From Armatimonadota bacterium (GTDB taxonomy: Bacteria > Armatimonadota > Armatimonadia > Armatimonadales > Armatimonadaceae), in contig JAPLCP010000102.1 of assembly GCA_026392155.1 (NCBI GenBank), positions 27,858-68,897 of the forward strand: a stretch of DNA of 41,040 nt. The letters are read 5' to 3'. Below are positions 1-41,040 of this stretch, piece by piece (within the stretch, counting starts at the first letter, position 1; each line of letters opens with the position of its first letter). The notes beneath the pieces were generated by a model that was not told the DNA's origin, searched no databases, and worked only from the letters and a program-made list of their open reading frames with translations. Position numbers and translations under genes: made by a program.

Positions 1-1
1 C

Positions 2-190
2 GTGATGGACTCTATCCCCGCGTCAGACGTTTTTGATGGTCACTCCCTCGCCCTCGTGGGCTACTCTGAGGAAGGCAAGCTCTGGGTTTTCGCCAACTGG
101 GCCGGGCCGAACTGGAGCGACAGGGGCTTTGGTTACATGAGCGACGCCTACCTGCGCCCCTACATCAACGATGCTTTTGTCTACGAGTAG
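2..190 (+). CDS. Papain-like cysteine protease, C-terminal fragment
   Basis: This is the 3' end of a gene that begins before the window. The 62 visible residues match the C-terminal half of a papain-family (peptidase C1A) catalytic domain. GHSLALVGY carries the catalytic His of the usual GHAV-VGY motif. FANWAGPNWSDRGFGYM corresponds to the NSWG-xWGxxGYGY motif with the catalytic Asn. The Cys nucleophile and any signal peptide lie outside the window, so activity and location cannot be judged. The apparent GTG at the left edge is probably an internal codon. The gene ends ten bases before a convergent small gene. Confidence 0.75.
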   Translation: MMDSIPASDVFDGHSLALVGYSEEGKLWVFANWAGPNWSDRGFGYMSDAYLRPYINDAFVYE

Positions 191-199
191 GTTTTTTCA

Positions 200-484
200 C
201 TAACCGCGTACCAGCGTGCGGCTTGCGGAAAGCTCCGTGCCATCGGGGAGCTTGAGGCGCAGCTCTAAGAGGGCCTCGCCAGTGATCTCTTCAATCGCCT
301 CACCGGTTATCGGATCGGAGATGGCGATCAAGAGCGGCGTGACATCGGGGGCCGTGGACTCAAGCAGTCCGGCGAGCCAGTGGACAATCACGGGCGCTTT
401 GTAGGTCTGGCTCTCGTAGGTCGCGGTGGAGAGGAGATCTTGAGCGGTGTCTAGCAGGTAGGAAAGAAGCTTTTCAGAGTTCAT
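200..484 (-). CDS. Hypothetical protein, 94 aa
   Basis: Small acidic protein of unknown function, without signal peptide or membrane segment. I chose the ATG at 484 (MNSEKLL), which has an AAGG-type ribosome site just upstream. The longer reading frame to 529 would overlap the start of the divergent FKBP gene. The N-terminal half looks helical (LLSYLLDTAQDLLS). The C-terminal half is rich in beta-type residues and Glu. The 38-bp gap to the FKBP gene contains a perfect palindrome GGGTATACCC at 493-502, so the two genes may share a control region. I recognise no family. Confidence 0.55.
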   Translation of the reverse strand: MNSEKLLSYLLDTAQDLLSTATYESQTYKAPVIVHWLAGLLESTAPDVTPLLIAISDPITGEAIEEITGEALLELRLKLPDGTELSASRTLVRG

Positions 485-509
485 CAGACCTTGGGTATAC
501 CCTATCTGG

Positions 510-515
510 TAAACT
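510..515 (+). promoter_or_regulatory. -10 box (TAAACT) of leaderless FKBP gene
   Basis: TGGTAAACT is an extended -10 element ending 7 nt before the ATG at 523. Transcription would start at or next to the start codon. There is no Shine-Dalgarno sequence in the gap. The same GGTAAACTGT string precedes the genes starting at 14285 and 15022 on the other strand. Confidence 0.55.
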
Positions 516-522
516 GTTAGGC

Positions 523-867
523 ATGTCAACTGTTACGACGGCCTCTGGGCTACAATATGAAGATGTGGTTGTGGGTACGGGAGAGTCTCCTGTAGTAGGG
601 CGTGCGGTCTCGGTGCACTACACTGGAACCCTGCTCGATGGCAGCAAGTTTGATTCCTCGCGGGATCGCAATCAGCCGTTTGTCTTTACCATCGGGGTGG
701 GCATGGTGATTAAGGGCTGGGACGAAGGCGTGGCGTCTATGAAAGTGGGCGGGCGACGAACCCTGACAATCCCTAGCAACTTGGCCTACGGCGCGGCGGG
801 TGCGGGCGGGGTCATTCCTCCGAATGCGACTCTGATTTTCGATGTCGAACTGCTCGCGGTAAAATAG
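523..867 (+). CDS. FKBP-type peptidyl-prolyl cis-trans isomerase (cytosolic)
   Basis: A 114-residue stand-alone FKBP domain, the normal size for a minimal family member, with no signal peptide. It should catalyse cis-trans isomerisation of prolyl bonds in the cytosol. The FKBP12-type active-site positions are all visible: HYTG (Tyr26), KFDSS (Phe36/Asp37), FVFTIG (Phe46), VIKGWDEG (Val55, Ile56, Trp59), LAYG (Tyr82) and LIFDVELL (Phe99). It is the first of four consecutive FKBP genes on the plus strand. The next gene starts 6 nt after its stop. The start codon has no ribosome site but is preceded by a -10 box. Confidence 0.93.
   Translation: MSTVTTASGLQYEDVVVGTGESPVVGRAVSVHYTGTLLDGSKFDSSRDRNQPFVFTIGVGMVIKGWDEGVASMKVGGRRTLTIPSNLAYGAAGAGGVIPPNATLIFDVELLAVK
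860..865 (+). promoter_or_regulatory. Possible -10 box (TAAAAT) before the FKBP lipoprotein
   Basis: GGTAAAATAGGC overlaps the stop of the preceding FKBP gene and ends 8 nt before the ATG at 874. The string closely resembles the one before the PhyH gene (GGTAAAATAGGCAC, then ATG at 18165). It could be an internal leaderless promoter, or a coincidence created by the last codons of the upstream gene. Confidence 0.35.
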
Positions 868-873
868 GCTCAC

Positions 874-2415
874 ATGCGACGACCCGTTTTTCTGGCTGCT
901 CTAATGCTCGCCACCCCTCTCTTTGTTCTGGCTGGCTGTGGAGGAGGGGATAGCTCCACCACCACAGTGGCCACCACGGCACTCAAGCTGGATATTGCGT
1001 GGGCGGCACGGAGCCGTGGTGTCAATGCCCCCAGCTCCGCGCTCTCCGCCGTTGTCTCGGTCAAGCAGGGGAGCTTCCCCGCGATTGACCGAACCGCGGA
1101 TGCCGCAGGCTACACACAGAGCTATGTCTCACCCCAGAAAGTGGCTCCGGGGCCGAACTTGCTCACGGTGACGTTCTATGCGGGCAAGGGGGGGACGGGT
1201 GCGGTGGTGGGAACCGCCAGTAAAGCGATCAACCTCGCCGATGATGGAACCGGGGCAGGGGAAGTGCTTCTGGTAGGAAAAGTCCAGAAAGTGGCGATCA
1301 CCAGCCCTGCGCGGCTCACGGTGGGCCAGAGTGCGGATCTGGTGCTCTCCGCGACCGATGGAAATGGGGCCGCGGTTGCCGTCTCAGCGGGCTCGGCGAC
1401 CTTCACACTGCTCAGTGGCAGTGAGGCGGCGACCCTGACACCCGATGGCAAGCTCACGGCAAAAGCGGCGGGAGTCGCTCGGGTAAGCGCTGCGCTCGAT
1501 GGCAAAACCAGCGATCCCTTTGAGATCGAAGTGCGTGCGCCCGGAACCGCGACAGGCGTCATTGCGGCGGGCCAGAGCGTCAAGGTCGGAGAGAACAAGC
1601 CGCTGGAGTTCAGCTTCACCGATGCCGATGGCAGCCCCATCAGCTACGACCCCGCGCAGCTCACCTTTGAGGTGACCAGTGGTGCGGATACGGGTAGCGT
1701 GACGAACGCAGGGCGCGTGACGGGGGCTAAGCTGGGCGTGCTCAAGGTGAAGGCAAAGATCCCCGGTCTGGAGAGCGCTGTCGCCAGTGTTCGGGTGATT
1801 CCCACCGGCAATGTCACTGTCACTATTCCCGAGCTGCAAAATCTTGCGGTGGCGGAAACGAAAACCGTCGCCATTACCGTAAAAGATACCAACGGTGTGG
1901 ATGTTCCCGTGGGGACAGAAGGCGCAAGCTTCTCGGTCACCCGTGGCGGCGATGCGCTGACGATAACTCCGGCAGGAAGCGCGACCGGCGTGGCGACGGG
2001 CTATGCCGTCGTTCAGGTGACGGTTGCGGGAACGAGTGTTTCTCAGGCGGTCTTTGTTGGCAGCATTGTCACCAATTCGAGTGGACTCAAGTACATTGAT
2101 AAGCTCGTAGGGATAGGCGTCTCCCCGAACTCGGGGCAGACCGCGATCGTGAACTACACAGGCTCACTACTCAACGGGAGCATTTTTGACTCCTCGCTGA
2201 ATCCGGGACGAACCCCGTTTAGCTTCAAAGTGGGAGCGAATCCCAAGCAAGTCATTGAGGGCTTCGATGAGGGCGTGGCTTCGATGAAAGTGGGAGGAAA
2301 GCGGCTTCTCATCATTCCCTCAAACCTCGGGTACGGAGCGACTGGCTCTGGAGCGAACATTCCCCCGAATAGTACGCTGATTTTTGACCTTGAACTTTTG
2401 GAAGTAAACGGATAA
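874..2415 (+). CDS. Lipoprotein with Ig-like repeats and C-terminal FKBP domain
   Basis: 513-residue predicted lipoprotein. The signal sequence ends in the lipobox LAGC (Cys21), followed by a Gly/Ser/Thr linker. The middle (about residues 130-395) consists of roughly three beta-rich modules with the repeating pattern of bacterial Ig-like (BIG2-type) domains, e.g. VTSGADTGSVTNAGRVTG. Residues about 405-513 form an FKBP domain with FDSS, MKVGGKR and GYGATGSG...IPPNSTLIFDLELL. Two active-site positions differ from the canonical set: NYTG replaces HYTG, and the Trp59 position is Phe (IEGFDEG). It probably folds extracytoplasmic proteins at the cell surface or in the periplasm. It sits between two other FKBP genes. 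Confidence 0.9.
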   Translation: MRRPVFLAALMLATPLFVLAGCGGGDSSTTTVATTALKLDIAWAARSRGVNAPSSALSAVVSVKQGSFPAIDRTADAAGYTQSYVSPQKVAPGPNLLTVTFYAGKGGTGAVVGTASKAINLADDGTGAGEVLLVGKVQKVAITSPARLTVGQSADLVLSATDGNGAAVAVSAGSATFTLLSGSEAATLTPDGKLTAKAAGVARVSAALDGKTSDPFEIEVRAPGTATGVIAAGQSVKVGENKPLEFSFTDADGSPISYDPAQLTFEVTSGADTGSVTNAGRVTGAKLGVLKVKAKIPGLESAVASVRVIPTGNVTVTIPELQNLAVAETKTVAITVKDTNGVDVPVGTEGASFSVTRGGDALTITPAGSATGVATGYAVVQVTVAGTSVSQAVFVGSIVTNSSGLKYIDKLVGIGVSPNSGQTAIVNYTGSLLNGSIFDSSLNPGRTPFSFKVGANPKQVIEGFDEGVASMKVGGKRLLIIPSNLGYGATGSGANIPPNSTLIFDLELLEVNG

Positions 2416-2420
2416 CAACT

Positions 2421-2939
2421 ATGAATAACAATCCTATTGTCAAACCCATTGTCATTGCTCTGGGAATCCTCGTCGCACTTTTTGTCGTGGGAAAATTCTT
2501 AGCCCCGAAGGATGCCCCGCCGCCTGCTGACCCTGCAAGCGCCTCTAGCCCGGCTCCGGCTGCGGCGAGCACACCTGATGGGCCTCAGGCAAAGCTTGGT
2601 TCAAAGGCAGTCACTATGGCCAATGGGCTCAAGTACGAGGATCTCCAAGTCGGAACCGGTAAAGAGGCAAAGAACGGAACCAGTATCGAGGTGCACTACA
2701 CCGGCTGGCTCACCGATGGTACCAAGTTCGACTCGTCCAAAGATAGCGGGAAGCCTTTCCCTCTCTCCCTTCCTGGTGGGGTCATTGCAGGCTGGAACGA
2801 GGGGATTCCTGGCATGAAAGTGGGTGGAAAGCGCAAGCTGGTAATCCCTCCTGCACTCGGCTATGGTGATCAAGGTCAGGGCACGATTCCCCCTGGTGCG
2901 ACACTTGTCTTTGAGGTTGAGCTCCTGAAGGTCAACTAG
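2421..2939 (+). CDS. Membrane-anchored FKBP-type peptidyl-prolyl isomerase
   Basis: 172 residues. One N-terminal hydrophobic segment (about residues 8-27, IVIALGILVALFVVG) serves as anchor or uncleaved signal. A Pro/Ala-rich linker follows to about residue 60, then a complete FKBP domain (about 65-172). Active-site motifs are intact: HYTGWL, KFDSS, VIAGWNEG, GYGDQGQGTIPPGATLVFEVELL. It is expected to act on the outer face of the cytoplasmic membrane. It starts 5 nt after the lipoprotein gene and is followed 3 nt later by the fourth FKBP-related gene, so these look co-transcribed and derived by tandem duplication. Confidence 0.92.
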   Translation: MNNNPIVKPIVIALGILVALFVVGKFLAPKDAPPPADPASASSPAPAAASTPDGPQAKLGSKAVTMANGLKYEDLQVGTGKEAKNGTSIEVHYTGWLTDGTKFDSSKDSGKPFPLSLPGGVIAGWNEGIPGMKVGGKRKLVIPPALGYGDQGQGTIPPGATLVFEVELLKVN

Positions 2940-2942
2940 TCC

Positions 2943-3548
2943 ATGCCCACAGGTGCAGTGAGCCCAAAGTCCGCAGGCAGTCCCCGTAGAGCGAAGCCAC
3001 GTCGTGGCCGAGGGGGCTGCTGTGGCTGCCTGGTGGTGCTGATCTTGCTGCTGAGTGGTGCACTCTGGCTGGCCCGGAAGTGGGCTCCCAATCACCTGAA
3101 CCGAGGGCTGGCTTGGAGCCGTACTCAGGTGGTGACCAAGTACCCCGCGCTGGATCGCTGGCTTCCACAAGCTCCGGGGGCGCATCCCCCCACGGTTTTT
3201 GAGCCCCCTGTACCTGCCTCGCCTGCCCCACTTCCGTCGCCTGCCCCACTTGCGTCGCCTGAGCCACTTGCGTCGCCTGAGCCACTTGCGTCGCCTGAGC
3301 CACTTGCGTCGCCTGAGCCACTCTCCGGCACGGCGACCGATATTCTTGTTGGAGCGGGGGCTGAGGTAACACTGGGGCAGACCGTGGTGGTTCGGTACGG
3401 TGCAACAAAGCCTGCGAACCCGGCGGAGATGTTCATGGTAGGCTCCGGTGAGCTAGATCCCACGCTAGAAGCTGCCGTGAAGGGCATGAAAGTGGGTGGC
3501 AAGCGCAAGCTCGGTGAGATTGAGATCGAGCTGATAAAGATTCTGTAA
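2943..3548 (+). CDS. Membrane-anchored protein with eroded FKBP domain and SPEPLA repeats
   Basis: 201 residues. Basic N-terminus (about 1-23), one membrane segment (about 27-43, CLVVLILLLSGALWLA), a Pro-rich linker with six copies of a 6-residue unit (SPAPLP, SPAPLA, three SPEPLA, SPEPLS), then about 75 residues related to FKBP. The diagnostic GMKVGGKRKL is identical to that of the gene upstream, and a final EIEIELIKIL strand follows. The HYTG, KFDSS and VIxGW motifs are absent, and the whole Tyr82 loop between KRKL and the last strand is deleted. Isomerase activity therefore looks lost. It may be a scaffold or chaperone-like relic, or a decaying paralogue. It is the last of four tandem FKBP genes. 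Confidence 0.75.
   Translation: MPTGAVSPKSAGSPRRAKPRRGRGGCCGCLVVLILLLSGALWLARKWAPNHLNRGLAWSRTQVVTKYPALDRWLPQAPGAHPPTVFEPPVPASPAPLPSPAPLASPEPLASPEPLASPEPLASPEPLSGTATDILVGAGAEVTLGQTVVVRYGATKPANPAEMFMVGSGELDPTLEAAVKGMKVGGKRKLGEIEIELIKIL
3219..3326 (+). repeat. 18-bp tandem repeat, six units, inside the FKBP-like gene
   Basis: Six head-to-tail 18-nt units of the form tcgcctgagccacttgcg. Units 3-5 are identical and the outer units carry a few substitutions. They encode the Pro-rich linker in frame, so copy-number change would alter linker length without a frameshift. Confidence 0.9.
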
Positions 3549-3872
3549 GTGGCGATCTTTGTACTTACCATTGCAAGGGGCCAGCGCGACGAGCTAGGTG
3601 TCTACCTACAGCCCGGCCTTGCGATGGAGGAGCTGGACTTTCGCCCCGAGCTGAAGCGCCTCAAGCCCGGTGAGATCTTGGAGCTTCGGTACCCTAATGG
3701 AACCATTATGAGCGCCCAGCTCTTGGCCTTTGGGATTCCCGCTCTCAGGCTTTCCGACGGCTCGGCCTTGGTCAGCCCGACAGACTCCGTGCACCTGACG
3801 ATTTCTTACCCCTTCGACCCCGAAGGTCTCCCTGCAGGCACCGAACTCTGGTGGCTACAGGGAGCTGTGTGA
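3549..3872 (+). CDS. Hypothetical protein, 107 aa
   Basis: Small soluble protein starting with GTG directly after the stop of the eroded FKBP gene, so translation is probably coupled. The composition is beta-rich with alternating short strands, for example GEILELRYPNGTIMSAQLLAFG followed by SDGSALVSPTDSVHLTI. This could form a small beta-barrel resembling domain 2 of translation GTPases, but that is only a pattern impression. No catalytic motif, signal peptide or membrane segment is visible. It ends 13 nt before the convergent M24 peptidase gene. Confidence 0.6.
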   Translation: MAIFVLTIARGQRDELGVYLQPGLAMEELDFRPELKRLKPGEILELRYPNGTIMSAQLLAFGIPALRLSDGSALVSPTDSVHLTISYPFDPEGLPAGTELWWLQGAV

Positions 3873-3885
3873 GTCCTTTCGTGCG

Positions 3886-5133
3886 CTAGCGGGGAATCTC
3901 GGCGGTCAGGTTAATCGGCTCGCTGTCACTCACTAAAATATCGTCCTCGATCCTGAAGCCGCCGGGCACGAGCCACTTGTCGAGCGTGGGCCAGTCTACT
4001 TGGGCGGCGAATCTCTCGCGGTTGACAGGGTCGTTGAGGAGCGTGGGAATAAAGTAGATTCCGGGCTCAACCGTGACGAGAAAACCGGGCTCTAGTGCCA
4101 GATCGCAGCGGGGGGTGACACCACAGCAGCGGCGCTTTTCACCTCGTCCTGGCCCTACGCCGCTAGCATCTCGAACCCCCAGCCCGACGAGATGCCCCAC
4201 ACCATGCGGGAAGAAGAGGGCAATTGCCTCGGTTTCCAGCGCTTCCTCGGGGGTAGCGCGAAGAATCCCTAGCTCTCTCAAGCCCGCCGCGATTCCACGA
4301 GCAGCCATACGGTGGATCTCATGCCACTCAACACCGGGGCGACAGGCATCACAGCAGGCGCGCTCGACACGATCAAGGAGGGCATAGATCTCCGCTTGCT
4401 GGCTGGTAAAACCGCCCGGGCCGGGGAGCGTGCGGGTGACATCGGCGCAGTAGCCTTCGACCTCAGCTCCCGCATCAATCAAGACCTGCTCACCGAGCTT
4501 TAGGGCACGGCTACCCGGCTCCGCATGAAAAATCGCCGACGTGGGGCCGAAGCCGACAATGGTATCGTAGGCGACTCCCGTAGCCCCGTTTCGGGCAAAG
4601 GCAGTCTCGATCTCGATCTGAAGCTCGCGCTCCGTGAGTCCGTCTCGCAGAATATCGCGTGCGGCAGCGAATCCGGCAGCGGTGGCTGTGACTGCTTTGT
4701 ACATCAAGAGAAGCTCCGCTTCATCTTTGGGGCGGCGTGCCTCTAGCAGGCGCTGCTCTAGGAGGCTCGTGGTCTGATCATGGCCCGCTCCTAGGTGGGT
4801 GATGGTCTTGTCCTGGCGCTTCTCCAGCCATGCGGGGAGCTCACTCAGAGCACGACCACGGTTGAGCGGTAAAAGCCCCTCCCAGACCGTGTCCATGGGA
4901 GTGATCGTGGGGAAAAACTCCGTCCAGCCCTCACTTGGGTCAAAGGCGAGCACCGCATCGCGCACCGAGAGGCCTGTCAGCCAGCGAAAATGGGGATGTG
5001 CTCGGTAGGGGTAGCACTGGTCTTGCATTCCGGGCCGCCCGAGCTGGCCCCCTGCGTGAATCAGCACTAACTCATCGTGAATACCCCAGGTGGCGGCAGT
5101 GCGCACGCGGCGCGTCTCAAAAATAGGTTCCAT
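3886..5133 (-). CDS. pepP: Xaa-Pro aminopeptidase (M24 family)
   Basis: 415 residues, close to the usual length for aminopeptidase P. An N-terminal AMP_N-type domain (about 1-130, including YPYRAHPHFRWLTGL) is followed by the pita-bread metallopeptidase domain. All five metal ligands are visible: Asp220 and Asp231 (LIDAGAEVEGYCADVTRT), His314 (HGVGHLVGL), Glu356 (TVEPGIY) and Glu396 (GGFRIEDDILV). It should remove an N-terminal residue preceding proline, in the cytosol. There is no ribosome site before the ATG. A TAGAAT hexamer lies 10 nt upstream (5144-5149, minus strand). The gene is divergent from the secreted esterase. Confidence 0.93.
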   Translation of the reverse strand: MEPIFETRRVRTAATWGIHDELVLIHAGGQLGRPGMQDQCYPYRAHPHFRWLTGLSVRDAVLAFDPSEGWTEFFPTITPMDTVWEGLLPLNRGRALSELPAWLEKRQDKTITHLGAGHDQTTSLLEQRLLEARRPKDEAELLLMYKAVTATAAGFAAARDILRDGLTERELQIEIETAFARNGATGVAYDTIVGFGPTSAIFHAEPGSRALKLGEQVLIDAGAEVEGYCADVTRTLPGPGGFTSQQAEIYALLDRVERACCDACRPGVEWHEIHRMAARGIAAGLRELGILRATPEEALETEAIALFFPHGVGHLVGLGVRDASGVGPGRGEKRRCCGVTPRCDLALEPGFLVTVEPGIYFIPTLLNDPVNRERFAAQVDWPTLDKWLVPGGFRIEDDILVSDSEPINLTAEIPR

Positions 5134-5143
5134 GTCAGAGCTG

Positions 5144-5217
5144 ATTCTATCGAAGATATGCTCATGATTCCACCTGGGAAGCGGACGGGAGTCATTCTCG
5201 AAGAAGTTCGATAGAGT
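5144..5217. promoter_or_regulatory. Divergent promoter region with inverted TTCGATAGA boxes
   Basis: TCTATCGAA at 5146-5154 and its exact reverse complement TTCGATAGA at 5207-5215 face outward. Each is part of a -10-like hexamer, TAGAAT on the minus strand for the M24 peptidase and TAGAGT on the plus strand for the esterase. No good -35 boxes are evident. The symmetry suggests paired promoters or a shared regulator site. Confidence 0.35.
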
Positions 5218-5270
5218 TGTTGGAGGGAATCCTGTGAGGGACGGCGAAGTTTCTCCTAGGAGATTTCCCT

Positions 5271-6896
5271 ATGCGTTTTACGTTTATCGCTCTGGCCGCG
5301 CTCTGTGTGGGGCCTGTCTATGCTCAAAATGTCTATCCTCTGACACCGGACTCAGAGAAACAGGCCGGAGTGCCGCAGGGGCGCACGGAGAGCAGTAAGT
5401 TTGTCAGTAAGAAGTGGTTTCCTGGCACAGAGCGCAGCATGCGGCTCTATATCCCGGCGCAGTACGACCCCAAGAAGCCTGCCTGCGTCTTAGTCATGCA
5501 AGATGGCGGTGGCTTTCGTGACACCACGGTGCTAGATAATCTCATCGCCAAGGGAGAGATCCCGGTGACGATTGGGATTTTTATCACGCCAGGAGTTGTC
5601 CCACCTACCAAAGAAGATGCGCTGCCCCGCTACAACCGCAGCTACGAGTACGACTCCCCGACGGATCGCTACGCAAAATTTCTGATGGACGAGGTTCTCC
5701 CCGAAGTCGGCAAAAAATACAATCTCTCTAAAGATCCCAATGATCACGCGATTGCAGGCGGCTCGTCGGGGGGAATCGCCGCGTTCACGGCGGCGTTCTT
5801 TCGCCCCGATGCCTTCCGGCGTGTGATTAGCTTTATCGGCTCCTACACGGATCTGCGCGGCGCAACCAACTACGGCGCTCTGGTGCGCAAGTTCGAGCCC
5901 AAGCCGATTCGCGTCTTCCGGCAAGACGGCAAGAACGACCAGGATATCTACTCAGGGAGCTGGCCGATTGGCAACATGGATCTGGCGGCGGGCCTGAAGT
6001 TCGGGCGCTACGAAGCCATGATGACCTGGGGCGAAGGGGCTCACGACGGTGTCCAGTCCACCGCCCTGTTCCCCGATGCCCTGCGCTATATCTGGAAAGG
6101 CTGGCCCGCCCCCATCGCCGTTGCCACCGACACCCCACAGCCCATCACCAAGATCGTCACCGCCGCCGACCCGTGGCAGCTGTCGGGAGACATCACGCCA
6201 ATCACGTCGCTGGCGAGCGATGCTACCAAGCTCTGGCGGCTCAGTGGTCCCATCTCGGGCGCTGCGACCGGCCCCGATGGGCGCTTGTTTACCGCTCTGG
6301 AGCGCAGTGGGCGTGTCGTGTTTGCATCCGCCGATGGCAAGGCTGAGGTGAAGATTCCCACGCCGCGCCAGATCGTGGTGGGCAAGAACGGGAATGCGTA
6401 TGTGACCAGCGCGAATGGCAGCATCTGGCTGATCCCGGCAGACAGCAAGCTCAAGCCCAAGATTGTCGGTAGCGTGCCGGATGCGTCAGGCGTTACACTG
6501 GTGCCAGATCAGACGCTTCTGATGGTCTCCAGCGCGACCGAGCGCTATATCCACGCTTTCCAGATACAGCCCGACGGCAGTTTGGCGCACCAGCAACCGT
6601 ACCATGAGGTCTACGTGAACTACGGCGAGACGAAATCCAACGCAGGCGGAATGGTGACGGACAAGAACGGCTGGCTCTATGTCGCCTCGCCGTTTGGGAT
6701 TCAGGTGTTGGATCAAGCCGGGCGGGTGAATGGGATCATTGTCAATCCGTCGCTAGAGCCCACGACGCAGCTTGCCTGGTTGGGAAGCACACTCTACGCA
6801 CTGACCAAAGACGGGAAAGTCTACGCCCGCAAGACCAAAGCTATCGGCGTTCAGCCTTTTGCTGATCCCATAAGGCCACCTGCGCCTCGGCTCTGA
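5271..6896 (+). CDS. Secreted esterase fused to a gluconolactonase-like beta-propeller
   Basis: 541 residues with a cleavable signal peptide (MRFTFIALAALCVGPVYA). Residues about 40-275 are an alpha/beta-hydrolase of the esterase D/enterochelin-esterase type. They carry the nucleophile elbow AGGSSGG (Ser near residue 165), an Asp-containing FRQDGKNDQD segment and the catalytic His in GEGAHDG. Residues about 300-530 resemble an SMP-30/gluconolactonase propeller, with repeats such as SGAATGPDGRLFTALE and GGMVTDKNGWLYVAS. It probably cleaves carbohydrate or siderophore esters outside the cytoplasm. Unlike many neighbours it has a clear ribosome site, AGGAGA at 5258-5263, 7 nt before the ATG. Confidence 0.85.
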   Translation: MRFTFIALAALCVGPVYAQNVYPLTPDSEKQAGVPQGRTESSKFVSKKWFPGTERSMRLYIPAQYDPKKPACVLVMQDGGGFRDTTVLDNLIAKGEIPVTIGIFITPGVVPPTKEDALPRYNRSYEYDSPTDRYAKFLMDEVLPEVGKKYNLSKDPNDHAIAGGSSGGIAAFTAAFFRPDAFRRVISFIGSYTDLRGATNYGALVRKFEPKPIRVFRQDGKNDQDIYSGSWPIGNMDLAAGLKFGRYEAMMTWGEGAHDGVQSTALFPDALRYIWKGWPAPIAVATDTPQPITKIVTAADPWQLSGDITPITSLASDATKLWRLSGPISGAATGPDGRLFTALERSGRVVFASADGKAEVKIPTPRQIVVGKNGNAYVTSANGSIWLIPADSKLKPKIVGSVPDASGVTLVPDQTLLMVSSATERYIHAFQIQPDGSLAHQQPYHEVYVNYGETKSNAGGMVTDKNGWLYVASPFGIQVLDQAGRVNGIIVNPSLEPTTQLAWLGSTLYALTKDGKVYARKTKAIGVQPFADPIRPPAPRL

Positions 6897-6899
6897 GAT

Positions 6900-7027
6900 C
6901 CCTCCTCCCCCTGCCCCTCCTCCCAACCCTGCGGAGGCAGGTCAGAGAGAGGGGTGTCCGAAAAAACTTTGGCTCCCCTCCTTTCCCCTTCCTCCCAGGA
7001 TTGGGAGGAGGGGCAGGGGGAGGAGGG
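6900..7027. repeat. Perfect 27-bp inverted repeat with 74-nt spacer
   Basis: The arms at 6900-6926 and 7001-7027 are exact reverse complements. They are pyrimidine-rich on the left (ccctcctccccctgcccct...) and purine-rich on the right. The spacer holds further partly complementary CT- and GA-rich pieces. It lies between the stop of the esterase and the start of the Asp-box gene, where a transcript would form a very stable hairpin. No U-tract follows, so a simple intrinsic terminator is not indicated. A dispersed repeat element is likelier. Confidence 0.85.
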
Positions 7028-7034
7028 TAGCAGG

Positions 7035-7040
7035 TATAAT
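7035..7040 (+). promoter_or_regulatory. Consensus -10 box (TATAAT) of the Asp-box gene
   Basis: A perfect TATAAT ends 9 nt before the ATG at 7050, immediately after the large inverted repeat. The predicted mRNA would have a leader of only about 3 nt. No -35 consensus is visible because that position falls in the G-rich repeat arm. Confidence 0.5.
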
Positions 7041-7049
7041 GCTCGCATC

Positions 7050-9659
7050 ATGAACCCTGCTATTTTTGCCGTCTCGTTTTTTGCTACCTTAAACTCCCTA
7101 AACTCCCCCGTCCGGGTACCCCGCGTAGCGAGGGTGGTGGGGCTGGCGGGGAATGATCCTCTTGGTGGCCTTGCGCTTCGTAGTATTGGCCCGACCCTCA
7201 CCACGGGGCGCATCGCCGATGTGGCCATTGACCCGACCAACCGGAGCATCTGGTATGTCGCGGCGGCCTCGGGCGGGCTCTGGAAGACGGAGAACCGGGG
7301 GCTGACCTTTACGCCGATCTTCGATAGCTACGGCTCGTACTCCTTGGCGACGGTGGTGATTGACCCGAAGAACCCCAGCGTTCTGTGGCTGGGAACGGGC
7401 GAGAACTCGTCGCAGCGGAGCGTGGGGTTTGGCGATGGGGTCTATAAATCCACCGATGCGGGTAAGACCTGGCAGCGCATGGGGCTGGAGAAGTCCGAGC
7501 ACATTGGTAAGATCCTCATTGACCCACGCAAGCCCGACACGGTCTATGTTGCCGCGCAAGGGCCGCTCTGGTCGCCGGGAGGAGAGCGTGGGCTCTACAA
7601 GACCACCGATGGCGGCAAGACCTGGGCGGCGATTCTCACGGTCTCGGAGAACACGGGTATCTCGGACATTGTCTTCGACCCCAAGAAGCCCGACACGATC
7701 TATGCGGCGTCCTACCAGCGGCGACGGCACACGGGCGTGCTGGTTGCCGGTGGCCCCGAGGGCATGATCTACCGCACCGACAACGGCGGCAAGAGCTGGA
7801 AGAAGCTGGATAAGGGGCTCCCCACGGTGGACAAAGGGCGGATTGCAGTTGCTGTCTCGCCCCAGAAGCCTGAGGTGGTCTATGCTTTAGTAACTGCCTC
7901 GGGGAAAGAGGGCGGCTTCTTTCGGTCCAAAAACAAAGGCGAGCAGTGGGAGAAGATGAGCGCGTGGGGGCCGAGCGATGCGCAGTACTACGGCGAGATC
8001 TTTCCCGATCCCTTTACGTTCGATAAGATCTGGGCCGTGGATACGCTCTTTACGATGAGTGCAGACGGTGGCAAGACGTTTACGGGCCAGCGCTGGAATA
8101 CCCACGTGGACTACCACGACATTGAGTTCGATCCCACCGACCCGAAGCACCTGATTCTCGGCTGTGACGGCGGGCTCTATGAGAGCTACGATGGCGGCGC
8201 GAGCTGGCGGCACTTTAACAACCTGCCTCTCTCGCAGTTCTATCGGCTGGAGGCAGATAACCGAAAGCCGTTCTACTTTGTCTACGGCGGGATGCAGGAC
8301 AATGGCACGATTGGTGCGCCCGTGCGCTCACTGGCACCGCAGGGCGTGCGGATGAGCGAGTGGGAGACTGTCGGTGGCGGGGATGGCTTCCAAGCCCGCG
8401 CCGACTACACGAATCCGGACACGCTCTACACCAGTAGCCAGAACGGGAGCTTCCAAAGGTTGGATAAAAAAACAGGCGTCGGTGTCAGTGCCTCGCCACG
8501 CCTGCCGCTGACGGAGCGAGGGCGCTGGAACTGGGACACGCCATTTCTGATCAGTCCTCACAACCCCAATACTCTTTGGATGGCGGGCAACAAGGTGTTT
8601 CGGAGCGACGATAAAGGCGCGAGCTGGAAGCCTCTGACGGGCGATATCTCGCGCAATATTGATCGCAACACGCTTCCGGTAATGGGGAAAGTCTGGGACG
8701 AGAATGCTGTTAATCGGCATCGAAGCACCACGGACTTTGGAGTTGCTAATGCTCTCGATGAGTCGGTGAACGTGAAGGGACTTGTCTACTTAGGGACGGA
8801 CGATGGCCTGATCCAGGTCAGCGAAGACGATGGCAAGACCTGGCGCAAAGAGGAGGACTTCCCCGGTGTGCCCAAGATGGCAACGGTCTCCGATATTGCG
8901 GCCTCGAAGCACGACACGAGCACGGTCTACGCCTCGTTCCACGACTTCCAGCACGGCGACTTCAAGCCGTATGTACTGAAGAGCGTGGATCGCGGCAAGA
9001 CCTGGACGAGCATTGCAGGGGATCTTCCCGCCCGGAACTTTGTCTGGACCATCGCCGAGGACCCGAAGAATCCTAAGCTACTCTTTGTGGGTACAGAGTT
9101 CGGTCTCTTCGTGACCTTCGATGGCGGCACACACTGGCTGCCTCTCAAAAACGGCCTTCCGACCATCGAGGTGCGCGATATTGCCATCCAGCCCGACTGG
9201 AGCGATCTTGTGGTCGGGACGTTCGGACGCGGCGGCTATATCCTGGATGACATCACCGCCCTTCGTGCCCTCGCCCAGCTCGAAACGGGTATGCCGAGTG
9301 CCGCGACGCTTCTCCCCTCACGCAAGGCTACGCTCTATCCTGAGCTGGGCTATATCCGGGCGGCGCAGGGAAATATCAACTTCCCGAACCCCTGGCCGAC
9401 CTACTTCACCTACTGGCTCCCGACCGAGGTAAAGGGCAAGCTCACGGTCACCGTCCGCGACGACAAAGACAACGTCGTGCGCGAGCTTGAAGCCCCGATG
9501 ACCGCAGGCATCCAGCGCCTCGGGTGGGACCTGCGCCAGCCCGGCCAGACCCGCTTTGCCCCGGGTAGGACTCTCACCCCCGGAACCTACACCGTCCAGC
9601 TCGTCTTGGATGAAAAAGTCCTCTCCACCCAAAAACTGGAGGTCGCCGCCGCACCATAA
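7050..9659 (+). CDS. Sortilin-like Asp-box (BNR) beta-propeller protein
   Basis: 869 residues from the ATG at 7050. The reading frame opens at 6954, but that extension would be encoded by the inverted repeat. The N-terminus (MNPAIFAVSFFATLNS) is a weak signal peptide. About ten Asp-box motifs of the S-x-D-x-G-x-T-W type punctuate the protein, e.g. STDAGKTW, TTDGGKTW, SYDGGASW, SEDDGKTW, SVDRGKTW. This is typical of VPS10/sortilin and GH74-like seven-bladed propellers, here probably two in tandem. A short beta domain ends the protein (about 795-869). Many bacterial relatives are annotated as glycosyl hydrolases, but no catalytic residue can be assigned. The HEAT-repeat gene follows after 5 nt. 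Confidence 0.85.
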   Translation: MNPAIFAVSFFATLNSLNSPVRVPRVARVVGLAGNDPLGGLALRSIGPTLTTGRIADVAIDPTNRSIWYVAAASGGLWKTENRGLTFTPIFDSYGSYSLATVVIDPKNPSVLWLGTGENSSQRSVGFGDGVYKSTDAGKTWQRMGLEKSEHIGKILIDPRKPDTVYVAAQGPLWSPGGERGLYKTTDGGKTWAAILTVSENTGISDIVFDPKKPDTIYAASYQRRRHTGVLVAGGPEGMIYRTDNGGKSWKKLDKGLPTVDKGRIAVAVSPQKPEVVYALVTASGKEGGFFRSKNKGEQWEKMSAWGPSDAQYYGEIFPDPFTFDKIWAVDTLFTMSADGGKTFTGQRWNTHVDYHDIEFDPTDPKHLILGCDGGLYESYDGGASWRHFNNLPLSQFYRLEADNRKPFYFVYGGMQDNGTIGAPVRSLAPQGVRMSEWETVGGGDGFQARADYTNPDTLYTSSQNGSFQRLDKKTGVGVSASPRLPLTERGRWNWDTPFLISPHNPNTLWMAGNKVFRSDDKGASWKPLTGDISRNIDRNTLPVMGKVWDENAVNRHRSTTDFGVANALDESVNVKGLVYLGTDDGLIQVSEDDGKTWRKEEDFPGVPKMATVSDIAASKHDTSTVYASFHDFQHGDFKPYVLKSVDRGKTWTSIAGDLPARNFVWTIAEDPKNPKLLFVGTEFGLFVTFDGGTHWLPLKNGLPTIEVRDIAIQPDWSDLVVGTFGRGGYILDDITALRALAQLETGMPSAATLLPSRKATLYPELGYIRAAQGNINFPNPWPTYFTYWLPTEVKGKLTVTVRDDKDNVVRELEAPMTAGIQRLGWDLRQPGQTRFAPGRTLTPGTYTVQLVLDEKVLSTQKLEVAAAP

Positions 9660-9664
9660 ATCTC

Positions 9665-10999
9665 ATGAAAGACGATCCCCTTCCCAAACTCTTAGCCCAG
9701 CTCCACGAGAAGACTCAGAGTTACGAGCGGTATCAAGTACGCGAGGCAATTGTGGTCTTGGTAGGGCAGCGTGCCGTCGAGCCGCTGATCGGTCTTCTTG
9801 ACGACAAGGCAGAGAGTATCTCCTGGGAAGCTTGCAAAATACTGGGGCTACTTTGGGATCGTCGTGCGGTGGCACCCATTGCGGCGCGCTTGAATCAGTT
9901 TGGCTGGGAAGGCCCACAAGCGCTGGGAAGATTAGGAGGAGCGCGTGCTTCCGAAACGCTCCTCCAGAGCCTGGAAGCACATAAAGACCTTCGGATCGCC
10001 ACGATTCGTGCGCTTGGTGTGCTACGAGAAAAACGCGCCATCCCCGCGCTGATCAAGCTCCTGCCCATCGGTCATGGCCATCTGTTCGCCTCGGAGGGAA
10101 TCGGGGATCTTGATCTTGGTGACAACGCGGCAGCCAGCTTGGCCCAGATCGGGAAACCTGCACGCGAGGCGCTGCTAGAGCCGCTACAGCACCCCGATCC
10201 CTTTGTCCGGGAGCGGGCCGCAACCGCGCTCGTCGGGGCGAAAAATCCCCGCGCCACGCCACAGCTTCTCAAGCAGCTTGACGACGACATCCTCCCCGCG
10301 CTGGCGGCGGCACGCGCTCTTGCCGCTCTCAAAGAGAAAGCCGCTGTTACGCCGCTCCTGCGCTGGCTAGAGCGCCCCAGCAAGAGCCGCTTTTCGGTTA
10401 CTGCTGTTGAGTGCCTCGGAGAGATCGGCGACCCCCACACCTTCAGCGCCTTGCGTGCGGTAGCCGAGGGAGCAGAGAGAGAGCTGGCGGCAAGCGCCAC
10501 AGGTGCCCTCGGAGGAATCCGCACCGACGAGTGCTTTCGCTACTTAACCCAGTGCCCTGTGGACCGTGCATTCGCTTCCTACCGCGCTCTGGGATACCAG
10601 CGCGACCCCCGTGCCTTTGAATTTCTTATTGAGCACTTAAAGAACTCAGGCAACACGGAAGCAATGGTTCTTTCCGATACCCTACTTCAGCTAGGGGACA
10701 CACGTGCGATTTCCCATCTCATGAAGCGAGCACAGCAGCCAGGAGACAATATTGCATATGAGATCTTCCCTGCGGTCGCTGGGCTCAGTAGTGCAGGGAT
10801 AAAAATTGTCGCCGAGTTTCTACACTCTACAAACCACGAGTCTCGTTGGAGTGCCCTGCTTGCACTGGGAGAGTCCCAGAAAAAAGAGGCGATTCCTTAT
10901 CTCCGTCCTTTGCTAAAGCACCCTGACGCAGATGTCCGCCAAGAAGCGATCACTGCTATGGCCAGTATTTTCTATGCCCACCGAATGACCGGCCCCTAA
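9665..10999 (+). CDS. HEAT-repeat (PBS lyase-type) protein
   Basis: 444 residues made almost entirely of about 30-residue helical pairs with the HEAT/PBS-lyase signature, e.g. AVEPLIGLLDD, RAIPALIKLLP, AVTPLLRWLE, RDPRAFEFLIEHL, EAIPYLRPLLKHPDADVRQEAI. There is no signal peptide, so a cytosolic protein-protein scaffold is likely. It starts 5 nt after the Asp-box gene without a ribosome site. It therefore probably depends on read-through transcription and translational coupling. The partner is unknown. The stop codon abuts the large imperfect palindrome at 11002-11137. Confidence 0.85.
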   Translation: MKDDPLPKLLAQLHEKTQSYERYQVREAIVVLVGQRAVEPLIGLLDDKAESISWEACKILGLLWDRRAVAPIAARLNQFGWEGPQALGRLGGARASETLLQSLEAHKDLRIATIRALGVLREKRAIPALIKLLPIGHGHLFASEGIGDLDLGDNAAASLAQIGKPAREALLEPLQHPDPFVRERAATALVGAKNPRATPQLLKQLDDDILPALAAARALAALKEKAAVTPLLRWLERPSKSRFSVTAVECLGEIGDPHTFSALRAVAEGAERELAASATGALGGIRTDECFRYLTQCPVDRAFASYRALGYQRDPRAFEFLIEHLKNSGNTEAMVLSDTLLQLGDTRAISHLMKRAQQPGDNIAYEIFPAVAGLSSAGIKIVAEFLHSTNHESRWSALLALGESQKKEAIPYLRPLLKHPDADVRQEAITAMASIFYAHRMTGP

Positions 11000-11001
11000 T
11001 G

Positions 11002-11137
11002 GCCGCCGATTGGAAATCGGCGTCTGCAATGGCGTTCCGCCGCAAAGCCCGTGCCGGGCTACCGATTTCCCCAGCCTGGAACAGGCTTTGCGGCGAAGGA
11101 ACGACGCCACTGTCGACGCCTAATTCTATTGGGCGGC
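11002..11137. repeat. Long imperfect palindrome between convergent genes
   Basis: The left arm 11002-11049 and right arm 11084-11137 are largely complementary over about 50 nt. For example, ccgccgcaaagcc pairs with ggctttgcggcg, and gcgtctgcaatggcg with cgccactgtcgacgc. The spacer contains smaller inverted pieces (gcccgtgccgggc, cctggaacagg). It fills the whole gap between the HEAT-repeat gene (plus) and the alpha/beta-hydrolase gene (minus), whose stop codons touch its ends. It could be a dispersed repeat acting as a bidirectional terminator. Confidence 0.75.
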
Positions 11138-12006
11138 TACTTAAGGTACTTCTCGAACCACTCGGCCATGACGACCAGCTCGCTCTCGATTCCAACCCAG
11201 CCGTGGTTCTTGCCGGGCTTGACGTCTAAGCGGCAGGGGATGTTCTTCTCTTTGAGGAGCGCAAGCAGGTGCTCGGACTGCTGAATCGGCACGAGCCCGT
11301 CTTTGTCGCCGTGGATGAGCAGGGTCGGTGGCATCTTCTCGGTCACGCCATGGTAGGGGGAGATCTTCTTGAGCAGCGCTTTCTGCTCCTCCAGCGTTCC
11401 ATTGACAGCCGCGCCAAACGCGGGGCGAAACGGGGCCATCTGCGGGGAGTTGGCGGGAATCGAGTCGGGCTTGCCCCAGGCGAGGAAGTCCGTGGGGGGA
11501 AAGAGGGTCGCCACACACTGCACGGCGCTGGACGCTCGATCTACGGGGTCTTTAGCGTCCGGGTTGCCGGGGCCGCCGTAGGCACCGATCATGAGGCTGA
11601 GATGCCCGCCCGCACTCGCGCCACAAATCCCGAGCTTGTTGGGGTTGACGCTGTACTCGGCCGCATGGGTGCGGATAAAGCGCACGGAGCGGTTGATGTC
11701 CTCGACAATCTCAGGGATCGTGAACTTGGGCTGGCTGCCGTGCACGACCTGAAAGACCGTCAGCCCACGATCCGTCATGAGCTTGGCCCACGCCGGATTG
11801 ATGGAGTTATGGTTCGAGACCCAGCCGCCCGAGACCATCCAGATCACCCCGATACCGTTGGGCTTGGCGGGCGTAAAGACGTCCATGGTAAGCGCACAGC
11901 CGAGCTTGTGGCCATAGACCACGTCCACTTTATGCTCCTGTGCCCGTGCACTAATCGGAAACAGCGCCAGGGCTGCAAGCCCTAAAAATAATCCGCGACG
12001 ATTCAT
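11137..12006 (-). CDS. Secreted alpha/beta hydrolase (esterase/lipase type)
   Basis: 289 residues with a signal peptide ending near ARAQ (residue 23). The alpha/beta-hydrolase fold is shown by the nucleophile motif GASAGG (Ser131), Asp236 in HGDKDGLVP and His268 in GKNHGW. The order and spacing are those of the BD-FAE/carboxylesterase group that often removes acyl groups from plant polysaccharides. The exact substrate is not readable. A strong ribosome site (GGAGGAG, minus strand) lies about 8 nt before the ATG. It is formed partly by the 3' arm of the G/C hairpin at 12020-12054, which could modulate access. HerA lies upstream on the same strand. Confidence 0.87.
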   Translation of the reverse strand: MNRRGLFLGLAALALFPISARAQEHKVDVVYGHKLGCALTMDVFTPAKPNGIGVIWMVSGGWVSNHNSINPAWAKLMTDRGLTVFQVVHGSQPKFTIPEIVEDINRSVRFIRTHAAEYSVNPNKLGICGASAGGHLSLMIGAYGGPGNPDAKDPVDRASSAVQCVATLFPPTDFLAWGKPDSIPANSPQMAPFRPAFGAAVNGTLEEQKALLKKISPYHGVTEKMPPTLLIHGDKDGLVPIQQSEHLLALLKEKNIPCRLDVKPGKNHGWVGIESELVVMAEWFEKYLK

Positions 12007-12019
12007 ATATATTGCTCCT

Positions 12020-12054
12020 CCCCCCTAACCCCCGTTCGACGGGGGCTAGGGGGG
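12020..12054. repeat. G/C-rich palindrome (REP-like)
   Basis: The arms 12020-12034 (ccccccta-acccccg) and 12040-12054 (cggggg-ctagggggg) enclose a 5-nt loop (ttcga). It belongs to the same family as the elements at 37221-37252 and 38430-38457, with the common pattern CCCCCG-n5-CGGGGGCT-GGGGGG. It lies between the HerA-like gene and the alpha/beta hydrolase, and its right part on the minus strand merges into the ribosome site of the latter. Confidence 0.75.
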
Positions 12055-12061
12055 ATTTTTG

Positions 12062-13948
12062 TCAGTCAAAGTCTAAGTTCCGCGCTTTGGTGAAAGATTC
12101 CTCGTCCTTGAAGCCCCGCGTCGGGAGCGGCGCGTTGCGCACTTTGGGAGTGCCCGAGTAATCGGCCCAGGGATTCGCAGCGACAAAGTCGTCGTAGCTG
12201 GTGAACATCTCCACGAAGATGGGGCTGCCGGTGAAGCTCAGCGGCGACGCGGGCCCGGTGAACATAAACGGGTACTGCTTGCGGCTCTGCGGGTCCACAA
12301 ACGACCGGTAGAGCGAGAGCGCCTCTGGGTCGCCGACCAGCTCGTTTAAGTTCGCCAGCTCACTGCCCATGGTCAGGCCGTAGCCAAACGCGCAGAGCCG
12401 GAGCTGTCCGATGATCTCGCGATGAAGGCTGGCGAGTGTTTGGGTGATAAAGAGATAGCCGAGGCCGTATTTTCTCGTCGTGCGGACGGCGTCCACGAAC
12501 TCTGTCGTTAATTTCGACATCTCGCTGGTGTCCGACGAGCGGGTGAAGTTTCGTACGAATCTATGCGCCTCGTCGAGCGCGATCAGGCAGTTGAGCTGGC
12601 GGCCTTGTGCAAACGCCTCGCCGCCCTCACGGTTGAGGGTACTTGCGATCTCTTTTAATAAGAGTGCCTTGATCTCGTCATCGTCCTTGAACTCCGTGCC
12701 CTCGCCGGAGATGTCCAGAAAGATAAAGGGCTGCGTGTCGGTCTCGGCGGTATTGATCATCGAGGCCACGACTTGCGTCAGGGGCGTGCGCTCGTTGCCC
12801 TTGGAGTCAATGCGTTGGAACATGTCCAGTGCGGTTGTCCAGCGCTTCTGGCAGTCGGTGAACTCCTCGGAGTCGGTGAGGATCTGGCGCAGGCGCTCGG
12901 CAAGCTGCTCACGGCGCTCTTTTCCTGTGTAGATGCGCTCCAGCGATTTCTCGTCACTGAGCCAGAGAGTTAGCGTGTCTTTGAGTAAGTTGCCCGGTGC
13001 GGCGTCGAGCTTTGCGCCCGCCGCTGTCAGTGCCTTGCGGACATGGTTGTACAGAACCTCAATCGCGATCTCGGCATTATCCGCGTTCTTGATGCCCAGA
13101 AACTGATAGAACTTCGCCTTGGCAAGCAATTCACAGAACTGGAGCGCGTTGTCTCCGAGGCGCAGGCCCGTCGCCATCTTGTAGACTTTGACATCTCGGC
13201 CCTGGGCAAAGAGCGCGCGGTGCAAATCAAACGGCAGGCCCCAGCCACTGGAGAACTGGCCCTGTGGGTCAATAAACAAGACGCCCATCTCGCGCTGGCG
13301 GGCGTAACAGAGCAGGAGATACGCCGCAAGCCCCGACTTACCCGAGCCGGTCTTGCCAAAGACGCCGATATGGTACGCCTCACCGACGCCACCCGTGCCC
13401 TTGCCGAAGTGCCGCAGGTGCTGGGGCATCTTGACCTCAGTGCCGAAGACGCGCCCTAGATAGACGATCTCTTTCTGGTGTTTCTCCAGCAAGATCGAGA
13501 GTACTTCATCGCGCACCGCATAGACGGCCTTTCCCGTGCTCGGCGAGGTGCCTAGCATGTCCTCCGACGAAAACTCCTCGCCCTTCTCGTTCTCACGGAT
13601 CATAAACGCAGCTTGAACGCTGATCGTCGCCGTGCGCACATCCGCCCTGCCAGAGAGGTTTTGCAGCTCGCCCTGACGCTTGATAATCCCCCGAAAGGCC
13701 ATGTCCTCGTGCCAGCGGTTCTTGGTCTCCACACGGCTAATCTGCCCCAGAACCGCCATCTGCTGGCCGCTGTTTCCCAGAGGCAGCACCAGATAGACCA
13801 TCTGCCCCCGGATTCGGGAGTTCTCCGCACTCTCCAAGATATCAATCGTGATCTGGTTCGTGTCCGACGGCGACCCGACCACGCCAATCGGAACCGCCTG
13901 GTTCTCTTCCTGAAGAACCTCAAGTACTCGCCCACGCTGAATCCGCAT
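12062..13948 (-). CDS. HerA-like ATPase (DUF87/FtsK-HerA superfamily)
   Basis: 628 residues. The N-terminal beta region (about 1-110) resembles a HAS-barrel, with an early VPIGVVGSPSD. The ATPase core follows, with Walker A GKTGSGKS (198-205), FIDPQGQFSSG, and a Walker B-type LNCLIALDEAHRF. A late segment, VRTTRKYGLGYLFITQTLASL, is typical of HerA/VirB4-like motors. HerA proteins translocate DNA, usually with the NurA nuclease, but no nuclease gene is adjacent. The start has no ribosome site. A TACACT box ends 6 nt upstream, so the mRNA looks leaderless. Confidence 0.88.
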   Translation of the reverse strand: MRIQRGRVLEVLQEENQAVPIGVVGSPSDTNQITIDILESAENSRIRGQMVYLVLPLGNSGQQMAVLGQISRVETKNRWHEDMAFRGIIKRQGELQNLSGRADVRTATISVQAAFMIRENEKGEEFSSEDMLGTSPSTGKAVYAVRDEVLSILLEKHQKEIVYLGRVFGTEVKMPQHLRHFGKGTGGVGEAYHIGVFGKTGSGKSGLAAYLLLCYARQREMGVLFIDPQGQFSSGWGLPFDLHRALFAQGRDVKVYKMATGLRLGDNALQFCELLAKAKFYQFLGIKNADNAEIAIEVLYNHVRKALTAAGAKLDAAPGNLLKDTLTLWLSDEKSLERIYTGKERREQLAERLRQILTDSEEFTDCQKRWTTALDMFQRIDSKGNERTPLTQVVASMINTAETDTQPFIFLDISGEGTEFKDDDEIKALLLKEIASTLNREGGEAFAQGRQLNCLIALDEAHRFVRNFTRSSDTSEMSKLTTEFVDAVRTTRKYGLGYLFITQTLASLHREIIGQLRLCAFGYGLTMGSELANLNELVGDPEALSLYRSFVDPQSRKQYPFMFTGPASPLSFTGSPIFVEMFTSYDDFVAANPWADYSGTPKVRNAPLPTRGFKDEESFTKARNLDFD

Positions 13949-13954
13949 GACAAT

Positions 13955-13960
13955 AGTGTA
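13955..13960 (-). promoter_or_regulatory. -10 box (TACACT) of leaderless HerA gene
   Basis: On the minus strand GGTACACT ends exactly 6 nt before the ATG at 13948. This spacing places the transcription start on the start codon. It lies inside the 16-bp gap after the stop of the upstream small membrane protein gene. Confidence 0.55.
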
Positions 13961-13964
13961 CCGC

Positions 13965-14285
13965 TCAGAGACCAGGTTTTAGCTCCCGCCAGCGCAGTAT
14001 CAGGAGAAGCGCTCCCGCGATGGTGTGGGCCAAGTAAAGATACGCTCGGAGGTCGCAAACCTGGACTCCCATAGCACAAAACAGTGTAAAGACAATAATT
14101 GCCCAGCGGCGTTGCGCGGCGATACGCTGTGCAACGCTCAGCAGAGCCAGACAGACCCAGAGATAGAGGTAGTTCCAGGGAGTTGCTCCGGGGGAGAAGA
14201 TGTCCGTCAACATCAGGACAACTCCCATCCCGGCAAGCACGGCAAGCAAGAGGGCAAAGTAGCGGGTGATGATTTGGGTACTCAT
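13965..14285 (-). CDS. Small membrane protein, 106 aa
   Basis: Three to four hydrophobic segments are visible: IITRYFALLLAVLAGMGVVLML, YLYLWVCLALLSVA, WAIIVFTLFCAMGV and YLYLAHTIAGALLLIL. This indicates a small integral membrane protein without soluble domains. I recognise no family. It lies 16 bp upstream of the HerA-like gene on the same strand. Each gene has its own -10 box, so co-function is only suggested by position. Confidence 0.65.
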   Translation of the reverse strand: MSTQIITRYFALLLAVLAGMGVVLMLTDIFSPGATPWNYLYLWVCLALLSVAQRIAAQRRWAIIVFTLFCAMGVQVCDLRAYLYLAHTIAGALLLILRWRELKPGL

Positions 14286-14291
14286 GACGAC

Positions 14292-14297
14292 AGTTTA
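14292..14297 (-). promoter_or_regulatory. -10 box (TAAACT) of leaderless membrane-protein gene
   Basis: Minus-strand AGGTAAACTGTCGTC followed by ATG: the hexamer ends 6 nt before the start at 14285. There is no ribosome site. The string is nearly identical to those before the genes starting at 523 and 15022. Confidence 0.55.
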
Positions 14298-14386
14298 CCT
14301 GCACCTGTTTTCAGAGACTCACGGACATCTACCGACCTCTGCAGAAAAATGCACTTCTCTCGGGGATCTGATGTACTACTTTCGCT

Positions 14387-15022
14387 CTAATGCTTAATGT
14401 TGGGCACCAGGCTTGGGTCGTACTTGGCTCCGGCGGCGACTTGGATCATGGTGAATCGCACTTTGGTGGGCAGGAACTTCTCGGGATCGGGGCGCAGGTG
14501 GACTTTGACACCGTCTTTGTCCTTCATCACGAGATCCATTTGTTTGATGCCCTCGCTCCAGACAATTCCCTTGTTCTCCCAGAACTCCGTCATCGAGACA
14601 TCTTTCTCGTAGATGCCTTTGCGGGTGTAGCGATCCGTGCCCGCACAGCCGTAGCCGTTGCCTTGGCCCTTGTTGGGGATGTAGCAGAGGCTCCACTGCA
14701 CTGCTTCCGCGCTCTCGGGTTTCTCTAGCACCTCGACTCGGACATGCACGGTGCCATTGCGAAAGTCTACCGGACTGGTCCAGTTCTTGGGACGCTGCGG
14801 GTTGAGCCGGTAGCCGTAGATGTAGTAGTGCGACTTGCTCGGGATCGAGTTGTCCGCATCCTTTTTGTCGTAGTTGAAGGTGGCATCGAAGAGCACAAAC
14901 TGCTGGGAGGAAGTGGAAGCAGGCTGCTTTTGTGGCGTCCGCGCCACCGCGACCAGTGTTCCAAGAAGCCCCAGAAGCCCTACACTCACGAACCCGACGC
15001 GCCAGGATCGAAGGTTTTGCAT
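14387..15022 (-). CDS. Secreted protein of unknown function, 211 aa
   Basis: An N-terminal hydrophobic segment (about residues 8-26, VGFVSVGLLGLLGTLVAVA) indicates export or anchoring. The remainder is soluble and rich in aromatic and charged residues (FDATFNYDKKD, HYYIYGYRLNPQRPKNW, WSLCYIPNKGQGNGYGCAG). Two cysteines in that last stretch might form a disulfide. The pattern suggests a beta-sandwich, possibly ligand-binding, but no family is recognised. The gene is divergent from the DUF1501 gene across only 37 bp. Confidence 0.65.
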   Translation of the reverse strand: MQNLRSWRVGFVSVGLLGLLGTLVAVARTPQKQPASTSSQQFVLFDATFNYDKKDADNSIPSKSHYYIYGYRLNPQRPKNWTSPVDFRNGTVHVRVEVLEKPESAEAVQWSLCYIPNKGQGNGYGCAGTDRYTRKGIYEKDVSMTEFWENKGIVWSEGIKQMDLVMKDKDGVKVHLRPDPEKFLPTKVRFTMIQVAAGAKYDPSLVPNIKH

Positions 15023-15028
15023 ACAGAC

Positions 15029-15034
15029 AGTTTA
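15029..15034 (-). promoter_or_regulatory. -10 box (TAAACT) of leaderless secreted-protein gene
   Basis: Minus-strand CCGGTAAACTGTCTGT then ATG: the hexamer ends 6 nt before the start at 15022, and no ribosome site is present. It forms one half of a compact divergent promoter with the box at 15048-15053. Confidence 0.6.
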
Positions 15035-15047
15035 CCGGATAGTGTGT

Positions 15048-15053
15048 TATCAT
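15048..15053 (+). promoter_or_regulatory. Extended -10 box (TGTTATCAT) of leaderless DUF1501 gene
   Basis: TATCAT with a TGt extension ends 6 nt before the ATG at 15060. No ribosome site lies between. The divergent -10 box of the neighbouring gene is only 13 bp away. Confidence 0.55.
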
Positions 15054-15059
15054 CTTCAC

Positions 15060-16463
15060 ATGAGCCTTTTTCGAGAGCTGGCAGTGGCGCTAGTAGAGCA
15101 GGGAAGTGGGCAGGGTAGGCCACCGGCGGTGATGATTGACCCGATCCGGCCTCTTGCGCCGCGCAGGCCGCACTTCAAGGCGCGGGCTAAAAACGTCATC
15201 GTGCTCTACCAGGTGGGTGGGCCAGGGCAGATGGACACGTTCGACTACAAGCCCGAGCTGCAAAAGCTCCACAAGAAACCCGTGCCAAAGTCTTTCAAAG
15301 ACGCGCTGAAGGGCAGCCGCCACGCCAATGTGTTTGAGGGCTGCAAGGACGAGCTGATGGCCTCGCCGTATAAGTTCACCCAGCAGGGCAAGAGTGGGCT
15401 GTGGGTGAGCGAGCTGTTTCCCGAGCTGGCCAAGCACGTGGATGATCTCTGCTTTGTCCACTCGCTCCAGTCCGAGTCCAATAATCATGCGCCGTCGAGC
15501 TATCTGTTCCACACGGGCGATCTCAACGCGGGTAAGGCCAGCCTGGGGAGCTGGATCACCTATGGCCTGGGCACCGAAAATCAGAGCCTGCCGGGCTATG
15601 TGGTGCTCTTTGATGCCGGGCCGCTCGGGGGCGCGGCCAACTACCAGAACGGGTTTCTGCCGCCTGCCTTTCAGCCTACAAAGCTGCGAGACCAAGGACA
15701 GCTTGTGCTGGATCTCACGCCACCCAAGGAGTTTGCGGCGAGTCAGCAGGACACGTTTGACTTTCTGCGCCAGATGAACCTCAAGCACCGGCAGGGCAAA
15801 AAAGAGGGCGTTGAGCTGGATGCCCGGATCGCGAGCTACGAGCTGGCGTATCGCATGCAGAGCGCGGCGCTGGAAGTCGGGGAGGTGGAGAAAGAGCCCG
15901 CGCACCTGCGGCGTGCCTACGGCTTCGAGCACAAAGACCCACGCACGGTCGCCTATGCGCGCAAGCTGCTCCTTGCCCGTCGGCTGGTCGAGCGTGGGGT
16001 GCGCTTTGTCGAGGTCTACGACATGCCCGACAAAGATGGCTGGGATGCACATGGGGAGCTGGAGAAAAACCACACGCCGCGTGCTCGGTGGATTGATCAG
16101 CCCACGGCGGCGCTTCTGACGGACTTAAAGCAGCGTGGCCTGTGGGACGAGACACTGATTGTCTGGGCGAGCGAGTTTGGCCGCACGCCCATGATGCAAG
16201 GTGACAGCGGGCGGCAGCACAACGCGGCGGGTTTTACGATCTGGCTGGGTGGGGGAGCCGTCAAGCCGCAGCGCTACGGGGCCACGGATGAGATTGGGTT
16301 AATGGCACGAGAGAACCCCGTCACGTTCAAAGACCTCCACGCCACGATTCTGGCCGCACTGGGCCTCGACAACGAAAAGCTCTACTTCGAGCGCGCCGGT
16401 CGCCCCGAGCGCCTCACAGGGGTTGCTGGTACAGCGAACATCGTCAAAGAGCTTTTGGTGTAA
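15060..16463 (+). CDS. DUF1501 family protein
   Basis: 467 residues from the ATG at 15060. The frame is open further upstream, but that part overlaps the divergent gene. The protein shows the DUF1501 alkaline-phosphatase/sulfatase-like layout: VIVLYQVGGPGQMDTFDYKPEL near the N-terminus, FVHSLQSESNNHAPSSYLFHTG, RLVERGVRFVEVYDMPDKDGWDAH, LIVWASEFGRTPMMQ and GRQHNAAGFTIWLGGG at the C-terminus. In Planctomycetes such genes usually accompany a DUF1549/DUF1553 (PSCyt) partner, and none is present here. The usual twin-arginine signal is not evident. Its 3' end overlaps the convergent APH gene by 82 bp. Confidence 0.85.
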   Translation: MSLFRELAVALVEQGSGQGRPPAVMIDPIRPLAPRRPHFKARAKNVIVLYQVGGPGQMDTFDYKPELQKLHKKPVPKSFKDALKGSRHANVFEGCKDELMASPYKFTQQGKSGLWVSELFPELAKHVDDLCFVHSLQSESNNHAPSSYLFHTGDLNAGKASLGSWITYGLGTENQSLPGYVVLFDAGPLGGAANYQNGFLPPAFQPTKLRDQGQLVLDLTPPKEFAASQQDTFDFLRQMNLKHRQGKKEGVELDARIASYELAYRMQSAALEVGEVEKEPAHLRRAYGFEHKDPRTVAYARKLLLARRLVERGVRFVEVYDMPDKDGWDAHGELEKNHTPRARWIDQPTAALLTDLKQRGLWDETLIVWASEFGRTPMMQGDSGRQHNAAGFTIWLGGGAVKPQRYGATDEIGLMARENPVTFKDLHATILAALGLDNEKLYFERAGRPERLTGVAGTANIVKELLV

Positions 16464-17344
16464 GTGCCTAGAAGCGTATCCAGAGTGTGAAGCGATGCGT
16501 TTACAATCGTAGGATTTGTCTCCCAGTAGTAAGGAAGGGCAATGAGCGCCATAGACAACGCCCAGCCCCGTCCGCGCTCCCACATGGCATCGTCTATTGC
16601 GAGGGCCTCTCGGAAGACTTGGCGCGAGTCGGTGTCGAACAGGTTCCAGGCGACGATGAGTTCGCAGGCGGGATCACCCACGCCCAGGCAGCCAAAGTCA
16701 ATCACGGCGCTGAGCTGGCCGTTGGTGGCGAGGAGGTTGCCGGAGTGTAAGTCACCGTGAATCCAGACGGGGGCATGGTTCCAGACGGGGGCTTGGAGAG
16801 CGACTTCCCAGGCTTTCGTAGCCGTGTCGCTGTCTATTCGCCCTTGGAGCTTGGTGAGAGCACGGCGGACGGCGGCATCGCGCTCCCCTAGGGGCACCCC
16901 TCGCCCGGAGTTGTGCTCACCTGGCGCGGGGCCATGGGTGGCATCGAGGCTTTGGAGCGCTGTGATAAAGGCCGCGAGCGTCCTTGCCGCCTTGGAGGGA
17001 TCGGTAAGCTGGTCGAGTATCGCGTTTTTACCGTCAAGCCACCGGTAGACCGACCAGTGCCACGGGTAGCCCTCGCCCGGCACTCCCATCGCCAGCGGCG
17101 CGGGAACCGCCAGCGGGAGCTGCGGCGCGAGCTTGGGGAGCCACTGCTGCTCTTTCTCCACCTGCCCGACTGCCCAGTGAACGCGCGGGAGCCGGACGAC
17201 AAGCTCATCACCCAGACGATAAAGCGCGTTGTCGGTTCCGGCGGAGGCGACGGGTTGGATCGGAAGCGCGGCCCACTGCGGAAACTGCATGGCTAGCAAG
17301 CGGCTCACAAGGGCAGAATCCGTATAGACCTCGTCGGGGTGCAC
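16382..17344 (-). CDS. Aminoglycoside phosphotransferase (APH) family kinase
   Basis: 320 residues from a GTG at 17344, which overlaps the stop of the PhyH gene in the string TAGTG. Family members usually begin at the HPDEV block, which supports this start. An ATG at 17365 would add seven residues. Kinase motifs are clear: the N-lobe GTDNALYRLGDELVVRLPR, the Brenner-type HGDLHSGN catalytic loop, and VIDFGCLGVGDPACELIVAW with the metal-binding Asp. It may phosphorylate a small molecule, not necessarily an antibiotic. The last 27 codons lie in the overlap with DUF1501 and give an atypical basic C-terminus. Confidence 0.85.
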   Translation of the reverse strand: MHPDEVYTDSALVSRLLAMQFPQWAALPIQPVASAGTDNALYRLGDELVVRLPRVHWAVGQVEKEQQWLPKLAPQLPLAVPAPLAMGVPGEGYPWHWSVYRWLDGKNAILDQLTDPSKAARTLAAFITALQSLDATHGPAPGEHNSGRGVPLGERDAAVRRALTKLQGRIDSDTATKAWEVALQAPVWNHAPVWIHGDLHSGNLLATNGQLSAVIDFGCLGVGDPACELIVAWNLFDTDSRQVFREALAIDDAMWERGRGWALSMALIALPYYWETNPTIVNASLHTLDTLLGTYTKSSLTMFAVPATPVRRSGRPARSK

Positions 17345-18165
17345 TACCCATACCACTCGCGCCATTTTGCGCGGAGCGGGACGTCTTCGTCGGTGGGGAG
17401 GTGGACGCCGGTGATAGTCTTGATGTCGCCCATGAGCTGGCGCTGGATGGGGTTGGCTTTTTCGTAGAGCTCGCGGTAGCTAAACTGGGGAGAAAAATCC
17501 ATCGGAAAGACCCAGCGGAAGCCGTAGCCGATAAAGAGGGTCTTGCGGGTGATGTCGGAAAAGTTAGCTCCGACGGCGTGGTAGGTGCGCTGCTCGAAAA
17601 TAAACGCATCGCCTGGCTTGCCACAGATCTCAATCGCGCCGTACGGGTGCGGAGCGTCGGGGGCTTTTGCAAGCGGCCCCGTCAGGCGGTTGCTTCCCGG
17701 CACCACTTGCGTATTTCCCCGCCCTGGCTCCGACTGATCCGAGAGAAAGAATGCGATCTTAAGCAAGATTCTGGGGTGCGGCTCGGTCATCTCCCAGCTG
17801 GATTGGCCACCGTCGCGGTGCCAGCCCTCGCCCTTGAAGTTCGCGTCGGCACCGGGTGTGGGGGGACGCACAATGAGATGGCTGGTCATCAGGTGGATGT
17901 CCCAGCCCAGAATCCCCGCTACCAGCGGCAGCACTTGCGGGTGGTCAATCAGCTCCAGAAACGCCGGGTCATCGGGCAGGCAGCCGCGCTTCTGCCAGTG
18001 CTTTCGCTCCGAGAGGCCCTCGTGCTCAATGCCCTCGGAAGAGAGCCGGTCGGCGGCAGCAACCAGCCGCGCGACCAGCTCAGGGTCTATTAAGTTCCGT
18101 AGTACCAAGAAACCGTCGCGGTCAAACTGCGCTTTCTGCTCCACGGTGAGAAGATTGGGTGTCAT
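17344..18165 (-). CDS. Phytanoyl-CoA dioxygenase (PhyH) family oxygenase
   Basis: 273 residues, the usual size for this Fe(II)/2-oxoglutarate dioxygenase family. The iron-binding triad is visible as His116-x-Asp118 (GEGWHRDGG) and His196 (QRTYHAVGANFSD). The 2-oxoglutarate-binding Arg is probably R207. Substrate is unknown. Bacterial members hydroxylate diverse small molecules. The APH kinase starts on its stop codon, so the pair is translationally coupled and may act on one metabolite. A leaderless -10 box precedes the ATG. A second promoter-like segment lies further upstream at 18272-18277. Confidence 0.88.
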   Translation of the reverse strand: MTPNLLTVEQKAQFDRDGFLVLRNLIDPELVARLVAAADRLSSEGIEHEGLSERKHWQKRGCLPDDPAFLELIDHPQVLPLVAGILGWDIHLMTSHLIVRPPTPGADANFKGEGWHRDGGQSSWEMTEPHPRILLKIAFFLSDQSEPGRGNTQVVPGSNRLTGPLAKAPDAPHPYGAIEICGKPGDAFIFEQRTYHAVGANFSDITRKTLFIGYGFRWVFPMDFSPQFSYRELYEKANPIQRQLMGDIKTITGVHLPTDEDVPLRAKWREWYG

Positions 18166-18171
18166 GTGCCT

Positions 18172-18177
18172 ATTTTA
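18172..18177 (-). promoter_or_regulatory. -10 box (TAAAAT) of leaderless PhyH gene
   Basis: Minus-strand TTGGTAAAATAGGCAC then ATG: the hexamer ends 6 nt before the start at 18165. There is no Shine-Dalgarno sequence. Confidence 0.55.
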
Positions 18178-18227
18178 CCAATTCTCGTGGATTTTTTAGG
18201 TATATCTTTCGCACAACTTCCACAAAA

Positions 18228-18288
18228 GGATGTAATCCAGACGTTTGTCTGGACAGTTTTTGGACTGCGAGATTGTAGCATTTTCGCC
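18228..18288 (-). repeat. Promoter-like direct repeat, copy 1, with operator-like dyad
   Basis: The core 18240-18284 matches 19589-19633 at about 40 of 45 positions. On the minus strand it contains an extended -10 element TGCTACAAT (hexamer 18272-18277) and a shared downstream string AGTCCAAAAACTGTCCA. Only this copy carries a perfect 7-bp dyad, TCCAGAC-GTTT-GTCTGGA (18236-18253), just downstream of the predicted start site, where an operator would sit. It lies upstream of the PhyH gene. Confidence 0.7.
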
Positions 18289-18299
18289 AGTTTGTGTGC

Positions 18300-19547
18300 T
18301 CATGGCGCTAGGGGCTGTCTCACCCAGTTATAGAGGAAGTCGGGCACGACGTCGTTGCGCGACCCGTCGTGTCCTTTGCATGCCTGGTAGAGCAGCAAGC
18401 GGCCTGACTTTTGTTTGTCGATGGGCAGTGCCTTGGAGAACTCGAAGAGTTTCCCCACCGTCTCGGCATAGGCCTCGTAGGCATTGGAGATCGACGATGC
18501 CTCCCATCGCGCGGCGATCAGGCGTTGCAGTAGGGAAACGGTGCGGACAGCCGAAGAAACAGAGTAAACGTACCGTTCCACGAGGCTCGCCCAGTTGGCT
18601 TGGGTGAGAGGGGCGTCCAGCAGCTTGCGCACTTGGTCGTCGAGGGGGGCGGAGAGCACCTTGTGGACGGTACCGGATTGCGTGCCGACGATGATGGTTT
18701 CGGTGCTTCCGGGCGTGGCGAGGGAGATGGCTCTGATCCTGGGTTGGGTCAGCTCATCGAGCAGATCATACTCGACAGGATCGAGCTTTCCATCCTCGAG
18801 CAGAATCCCCACGACTTCCTTGGCGGACGCCTCGGTGAATCCGTTGGGCGCGGTGGCGCGGGTTTGTCGGATCAGGGCGAGGATGCGCGGATCAGCGACG
18901 GCGCGGGAGTCATTGCCTCGGGGGGGCATCTCCGCGAGCTTGCCCCCCTGAGAGGCACTCGTCTCGAAGATCAGGCTGGTGCGCTTGCCATCGGGGGCGA
19001 GCGTGATGGCCTTGAAGTCCTCGAAGCGCGTGACGGTGACGGTGCCCTTGAGCTCCGGCGAGCTGGCCGTGGGATCGGTGCCGTCGGTGGTGTAGCGGAC
19101 GTACTGGCGCTGCATGCGGTTCGTAAAATCTGCGAAGCTGCGCTGGGACTGCGAGGTCCATGCCACCTCGGCGAGGGCGGCGGCGCGGGGGAGCGTGAAG
19201 TAGTCGCCGTAGAGCGCGGGGCCGGGGTTTGTTTTAAGCTCGGGCTTGTGCAGGAACATAGGGGCACTTAAGCTCACGCCTTTGGGGCTAACCTCCAGCA
19301 GATAGCCCTCCGCACCGAGCTTGGTCAGCGACGGATTGACCTTCAGCGTGATACTGCCCTTGCTCGTGATTTTCGGCGCCTGCCCAGTCGTGTTCTGGAG
19401 CCAGCCGGTGAGCAGCTGCGCCGCCGGACGACTGGTCGCATCGGCCCCGATAGCTGTTTTATCGTCGAGCGTGAAGCTCCCGGCGCTTTGCACCAGTGCG
19501 GCAGGTTTGGGCACAAGCGAGACAGGAGGTTGAGGAAGAGTAAACAT
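18300..19547 (-). CDS. GH20 hexosaminidase-derived chimera lacking the catalytic core
   Basis: 415 residues in an intact frame, but not a functional GH20 enzyme. Residues 1-96 match the GH20b N-terminal domain (SLVPKPAALVQSAGSFTLDDKT..., GYLLEVSPKGVSLSA). The chain then jumps at about 97-112 to the very end of the catalytic barrel (LPRAAALAEVAWT, FADFTNRM; 119-145). It continues with a chitobiase C-terminal-type segment (VRYTTDGTDPT, 150-195). About 300 residues with the catalytic Asp-Glu pair are missing. Residues 200-415 are a helical region of unknown origin. The signal peptide is also gone. No ribosome site is obvious. A promoter-like repeat lies on each side. Confidence 0.7.
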   Translation of the reverse strand: MFTLPQPPVSLVPKPAALVQSAGSFTLDDKTAIGADATSRPAAQLLTGWLQNTTGQAPKITSKGSITLKVNPSLTKLGAEGYLLEVSPKGVSLSAPMFLHKPELKTNPGPALYGDYFTLPRAAALAEVAWTSQSQRSFADFTNRMQRQYVRYTTDGTDPTASSPELKGTVTVTRFEDFKAITLAPDGKRTSLIFETSASQGGKLAEMPPRGNDSRAVADPRILALIRQTRATAPNGFTEASAKEVVGILLEDGKLDPVEYDLLDELTQPRIRAISLATPGSTETIIVGTQSGTVHKVLSAPLDDQVRKLLDAPLTQANWASLVERYVYSVSSAVRTVSLLQRLIAARWEASSISNAYEAYAETVGKLFEFSKALPIDKQKSGRLLLYQACKGHDGSRNDVVPDFLYNWVRQPLAP

Positions 19548-19575
19548 CGTTATTTTTCTCGTTTTAATCTTAGCT

Positions 19576-19640
19576 GGATTATCATCCTGACGTTTGAATG
19601 GACAGTTTTTGGACTACGCGATTATAGCATTTTTGCTCCG
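19576..19640 (-). repeat. Promoter-like direct repeat, copy 2
   Basis: Second copy of the segment at 18228-18288. On the minus strand it contains a strong extended -10 element, TGCTATAAT (hexamer 19621-19626), giving a leader of about 66 nt before the chimera's ATG at 19547. The dyad of copy 1 is degraded here (TCCTGAC-GTTT-GAATGGA). Confidence 0.7.
19621..19626 (-). promoter_or_regulatory. Extended -10 promoter of the GH20 chimera
   Basis: TGCTATAAT on the minus strand is a consensus extended -10 element. No recognisable -35 is conserved between the two repeat copies, in line with extended -10 usage. The stretch from here to the SDR stop at 19765 (about 140 bp) has no convincing gene. Confidence 0.5.
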
Positions 19641-19764
19641 GACGAACAGATGGCTTCTTGAGTAGACCCAGCTCCTTTTTGGTGACGGCCTCATGGACTT
19701 CAACCTGTCTTTTTTGGGACTGGTCATCCGTTCTAGCCGCCACCGGAGCGTCAGGGCTAAAGGG

Positions 19765-20472
19765 TCAGAGCGTCTGGCCCACGTAGTCTTGTGCGCGGAA
19801 GAGCGTACCCGTAGTTCCATCGTTAATGAGCGCAGGGACGAGTGCGCCGGGGAGTACGGACTCAACGGAGCCGGGGGCATTGGGGCCGCCCAGATCGGTG
19901 CGTAGCCAGCCGGGATCGAGTAGGTTGATCAACACGCCGTCGCCTTTGAGGTGGCTTGCGGTATCGGTGACGAACTTATCCACGGCGGCTTTGGAGATCG
20001 AGTAGGCAATTAGCTCGGGCTGATCTTGAATGCCCGACGTGACATTGATAATCCGACCCCACTTGCGCTTCACCATACCCGGAATCAGGCTGTGGCAGAT
20101 GCGAACCAGTGCCGTTACGTTCACCTCAAAGCTCTTGCGGAAGTCCTCGGCAGGGACACTCTTCCAGTCGCTACGGTACGGCGTCATGATCGCAGCGTTG
20201 TTGTAGACAATGTCAATGCCCGGTGTCGAGGCCAGCACACTCGCCAGCATCGCGTCCACTTGCGCTTCGTCGGAGAGCTCTGCCGCCACTTGTAGCACCT
20301 GCACGCCCTTGGCCGTCAGCTCCGCTGCCAGTGTATCTGTTCCTACTGTCTCGCGGCTATGCAGCACGATATTACAGCCGTACTCCGCAAGCCCTAGGCT
20401 CACCTGTCGTCCAATCCCACGGCTCGCGCCGGTTACCAAGGCCCACTTGCCCTTAATCTCTGCTTTTTGCAT
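19765..20472 (-). CDS. Short-chain dehydrogenase/reductase (SDR)
   Basis: 235 residues from ATG 20472. An in-frame GTG six bases upstream is also possible, and AAAGGA serves either start. Classical SDR features: the NAD(P)-binding TGASRGIG (15-22), YNNAAIM for the NAG-type motif, a Ser in NVTSGIQ and the catalytic pair in AYSISKAA. It ends with LFRAQDYVGQTL. It should oxidise or reduce a hydroxyl or keto group. The substrate is probably a sugar or polyol-like compound given the operon with LacI, GH5 and a second SDR. It follows the second SDR gene after 20 bp. Confidence 0.87.
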   Translation of the reverse strand: MQKAEIKGKWALVTGASRGIGRQVSLGLAEYGCNIVLHSRETVGTDTLAAELTAKGVQVLQVAAELSDEAQVDAMLASVLASTPGIDIVYNNAAIMTPYRSDWKSVPAEDFRKSFEVNVTALVRICHSLIPGMVKRKWGRIINVTSGIQDQPELIAYSISKAAVDKFVTDTASHLKGDGVLINLLDPGWLRTDLGGPNAPGSVESVLPGALVPALINDGTTGTLFRAQDYVGQTL

Positions 20473-20492
20473 GTTCACTCAATCCTTTAGTT

Positions 20493-21251
20493 TTAAGACC
20501 CAAAAATGCCACCGTTGATGTCAAGAGTCGCGCCGGTGATAAAACCGTCGTACTCGCTGGCGAGAAAAGCGACAGCCCGCGCGACATCCTCGGGCGTACC
20601 CGCACGGCCCAGCGGCAAAGTCGCGATCGTTGCGGCAGCCGACTCCGCCGTGGTGTGTGTGTTGTGAAACGCCGTGCCGAGAATCAAGCCCGGCGCGACG
20701 GCATTCACCCGAATCCCACGCCCGCCCAGCTCTTTGGCAAGCGAGCGTGTCCAAGTCAGAATCGCGCCCTTCACCGACGAGTAGGCCAGTGAGCCCGCGT
20801 GACCTCCCATTCGCCCCGCCAGTGAGGCGAGATTCACAACACTGCTCTGCTCTGCTGTCACCAAGTAGGGCACTGCGTGCTGCGTGACGAGCATCGTGCT
20901 GGTGAGGTTGATGTCGATCGTGCGCTGCCAAAACGCCAGATCCAGCTCCTCAAGCTTGCGACGACCGATCAGATCACCTGCGTTGTTGACCAAGATATCA
21001 AGCCCGCCGAGAAAGGCAACAGAGTCCTCCACCAGCGCCAGCGCCTGCGTGCTCTGCGAGAGATCCGCCGCGAAGCACGCAGCCCGCACGCCCAGCGGCG
21101 CGGCACGTTTAGCCGCCTCTGCGCCCTCGGCGCTCTTGTGGTAGTGAATGGCGACATCGCAGCCCTGGCGCAGCAACTCTCCCACGATCGCTTGGCCAAG
21201 CCCCTGTCCGCCGCCCGTTACCAGTGCCCGCTTGCCTTGAAGCCGTCCCAT
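20493..21251 (-). CDS. SDR family oxidoreductase (FabG-like)
   Basis: 252 residues with the full classical SDR set: TGGGQGLG near the N-terminus, NNAGDLIG, the catalytic Ser in VNLASLAGRMGG, Tyr and Lys in AYSSVKGAIL, and a typical C-terminus ITGATLDINGG. The fold and length match 3-ketoacyl-ACP reductase-like SDRs, which are often broad sugar or polyol dehydrogenases when outside fatty-acid operons. The ATG at 21251 follows the stop of the GH5 gene by 3 nt, so it belongs to the LacI-GH5-SDR-SDR operon. It may process a product of the glycosidase. Confidence 0.88.
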   Translation of the reverse strand: MGRLQGKRALVTGGGQGLGQAIVGELLRQGCDVAIHYHKSAEGAEAAKRAAPLGVRAACFAADLSQSTQALALVEDSVAFLGGLDILVNNAGDLIGRRKLEELDLAFWQRTIDINLTSTMLVTQHAVPYLVTAEQSSVVNLASLAGRMGGHAGSLAYSSVKGAILTWTRSLAKELGGRGIRVNAVAPGLILGTAFHNTHTTAESAAATIATLPLGRAGTPEDVARAVAFLASEYDGFITGATLDINGGIFGS

Positions 21252-21254
21252 TGC

Positions 21255-22235
21255 CTACTTCGCTCCCGTCAGTGCGGCTTTGACATAGACGCCCCAGTAG
21301 CCTGTCGGTTTGTAGTCCCAGCCCGTCAGCAAGCACGGGTTGGCGCTCGGGTGAAAGCTCCAGGCTGTCCAGCTAAGCTGGTGTTTGTTCATGTAGGCGA
21401 TCACCTCAGGTGCCCAGCTCTCGGTGTAGACATTCTCGTGCGGCGGATCGGTCGGCTTCCAGGGTTTGGTACCTACTTCCCCAACAAAAACCGCGTGTTT
21501 TTGGGCGACGGGGGTCACATGGGTATCCCAGTCTTTCTTCCACGGGTAGATGTGCGTGCCGTAGAGAATCCCGTTGCCGTTGGGGTCGCGGAGTGCGTGG
21601 CCCTTTAGCACGCCGCTTAAATCATAGCCCCAGTCGAGGCCGCCTGCGACCACGACATTTTTCGCGCCTGTCGCTCGCACGGTGTCTAAGAGTGCTTGCA
21701 TGCCGGGCGTATGGTACGTCAGGTGCAGGCCACGCTTGGGGTCATCGTTGCGCTCCTCCACCATGCCACCGCTTTTCCAAATCTCCCAGGAGACATCGTG
21801 CGGCTCGTTGTAGAGATCAAAGAGCACCGCTGGGTGATTGGCGTAGCGCTTGGCAAGGTCTTTCCAGAACAACACACTCAGATCATCGGGCATGCAGTGC
21901 TGGCCAATATTCTCGCCCCACTTGCCGCCGTTGGACCAGTGGAGATCAAGTAGGGCGTAGCTGTTTTGCGCGGCGATCTGACGCACCACGCCATCCACGA
22001 CGGTTCTGTACTCTGCGCTACTATCGCCTGATTTACCAAACCAGCGGTCTTGCGAGAGAGGGATGCGAATGAGTTTTGCTTTCCAATCTGTCAGTGCCCG
22101 GTTGATAGACAGTGTCAGATGGTCGCCCGTGTTGCTCCAGTCTAGGCTCGGGACATTCACCCCTTGGAGACGGACGACTTTGCCCGCACTATCTTTCAGG
22201 CGTGTTCCATCGACATGTAGCATTGGTATGTTCAT
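21255..22235 (-). CDS. Glycoside hydrolase family 5 (cellulase-type)
   Basis: 326 residues from ATG 22235, which lies one base after the LacI stop (TAA-G-ATG), so translation is coupled. The GH5 barrel shows the early RLQGVNVPSL, the catalytic acid/base Glu144 in DLYNEPHD and the nucleophile Glu253 in VFVGEVGTK, with HWSNGGKWG and WTAWSFHPSANPCLL as substrate-site segments. No signal peptide is present, so it appears cytosolic. It may act on imported oligosaccharides rather than polymer. The inducer of the adjacent LacI regulator may be its substrate or product. Confidence 0.9.
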   Translation of the reverse strand: MNIPMLHVDGTRLKDSAGKVVRLQGVNVPSLDWSNTGDHLTLSINRALTDWKAKLIRIPLSQDRWFGKSGDSSAEYRTVVDGVVRQIAAQNSYALLDLHWSNGGKWGENIGQHCMPDDLSVLFWKDLAKRYANHPAVLFDLYNEPHDVSWEIWKSGGMVEERNDDPKRGLHLTYHTPGMQALLDTVRATGAKNVVVAGGLDWGYDLSGVLKGHALRDPNGNGILYGTHIYPWKKDWDTHVTPVAQKHAVFVGEVGTKPWKPTDPPHENVYTESWAPEVIAYMNKHQLSWTAWSFHPSANPCLLTGWDYKPTGYWGVYVKAALTGAK

Positions 22236-22236
22236 C

Positions 22237-23265
22237 TTATTTCTCTTCTCTTTTGTTTCTTGGGGGAGCACAGCTCTTGCGCACGACTAACTGCGGCGTG
22301 ACCACTACGTGTTGCGGGAGTTCACGAAGCGCTGTTTTCTGAACCCGCTCCAGCAATAAGCCCACAAACTGGGTCGCGAGTGGCTCGATATGGCCGCCGA
22401 TCGTGGTCAAGCGCGGGCTGATGTAGCTTGCAAGATCGAGATTGTCAAAGCCGACCACGGTCATTTGTTGCGGAACAGAGACACCCGCATCGGCAAGGTA
22501 GCCAATCACAAGGGCCGCGAGTGAGTCTTGGTAGGCAAAAATCGCGGTGGGGGGCTCAGGGAGCGCGAGCAAGTGCGCCACGCCACGCCCGACCTCCGCA
22601 TCGCTCTGGGCGATGACTTGCAGCGCTTCGGGAAGCTCGATTCCTGCCTCTTTGAGGGCCGCTTTGAAGCCATAGAGCCGGTCGTAGATACCGCGATGGG
22701 GGCTCTTACCCAAGATCGCAATGCGCCGATGCCCCAGCCCGATCAAGTGCTGGGCAAGAGCGTAGCCGCCCTTGGCATCATCGCCAGTGACTGTGTCGAG
22801 GTGCTCGGTACCCTCCACCCAGCCCATCAGCACCAGCGGCACACCCGAGGCCACCAGCGCGTTGACGTGCTCTCGGGCGACGAGGCCATTCTCGCCGGAC
22901 ACCAGCAAAATACCGTCCACGCGCTGCTCCCGAAGCGAGGCCAGGCAGGCGGACTCGACCTCTTGGTCGGTGCCACTGAGCTGCAGCTGCAAGCTATAGC
23001 CCGCCGCTCGTACGAGATCGGCGATGAGCTGCACCAGCTTGGGATAGTAGGGGTTCGAGACCTCGGGAACCACAAGCCCAACTGTCTTGGTGGAGCGGAC
23101 CTTGAGATTTCGCGCCACTTGATTGACCTGGTAGCCCGCCTCGCTCGCTAGTATCTGGATGCGCTTTTTGGTCTCCGCATTGACCAGTGGGCTATCCGCC
23201 AGTGCCCGTGAGACGGTTGAGTGGGAGACGCCTGCTTGGCGTGCGATATCTTCAAGAGTAGTCAT
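22237..23265 (-). CDS. LacI family transcriptional regulator
   Basis: 342 residues from ATG 23265 (MTTLEDIARQAG). A longer frame to 23280 would add five codons. The N-terminal helix-turn-helix (residues 2-25, LEDIARQAGVSHSTVSRAL) is followed by the hinge and a periplasmic-binding-protein-like effector domain (VGLVVPEVSNPYYPKLVQLI, ... VVGFDNLDLASYISPRLTTI). It should repress its own operon (GH5 and two SDRs downstream) until a sugar binds. The start overlaps the stop of the upstream lipoprotein gene as ATGA. A LacI-type half-symmetric site covers the start region (23265-23280). Confidence 0.92.
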   Translation of the reverse strand: MTTLEDIARQAGVSHSTVSRALADSPLVNAETKKRIQILASEAGYQVNQVARNLKVRSTKTVGLVVPEVSNPYYPKLVQLIADLVRAAGYSLQLQLSGTDQEVESACLASLREQRVDGILLVSGENGLVAREHVNALVASGVPLVLMGWVEGTEHLDTVTGDDAKGGYALAQHLIGLGHRRIAILGKSPHRGIYDRLYGFKAALKEAGIELPEALQVIAQSDAEVGRGVAHLLALPEPPTAIFAYQDSLAALVIGYLADAGVSVPQQMTVVGFDNLDLASYISPRLTTIGGHIEPLATQFVGLLLERVQKTALRELPQHVVVTPQLVVRKSCAPPRNKREEK

Positions 23266-25538
23266 TGCACACGATTGCAAAAGAGTCTATCAAATGCCCT
23301 GCGACTTGTCAAGGCGGTTGCGGGGCCGGTGATGGGAACCCCGCGCAGACCCTTGAGGTTCACGCTGAGCGTGTAGCCAAAGTATCCCTCACCGACCTCG
23401 GTTACCGTCAGAGCTCCGGGAGCCGAGGGGGCGAAGTAGAGGGAGTCATTTCCCTCAGGGAGCTCATAGGTAAGATCGTAGTCACTCACCACGCTTGCTG
23501 TGCTCCCTACCGAGAGAGTCTTTGTGGAGAACTGCAAGATCAGCTTCAGCGCCACTTTCCCTCCGTAGGCCGTGGAGACTTGCTGATAGAGTGCTCCCAG
23601 CGCCAATCCTGTTGTACCACCGAGGCGCTGAGTGCTGTACTTGGGAAGAAGGCGTGTCTTCCCATCGAACTTTACCTTGACCATCCCAAAGGGCACATCG
23701 TCATTGACCTTGATTTGTGATTGGGCTTGCCCATGGGAAACCTGGCTACCGTCTTTAGCGGTCTCGTTGGCCTCCACGGTGACTGTCAATGTGCCCTGTG
23801 TTGAGGGCGTGGTTGCCAGCGTCACCACGCTGCCCGTCGTCTCGAAGCTTGAGCCTACCTTACCTTCTTTCGCATCGCTTAAGTTCGCGAGGCTGCTCCC
23901 GCTCAGGGTCCACTTATAGCGGATATTCGCCGCCCCAGGCACCGTCGGGACATTGGCCGTGAGCACGAGACTATCCCCCGGTTCGATCGTTTCCGCAGCG
24001 GGACTGAGGCTTACGTCGCTGGTAAAGAGGGTTGCTTGCCACTGATCCGCTTGTTCGGAGTGAGCCAGATCCCAAAGCACTGCCCCGAGATCCCCCCCGC
24101 CCACAAGCACTCCCACCACATTCAGTGGGGCCAAGAGGAGCTTCAGAGCAAGCTGCCCACTGGCAGCGAGAGCCTCCTTGCTGAGAATCGCCTGAAGTGC
24201 CGGACTGAGCCGGGAGAGGATGGCGGCAATCGAGAGAAAGAAGCTGGTGTCGGAGACGCAAAGCTTAAGAAATAGCTGTGTCGCTCGGCTGAAGTCTCCT
24301 GTCTCGACCGCGGCGGCCACTTCAAACCAGGACTGAATCTGAAGAGCACGGAGGCTGGTGACCGCGGCCTCGATGGCGGCTTCGTTTGTGGCGATATCCC
24401 GAAGTCCCCAGATCTCCAGAAGTAAGCCTAGGAGAACATCCGCGAACCAGGAGATGAAGTTGAGCACGAGCCGAGACTCACGCCACCCGGAGACGGCATC
24501 TATGTAGCGGGGATCGGAGTAGATAGCAGGATCGCCCGTGAGCGACGAGGACCCCAGCACGACCACCTCAAAGAGAGTCTTTTTGGCATCGGTCGCCATT
24601 GTCAGAGGCAGTGGCTGTGTGGAAACAGGGACGAACGCGGTCTGTCCGGAGTAGAAACCGAAGATCGTGCTCATGATGCCGAGTGCGCGTGTGGAACCTA
24701 GACGGGTTGTTGAGACGACTTTTGCTTTTGTGTAGTTTGTCGCAAGCCCATTTTTGTCCACCTTACCGACCTCATAGAGGTAGATCTGGCAGTAGCGACG
24801 GGCATGGTTGCTGAGAACGATCGTATGGGGGGCGGTTCCTTGTAAGAGCTCGACATTGCTCTGAAGGGTATTGGGTGTGGTCAAAAGAAGGGCATTTCCC
24901 TCTGCCCGCGTCACCCGTGTTTTGGGAGGAAGTGCCGCACGGCTTGGCGTCGTCCTCTGGGTCAGGATGGCCTCAACTGCCGTTTTTAACGCGGCTCCAA
25001 TCGCCGGGTCTTCCTCCACAATCGCGGAGGGATTTGCGGCAAGACGCGCCGTAATCACCGTCTCCAGCTCCCCTACGGCAGGATGGGCATCCAGTTGGGC
25101 CAAGAGGAAAGTCTTGTTGGTGGCCGCGACCATGTGCCCCCCCAGAGCAAAGTAGAGGAGAGCTACCGCCGTGGAGCGTGCACTCAGCACCGCTCCCGTA
25201 TCCGCCAAGAAGCCCATCAGGATAGGCTTGTCCGATGCTGCGCACCAGGCAAGTGTTGGGCCCGTCGGCTCGGTACTCACCTGCGCCGAAAAAGCCCCAC
25301 TGGAGGACACTTTCTGGCTACCCGCGCCGGTTTTGACCGTTAGTGCGCTACTCGTAAGCGCAAATCCCGCCGGAAGAGTGAGCGTTCCACTAACGGAACG
25401 TGTCCCTGTTAGTATGCCATCTCCGGAGCTCCCGCCGCCTCTGATGGGGCCAAAGCCTAGGTTCCAGCCACTGCCACAGCCCGCCAAACTCGTCACGGGC
25501 AGGGCGAGTGCAAGTTTCAGTAGTTTTCGTCGGTTCAT
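23262..25538 (-). CDS. Large lipoprotein of unknown function
   Basis: 758 residues. The signal sequence ends in the lipobox SLAGC (Cys21), and a Gly/Ser linker follows. The N-terminal part (about 40-160) is beta-rich (LTLPAGFALTSSALTVKT). A long helical, partly hydrophobic middle (about 360-500, LNFISWFADVLLGLLLEIWGL, LALKLLLAPLNVVGVLVGG) may associate with membrane. A PKD/Ig-like module (about 515-610, VSLSPAAETIEPGDSLVLTANV ... VTVEANETA) and a final beta domain complete it. No catalytic motif is recognised. An AGGAG lies 13 nt before the ATG, rather far for a ribosome site. The stop overlaps the LacI start as ATGA, so the regulator may be co-transcribed with it. Confidence 0.75.
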   Translation of the reverse strand: MNRRKLLKLALALPVTSLAGCGSGWNLGFGPIRGGGSSGDGILTGTRSVSGTLTLPAGFALTSSALTVKTGAGSQKVSSSGAFSAQVSTEPTGPTLAWCAASDKPILMGFLADTGAVLSARSTAVALLYFALGGHMVAATNKTFLLAQLDAHPAVGELETVITARLAANPSAIVEEDPAIGAALKTAVEAILTQRTTPSRAALPPKTRVTRAEGNALLLTTPNTLQSNVELLQGTAPHTIVLSNHARRYCQIYLYEVGKVDKNGLATNYTKAKVVSTTRLGSTRALGIMSTIFGFYSGQTAFVPVSTQPLPLTMATDAKKTLFEVVVLGSSSLTGDPAIYSDPRYIDAVSGWRESRLVLNFISWFADVLLGLLLEIWGLRDIATNEAAIEAAVTSLRALQIQSWFEVAAAVETGDFSRATQLFLKLCVSDTSFFLSIAAILSRLSPALQAILSKEALAASGQLALKLLLAPLNVVGVLVGGGDLGAVLWDLAHSEQADQWQATLFTSDVSLSPAAETIEPGDSLVLTANVPTVPGAANIRYKWTLSGSSLANLSDAKEGKVGSSFETTGSVVTLATTPSTQGTLTVTVEANETAKDGSQVSHGQAQSQIKVNDDVPFGMVKVKFDGKTRLLPKYSTQRLGGTTGLALGALYQQVSTAYGGKVALKLILQFSTKTLSVGSTASVVSDYDLTYELPEGNDSLYFAPSAPGALTVTEVGEGYFGYTLSVNLKGLRGVPITGPATALTSRRAFDRLFCNRVQ
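23265..23280 (-). promoter_or_regulatory. Candidate LacI-type operator at the lacI-like gene start
   Basis: TTGCAATCGTGTGCAA on the minus strand has five matching outer base pairs and a central CG, the style of LacI-family operators. It directly abuts the regulator's ATG and lies within the last codons of the upstream lipoprotein gene. Its 11-base core GCAATCGTGTG recurs at 26212-26222, before the gene starting at 26184. Confidence 0.35.
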
Positions 25539-25572
25539 ATTCTTTTAAGTGCTCCTAAAAATACATGACCAT

Positions 25573-26184
25573 TCAAAGCAACTTACGCACTTCGATTGCC
25601 TGAAGGCGCATGGTCTCTAGCTTCTCCGCCATCTCCACTGGCACTTCGGTGAAGGCTTTGCTACCAAAGTTGGTCTTGCGGGACTGCCACATGGCGAGCA
25701 TCATGGGGGCGTATTTTTTGAAAGCCGCCGCGCTCGGTGCCCCAATGAACGAGGCATAGGTCTGGCCCATGCCGCTACCGACGGGCCCTGCGGCAAAAAA
25801 ACCAAAGCCCTCAAACGGCGCGGCTCCCTCAACCCGGTAGCGCAGCACGACGGCGCGCATTCCCTGGCCGGGGATAGCCTTTTGCTCCAGGATCTTCAGT
25901 CGCATTGGCTTACCCGCCTTGCGCCCGGTCTGCTCGACGAAGTCTGCCGTGGCGCGGAGAGGATCAGAGAGGTCGTTGGTGACGGTTGCGAACTTCTCGG
26001 CACCAAACTGAACAGCTTGCGGCACGATCGTCGTGCCATACTGTCCCAGCGCGACCTGTGTGCCGTCGGGGCCGGTGATGATAATCGAGTCGCGTTTCTG
26101 GTCTACGAGAGTAAAGCCGGGGGCGATCCCGATGCTGCCCGTTCCATCGGCGAAGTTCTGGGTCTTGAGTTTCTTCTGTTTCAT
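25573..26184 (-). CDS. Hypothetical protein, 203 aa
   Basis: Soluble protein without signal peptide. I chose ATG 26184 (MKQKKLKTQNF) over an in-frame GTG two codons upstream. The sequence suggests an alpha/beta domain resembling stress or lipoprotein-type domains (GSIGIAPGFTLVDQKRDSIIITGPDGTQVALGQY, later FGFFAAGPVGSGMGQTYASFIGAP), ending in a helix (MAEKLETMRLQAIEVRKLL). I cannot assign a family. A perfect 26-bp dyad sits immediately upstream of the start, so expression is probably regulated. It lies 35 bp upstream of the large lipoprotein gene on the same strand. Confidence 0.65.
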   Translation of the reverse strand: MKQKKLKTQNFADGTGSIGIAPGFTLVDQKRDSIIITGPDGTQVALGQYGTTIVPQAVQFGAEKFATVTNDLSDPLRATADFVEQTGRKAGKPMRLKILEQKAIPGQGMRAVVLRYRVEGAAPFEGFGFFAAGPVGSGMGQTYASFIGAPSAAAFKKYAPMMLAMWQSRKTNFGSKAFTEVPVEMAEKLETMRLQAIEVRKLL

Positions 26185-26186
26185 GC

Positions 26187-26212
26187 CCACACGGTAGCAG
26201 GCTACCGTGTGG
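26187..26212. promoter_or_regulatory. Perfect 12+12 bp dyad over a start region
   Basis: CCACACGGTAGC-AG-GCTACCGTGTGG is an exact inverted repeat beginning 2 nt before the ATG at 26184. It is flanked on the far side by GCAATCGTGTG, which resembles the candidate LacI operator at 23265-23280. It could be a repressor site overlapping a leaderless promoter (TAGCCT on the minus strand lies within it), or an mRNA hairpin masking the start. Confidence 0.5.
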
Positions 26213-26280
26213 CAATCGTGTGGAGATTAGCGCGTGACCTTGACAGTGGCGCTGCCTTTCTCATTTCCCGTCTCAGTGTT

Positions 26281-26319
26281 GGTATCCGGCGGGCTGATTT
26301 ATCCGCCTGAATCCGTAGG
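26281..26319. repeat. Hairpin-forming direct repeat, copy 1 (overlaps HNH stop)
   Basis: On the minus strand the element contains GGCGGATAAATCAGCCCGCC, an inverted repeat of GGCGG/CCGCC around ATAAATC. A diverged copy is at 27656-27694. Here the element supplies the last Gly codon and the TAA stop of the HNH gene. Confidence 0.65.
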
Positions 26320-26721
26320 ACGCGGGAGGAGGGGGAGAACACGCCGTAGCCGAACGACCTCTTCACGGTTCAAGCGGAGCCGAGCAATTGTGGCGCGGCC
26401 TGTCGGAGTAATCCCGATCATCTCTGTCTGGTCTGCGTTCCAGGTAAAGTGATCTTCCCAGCTATCCTGACGCGGATGAAAGAGGGGAGCTGGTTGCCCA
26501 GTCGTCGGGTCGGGGGCTTCGATACAGTCATACTTTGCACCATTGCAGCCGCCACAACAATAGGCCCGGTTTTCCAGCCCATCGGAGCCGCCCCGACTGG
26601 CGGGATAGATGTGATCAATCGCAAACGGATCGGGGGAGAACCAGTCCGGCCAGCCGCAGTACTCACAGAGTCGGTTTGCTCGCCGCCGCACCTCGGCGTG
26701 TTGGTCTACCGTGAGCCGCAT
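26299..26721 (-). CDS. HNH endonuclease
   Basis: 140 residues. The HNH/zinc-finger core is complete: Cys19-x2-Cys22 (LCEYCG), Asp36-His37 (AIDHIYPASRGG), Asn51 (LENRAYCC) and a second Cys pair (CCGGCNGAKYD). Such small HNH proteins cleave DNA with a beta-beta-alpha metal fold. The ATG overlaps the stop of the upstream 125-residue gene (TGATG), so the two are translationally coupled. The same pair arrangement is frequent in cyanobacteria and other bacteria, but its role is unclear. The C-terminal tail beyond residue about 100 is basic. Confidence 0.88.
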   Translation of the reverse strand: MRLTVDQHAEVRRRANRLCEYCGWPDWFSPDPFAIDHIYPASRGGSDGLENRAYCCGGCNGAKYDCIEAPDPTTGQPAPLFHPRQDSWEDHFTWNADQTEMIGITPTGRATIARLRLNREEVVRLRRVLPLLPRPTDSGG

Positions 26722-27098
26722 CAGACCGGGAGAATGCCCAGTTTCTGCATGACCGTCTGGGGCGTTTCCTCTCGAAGCTGCGCTAGTTCGACCACTGCCT
26801 CCAACCGTGCCACTTGCCAGCGCTCCATTTCCGTGAGATACGCAAGGCGCTCGATATGCTCATCAGGTGTGAGTGTCCCTGCCTCGGCTTTTGTATCCAG
26901 CACTGCCTTGCGGCTCCAGAAACTCTCGGGGAGCCCTTCGGAGATCAGCCTGAGCAGCGTACTTTCTCGATCTACAGCAGGCTCCTTGAAAAGTGCCGCC
27001 GCCATGAGCGAGGCCGCGACTTCCTCAGTCGGTCGGTTCTGCTTCTTCGCCAGAGCCTCCAGACGCCGTTGAGTGGGTTTATCGAGCGTGATGGTCAT
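26721..27098 (-). CDS. Small protein coupled to the HNH endonuclease, 125 aa
   Basis: Helical, soluble protein. The first 30 residues (MTITLDKPTQRRLEALAKKQNRPTEEVAASLM) resemble a ribbon-helix-helix DNA-binding segment: a short beta strand with Thr/Leu alternation followed by two helices. The remainder is helical (ERLAYLTEMERWQVARLEAVVELAQLREET). It could be a DNA-binding partner or regulator of the HNH gene downstream, which starts on its stop codon. An antitoxin-like role is possible but not shown by the sequence. The start has a perfect TATAAT 6 nt upstream and no ribosome site. Confidence 0.75.
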   Translation of the reverse strand: MTITLDKPTQRRLEALAKKQNRPTEEVAASLMAAALFKEPAVDRESTLLRLISEGLPESFWSRKAVLDTKAEAGTLTPDEHIERLAYLTEMERWQVARLEAVVELAQLREETPQTVMQKLGILPV

Positions 27099-27104
27099 GG
27101 GGAA

Positions 27105-27110
27105 ATTATA
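27105..27110 (-). promoter_or_regulatory. Consensus -10 box (TATAAT) of the leaderless HNH operon
   Basis: Minus-strand CGATATAATTTCCCC then ATG: a perfect TATAAT ends 6 nt before the start at 27098. This is the clearest leaderless promoter of the window. Confidence 0.65.
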
Positions 27111-27149
27111 TCGCGCTATTCCCCTGCAAAGGACTTGGACAGACGCATG

Positions 27150-27578
27150 CTATGTACCAAGTTCTCCCTGACGATCTATCCAGCGACCTAGGAAGAACAC
27201 GACAGAAGCTGTCGCTAGTATTCCAACTATGGGAAGTAGTATCCACAGTCCGAAGTGAATCCCACCTAATAACCAGAACTCGCACAGGCCAGCGATGCAA
27301 ATACAAAATGAAGCGAGCATCAAAAAATAGAAAGCAATTCGCCGGTAACGCAAAAGTGAGAAAAGCCCACCAGCGAATGTGCTCACGCTTGCGGTAACCA
27401 GCATGATTATTAAGACGTATATCTGAAAGTAAGGTGAATCCCTTTGGAGGCCAAAAAAATCAACTGCGCAAAGTGTTCCCCAAATGGCTCCCCAGAGCAT
27501 TAGTAGTAAGGCAACGAGTATCTCCCCAACAGATCGCCGGGGGATTTGTTGTTGGGTAGTCTCCTGTTGTCGTTGCAT
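27150..27578 (-). CDS. Small integral membrane protein, 142 aa
   Basis: From ATG 27578 (MQRQQETTQQQ). The frame is open upstream, but that part would run through the aconitase terminator. After a polar Gln-rich N-terminus there are four membrane segments (ILVALLLMLWGAIWGTLCAVDFF, YVLIIMLVTASVSTFAGGLF, IAFYFLMLASFCICIAGLC, FGLWILLPIVGILATASVVFFLG) and a short basic/acidic tail. I recognise no family. A TACACT box lies 5 nt before the ATG. The gene stands alone between the aconitase terminator and the HNH operon. Confidence 0.65.
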   Translation of the reverse strand: MQRQQETTQQQIPRRSVGEILVALLLMLWGAIWGTLCAVDFFGLQRDSPYFQIYVLIIMLVTASVSTFAGGLFSLLRYRRIAFYFLMLASFCICIAGLCEFWLLGGIHFGLWILLPIVGILATASVVFFLGRWIDRQGELGT

Positions 27579-27583
27579 CGCAT

Positions 27584-27589
27584 AGTGTA
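27584..27589 (-). promoter_or_regulatory. -10 box (TACACT) of a leaderless membrane-protein gene
   Basis: Minus-strand TGTTACACT (extended -10) ends 5 nt before the ATG at 27578, directly after the aconitase terminator. Confidence 0.5.
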
Positions 27590-27593
27590 ACAG

Positions 27594-27628
27594 AAAAACC
27601 CTCTTCGATCCTAAGGAACCGAAGAGGG
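27594..27628 (-). terminator. Rho-independent terminator downstream of aconitase
   Basis: On the minus strand CCCTCTTCG and CGAAGAGGG form a perfect 9-bp stem around a 12-nt loop, followed directly by TTTTT. It lies about 105 bp after the aconitase stop and is the best intrinsic terminator in the window. Confidence 0.85.
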
Positions 27629-27655
27629 CTTTAGCCTTCTTGCCGACCACCCATT

Positions 27656-27694
27656 GGGTACCCGGTGGGCCGATTTATCCGCCCGGACTCGTGA
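27656..27694. repeat. Hairpin-forming direct repeat, copy 2
   Basis: Diverged copy of the element at 26281-26319, sharing GGGC-GATTTATCCGCC on the plus strand and the GGCGG/CCGCC-type arms. It lies between the aconitase stop and its terminator. Confidence 0.65.
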
Positions 27695-27733
27695 TGACGC
27701 CCGACCGTGAAACGACGCCCTATGCCCCGAACA

Positions 27734-30409
27734 TTACGCCCTAGCCACCAATTGGCGCAGGACGTAAGGTAGAATCCCGCCGTGGAGGTAGTACTCCACC
27801 TCGATGGGCGTATCGATCCGCAGCGTGACGGGCTGCTCGATTGTCGTGCCATCGGCCTTGGTGATCGTCAGGGTCAGGCCCATGCGCGGGGTGATTCCCC
27901 CAGCCACACCCGTCAGATCGAAGGTTTCTGTGCCATCAAGGCCCAGCGTTGCGGCGCTGACACCGTCGGGGAACTGGCAGGGGAGGACGCCCATTCCCAC
28001 CAGGTTGCTGCGGTGGATGCGCTCGAAGCTCTGCGCGATCACGGCTTTCACGCCTTGGAGCGCGGTGCCCTTGGCTGCCCAGTCGCGGCTGGAGCCCGTG
28101 CCGTACTCCTGCCCGGCCAGAATCACCAGCGGGACGCCCGCGGCCTTGTACTCCATCGCCGCATCGTAGATCGCCACGGGCTCACCCGCGCCATTGATCT
28201 TCGTGATGCCGCCCTCCACACCGGGCACCATCTGATTCTTGATGCGGACGTTGGCAAAAGTCCCGCGCACCATCACCCGGTCGTTGCCACGGCGCGAGCC
28301 GTAGCTATTGAAGTCGGCGGCTTCCACGCCATGCTCCACCAGGTAGCGCCCCGCAGGGGAGCTGGCCTTGATCGCACCGGCGGGGGAGATATGGTCGGTG
28401 GTCACCGAGTCGCCGAGAATCGCGAGGGGGCGGGCGCCAATCACATCGGCGGCGACACCGGCATCCGGCCCGAAGTTCTCAAAGTAGGGCGGGTGCTGGA
28501 TGTAGGTCGAGTTCTCGTCCCAGGCGTAGAGATCGCCCGTGCTGGAGCTAATCTCCTGCCAGAGCGGGTTCTGCTCCGCAAAGCCTGCGTAGAGCTTCTG
28601 GAACACGGCGGGATCTTCCGCGGAGCCGATCAGCGCGGCGACTTCTTGCGGAGTCGGCCAGATGTCCTTGAGGTAGACGGGGCTGCCATCACTGCCTGTG
28701 CCAATCGGGGCCGTGGTCAGGTCAATGCTCACCGAGCCCGCGAGCGCGTAGGCGACCACGAGTGGGGGAGACATCAGGAAGTTCGCCTTGACGTTCTGGT
28801 GCACACGCGCCTCGAAGTTGCGGTTCCCCGAGAGCACGGCAGCCACGGTCAGGTTGTTCTCGACAATCGTCTTCTCGATGGAAGCGTCTAGGGGGCCGGA
28901 GTTGCCGATACAGGTCGTGCAGCCGTAGCCCACCGTCTGGAAGCCCAGTGTGTCGAGATACTCTTGTAGGCCCGTCTTGGTCAAGTAGTCCGTCACGACG
29001 CGTGAGCCCGGCCCAAGCGACGTCTTCACGGTCTCGCGGACGGTCAGGCCCTTCTCCACCGCCTTCTTCGCCACCAGGGCCGCCGCCAGCATGACACTCG
29101 GGTTGGACGTATTGGTGCAGCTCGTGATCGCGGCGATCACCACATCGCCATCACTTAACGTCTCGGTTTCGAGCTTGCGATCCGATACCGGGCTTCCGGC
29201 CATAGGCAGAATCTGGAACTTGGTGTTGGCCGCGACCAGCTCGCCGAACTTCTCTTTCACATCGGTCAGCGCGATGCGGTCCTGGGGACGCTTCGGCCCG
29301 GCGACACTGGGGACAACCGTGCTGAGGTCGAGCGTCAGGAGCTGGCTGTACTCCAGTGCACCGGCGGCGGGCATCCCAAAGAGCCCCTGCGCCTTGAAGT
29401 ACTGGCGGAACGCATCGACTTGGTCCTCCGTGCGGCCCGTGTTCGTCAAATACCGGCAGGACTCCTCGTCCACGGGGAAGAAGCCCATGGTCGCGCCGTA
29501 CTCAGGCGCCATGTTCGCGATAGTCGCACGGTCGGTGAGGCTAAGCGACGCCGCGCCCTCGCCGTGGAACTCCACAAACTTGCCAACCACTTTCGCCGCA
29601 CGCAGCATCTCCGTGAGCGTCAGAACCAAGTCCGTCGCCGTGACGCCTGGAGTGAGCTCGCCGGTGAGCGTCACACCAACGACATCGGGAGTCAGGAAGT
29701 AGACTGGCTGACCCAGCATTCCCGCCTCGGCCTCGATCCCCCCAACGCCCCAGCCGACAATACCAAGGCCGTTGATCATGGTCGTGTGCGAGTCCGTGCC
29801 CACCAGCGTGTCGGGGTAGAAGACGCCCTCGCCGTCCACTAAAACACCCTTGGCCAGATACTCCAAGTTCACCTGATGGACAATCCCGATTCCGGGAGGC
29901 ACAACGGAGAACGTATCAAACGCCTGCATGCCCCACTTCAGGAACTGGTAGCGCTGCTCGTTGCGGGCAAACTCAATCTCCATGTTCTTCTGAAGCGCAT
30001 CGCCACTCTCGCTCACGTCCACTTGAATGGAGTGGTCCACCACCAGGTCAACCGGCACCAGTGGCTCGATGATCTTCGGGTTCTTGCCCAGCTTGGCGGC
30101 GGCATCGCGCATCGCGGCCAGGTCAACCAGGAGTGGTACGCCCGTAAAGTCCTGAAGCACGACGCGAGCAACCACAAAGGGAATCTCCGCCGTGCGCTCA
30201 CCGGTCGCTGCCCAGTTCGCCAGAGTCTTGACATCGGCATCGGCCACGCGCACGCCATCGCAGTTGCGCAGCACCGACTCCAGCACAATTCGGATCGAGA
30301 CCGGCAGCGTTGACACAGGCCCGATTCCAAGTTTTTCCAGCTCCGGCAACGAGCAATACTTGCCGGTTTTTCCCCCGGCGTAGGTAAACTCACGAATCAC
30401 ATCAAACAT
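27734..30409 (-). CDS. acnA: Aconitate hydratase (AcnA type)
   Basis: 891 residues, the standard AcnA/IRP length. It interconverts citrate and isocitrate in the TCA cycle using a [4Fe-4S] cluster. Hallmarks: [26 protein letters not shown] with the first catalytic residues, [11 protein letters not shown] with the first cluster Cys, [14 protein letters not shown] with the Cys pair, [14 protein letters not shown] opening the swivel domain, and [16 protein letters not shown] in the C-terminal domain. I chose ATG 30409 (MFDVIREF). A longer frame runs through the leader. A promoter lies about 85 bp upstream and a terminator downstream. It is divergent from a LysR regulator. Confidence 0.96.
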
Positions 30410-30493
30410 TGATTTTCTTTCTAGGGCGCACAAATGGGCCCACTGGTTCAGCAAGGAGGCTAAAGCCCCCTGATTTTGCTTTTCTTACGTTGT

Positions 30494-30523
30494 ATTGTAC
30501 CTGGTTTCGTGTTATGCTCCCAA
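30494..30523 (-). promoter_or_regulatory. Sigma70-like promoter of acnA
   Basis: On the minus strand TTGGGA (30518-30523) and TACAAT (30494-30499) are spaced by 18 bp. The predicted leader of about 80 nt contains a short GC hairpin, GGGGGCTTTAGCCTCC (plus 30458-30473), which might affect expression. The LysR gene starts 35 bp to the other side. Confidence 0.45.
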
Positions 30524-30557
30524 TGAATTGATTTTATAGAATAGATGTGATTTACGC

Positions 30558-31451
30558 ATGGAACTACGTCAACTTGAAGCCTTTGTGACCGTCGCCCGTC
30601 GGACGAGTTTTACGCGGGCGGCGGGGGAGCTGCACCTGACGCAACCTGCCGTTACGCGCCAGATCGCGGCGTTGGAGGCGGAGCTGGGAGCGCTACTCTT
30701 TGACCGGCTGGGCAAGAGCATCCAGCTCACGGGGGCAGGGGAGACACTTCTTGGCTACGCCGAGCATATCCTGCGCCTCACGGATGAAGCGCAGGATGCC
30801 TTAGAGGAGCTGGCGGCGGGGCGTGTTGGACGCATCGCCATTGGCGCGGCGAGCACGCTGGCGACCTATGTGCTCCCGCCCTTACTCACGCAGTTTCGGC
30901 AGGAGCACCCTGGAATCGAGCTGTCTCTACGAACCGGACTCTCAGCGCGGGTGCGGGAGCTGGTGCTCAGTGGCGTGGTAGACATTGGGCTGGTGACGAC
31001 CGAGGGGGAGCCTGCGGAGCAGGAGGGGGTTCTTGTTTCCGAGTCACTGGGCATCTACGAGACCGTGCTGGCGGTTCCACCCGGACACAAGCTAGCCACC
31101 CAAGCCACCGCAACCGTCACTGAGCTTACCGGCGAGCCGCTCTTAGCCATGACCGCAGGAACCAACCTCCGCACCTATGCCGAGCACGTCCTCGCCGATG
31201 CAGGCGTCGCCGCCAGCGTCACGATGGAGCTGGACTCCGTCGAGGCGATCAAGCGCATGGTCGAGGCCGGCCTAGGCGTCTCGCTCCTACCCCGCGTCGC
31301 CATCGCCACCGAAGTCGCGGCAGGACGCTTAGTCGCCCTCACCCTCACCGGTATCCCCCTCCCCGAGCGCCATATCGTCGTCCTACGCCGCCGGGACAAG
31401 CACCAGACCGCACCGCTGCTAGCCTTTATTCAGGCGACAAGCAACCAGTAG
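30558..31451 (+). CDS. LysR family transcriptional regulator
   Basis: 297 residues. An N-terminal winged helix (1-60, MELRQLEAFVTVARRTSFTRAAGELHLTQPAVTRQIAALEAELG) is followed by the two-lobed effector domain (about 90-295, IAIGAASTLATYVLPPLLTQF, ... MVEAGLGVSLLPRVAIATEV). Its divergent position next to acnA fits the common LysR pattern of regulating the neighbouring gene, so it may respond to a TCA-cycle or related carboxylate. That target is inference. No ribosome site is obvious. A TAGAAT is at 30537-30542. The 3' end overlaps the convergent GH76 gene by 22 bp. Confidence 0.93.
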   Translation: MELRQLEAFVTVARRTSFTRAAGELHLTQPAVTRQIAALEAELGALLFDRLGKSIQLTGAGETLLGYAEHILRLTDEAQDALEELAAGRVGRIAIGAASTLATYVLPPLLTQFRQEHPGIELSLRTGLSARVRELVLSGVVDIGLVTTEGEPAEQEGVLVSESLGIYETVLAVPPGHKLATQATATVTELTGEPLLAMTAGTNLRTYAEHVLADAGVAASVTMELDSVEAIKRMVEAGLGVSLLPRVAIATEVAAGRLVALTLTGIPLPERHIVVLRRRDKHQTAPLLAFIQATSNQ

Positions 31452-32452
31452 AGCCGTGCAACGGATGCGTTGTCCATGAGTAATTTTCGGGGTTGCTGAC
31501 GATTGGGCTCGATGCGCCAGCGCGTGAAATGGCCACCGTCTTTCGGGTCGCGGAGGGTGTTCCAGGCGAAGCTGCCGCAGGCTTCGGCGCGGGCGCGCAG
31601 ATAGGGTGCGTTGGTTTCACGGTGCAGCTCCAGAAATGCCTCGACCAGCAAGTGCGAGAAGTTGGCTTCGTCGCGGAAAGCTTTGGTGCTAGGCTCGACA
31701 AACTCTTTCTCACACGCCAGCGCGATGCGGTTGGCTTCGGTGAGGTAGTTTTTTTCGCCGGTGGCTTTCCAGATAGCCAGATTCGAGCGGAGCATGAGCG
31801 CGGCGTTGTAGGTCCACTTGGTGCGCTCGAGCTTGCCCTTGAGATCGCAATTATCGAGAAAGAGACCATCACTGTCTTGAAGCTTGGCGTTGGTCCAGGC
31901 GACGATGCGCTTCGCCCAGCCGACGTAGTAGTTTGCGTTGAGATGTCTTGCCACGGCAAGCGCGGCCATGGCACTAGGGCCGTTAGAGCAGGTGTTCTTG
32001 CTTTTATGATCCTCACGCCAGTAGATGCCGCCGCCGAGTTTTTCGTCCCAGCCGGAGAGCACAAAGCGCAGTGCCTCGACGGCACGCAGGAGATACTTTC
32101 GCTCCCCGGTCTTCTCATAGGCCTCAACGAAAGTCAGCACCATCCACGCGTTGTCGTCGTAGTACTTGTCGGAGCTCCCCGGCGACGAGAGATAGGCATC
32201 GTAGCCGGGGATCGGAGCATTGGTATCCCAGTAGCCTTGGAGTCCCTCGAAGAACGCACCCATTTTTGGGGTATCGCCCGCACCGGCTAACATCGAGAAC
32301 GCGATCCCATTGCCCCACATGAACTCCCAGGGGAGCACCTTGGGATTGGGGGGCGTGGTGGGACGAAACTTCCTCGCCCGCTCGTCCCAGAAGCGATCCA
32401 AACAGTAATTCGTGGTGGCGACGGCACGCTCACGCCAGAGCTTAGATTGCAT
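31430..32452 (-). CDS. Glycoside hydrolase family 76 (alpha-1,6-mannanase type)
   Basis: 340 residues from ATG 32452 (MQSKLWRERAV), which overlaps the end of the uracil-DNA glycosylase gene by 11 nt. The frame extends to 32575, but that part is out-of-frame glycosylase coding sequence. The GH76 (alpha/alpha)6 barrel is recognised by CLDRFWDE, FMWGNGIAFSML and the adjacent catalytic aspartates in SSDKYYDDNAWMVLTFVEAYE. GGGIYWREDHKSKNTCSNGPSAMAALAVAR follows. It should hydrolyse alpha-1,6-linked mannan backbones. No signal peptide is present, so it may be cytosolic or exported by another route. Confidence 0.88.
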   Translation of the reverse strand: MQSKLWRERAVATTNYCLDRFWDERARKFRPTTPPNPKVLPWEFMWGNGIAFSMLAGAGDTPKMGAFFEGLQGYWDTNAPIPGYDAYLSSPGSSDKYYDDNAWMVLTFVEAYEKTGERKYLLRAVEALRFVLSGWDEKLGGGIYWREDHKSKNTCSNGPSAMAALAVARHLNANYYVGWAKRIVAWTNAKLQDSDGLFLDNCDLKGKLERTKWTYNAALMLRSNLAIWKATGEKNYLTEANRIALACEKEFVEPSTKAFRDEANFSHLLVEAFLELHRETNAPYLRARAEACGSFAWNTLRDPKDGGHFTRWRIEPNRQQPRKLLMDNASVARLYWLLVA

Positions 32453-33029
32453 GAAGTTTTCTGAGCTGCACCAGCGCATCGGCAAGCAGCGTTTGGTTGT
32501 GTGTGGAGTTGAGCCAAGTGCTTGCCCCGGAGGAGTGCGGAAGCGGCAGGTAGAGTCGCCCGTCTTCTTTCTCAAACACTTGGCCGATCAGCTCCTCGAG
32601 GGGCGCTTTTGACAAGAAAGTCTTGATGGCGAGGCCGCCAAAAAGCACGACAGCGCATGGCTGAACCAGCGCTAGCTCGGCATCTAGCCAGGTGCGGCAG
32701 AGTTTTTGCTCGGCAGGCGAGGGCACCCGATCTTTCGAGCTACCCGGATTGCGCCCCGGAAAGCACTTGGTGATCGCGGCGGCGTAGATGCGTGTCCCGA
32801 AATCTGACTCCTCAAAGCCCGCCTCCAGAAACCAGCCACGCAGCTTACGCCCCGCTGGTCCTTCATAAAACCGCCCCGACTCGTTGTCCGTGCGCGAGGG
32901 AGCTTGCCCGATGAGAAAAATCTCCGCACCAGGCTGACCCAGTACCAGCGGATTGGCACTCGGGAGAAAGCCCGCTGTAACGCACTTCTGGCAACCACGA
33001 ATCTCCTGCTGAAGAGTCGGCAGGGTCAT
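32442..33029 (-). CDS. Uracil-DNA glycosylase, iron-sulfur type (family 4/5-like)
   Basis: 195 residues. Four cysteines at 13, 16, 89 and 111 (GCQKC, ITKCFPGR, KLCRTW) match the [4Fe-4S] ligands of family 4/5 uracil-DNA glycosylases. IGQAPSRTDNESGRFYEGPAGRKL is the uracil-pocket motif (GxAPGxxE in classical family 4, here GQAPS). LPLPHSSGASTWLN is the C-terminal His motif. It excises uracil or deaminated bases from DNA. The start overlaps the stop of the upstream 624-residue gene as ATGA. The motif differences from classical Udg4 leave substrate range open. Confidence 0.87.
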   Translation of the reverse strand: MTLPTLQQEIRGCQKCVTAGFLPSANPLVLGQPGAEIFLIGQAPSRTDNESGRFYEGPAGRKLRGWFLEAGFEESDFGTRIYAAAITKCFPGRNPGSSKDRVPSPAEQKLCRTWLDAELALVQPCAVVLFGGLAIKTFLSKAPLEELIGQVFEKEDGRLYLPLPHSSGASTWLNSTHNQTLLADALVQLRKLHAI

Positions 33030-34900
33030 CCTGGCTTTTTCTCCGAAATCTGGCGGAGAGCTTCTCGGTCACTCTCACGGGAGCCCGGATTAAAATCAAA
33101 GCGAGCCTCTTCGGTGATAAGCACTTGCCGTCGCTGCTCCAGGCGCTCGGCAAGGCCTTTCTGCGCTGAGGTGATATAGACTGCCACTCTGCTCTGGGTG
33201 TCCTTGATCTCGATTCCGGTCTTGGTGGCTCGCCAGCGCACGGGCACCGCTCCATCGGCATCTACCCGGACAACCTCGGCTGGCTTTTTAAGGTAGTCGG
33301 GGAGCGGGAAGTTAAACGTGCTGGTACGAGGCGCACCAAAGACAAACACTTTCTTCTCGACGTCTGGCGTGTAGGCGTTGTCGCAAGCAAGACAGACCGC
33401 GCCGCGGGGCGCGGCGATCACGGAGAGCTCCCACTTGTCCTTGGTAGCTGCAAAGTGCGTTGCCGCGCCTTCCAGGTAGTAGCTCTCAAGCAGGCGAATC
33501 TCCCTGCCGATGCGCTGCATCTCGGCGAAGGTGTCGGGAAACAGCACCCAGGAAATGGGCTTGAGATTGAACCAGTAGAGGCTGGTGATACGGCTCGCGA
33601 GGGCGTGGTAGGCTTGCAGGCGCAGCTCATCGGGCGTGGGCGCACCACGGGGACGCCAGCCCTTCCAGTCGTCGTGGGGGCCTTGCGACCAGTAGGCAGT
33701 AGGCGCAGGCTTGTAGCACTCACGCAGGCTCCGGCACAGCTCACCAATGGTCTCGAGCGGTGCGCCCCAGGAGATTTTTACGCCGCCGGGCCACTCGTAG
33801 CTGCGCCAGGAGTCCGTGGCGGGGGCACAGACCCGGTAGGCATCGTAGTGAGGAAAGTCCGAGATTCCCGCGTACCGGCACCAGCCTCGTGGGTCGCTCC
33901 AGGTGACCGTCGTGGCGAGGCGGCTGGTAGCAAACGGTGCGAGCTTTCCCCAGACCTCTTGTGGTGGTGTCGGGCCTTTTCGTCCGCCGTACTGTGGCTC
34001 CCCTAGAAACTCAACGGCATGGACTCGGGGAAGCACGCGCTCGTTGTCGTAGCTTGCGACGGGCTGGCAGCCGTGGAAGTGCTTGAGTGGATACTTTTCA
34101 CTCAGACCTGTATCGGAGTAGCCGGGCACAAGCGGGATATGTGCCGCATTGATATGGACACTCTTCAGTGCTCGTAGATACGGCTCCTCGGTGAGGTATT
34201 TTTCGCCAACCCAGCCGCCGGAGAGATCAAACGCCTCACGCTTGATGCGCTGGTGCGCCCAGAGTGAGCCCGTGCTCAGCTTGACCTCAATCAGGCAGTA
34301 GGTAAGCGGGAGCTTGCCGGTCTCTAGCGTGAGGGCGATAAAGTCTTGGGCGGGGACATTTCGGACACTGGGCGCAAGCGCTGGCGTCGCAGCAAAGCGA
34401 TTGGGTAGCTTCGGATCGGGGGGGAGCCAGAGGCGCACAGACTCAACCGTGGCTTTGGAATTTCCTTTGTTTTCTAAGTGGAGAACGAGACGGTCAGGTT
34501 GGACGCTCTCACCCAGAAACGTCGCAGCAGCGATACTTACCTCGGTAGCCTTGAGCGCTACTTTGACTCCAGGCTTGTCTTCATCCCACTGGAGCATCAC
34601 AGACTCGGGCAGGGCTTGGAGCGCGTTAAAGGTAAGAACCGTGAGCTGGCCCGGCGCGACGGCAACACTGGCATCGGGAGCATCGTGGGGGAAGTCGCAC
34701 CAGCCCCACGCGCCACTGGCGATGCGCTCTGCCGGGTTCTCGCCCTCAATGAGCAGCTCAGAGCGACGAAAAGGGGAGCTGCCACGGACGATCAGGCGCA
34801 CGAGAGCACCTGCTGAGGGAACGGCGGGCCGGAAAAACTTCAGTGTCTTGGCCGAAACATGGGGCGTCACACTTGCCCCAACTACCTCGACTGCCATCAT
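33026..34900 (-). CDS. Unknown glycoside-hydrolase-like protein, 624 aa
   Basis: Starts at ATG 34900, one base after the DarA stop (TAA-C-ATG), with a second ATG next to it. The N-terminal half (about 1-220) looks like beta-sandwich modules (LVRLIVRGSSPFRRSELLIEGEN, LVLHLENKGNSKATVESVRLWL). The middle (about 260-500) has TIM-barrel character with conserved-looking acidic and aromatic patches (TVTWSDPRGWCRYAGISDFPHYDAYRV, PTAYWSQGPHDDW, LASRITSLYWFNLKP). The C-terminus is a short beta domain. No signal peptide is visible. The layout resembles uncharacterised carbohydrate-active proteins, but I cannot assign a GH family or catalytic residues. Confidence 0.7.
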   Translation of the reverse strand: MMAVEVVGASVTPHVSAKTLKFFRPAVPSAGALVRLIVRGSSPFRRSELLIEGENPAERIASGAWGWCDFPHDAPDASVAVAPGQLTVLTFNALQALPESVMLQWDEDKPGVKVALKATEVSIAAATFLGESVQPDRLVLHLENKGNSKATVESVRLWLPPDPKLPNRFAATPALAPSVRNVPAQDFIALTLETGKLPLTYCLIEVKLSTGSLWAHQRIKREAFDLSGGWVGEKYLTEEPYLRALKSVHINAAHIPLVPGYSDTGLSEKYPLKHFHGCQPVASYDNERVLPRVHAVEFLGEPQYGGRKGPTPPQEVWGKLAPFATSRLATTVTWSDPRGWCRYAGISDFPHYDAYRVCAPATDSWRSYEWPGGVKISWGAPLETIGELCRSLRECYKPAPTAYWSQGPHDDWKGWRPRGAPTPDELRLQAYHALASRITSLYWFNLKPISWVLFPDTFAEMQRIGREIRLLESYYLEGAATHFAATKDKWELSVIAAPRGAVCLACDNAYTPDVEKKVFVFGAPRTSTFNFPLPDYLKKPAEVVRVDADGAVPVRWRATKTGIEIKDTQSRVAVYITSAQKGLAERLEQRRQVLITEEARFDFNPGSRESDREALRQISEKKPG

Positions 34901-34901
34901 G

Positions 34902-35231
34902 TTAAAATCTCTCGAAGCGCTCGACATCTACGACCCACGCAATGGCCCCACCCACTTCAACCTCGACGGGGGAGGGGATAAAGGTTCCTACGGGTCCCGC
35001 GTCGGGCGGCAGGACATTGACATACTGCTTGCGACTCTTGCTAGCCTCGTTGATCAGGCCCAGAACTCTTTCCACGTCCTTGTCGTCGGCCCCAATCAAC
35101 AACGTTATGTTCCCCTCCCGAAGGAAGCCCCCCGTTGATCCGATCTTTGTAAACTTGAACCCGTTCCTGAGCAGACTTTCGCTGATCTTTCCCCGGTCCC
35201 GGTCGTGGACGACTGCGATGACTAGTTTCAC
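34902..35231 (-). CDS. darA: Cyclic-di-AMP receptor, DarA/PstA family
   Basis: 109 residues from GTG 35231 (MKLVIAVVHDRDRGK), exactly the family length. A GGAGGAGGG lies about 11 nt upstream. PII-like fold signatures are clear: the N-terminal strand KLVIAVVHDRD, LLRNGFKFTKIGSTGGFLREGNITLLIG with the ligand-binding STGGFLREGN loop, and the C-terminal swivel. DarA proteins bind cyclic di-AMP as trimers, and their downstream role is largely unknown. The first 63 codons overlap the 3' end of the rluB-like gene in another frame. The unknown 624-aa gene starts 1 nt after its stop. This implies that the organism uses c-di-AMP. Confidence 0.93.
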   Translation of the reverse strand: MKLVIAVVHDRDRGKISESLLRNGFKFTKIGSTGGFLREGNITLLIGADDKDVERVLGLINEASKSRKQYVNVLPPDAGPVGTFIPSPVEVEVGGAIAWVVDVERFERF

Positions 35232-36012
35232 TTGGTTTAGAACCCTCCTCCGTGACGGCGACGTCGGGGCCATTATACGCCATGATTGCCTCAATTTCCC
35301 AGCGTGTTAGCTCGCGCCACTGCCCCGGAGTGAGGATTCCCAGCAGAACAGGCCCAACTTGTACTCGAATAAGGCGCACAACCGGGTGCCCGACCGTATC
35401 GAGCATGCGGCGAATCTGGCGCTTGCGGCCCTCGTGGATCACCATTTCGAGCCGCGTGTAGCCCTTACTCGACTTGCCGAGCTTCGTGACCTGTGCCTTC
35501 GCCGTGCGCCGCGTCTCCCCTTCGAGGGTGAGCCCACGTGCCAGCCGGTTGAGCGTGTCCGATTCCGGGGAGCCTTCCACGGTGACATGATACGTCTTGC
35601 CCAGGCTCATGCTGGGGTGTGTCACTTTGTAGATAAAATCGCCGTCGTCGGAGAGCAGTATCAGGCCCTCAGAGTCCGCGTCCAGGCGTCCCGCAGGCTT
35701 GAGAGTGACACCAGGCATCGTCACAAGATCGGTCACTTTTAGTTTCGCATGGCGGTCGCTCATCGTGCAGACATAGCCCGGCGGCTTGTGGAGCGCGACA
35801 TAGCGCCGCTTGCCTTGCACGGGTAGTGCCTTACCGTCCACCGTGATCTTCTGGGTCGTGGGATCTACCTGAACACCCTGCTCTGTCACCACCACGCCGT
35901 CCACGGTCACACGGCGACCCGCGATCAGCTCCTCCGCCCGGCGGCGCGACGCAACGCCTGCATCCGAGATGGCTTTCTGAAGACGAATAGTGGAGGGGGG
36001 GATTTCACTCAT
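35041..36012 (-). CDS. rluB: rRNA pseudouridine synthase (RsuA/RluB family)
   Basis: 323 residues. An S4 RNA-binding domain (about 9-55, RLQKAISDAGVASRRRAEELI) is followed by the synthase domain. The latter has ALHKPPGYVCT, the catalytic Asp111 in PAGRLDADSEGLILL, and HEGRKRQIRRMLDTVGHPVVRL. It should convert a uridine in 16S or 23S rRNA to pseudouridine. RluB versus RsuA cannot be settled. The recognisable domain ends near LTRWEIEAI (about residue 243). The basic tail from about residue 260 is translated from the first 63 codons of darA in another frame. The start overlaps the Uma2 stop as ATGA. Confidence 0.92.
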   Translation of the reverse strand: MSEIPPSTIRLQKAISDAGVASRRRAEELIAGRRVTVDGVVVTEQGVQVDPTTQKITVDGKALPVQGKRRYVALHKPPGYVCTMSDRHAKLKVTDLVTMPGVTLKPAGRLDADSEGLILLSDDGDFIYKVTHPSMSLGKTYHVTVEGSPESDTLNRLARGLTLEGETRRTAKAQVTKLGKSSKGYTRLEMVIHEGRKRQIRRMLDTVGHPVVRLIRVQVGPVLLGILTPGQWRELTRWEIEAIMAYNGPDVAVTEEGSKPSETSHRSRPRPGPGKDQRKSAQERVQVYKDRINGGLPSGGEHNVVDWGRRQGRGKSSGPDQRG

Positions 36013-36566
36013 GGTAATAGCTCGATTATTGGAAGAGAGGAGTTGGGGTGGGCAAGTGACGAAACGGATTCCACCGCCGAGTAGGTGTGTATGTCCAGAT
36101 AGTCTTCCCCTTGCGGCGCTCTGTGGACAATCAGCCGCCGGTTGACAACGTCCACAATCCAGTACTCGGGAATGCTTGCGGCTGCATAGAGTTTGAGTTT
36201 CTCGTTTTTGTCCCAGCTCAGCGTTGCATCCGAGACCTCAACTACCAGAGCGCAGTCTGAGGCGGTGGGTGTATCGCTAAAGCCTTCCGTGGGTTGTGTG
36301 AGGACAAAAACATCGGGCTCAGGATCGCTGTCCTGGCTGACCCGTATCGGCGACTGTGAGCCCACATACTCCCAACCAAACACCGCTTCTAGTGACCGGC
36401 GAACTCGTTTGGTAGCATGGACATGGCGAGGGTTCTGTGGCATCTTCTCCAGTAAGTCTCCGTGGATGTACTCCGAGGTGCCCGGAACCACGAGGCCACC
36501 GTCCACCAGTAAGCGCACCTGGGCACGCGTCAGCGGAAGGCGACGAGGAGGGGCAAGTGTTTCCAT
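36009..36566 (-). CDS. Uma2 family endonuclease (DUF820)
   Basis: 185 residues with the standard Uma2 layout. LTRAQVRLLVDGGLV leads into YIHGDLLEKMPQNPRHVHATKRV. The restriction-endonuclease-like core has DPEPDVFVL (metal-binding Asp) and LVVEVSDATLSWDKNEKLKLYAAASIPEYWIVDV (Glu and Lys of the PD-(D/E)xK site). IYSAVESVSSL-like ends complete it. Uma2 proteins are abundant in cyanobacteria and Armatimonadota, and their biological role is unsettled. The ATG is 5 nt after the stop of the MetE-like gene, and the RluB gene starts on its stop, so it is embedded in the long operon. Confidence 0.9.
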   Translation of the reverse strand: METLAPPRRLPLTRAQVRLLVDGGLVVPGTSEYIHGDLLEKMPQNPRHVHATKRVRRSLEAVFGWEYVGSQSPIRVSQDSDPEPDVFVLTQPTEGFSDTPTASDCALVVEVSDATLSWDKNEKLKLYAAASIPEYWIVDVVNRRLIVHRAPQGEDYLDIHTYSAVESVSSLAHPNSSLPIIELLP

Positions 36567-36571
36567 AGACC

Positions 36572-37627
36572 CTATCGTATCGCGTTACGGACGATTTCCA
36601 CACCAGCAACCATACTCGCAAGCTTCTTCTTCGCTGCCCAGCGTGCGGTTTGAGAGAGGCCACAGTCGGGAGCAAAGGCGAGCTGCTCCGCCGGAGCAAA
36701 CCCTAAGCACCGCCGCACGCGGCTCGCAATATCCTCGGGCGTCTCGATGTAGTAGCTCTTCACATCCACAATCCCCACCGCCGCGATCTTCCCGGCCTCG
36801 GCGATCTGCGTCAGAATCTCCAGCTCCGCGAACTCACGGCTGGCCATCTCGACATGGATCTCATCGGCGGAAAATCCTAGAAACGCGGGAAACATCGGAG
36901 CGTACTGGCGCGGCCCCACGGCGCGGGCCTTGTAGTTGCCAAAGCAGAGATGGGTGGAGAGATGGCACTTGCCCACAATCGGCGCGACCGTGCGATTGAA
37001 GATCTCGACAAAGCGCTCCGGGTCTTCTTTATGGGCATAGCAGCTCATCGAGGGCTCGTCTACCGTGATCTCCGTACACCCCGCCTCCACCAAGGCAACC
37101 AGCTCCGTCTGCACCAGTGGCAAGAGCGCCTCCGTAATCGCCCAGCGATCCGAATAGATCTCGCCGGGAAGTAGCCGCCCCGAGAGCGTGTACGGCCCCG
37201 GCACCGAGGCTTTCAGAGTTGCGCCCCCCCCAGCCCCCGCCCGGCGGGGGAGAGCTAAGCGCTGCAACCGCTTGAACTCATCCACCGCCCCGAGTCCCTT
37301 GGGAGCCGTCAGTGCCGCCACAATCGGGTGCTTGCCGCGCTGGTCATGGGCAGGCGGGCCAAAGTGACGAGGTGGCGCACTCTCCAGCTCGATACCCTGG
37401 ATATAGCCGTAGAAACTTAGATTGAAATCAAGGCGCGTCTGCTCACCGTCGGTGATCACGTCTAGCCCCGCGGCAGTTTGGTCATGGAGCGCAGCGATCA
37501 CCGCATCTTCCTGAAGCTCCGCGAGATCGTCGGGGCCAAATTTGTCTAGGTTGGCGGCGGCAAACTCCAGCCAGCCTGGAAACGGGTAGCTACCAATAAC
37601 CGTGGTGCGAAGAGGTGTTGTTTTCAT
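36572..37627 (-). CDS. MetE-like cobalamin-independent methyltransferase
   Basis: 351 residues, corresponding to the C-terminal catalytic barrel of MetE (UROD/MetE superfamily) without the N-terminal MetE domain. Zinc ligands are visible as His226 and Cys228 (STHLCFGNY) and a late Cys (FAPDCGLSQTARW). EITVDEPSMS and IHVEMASREFAELEIL provide acidic residues of the site. It probably transfers a methyl group to homocysteine or another thiol. Residues 127-136 (PRRAGAGGGA) are encoded by a REP-like palindrome inserted in frame just before LKASVPGPYTLSG. The start overlaps the GH16 stop as ATGA. Confidence 0.9.
   Translation of the reverse strand: MKTTPLRTTVIGSYPFPGWLEFAAANLDKFGPDDLAELQEDAVIAALHDQTAAGLDVITDGEQTRLDFNLSFYGYIQGIELESAPPRHFGPPAHDQRGKHPIVAALTAPKGLGAVDEFKRLQRLALPRRAGAGGGATLKASVPGPYTLSGRLLPGEIYSDRWAITEALLPLVQTELVALVEAGCTEITVDEPSMSCYAHKEDPERFVEIFNRTVAPIVGKCHLSTHLCFGNYKARAVGPRQYAPMFPAFLGFSADEIHVEMASREFAELEILTQIAEAGKIAAVGIVDVKSYYIETPEDIASRVRRCLGFAPAEQLAFAPDCGLSQTARWAAKKKLASMVAGVEIVRNAIR
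37221..37252. repeat. REP-like palindrome inside the MetE-like coding sequence
   Basis: It contains the 17-mer CCCCCGCCCGGCGGGGG (37234-37250), identical to 38432-38448. A C-run flank (gcgccccccccag) matches the G-run flank of the other copy in reverse orientation. It is read in frame as an insertion of about ten residues. Confidence 0.8.
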
Positions 37628-38379
37628 ATTCCGTTTTTCTGATACACCCGAATGTAGTCGATTTCATAGCGCGTCGGGAACACGGTTTTGGAGAAATCGC
37701 CCCCGTTTTGACCACCTACGGAAAGATTGACTAAGATATAGTGCGGCTGTTTAAACGGGCACTTGCCATCGGGATTGGTGGCGGTTGCCAGCTCGGTGCG
37801 GTTTAACAGCCTTCCATCTACAGAAAGCTCGATAGCCGTCTCGTCCCAGTCCATCCGCCATGTATGAAACTTCTTTGTCCAGTCTTTACCGAGCGACTCT
37901 AGCGGCGTCTTAGTGCTATCCCACTTTGCATTCCAGCGCTGCTTGGTTCCCCAAGCGACATTGGCGAGCAGATCTCCACGATAGAACTCCATGATGTCTA
38001 TCTCGCCATTGCTGGGCCACTCACCCTCGACGCCTAAAGTCCAGAACGCAGGCCAGAGCCCGAGCTGGGTGTCAATCTTGGCCCGCATCTCAAAGCGCCC
38101 GTACTGCCAGCTCTGAAGCCCCGACGTGCTCAGGCTCGACGAGGTAATCTCGGCGAACTCACGGCTCTCCCGCCAGCTCTTGCTGCCAGGCTTAAACGCC
38201 GGATTTTTCACCCGCTCCCGCCGCGCTTCAATAATCAAGTTACCTTTTTCGCACCAGGCATTGGCCTCTTGATAGAACTGGTGCTCCTCGTTGCGGACAA
38301 AGCCGTGCTCAAACTTCCAGTTCTTTGGATCGGGCGGGCCGGGTTGGTTAAACTCCTCGGCCCAGACTAGCTTGTACAT
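37624..38379 (-). CDS. Glycoside hydrolase family 16 (beta-glucanase type)
   Basis: 251 residues, a minimal GH16 jelly-roll without signal peptide or binding module. The catalytic ExDxxE motif is present as GEIDIMEF: nucleophile Glu126, assisting Asp128, acid/base Glu131. Typical framing segments are LVWAEEFNQPGPPDPKNW, YGRFEMRAKIDTQLGLWPAFWTLG, FHTWRMDWDETAIELSVDG and the closing YEIDYIRVYQ. Likely substrates are beta-1,3 or beta-1,3/1,4-glucans. The missing signal peptide is unusual for this family. The true start could lie elsewhere, but upstream is the G/C repeat cluster 38392-38457. The MetE-like gene starts on its stop. Confidence 0.92.
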   Translation of the reverse strand: MYKLVWAEEFNQPGPPDPKNWKFEHGFVRNEEHQFYQEANAWCEKGNLIIEARRERVKNPAFKPGSKSWRESREFAEITSSSLSTSGLQSWQYGRFEMRAKIDTQLGLWPAFWTLGVEGEWPSNGEIDIMEFYRGDLLANVAWGTKQRWNAKWDSTKTPLESLGKDWTKKFHTWRMDWDETAIELSVDGRLLNRTELATATNPDGKCPFKQPHYILVNLSVGGQNGGDFSKTVFPTRYEIDYIRVYQKNGI

Positions 38380-38391
38380 CCTACCCCCTGA

Positions 38392-38457
38392 CCCCCATGC
38401 ATGGGGGAAATATAAGGAATTCCTCTTGTCTCCCCCGCCCGGCGGGGGGTGGGGGGG
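38392..38457. repeat. Cluster of three palindromes upstream of GH16
   Basis: CCCCCATGCATGGGGG (38392-38407) and AGGAATTCCT (38415-38424) are perfect palindromes. The REP-like CCCCCGCCCGGCGGGGG (38432-38448), followed by a G-run, is the same element as in the MetE-like gene. The cluster fills most of the 86 bp between the M28 peptidase stop and the GH16 start. Confidence 0.8.
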
Positions 38458-38465
38458 CTGGCACT

Positions 38466-39905
38466 CTACCGATTGAGTGGCTTGTCCACTTTGGGGCGCT
38501 GGGGGAGGTTTCCGATATTGATCGCGGTTAGAAAGACCGTTCGCGTGATCTTCTCCATCTTATTGAAGTCAATCTTGCTCACTTCATCGCCCACTTGGTG
38601 GTAGTCTTCATGGACGCCGTCAAACCAGAAGCAGATTGGGATGCCTTTTTTGGCGTAGTTAAAGTGGTCGCTGCGGTAAAAAAAACGGTTCGGATCGTCG
38701 GGCGCATCGTACTTGGGATCGTAGTCGAGCTTGAGGTACTTGGCGTTGGTCTCGTGAATCAGCTTGCCCAGCTCGGTGCTCATCATGGTGGTGCCAATGA
38801 CATAGATGGAGTTTGGTCCCGAGAGATCCTTATTCGCGGGTTTTGTGTCGCCTGCGGGCTTGCTGCGACCAATCATGTCAATATTGAGCTGCGCGACGAT
38901 CTGTCCAATCGGGACGGTCGGGGTGTCGACAAAGTACGACGAGCCCTGGAGCCCTTTTTCCTCGCCTGCGTGCCAGACAAAAAGTAGCGAGCGCTTGGGC
39001 CGCGCTTGCACGGCTGCCTCGGCCATGGAGAGGATCGCCACTGTCCCCGAGCCATCGTCGTCCGCTCCGTTGAAGATCGTGTCCGTGCCGCGTCCGCCGG
39101 TTCCCACATGGTCGTAGTGGGCTCCCACGGCCACAAACTCACTCTTGAGCTTCGGGTCGGAGCCTTCCGCAATCGCCACAACATTTTGGGTATAGATGCG
39201 CTCGATCTTGGCCTGGACGGTCACGGAGACACTCTTACCGACACTCAGCAGTGCTTGTGCGCTTGCTTCCGGGCTCAACATCACCACAGGGACGGCGGTG
39301 GGTGGCTCAGGAGTCGGGGTGCGCTCCATGCGCCAACCTGCCCTGCGGCTTGCCTGAACCGCGTTTCGTCGCCACCAGCTCTGGTTAGTCGAGGTACGCA
39401 GGACGGCTACCGCACCCGCCTCAAGCACTTTGGGGAGTACCGTATCACGGACTTCGGGGCCCAGCAGCACGATTTTCCCTTTGACATCGGCCGAGCCAAG
39501 GTCATCGGTAATGCTCACAAGGTCCCCGGTGGCGCTGCCATTGCCCCGCTCAATCGCAAAGCTCTCCCCGAACTTAACGGCAGTCTCTGCAATCGTCAGG
39601 CTGGACTTCGTCTCATCAAAGCCCATCTTGATCATGGGGATTTTCTGAAAGAACGTGCCTTTGTCTCCACCGGGCTTGAGTCCCCATTTTTTCAGGTGAA
39701 AGGCAAGAAACTCCGCTGCGACATCAAGCCCCTGCGAGGGCGTATCACGGCCTTGGAGAGCATCGGAGGCAATAAAAGTCAGGTAGCCGCGCAGGTTCTC
39801 TGCCGTGATCACTTTATCGCCGATGAGGCGAGCGCCATGCAGATCGGCTGGTTTGGGGGCAAGCTGTGCTGGGGCAATAAGCGCGGGAAGGGGTAGAAAT
39901 AACAT
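38466..39905 (-). CDS. M28 family zinc aminopeptidase
   Basis: 479 residues. A short N-terminal hydrophobic stretch (MLFLPLPALIAPAQLA) is a possible signal peptide. A PA-type insert domain (about 120-235) precedes or interrupts the peptidase core. The co-catalytic zinc site is complete: His263 in GAHYDHVG, Asp282 in NGADDDGSG, Glu315-Glu316 in HAGEEKGL, Asp343 in LNIDMIGR and a late His in DYHQVGDE. It removes N-terminal residues from peptides, probably outside the cytoplasm. It starts 6 nt after the ABC ATPase stop, so the two are probably co-transcribed. Confidence 0.92.
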   Translation of the reverse strand: MLFLPLPALIAPAQLAPKPADLHGARLIGDKVITAENLRGYLTFIASDALQGRDTPSQGLDVAAEFLAFHLKKWGLKPGGDKGTFFQKIPMIKMGFDETKSSLTIAETAVKFGESFAIERGNGSATGDLVSITDDLGSADVKGKIVLLGPEVRDTVLPKVLEAGAVAVLRTSTNQSWWRRNAVQASRRAGWRMERTPTPEPPTAVPVVMLSPEASAQALLSVGKSVSVTVQAKIERIYTQNVVAIAEGSDPKLKSEFVAVGAHYDHVGTGGRGTDTIFNGADDDGSGTVAILSMAEAAVQARPKRSLLFVWHAGEEKGLQGSSYFVDTPTVPIGQIVAQLNIDMIGRSKPAGDTKPANKDLSGPNSIYVIGTTMMSTELGKLIHETNAKYLKLDYDPKYDAPDDPNRFFYRSDHFNYAKKGIPICFWFDGVHEDYHQVGDEVSKIDFNKMEKITRTVFLTAINIGNLPQRPKVDKPLNR

Positions 39906-39911
39906 GTTTAT

Positions 39912-40667
39912 TTAGTGTCCATCATCTGTAAATTCTGATTCGATATCGGCGCGGGTCTGAATCTTGTCGACAAGCCCATCGCGGATAATCACGGCGCGGT
40001 CCGAGACGCGAATCATCTTCGGGTCGTGGGTGGCGGTGATAATCGTCACGTTGTGTTCTTGGTTGAGCTGGCGAAGAAGCGCGATAATCTCTGTTCCTGT
40101 GTTCTGATCAAGGTTTCCGGTGGGCTCATCGGCGAGGACAATCGCGGGATTATTGGCAAGAGCACGTGCAATCGCCACACGCTGCTGCTGACCTCCCGAG
40201 AGCTGGCCTGGCTTATGGTGGTAGCGATGACCGAGGCCGACGGTATCGAGTAGCTCCATCGCCCGGGCGGTGCCTTCATCGCTGGGCTTACCCGCAAAGA
40301 CGGTTGGGAGCATCACGTTCTCTAGCGCCGTCATCACAGGAATTAAGTTAAAGGTCTGGAAGATATACCCGATCGTGTGGCAGCGAAGAAACGCCAGCTC
40401 ATTGGCATCGAGCTGTGCCATGTCCACATCGTTGATAAACACCGTCCCTGAGTTGGGCTTATCGAGTCCGCCGATCATGTTAAAGAACGTCGACTTACCC
40501 GAACCCGACGGCCCAATAATGGAGATATACTCCCCGCGCTTGATGTCCAGAGAGATGCCTTTCAGAGCACGAGTTGTCTCGTTACCCATCACGAACTCTT
40601 TGGTCAGGTCTTTGGCGCGAACGACGTACTCGATCTTGTTGCTTCCAGTGCTTTTTTCGTTGCTCAT
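39912..40667 (-). CDS. ABC transporter ATP-binding protein (MacB/LolD type)
   Basis: 251 residues. Walker A IGPSGSGKST (51-60), Q-loop IFQTFNLIPVMTALENV, signature LSGGQQQRVAIARAL, Walker B IVLADEPTGNLD and the H-loop ATHDP are all intact. The long Q-loop segment and GNLD Walker B place it in the MacB/LolD/FtsE-like group, which powers lipoprotein or peptide/antibiotic extrusion with a FtsX-like permease. No permease is adjacent in the window. Its start overlaps the stop of the AT-rich acyltransferase gene as ATGA, and the M28 peptidase follows. Confidence 0.95.
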   Translation of the reverse strand: MSNEKSTGSNKIEYVVRAKDLTKEFVMGNETTRALKGISLDIKRGEYISIIGPSGSGKSTFFNMIGGLDKPNSGTVFINDVDMAQLDANELAFLRCHTIGYIFQTFNLIPVMTALENVMLPTVFAGKPSDEGTARAMELLDTVGLGHRYHHKPGQLSGGQQQRVAIARALANNPAIVLADEPTGNLDQNTGTEIIALLRQLNQEHNVTIITATHDPKMIRVSDRAVIIRDGLVDKIQTRADIESEFTDDGH

Positions 40668-41040
40668 TCTTGAACCGTCCTACTCTTTAATTTGCTCAAT
40701 AAACTGATGAAAGGTTCTTCCACAGTTTTAAAAAAAATAAATGCTAGTATCAAGCATCCAAATATAGAAATGATAAAGGCTACATATTTATTATTAGTTA
40801 TATACTGGTGTCTATACGCTATTTGAAAACAGTAAATGAAAAATAAATGAACTAAATATAAAGAAAATGAAATTTTTCCTAGGATTGTAAGTGGTCTAGT
40901 GGTTAGTAATCGACGAAATATGCTTGATTTATTCCTTGATATTGCAATTAGTCCATATGCCGTAGCTATACCTAAGAGGCTATCGCTGAATGGCAGCAAA
41001 ATGACACCCAGTTTGCTTGAGATAGGTATCAGCTTGCATA
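40664..41040 (-). CDS. Acyltransferase 3 family membrane protein, C-terminal part
   Basis: The frame stays open to the window edge, so this is the 3' part of a longer gene. The apparent TTG start at 40999 is internal. At least 125 residues are visible, with membrane segments around LGIATAYGLIAIS, FSLYLVHLFFIYCFQIAY and YVAFIISIFGCLILAFIFF. The C-terminal hallmarks of acyltransferase-3/OafA proteins are present (LGKISFSLYLVHLFFIY, then FKTVEEPFISLL). Such enzymes acylate surface polysaccharides or other sugars. The region is strikingly AT-rich compared with the rest of the window and uses many AT-ending codons, pointing to horizontal acquisition. Confidence 0.8.
   Translation of the reverse strand, partial: CKLIPISSKLGVILLPFSDSLLGIATAYGLIAISRNKSSIFRRLLTTRPLTILGKISFSLYLVHLFFIYCFQIAYRHQYITNNKYVAFIISIFGCLILAFIFFKTVEEPFISLLSKLKSRTVQE

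Follow-up and report, generated by a model that had tools for sequence, protein, structure and literature searches.

The window analysed here, a stretch of 41,040 nucleotides from a genome assembled in 228 contigs (4.77 Mb; hereafter G000), contains on its minus strand an open reading frame of 415 codons (18300..19547) that starts with ATG, has no stop codon and exhibits gene-like codon use over its whole length, including residues 197–415 (GC3 0.76). The in-frame codon score was +0.165, compared with +0.162 for the neighbouring DUF1501 gene, and the scores of the other two forward frames were negative. Upstream of the ATG, the frame stays open for 22 more codons before a stop, and by eye this extension contains no hydrophobic stretch. 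The locus is situated well inside contig C130. A gene for a PhyH-like dioxygenase (17344..18165; PF05721, E = 2.6e-20) lies nearby and is 85% identical in G001, the one congeneric genome with which G000 was compared.

A Pfam search identified a Glyco_hydro_20b (GH20b) domain (PF02838) at residues 10–95 of the encoded protein (E = 2.8e-8, 35 bits against a cut-off of 26.1), truncated to profile positions 3–91 of 124, together with Fn3_assoc at residues 144–190 (E = 1.5e-7) and CHB_HEX_C_1 at residues 150–190 (E = 5.7e-7); the catalytic Glyco_hydro_20 model yielded no match at E ≤ 1. In alignments with solved GH20 enzymes, the end of the barrel corresponded to residues 113–159 and the chitobiase-type C-terminal domain to residues 147–189. 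The Pfam matches, these alignments and the 415-codon frame agree with an initial annotation of this DNA, which had described a chimera of the N-terminal part of GH20b, the barrel end and a chitobiase-type C-terminal segment in one open frame. That annotation had assigned residues 1–96 and 119–195 to GH20; matches were found in both stretches, but the similarity to GH20 hexosaminidases runs unbroken from residue 9 to residue 196, and residues 97–118 belong to it as well. The further proposal of a carbohydrate-binding protein found no support: GH20b is described as a stabilizing domain for the catalytic domain of GH20 enzymes, against which the post-barrel helix packs (excerpt of PMC4449183 used here), no carbohydrate-binding module was matched in Pfam at E ≤ 1, and the hydropathy profile of the chimera contains no hydrophobic, secretion-signal-like N-terminal stretch. 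Carbohydrate binding is possible as far as the sequence goes. In searches with the whole chimera, NCBIfam gave one sub-threshold match (SelD, E = 0.091, residues 333–390) and PADLOC gave none, and a single-sequence model of residues 1–199 alone had a pLDDT of 32.

The initial annotation had recommended a search of the genome for a full-length paralogue, and one is present. Contig C129 carries the one strong GH20 gene of G000 (catalytic domain, E = 5.7e-98), a 741-aa ORF with the motif IHIGGDE that is located after a sulfatase-like gene (family assigned by eye); two more GH20 matches in G000 are weak (E = 7.5e-5 and 3.4e-4). The C129 protein appears to possess a signal-like N-terminus (by hydropathy only, its best 12-residue N-terminal value was 2.04, compared with 1.19 for the chimera). 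The orthologue of this gene in G001 exhibits 84% DNA identity and similar upstream sequence; the chimera is absent from G001.

Alignment to the C129 protein located the junctions. At the first of them (J1, 19259..19260), 346 codons (1038 nt) are missing, corresponding to residues 133–478 of the C129 protein, i.e. the catalytic barrel with IHIGGDE; the catalytic Asp–Glu block is thus lacking as initially described, though the loss exceeds the estimate of about 300 residues. Because the barrel is lost, the product is predicted to be non-catalytic. Judged from the alignment, the chimera retains most of GH20b and the post-barrel helix region, but the second GH20b helix, which precedes the barrel, would have been lost. 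The ends of J1 share no long microhomology or repeat, nor an overlap of k-mer length. A second junction before the C-terminal domain (J2, 19091..19100) marks the additional loss of 34 codons (102 nt, residues 532–565 of the C129 protein), a block that in the full-length gene is flanked by two copies of the 10-nt repeat GTCCGCTACA; deletion between short repeats is the usual mark of slippage or recombination deletion. Similarity to the C129 protein stops at its residue 612, equivalent to residue 196 of the chimera, between IFET and SASQ. Both missing blocks are multiples of three, and all three joins are in frame.

The retained GH20 portion is a mosaic with respect to the C129 gene. The N-terminal part of GH20b (residues 9–61, 159 nt, 19365..19523) exhibits 58% DNA identity to C129 and a dS of 2.75, near saturation, and a short stretch at residues 139–149 (ADFTNRMQRQY, 33 nt, 19101..19133) exhibits 73% identity with saturated dS. 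Three tracts on the same strand are nearly identical to C129: tract A, the rest of the retained GH20b (residues 62–96, 105 nt, 19260..19364; 94% identity, dS 0.13), tract B, the region of the last barrel strand and helix (LPRAAALAEVAWT; residues 97–138, 126 nt, 19134..19259; 98%, dS 0.07, both changes synonymous), and tract C, which is Fn3_assoc/CHB_HEX_C-like (residues 150–196, 141 nt, 18960..19100; 98%, dS 0.09, all three changes synonymous). None of 1000 permutations of all 564 sites produced a change point as strong as that at codon 62, and neither did any of 1000 permutations of the 188 third positions. Sudden switches between high and low synonymous identity to a single donor are the pattern of a gene-conversion mosaic.

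Comparison with G001 provides a relative time scale. The dS between C129 and G001 is 0.48 over the old N-terminal tract and 0.94 over tract A, and the two are identical to each other over the stretch matching residues 139–149, whereas tracts A, B and C taken together differ from C129 by a dS of about 0.09; the old tracts of the chimera diverge more from C129 than C129 does from its congener. From this tract-by-tract comparison of dS, the near-identical tracts appear to postdate the split from G001 and the diverged tracts to predate it, the margin being smaller for tract C (dS 0.26 between C129 and G001, 0.22 between chimera and G001). A simple recent duplicate with one deletion is ruled out, as identity to the parent alternates between 58–73% and 94–98% along the retained length. 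The simplest history that fits starts from an old paralogue, parts of which the resident gene overwrote; the deletions would have occurred during this overwriting or after it. The in-frame deletion postulated initially was right as regards the loss of the catalytic core, but it was not a single event: two deletions, patchy overwriting by the intact paralogue and a join to an orphan coding segment are involved. Conversion in the reverse direction, from the chimera into the C129 gene, is possible; third-position identity between C129 and G001 is 0.47 over tract A, below the adjoining stretch, although values nearly as low (0.50–0.53) recur in other places in the C129 gene.

The differences between the chimera and C129 in tracts A, B and C amount to 6, 2 and 3 bases, of which 8/11 are synonymous against a random expectation of 25% (binomial P = 0.0011; P = 0.019 if only the C129 branch was constrained). 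When the codons were sorted by hand, four of the 11 changes fell on the chimera branch (residues 83, 93, 96 and 186; three synonymous and one nonsynonymous, too few for a test), four on the C129 branch (residues 68, 75, 159 and 196, where the chimera agrees with G001 against C129), and three could not be placed.

The C-terminal half of the chimera (residues 197–415, 18303..18959, minus strand) is predicted to be mostly helical. The initial annotation had counted 215 further residues of unassigned type; a separate search, which it had also suggested, detected no relative in anything searched, and the length after residue 196 is 219. No match was obtained in Pfam at E ≤ 10 or in plasmids, phages, IMG/VR or the GTDB contig collection, and the best values in PHROGs and among PDB sequences were E = 0.19 and 0.85, respectively. 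In a phylum sample, 18 of 291 genomes were matched at E ≤ 0.1, one of them being G000 itself, and the per-genome values of the other 17 (E = 0.017–0.098) are those that chance predicts over 291 genomes. Within G000, the only match at E ≤ 10 besides the sequence itself covered 35 residues of an RNase-II-like protein (family assigned by eye; E = 0.58) and was taken as chance. Because the single-sequence model of this part has a pLDDT of 59, fold searches with it carry little weight; Foldseek found no match at E ≤ 0.001 in PDB and BFVD, and the best VIA-align match was malonyl-CoA decarboxylase (Z = 7.3, rmsd 3.7, 105 residues), within a range that is common for helical models. No source for these residues was found in the collections searched. 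The gene accordingly joins GH20-derived segments in frame to non-homologous sequence, the arrangement by which composite genes are recognized.

A 53-nt element is situated 36 nt upstream of the ATG (19584..19636, minus strand) and bears on the gene strand a motif, TGCTATAAT, which we take to be an extended –10-like motif. A second copy, 87% alike and in the same orientation (18235..18287), is located 12 nt past the stop codon and upstream of the PhyH-like gene, and the two forms of the motif read TGCTATAAT and TGCTACAAT. Further copies occur at 3719–3775 of L017 (G000 contig C104), 4368–4420 of L018 and 2736–2796 of L063; by genome, copies were found on C104 and C163, a partial one on C3, and one in G001. 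The element has sharp ends, the –10-like TGCTA(T/C)AAT and direct TGGAC repeats, and it precedes unrelated genes in the two congeneric genomes. Because the C163 copy ends about 40 nt before the start of an ORF, the element, read by eye, suggests a shared promoter/operator or leader; it is not among the promoters reported by a consensus scan. As the 53-nt repeats flank the gene, we considered whether they had mobilized it, but did not adopt this view, since each copy elsewhere stands alone and the –10-like motif falls within the conserved block. Two neighbours of other copies may be recorded here. The short contig C104, which also contains untranslatable bases, carries a transposase-like ORF (by eye; L017 4677–5138), and directly behind the L018 copy lies a short lipoprotein-like ORF resembling formylglycine-generating-enzyme/sulfatase-modifying proteins (by eye; L018 4460–5149).

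The segment that holds the chimera (18180–19766) coincides exactly with a synteny breakpoint, the blocks on its two sides being about 190 kb apart in G001. The first block (window 15120–18179) matches G001 C4:567.8–570.1 kb, its DNA match on the PhyH side ending at 18179, before the element at 18235, and the second (19767–21251 and 22278–23267) matches C4:376.9–379.4 kb. The G001 sequence adjoining the second block was found on contig C139 in G000, and of that adjoining the first, only 31 nt at the PhyH edge have a counterpart in G000. A homologue with the complete catalytic domain at this locus, which the initial annotation would have taken as a sign of misassembly, was not found in the one congener, G001. 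A search of 61 genomes with the complete protein gave matches at E ≤ 0.001 in 13, one of them G000; those outside the genus were at E = 2.5e-7 or weaker, and residues 209–415 had no match outside G000. Neither the congener nor any of the 59 further relatives searched yielded an orthologue.

The best explanation that we can offer for these observations, at about even odds, is a lineage-specific composite gene with a non-catalytic cytoplasmic protein as its product, in which selection, if it acts at all, would act on the new C-terminal domain. The lineage would once have possessed a standard GH20 enzyme with a signal-like N-terminus (the present C129 gene) and an older, diverged GH20 paralogue. 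After the split from G001, stretches of the paralogue would have been overwritten by the C129 gene through ectopic gene conversion or recombination. Two in-frame deletions would have removed 346 codons, with the catalytic barrel, and 34 codons, the latter between the two 10-nt repeats, and what remained would have been fused in frame with a coding segment of 219 codons, of no traced source. The resulting gene, devoid of a signal-like N-terminus, would now sit behind a dispersed promoter-like element, and its product, most likely non-catalytic and cytoplasmic, would be kept for its new C-terminal domain, the GH20b-plus-helix remnant serving as a folding or interaction scaffold. We propose that the remnant would help folding because the post-barrel helix packs on GH20b in GH20 enzymes and the chimera keeps both in part. 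A more specific version, which we regard as tentative and rather unlikely, holds that this is a new cytoplasmic protein soon after its birth, an inactivated, conversion-patched hexosaminidase scaffold that carries a domain without relatives and is expressed from the shared 53-nt promoter element.

A young relic with the same history of mosaic and deletions, in which the deletions are recent, the product is functionless and the frame is open for want of time, is a somewhat doubtful but serious alternative. The loss of the catalytic core, the truncated GH20b, the missing signal-like N-terminus and the want of an orthologue in the 60 relatives would all be expected of such a relic, as would its position at a synteny breakpoint, where debris is common. 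With substitutions only and a branch divergence of 0.02–0.045, the probability of a stop-free frame is 0.48–0.19. In favour of maintenance, had the whole gene drifted since the tracts came to be shared (branch divergence 0.045), the chance of neither stop nor frameshift would be 0.004 to 0.19, depending on the indel rate assumed. Against decay stand also the three joins, all in frame, the coding-like orphan half, the promoter-like element upstream and the excess of synonymous changes in the tracts, although the conversion may have long preceded the deletions, in which case selection on the tracts may predate the loss of function. Between maintenance by selection and a young relic, we lean slightly towards maintenance.

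An assembly artefact, in which reads from C129 were spliced into another locus by short-read assembly or gap filling, is improbable. The near-identical tracts are 105–141 nt long, about the length of short reads, and the assembly is fragmented into 228 contigs, one of which (C104) contains residues that cannot be translated, as a run of unknown bases would give; however, all three tracts differ from C129, misplaced C129 reads would not agree with G001 at residues 68, 75, 159 and 196, and J1 has no k-mer-length overlap and lies well inside its contig. Least probable of all is an old, rarely sampled family with its own GH20b-like domain, not derived from the resident gene, for although C129 lies further from the chimera than from G001 over the first 53 aligned codons and residues 139–149, and the C-terminal half is of orphan type, the three tracts are 94–98% identical in DNA to the resident gene, including a barrel end for which such a family would have no use, and neither a whole-protein relative in 60 other genomes beyond GH20 matches nor a relative of the C-terminal half in the 290 other phylum-sample genomes beyond chance, or in the GTDB contig scans, was found.

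Compared with the 'Model A' architecture (GH20b–GH20–alpha) of GH20 beta-N-acetylhexosaminidases in the excerpt of PMC4449183, represented here by the C129 gene, residues 9–196 of the chimera are collinear, but 346 and 34 residues and the signal-like N-terminus are lacking and 219 unrelated residues are appended. Composite, or remodelled, genes account on average for 14.76% of bacterial genes (excerpt of PMC6769587). Like the prokaryotic examples catalogued there, the chimera combines parts of one family with unrelated sequence in one frame; unlike them, as far as that excerpt describes them, its joins and its resident parent are legible at the base level, and the parent has overwritten part of the product. 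Paralogues in bacteria are likewise known to undergo gene conversion, with concerted evolution (excerpt of PMC6053082). As in those cases, the tracts of the chimera are more alike within the genome than between congeners, but conversion here is patchy, affects a copy without a catalytic domain and does not amount to full-length homogenization of two working genes. In the literature searched on the subject, and with no wider claim of absence, we met no description of this gene. Composite genes and conversion between paralogues are thus known phenomena, and the present case is unusual in that its steps can be read so well and in its orphan half.

As a rule, composite genes come to light when their components have already diverged. 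In this genome the parent enzyme persists at 94–98% identity over part of the length, which allows direct reading of the deletions, the overwritten tracts and the join. Should no protein be produced, the locus is an unusually clean record of the decay of a bacterial gene copy through recombination with its paralogue; should one be produced, it offers a compact example of how an enzyme can become a non-catalytic protein that carries an orphan domain. The reading as a new protein, if true, would provide a base-by-base document of how a composite orphan gene was built from a resident enzyme.
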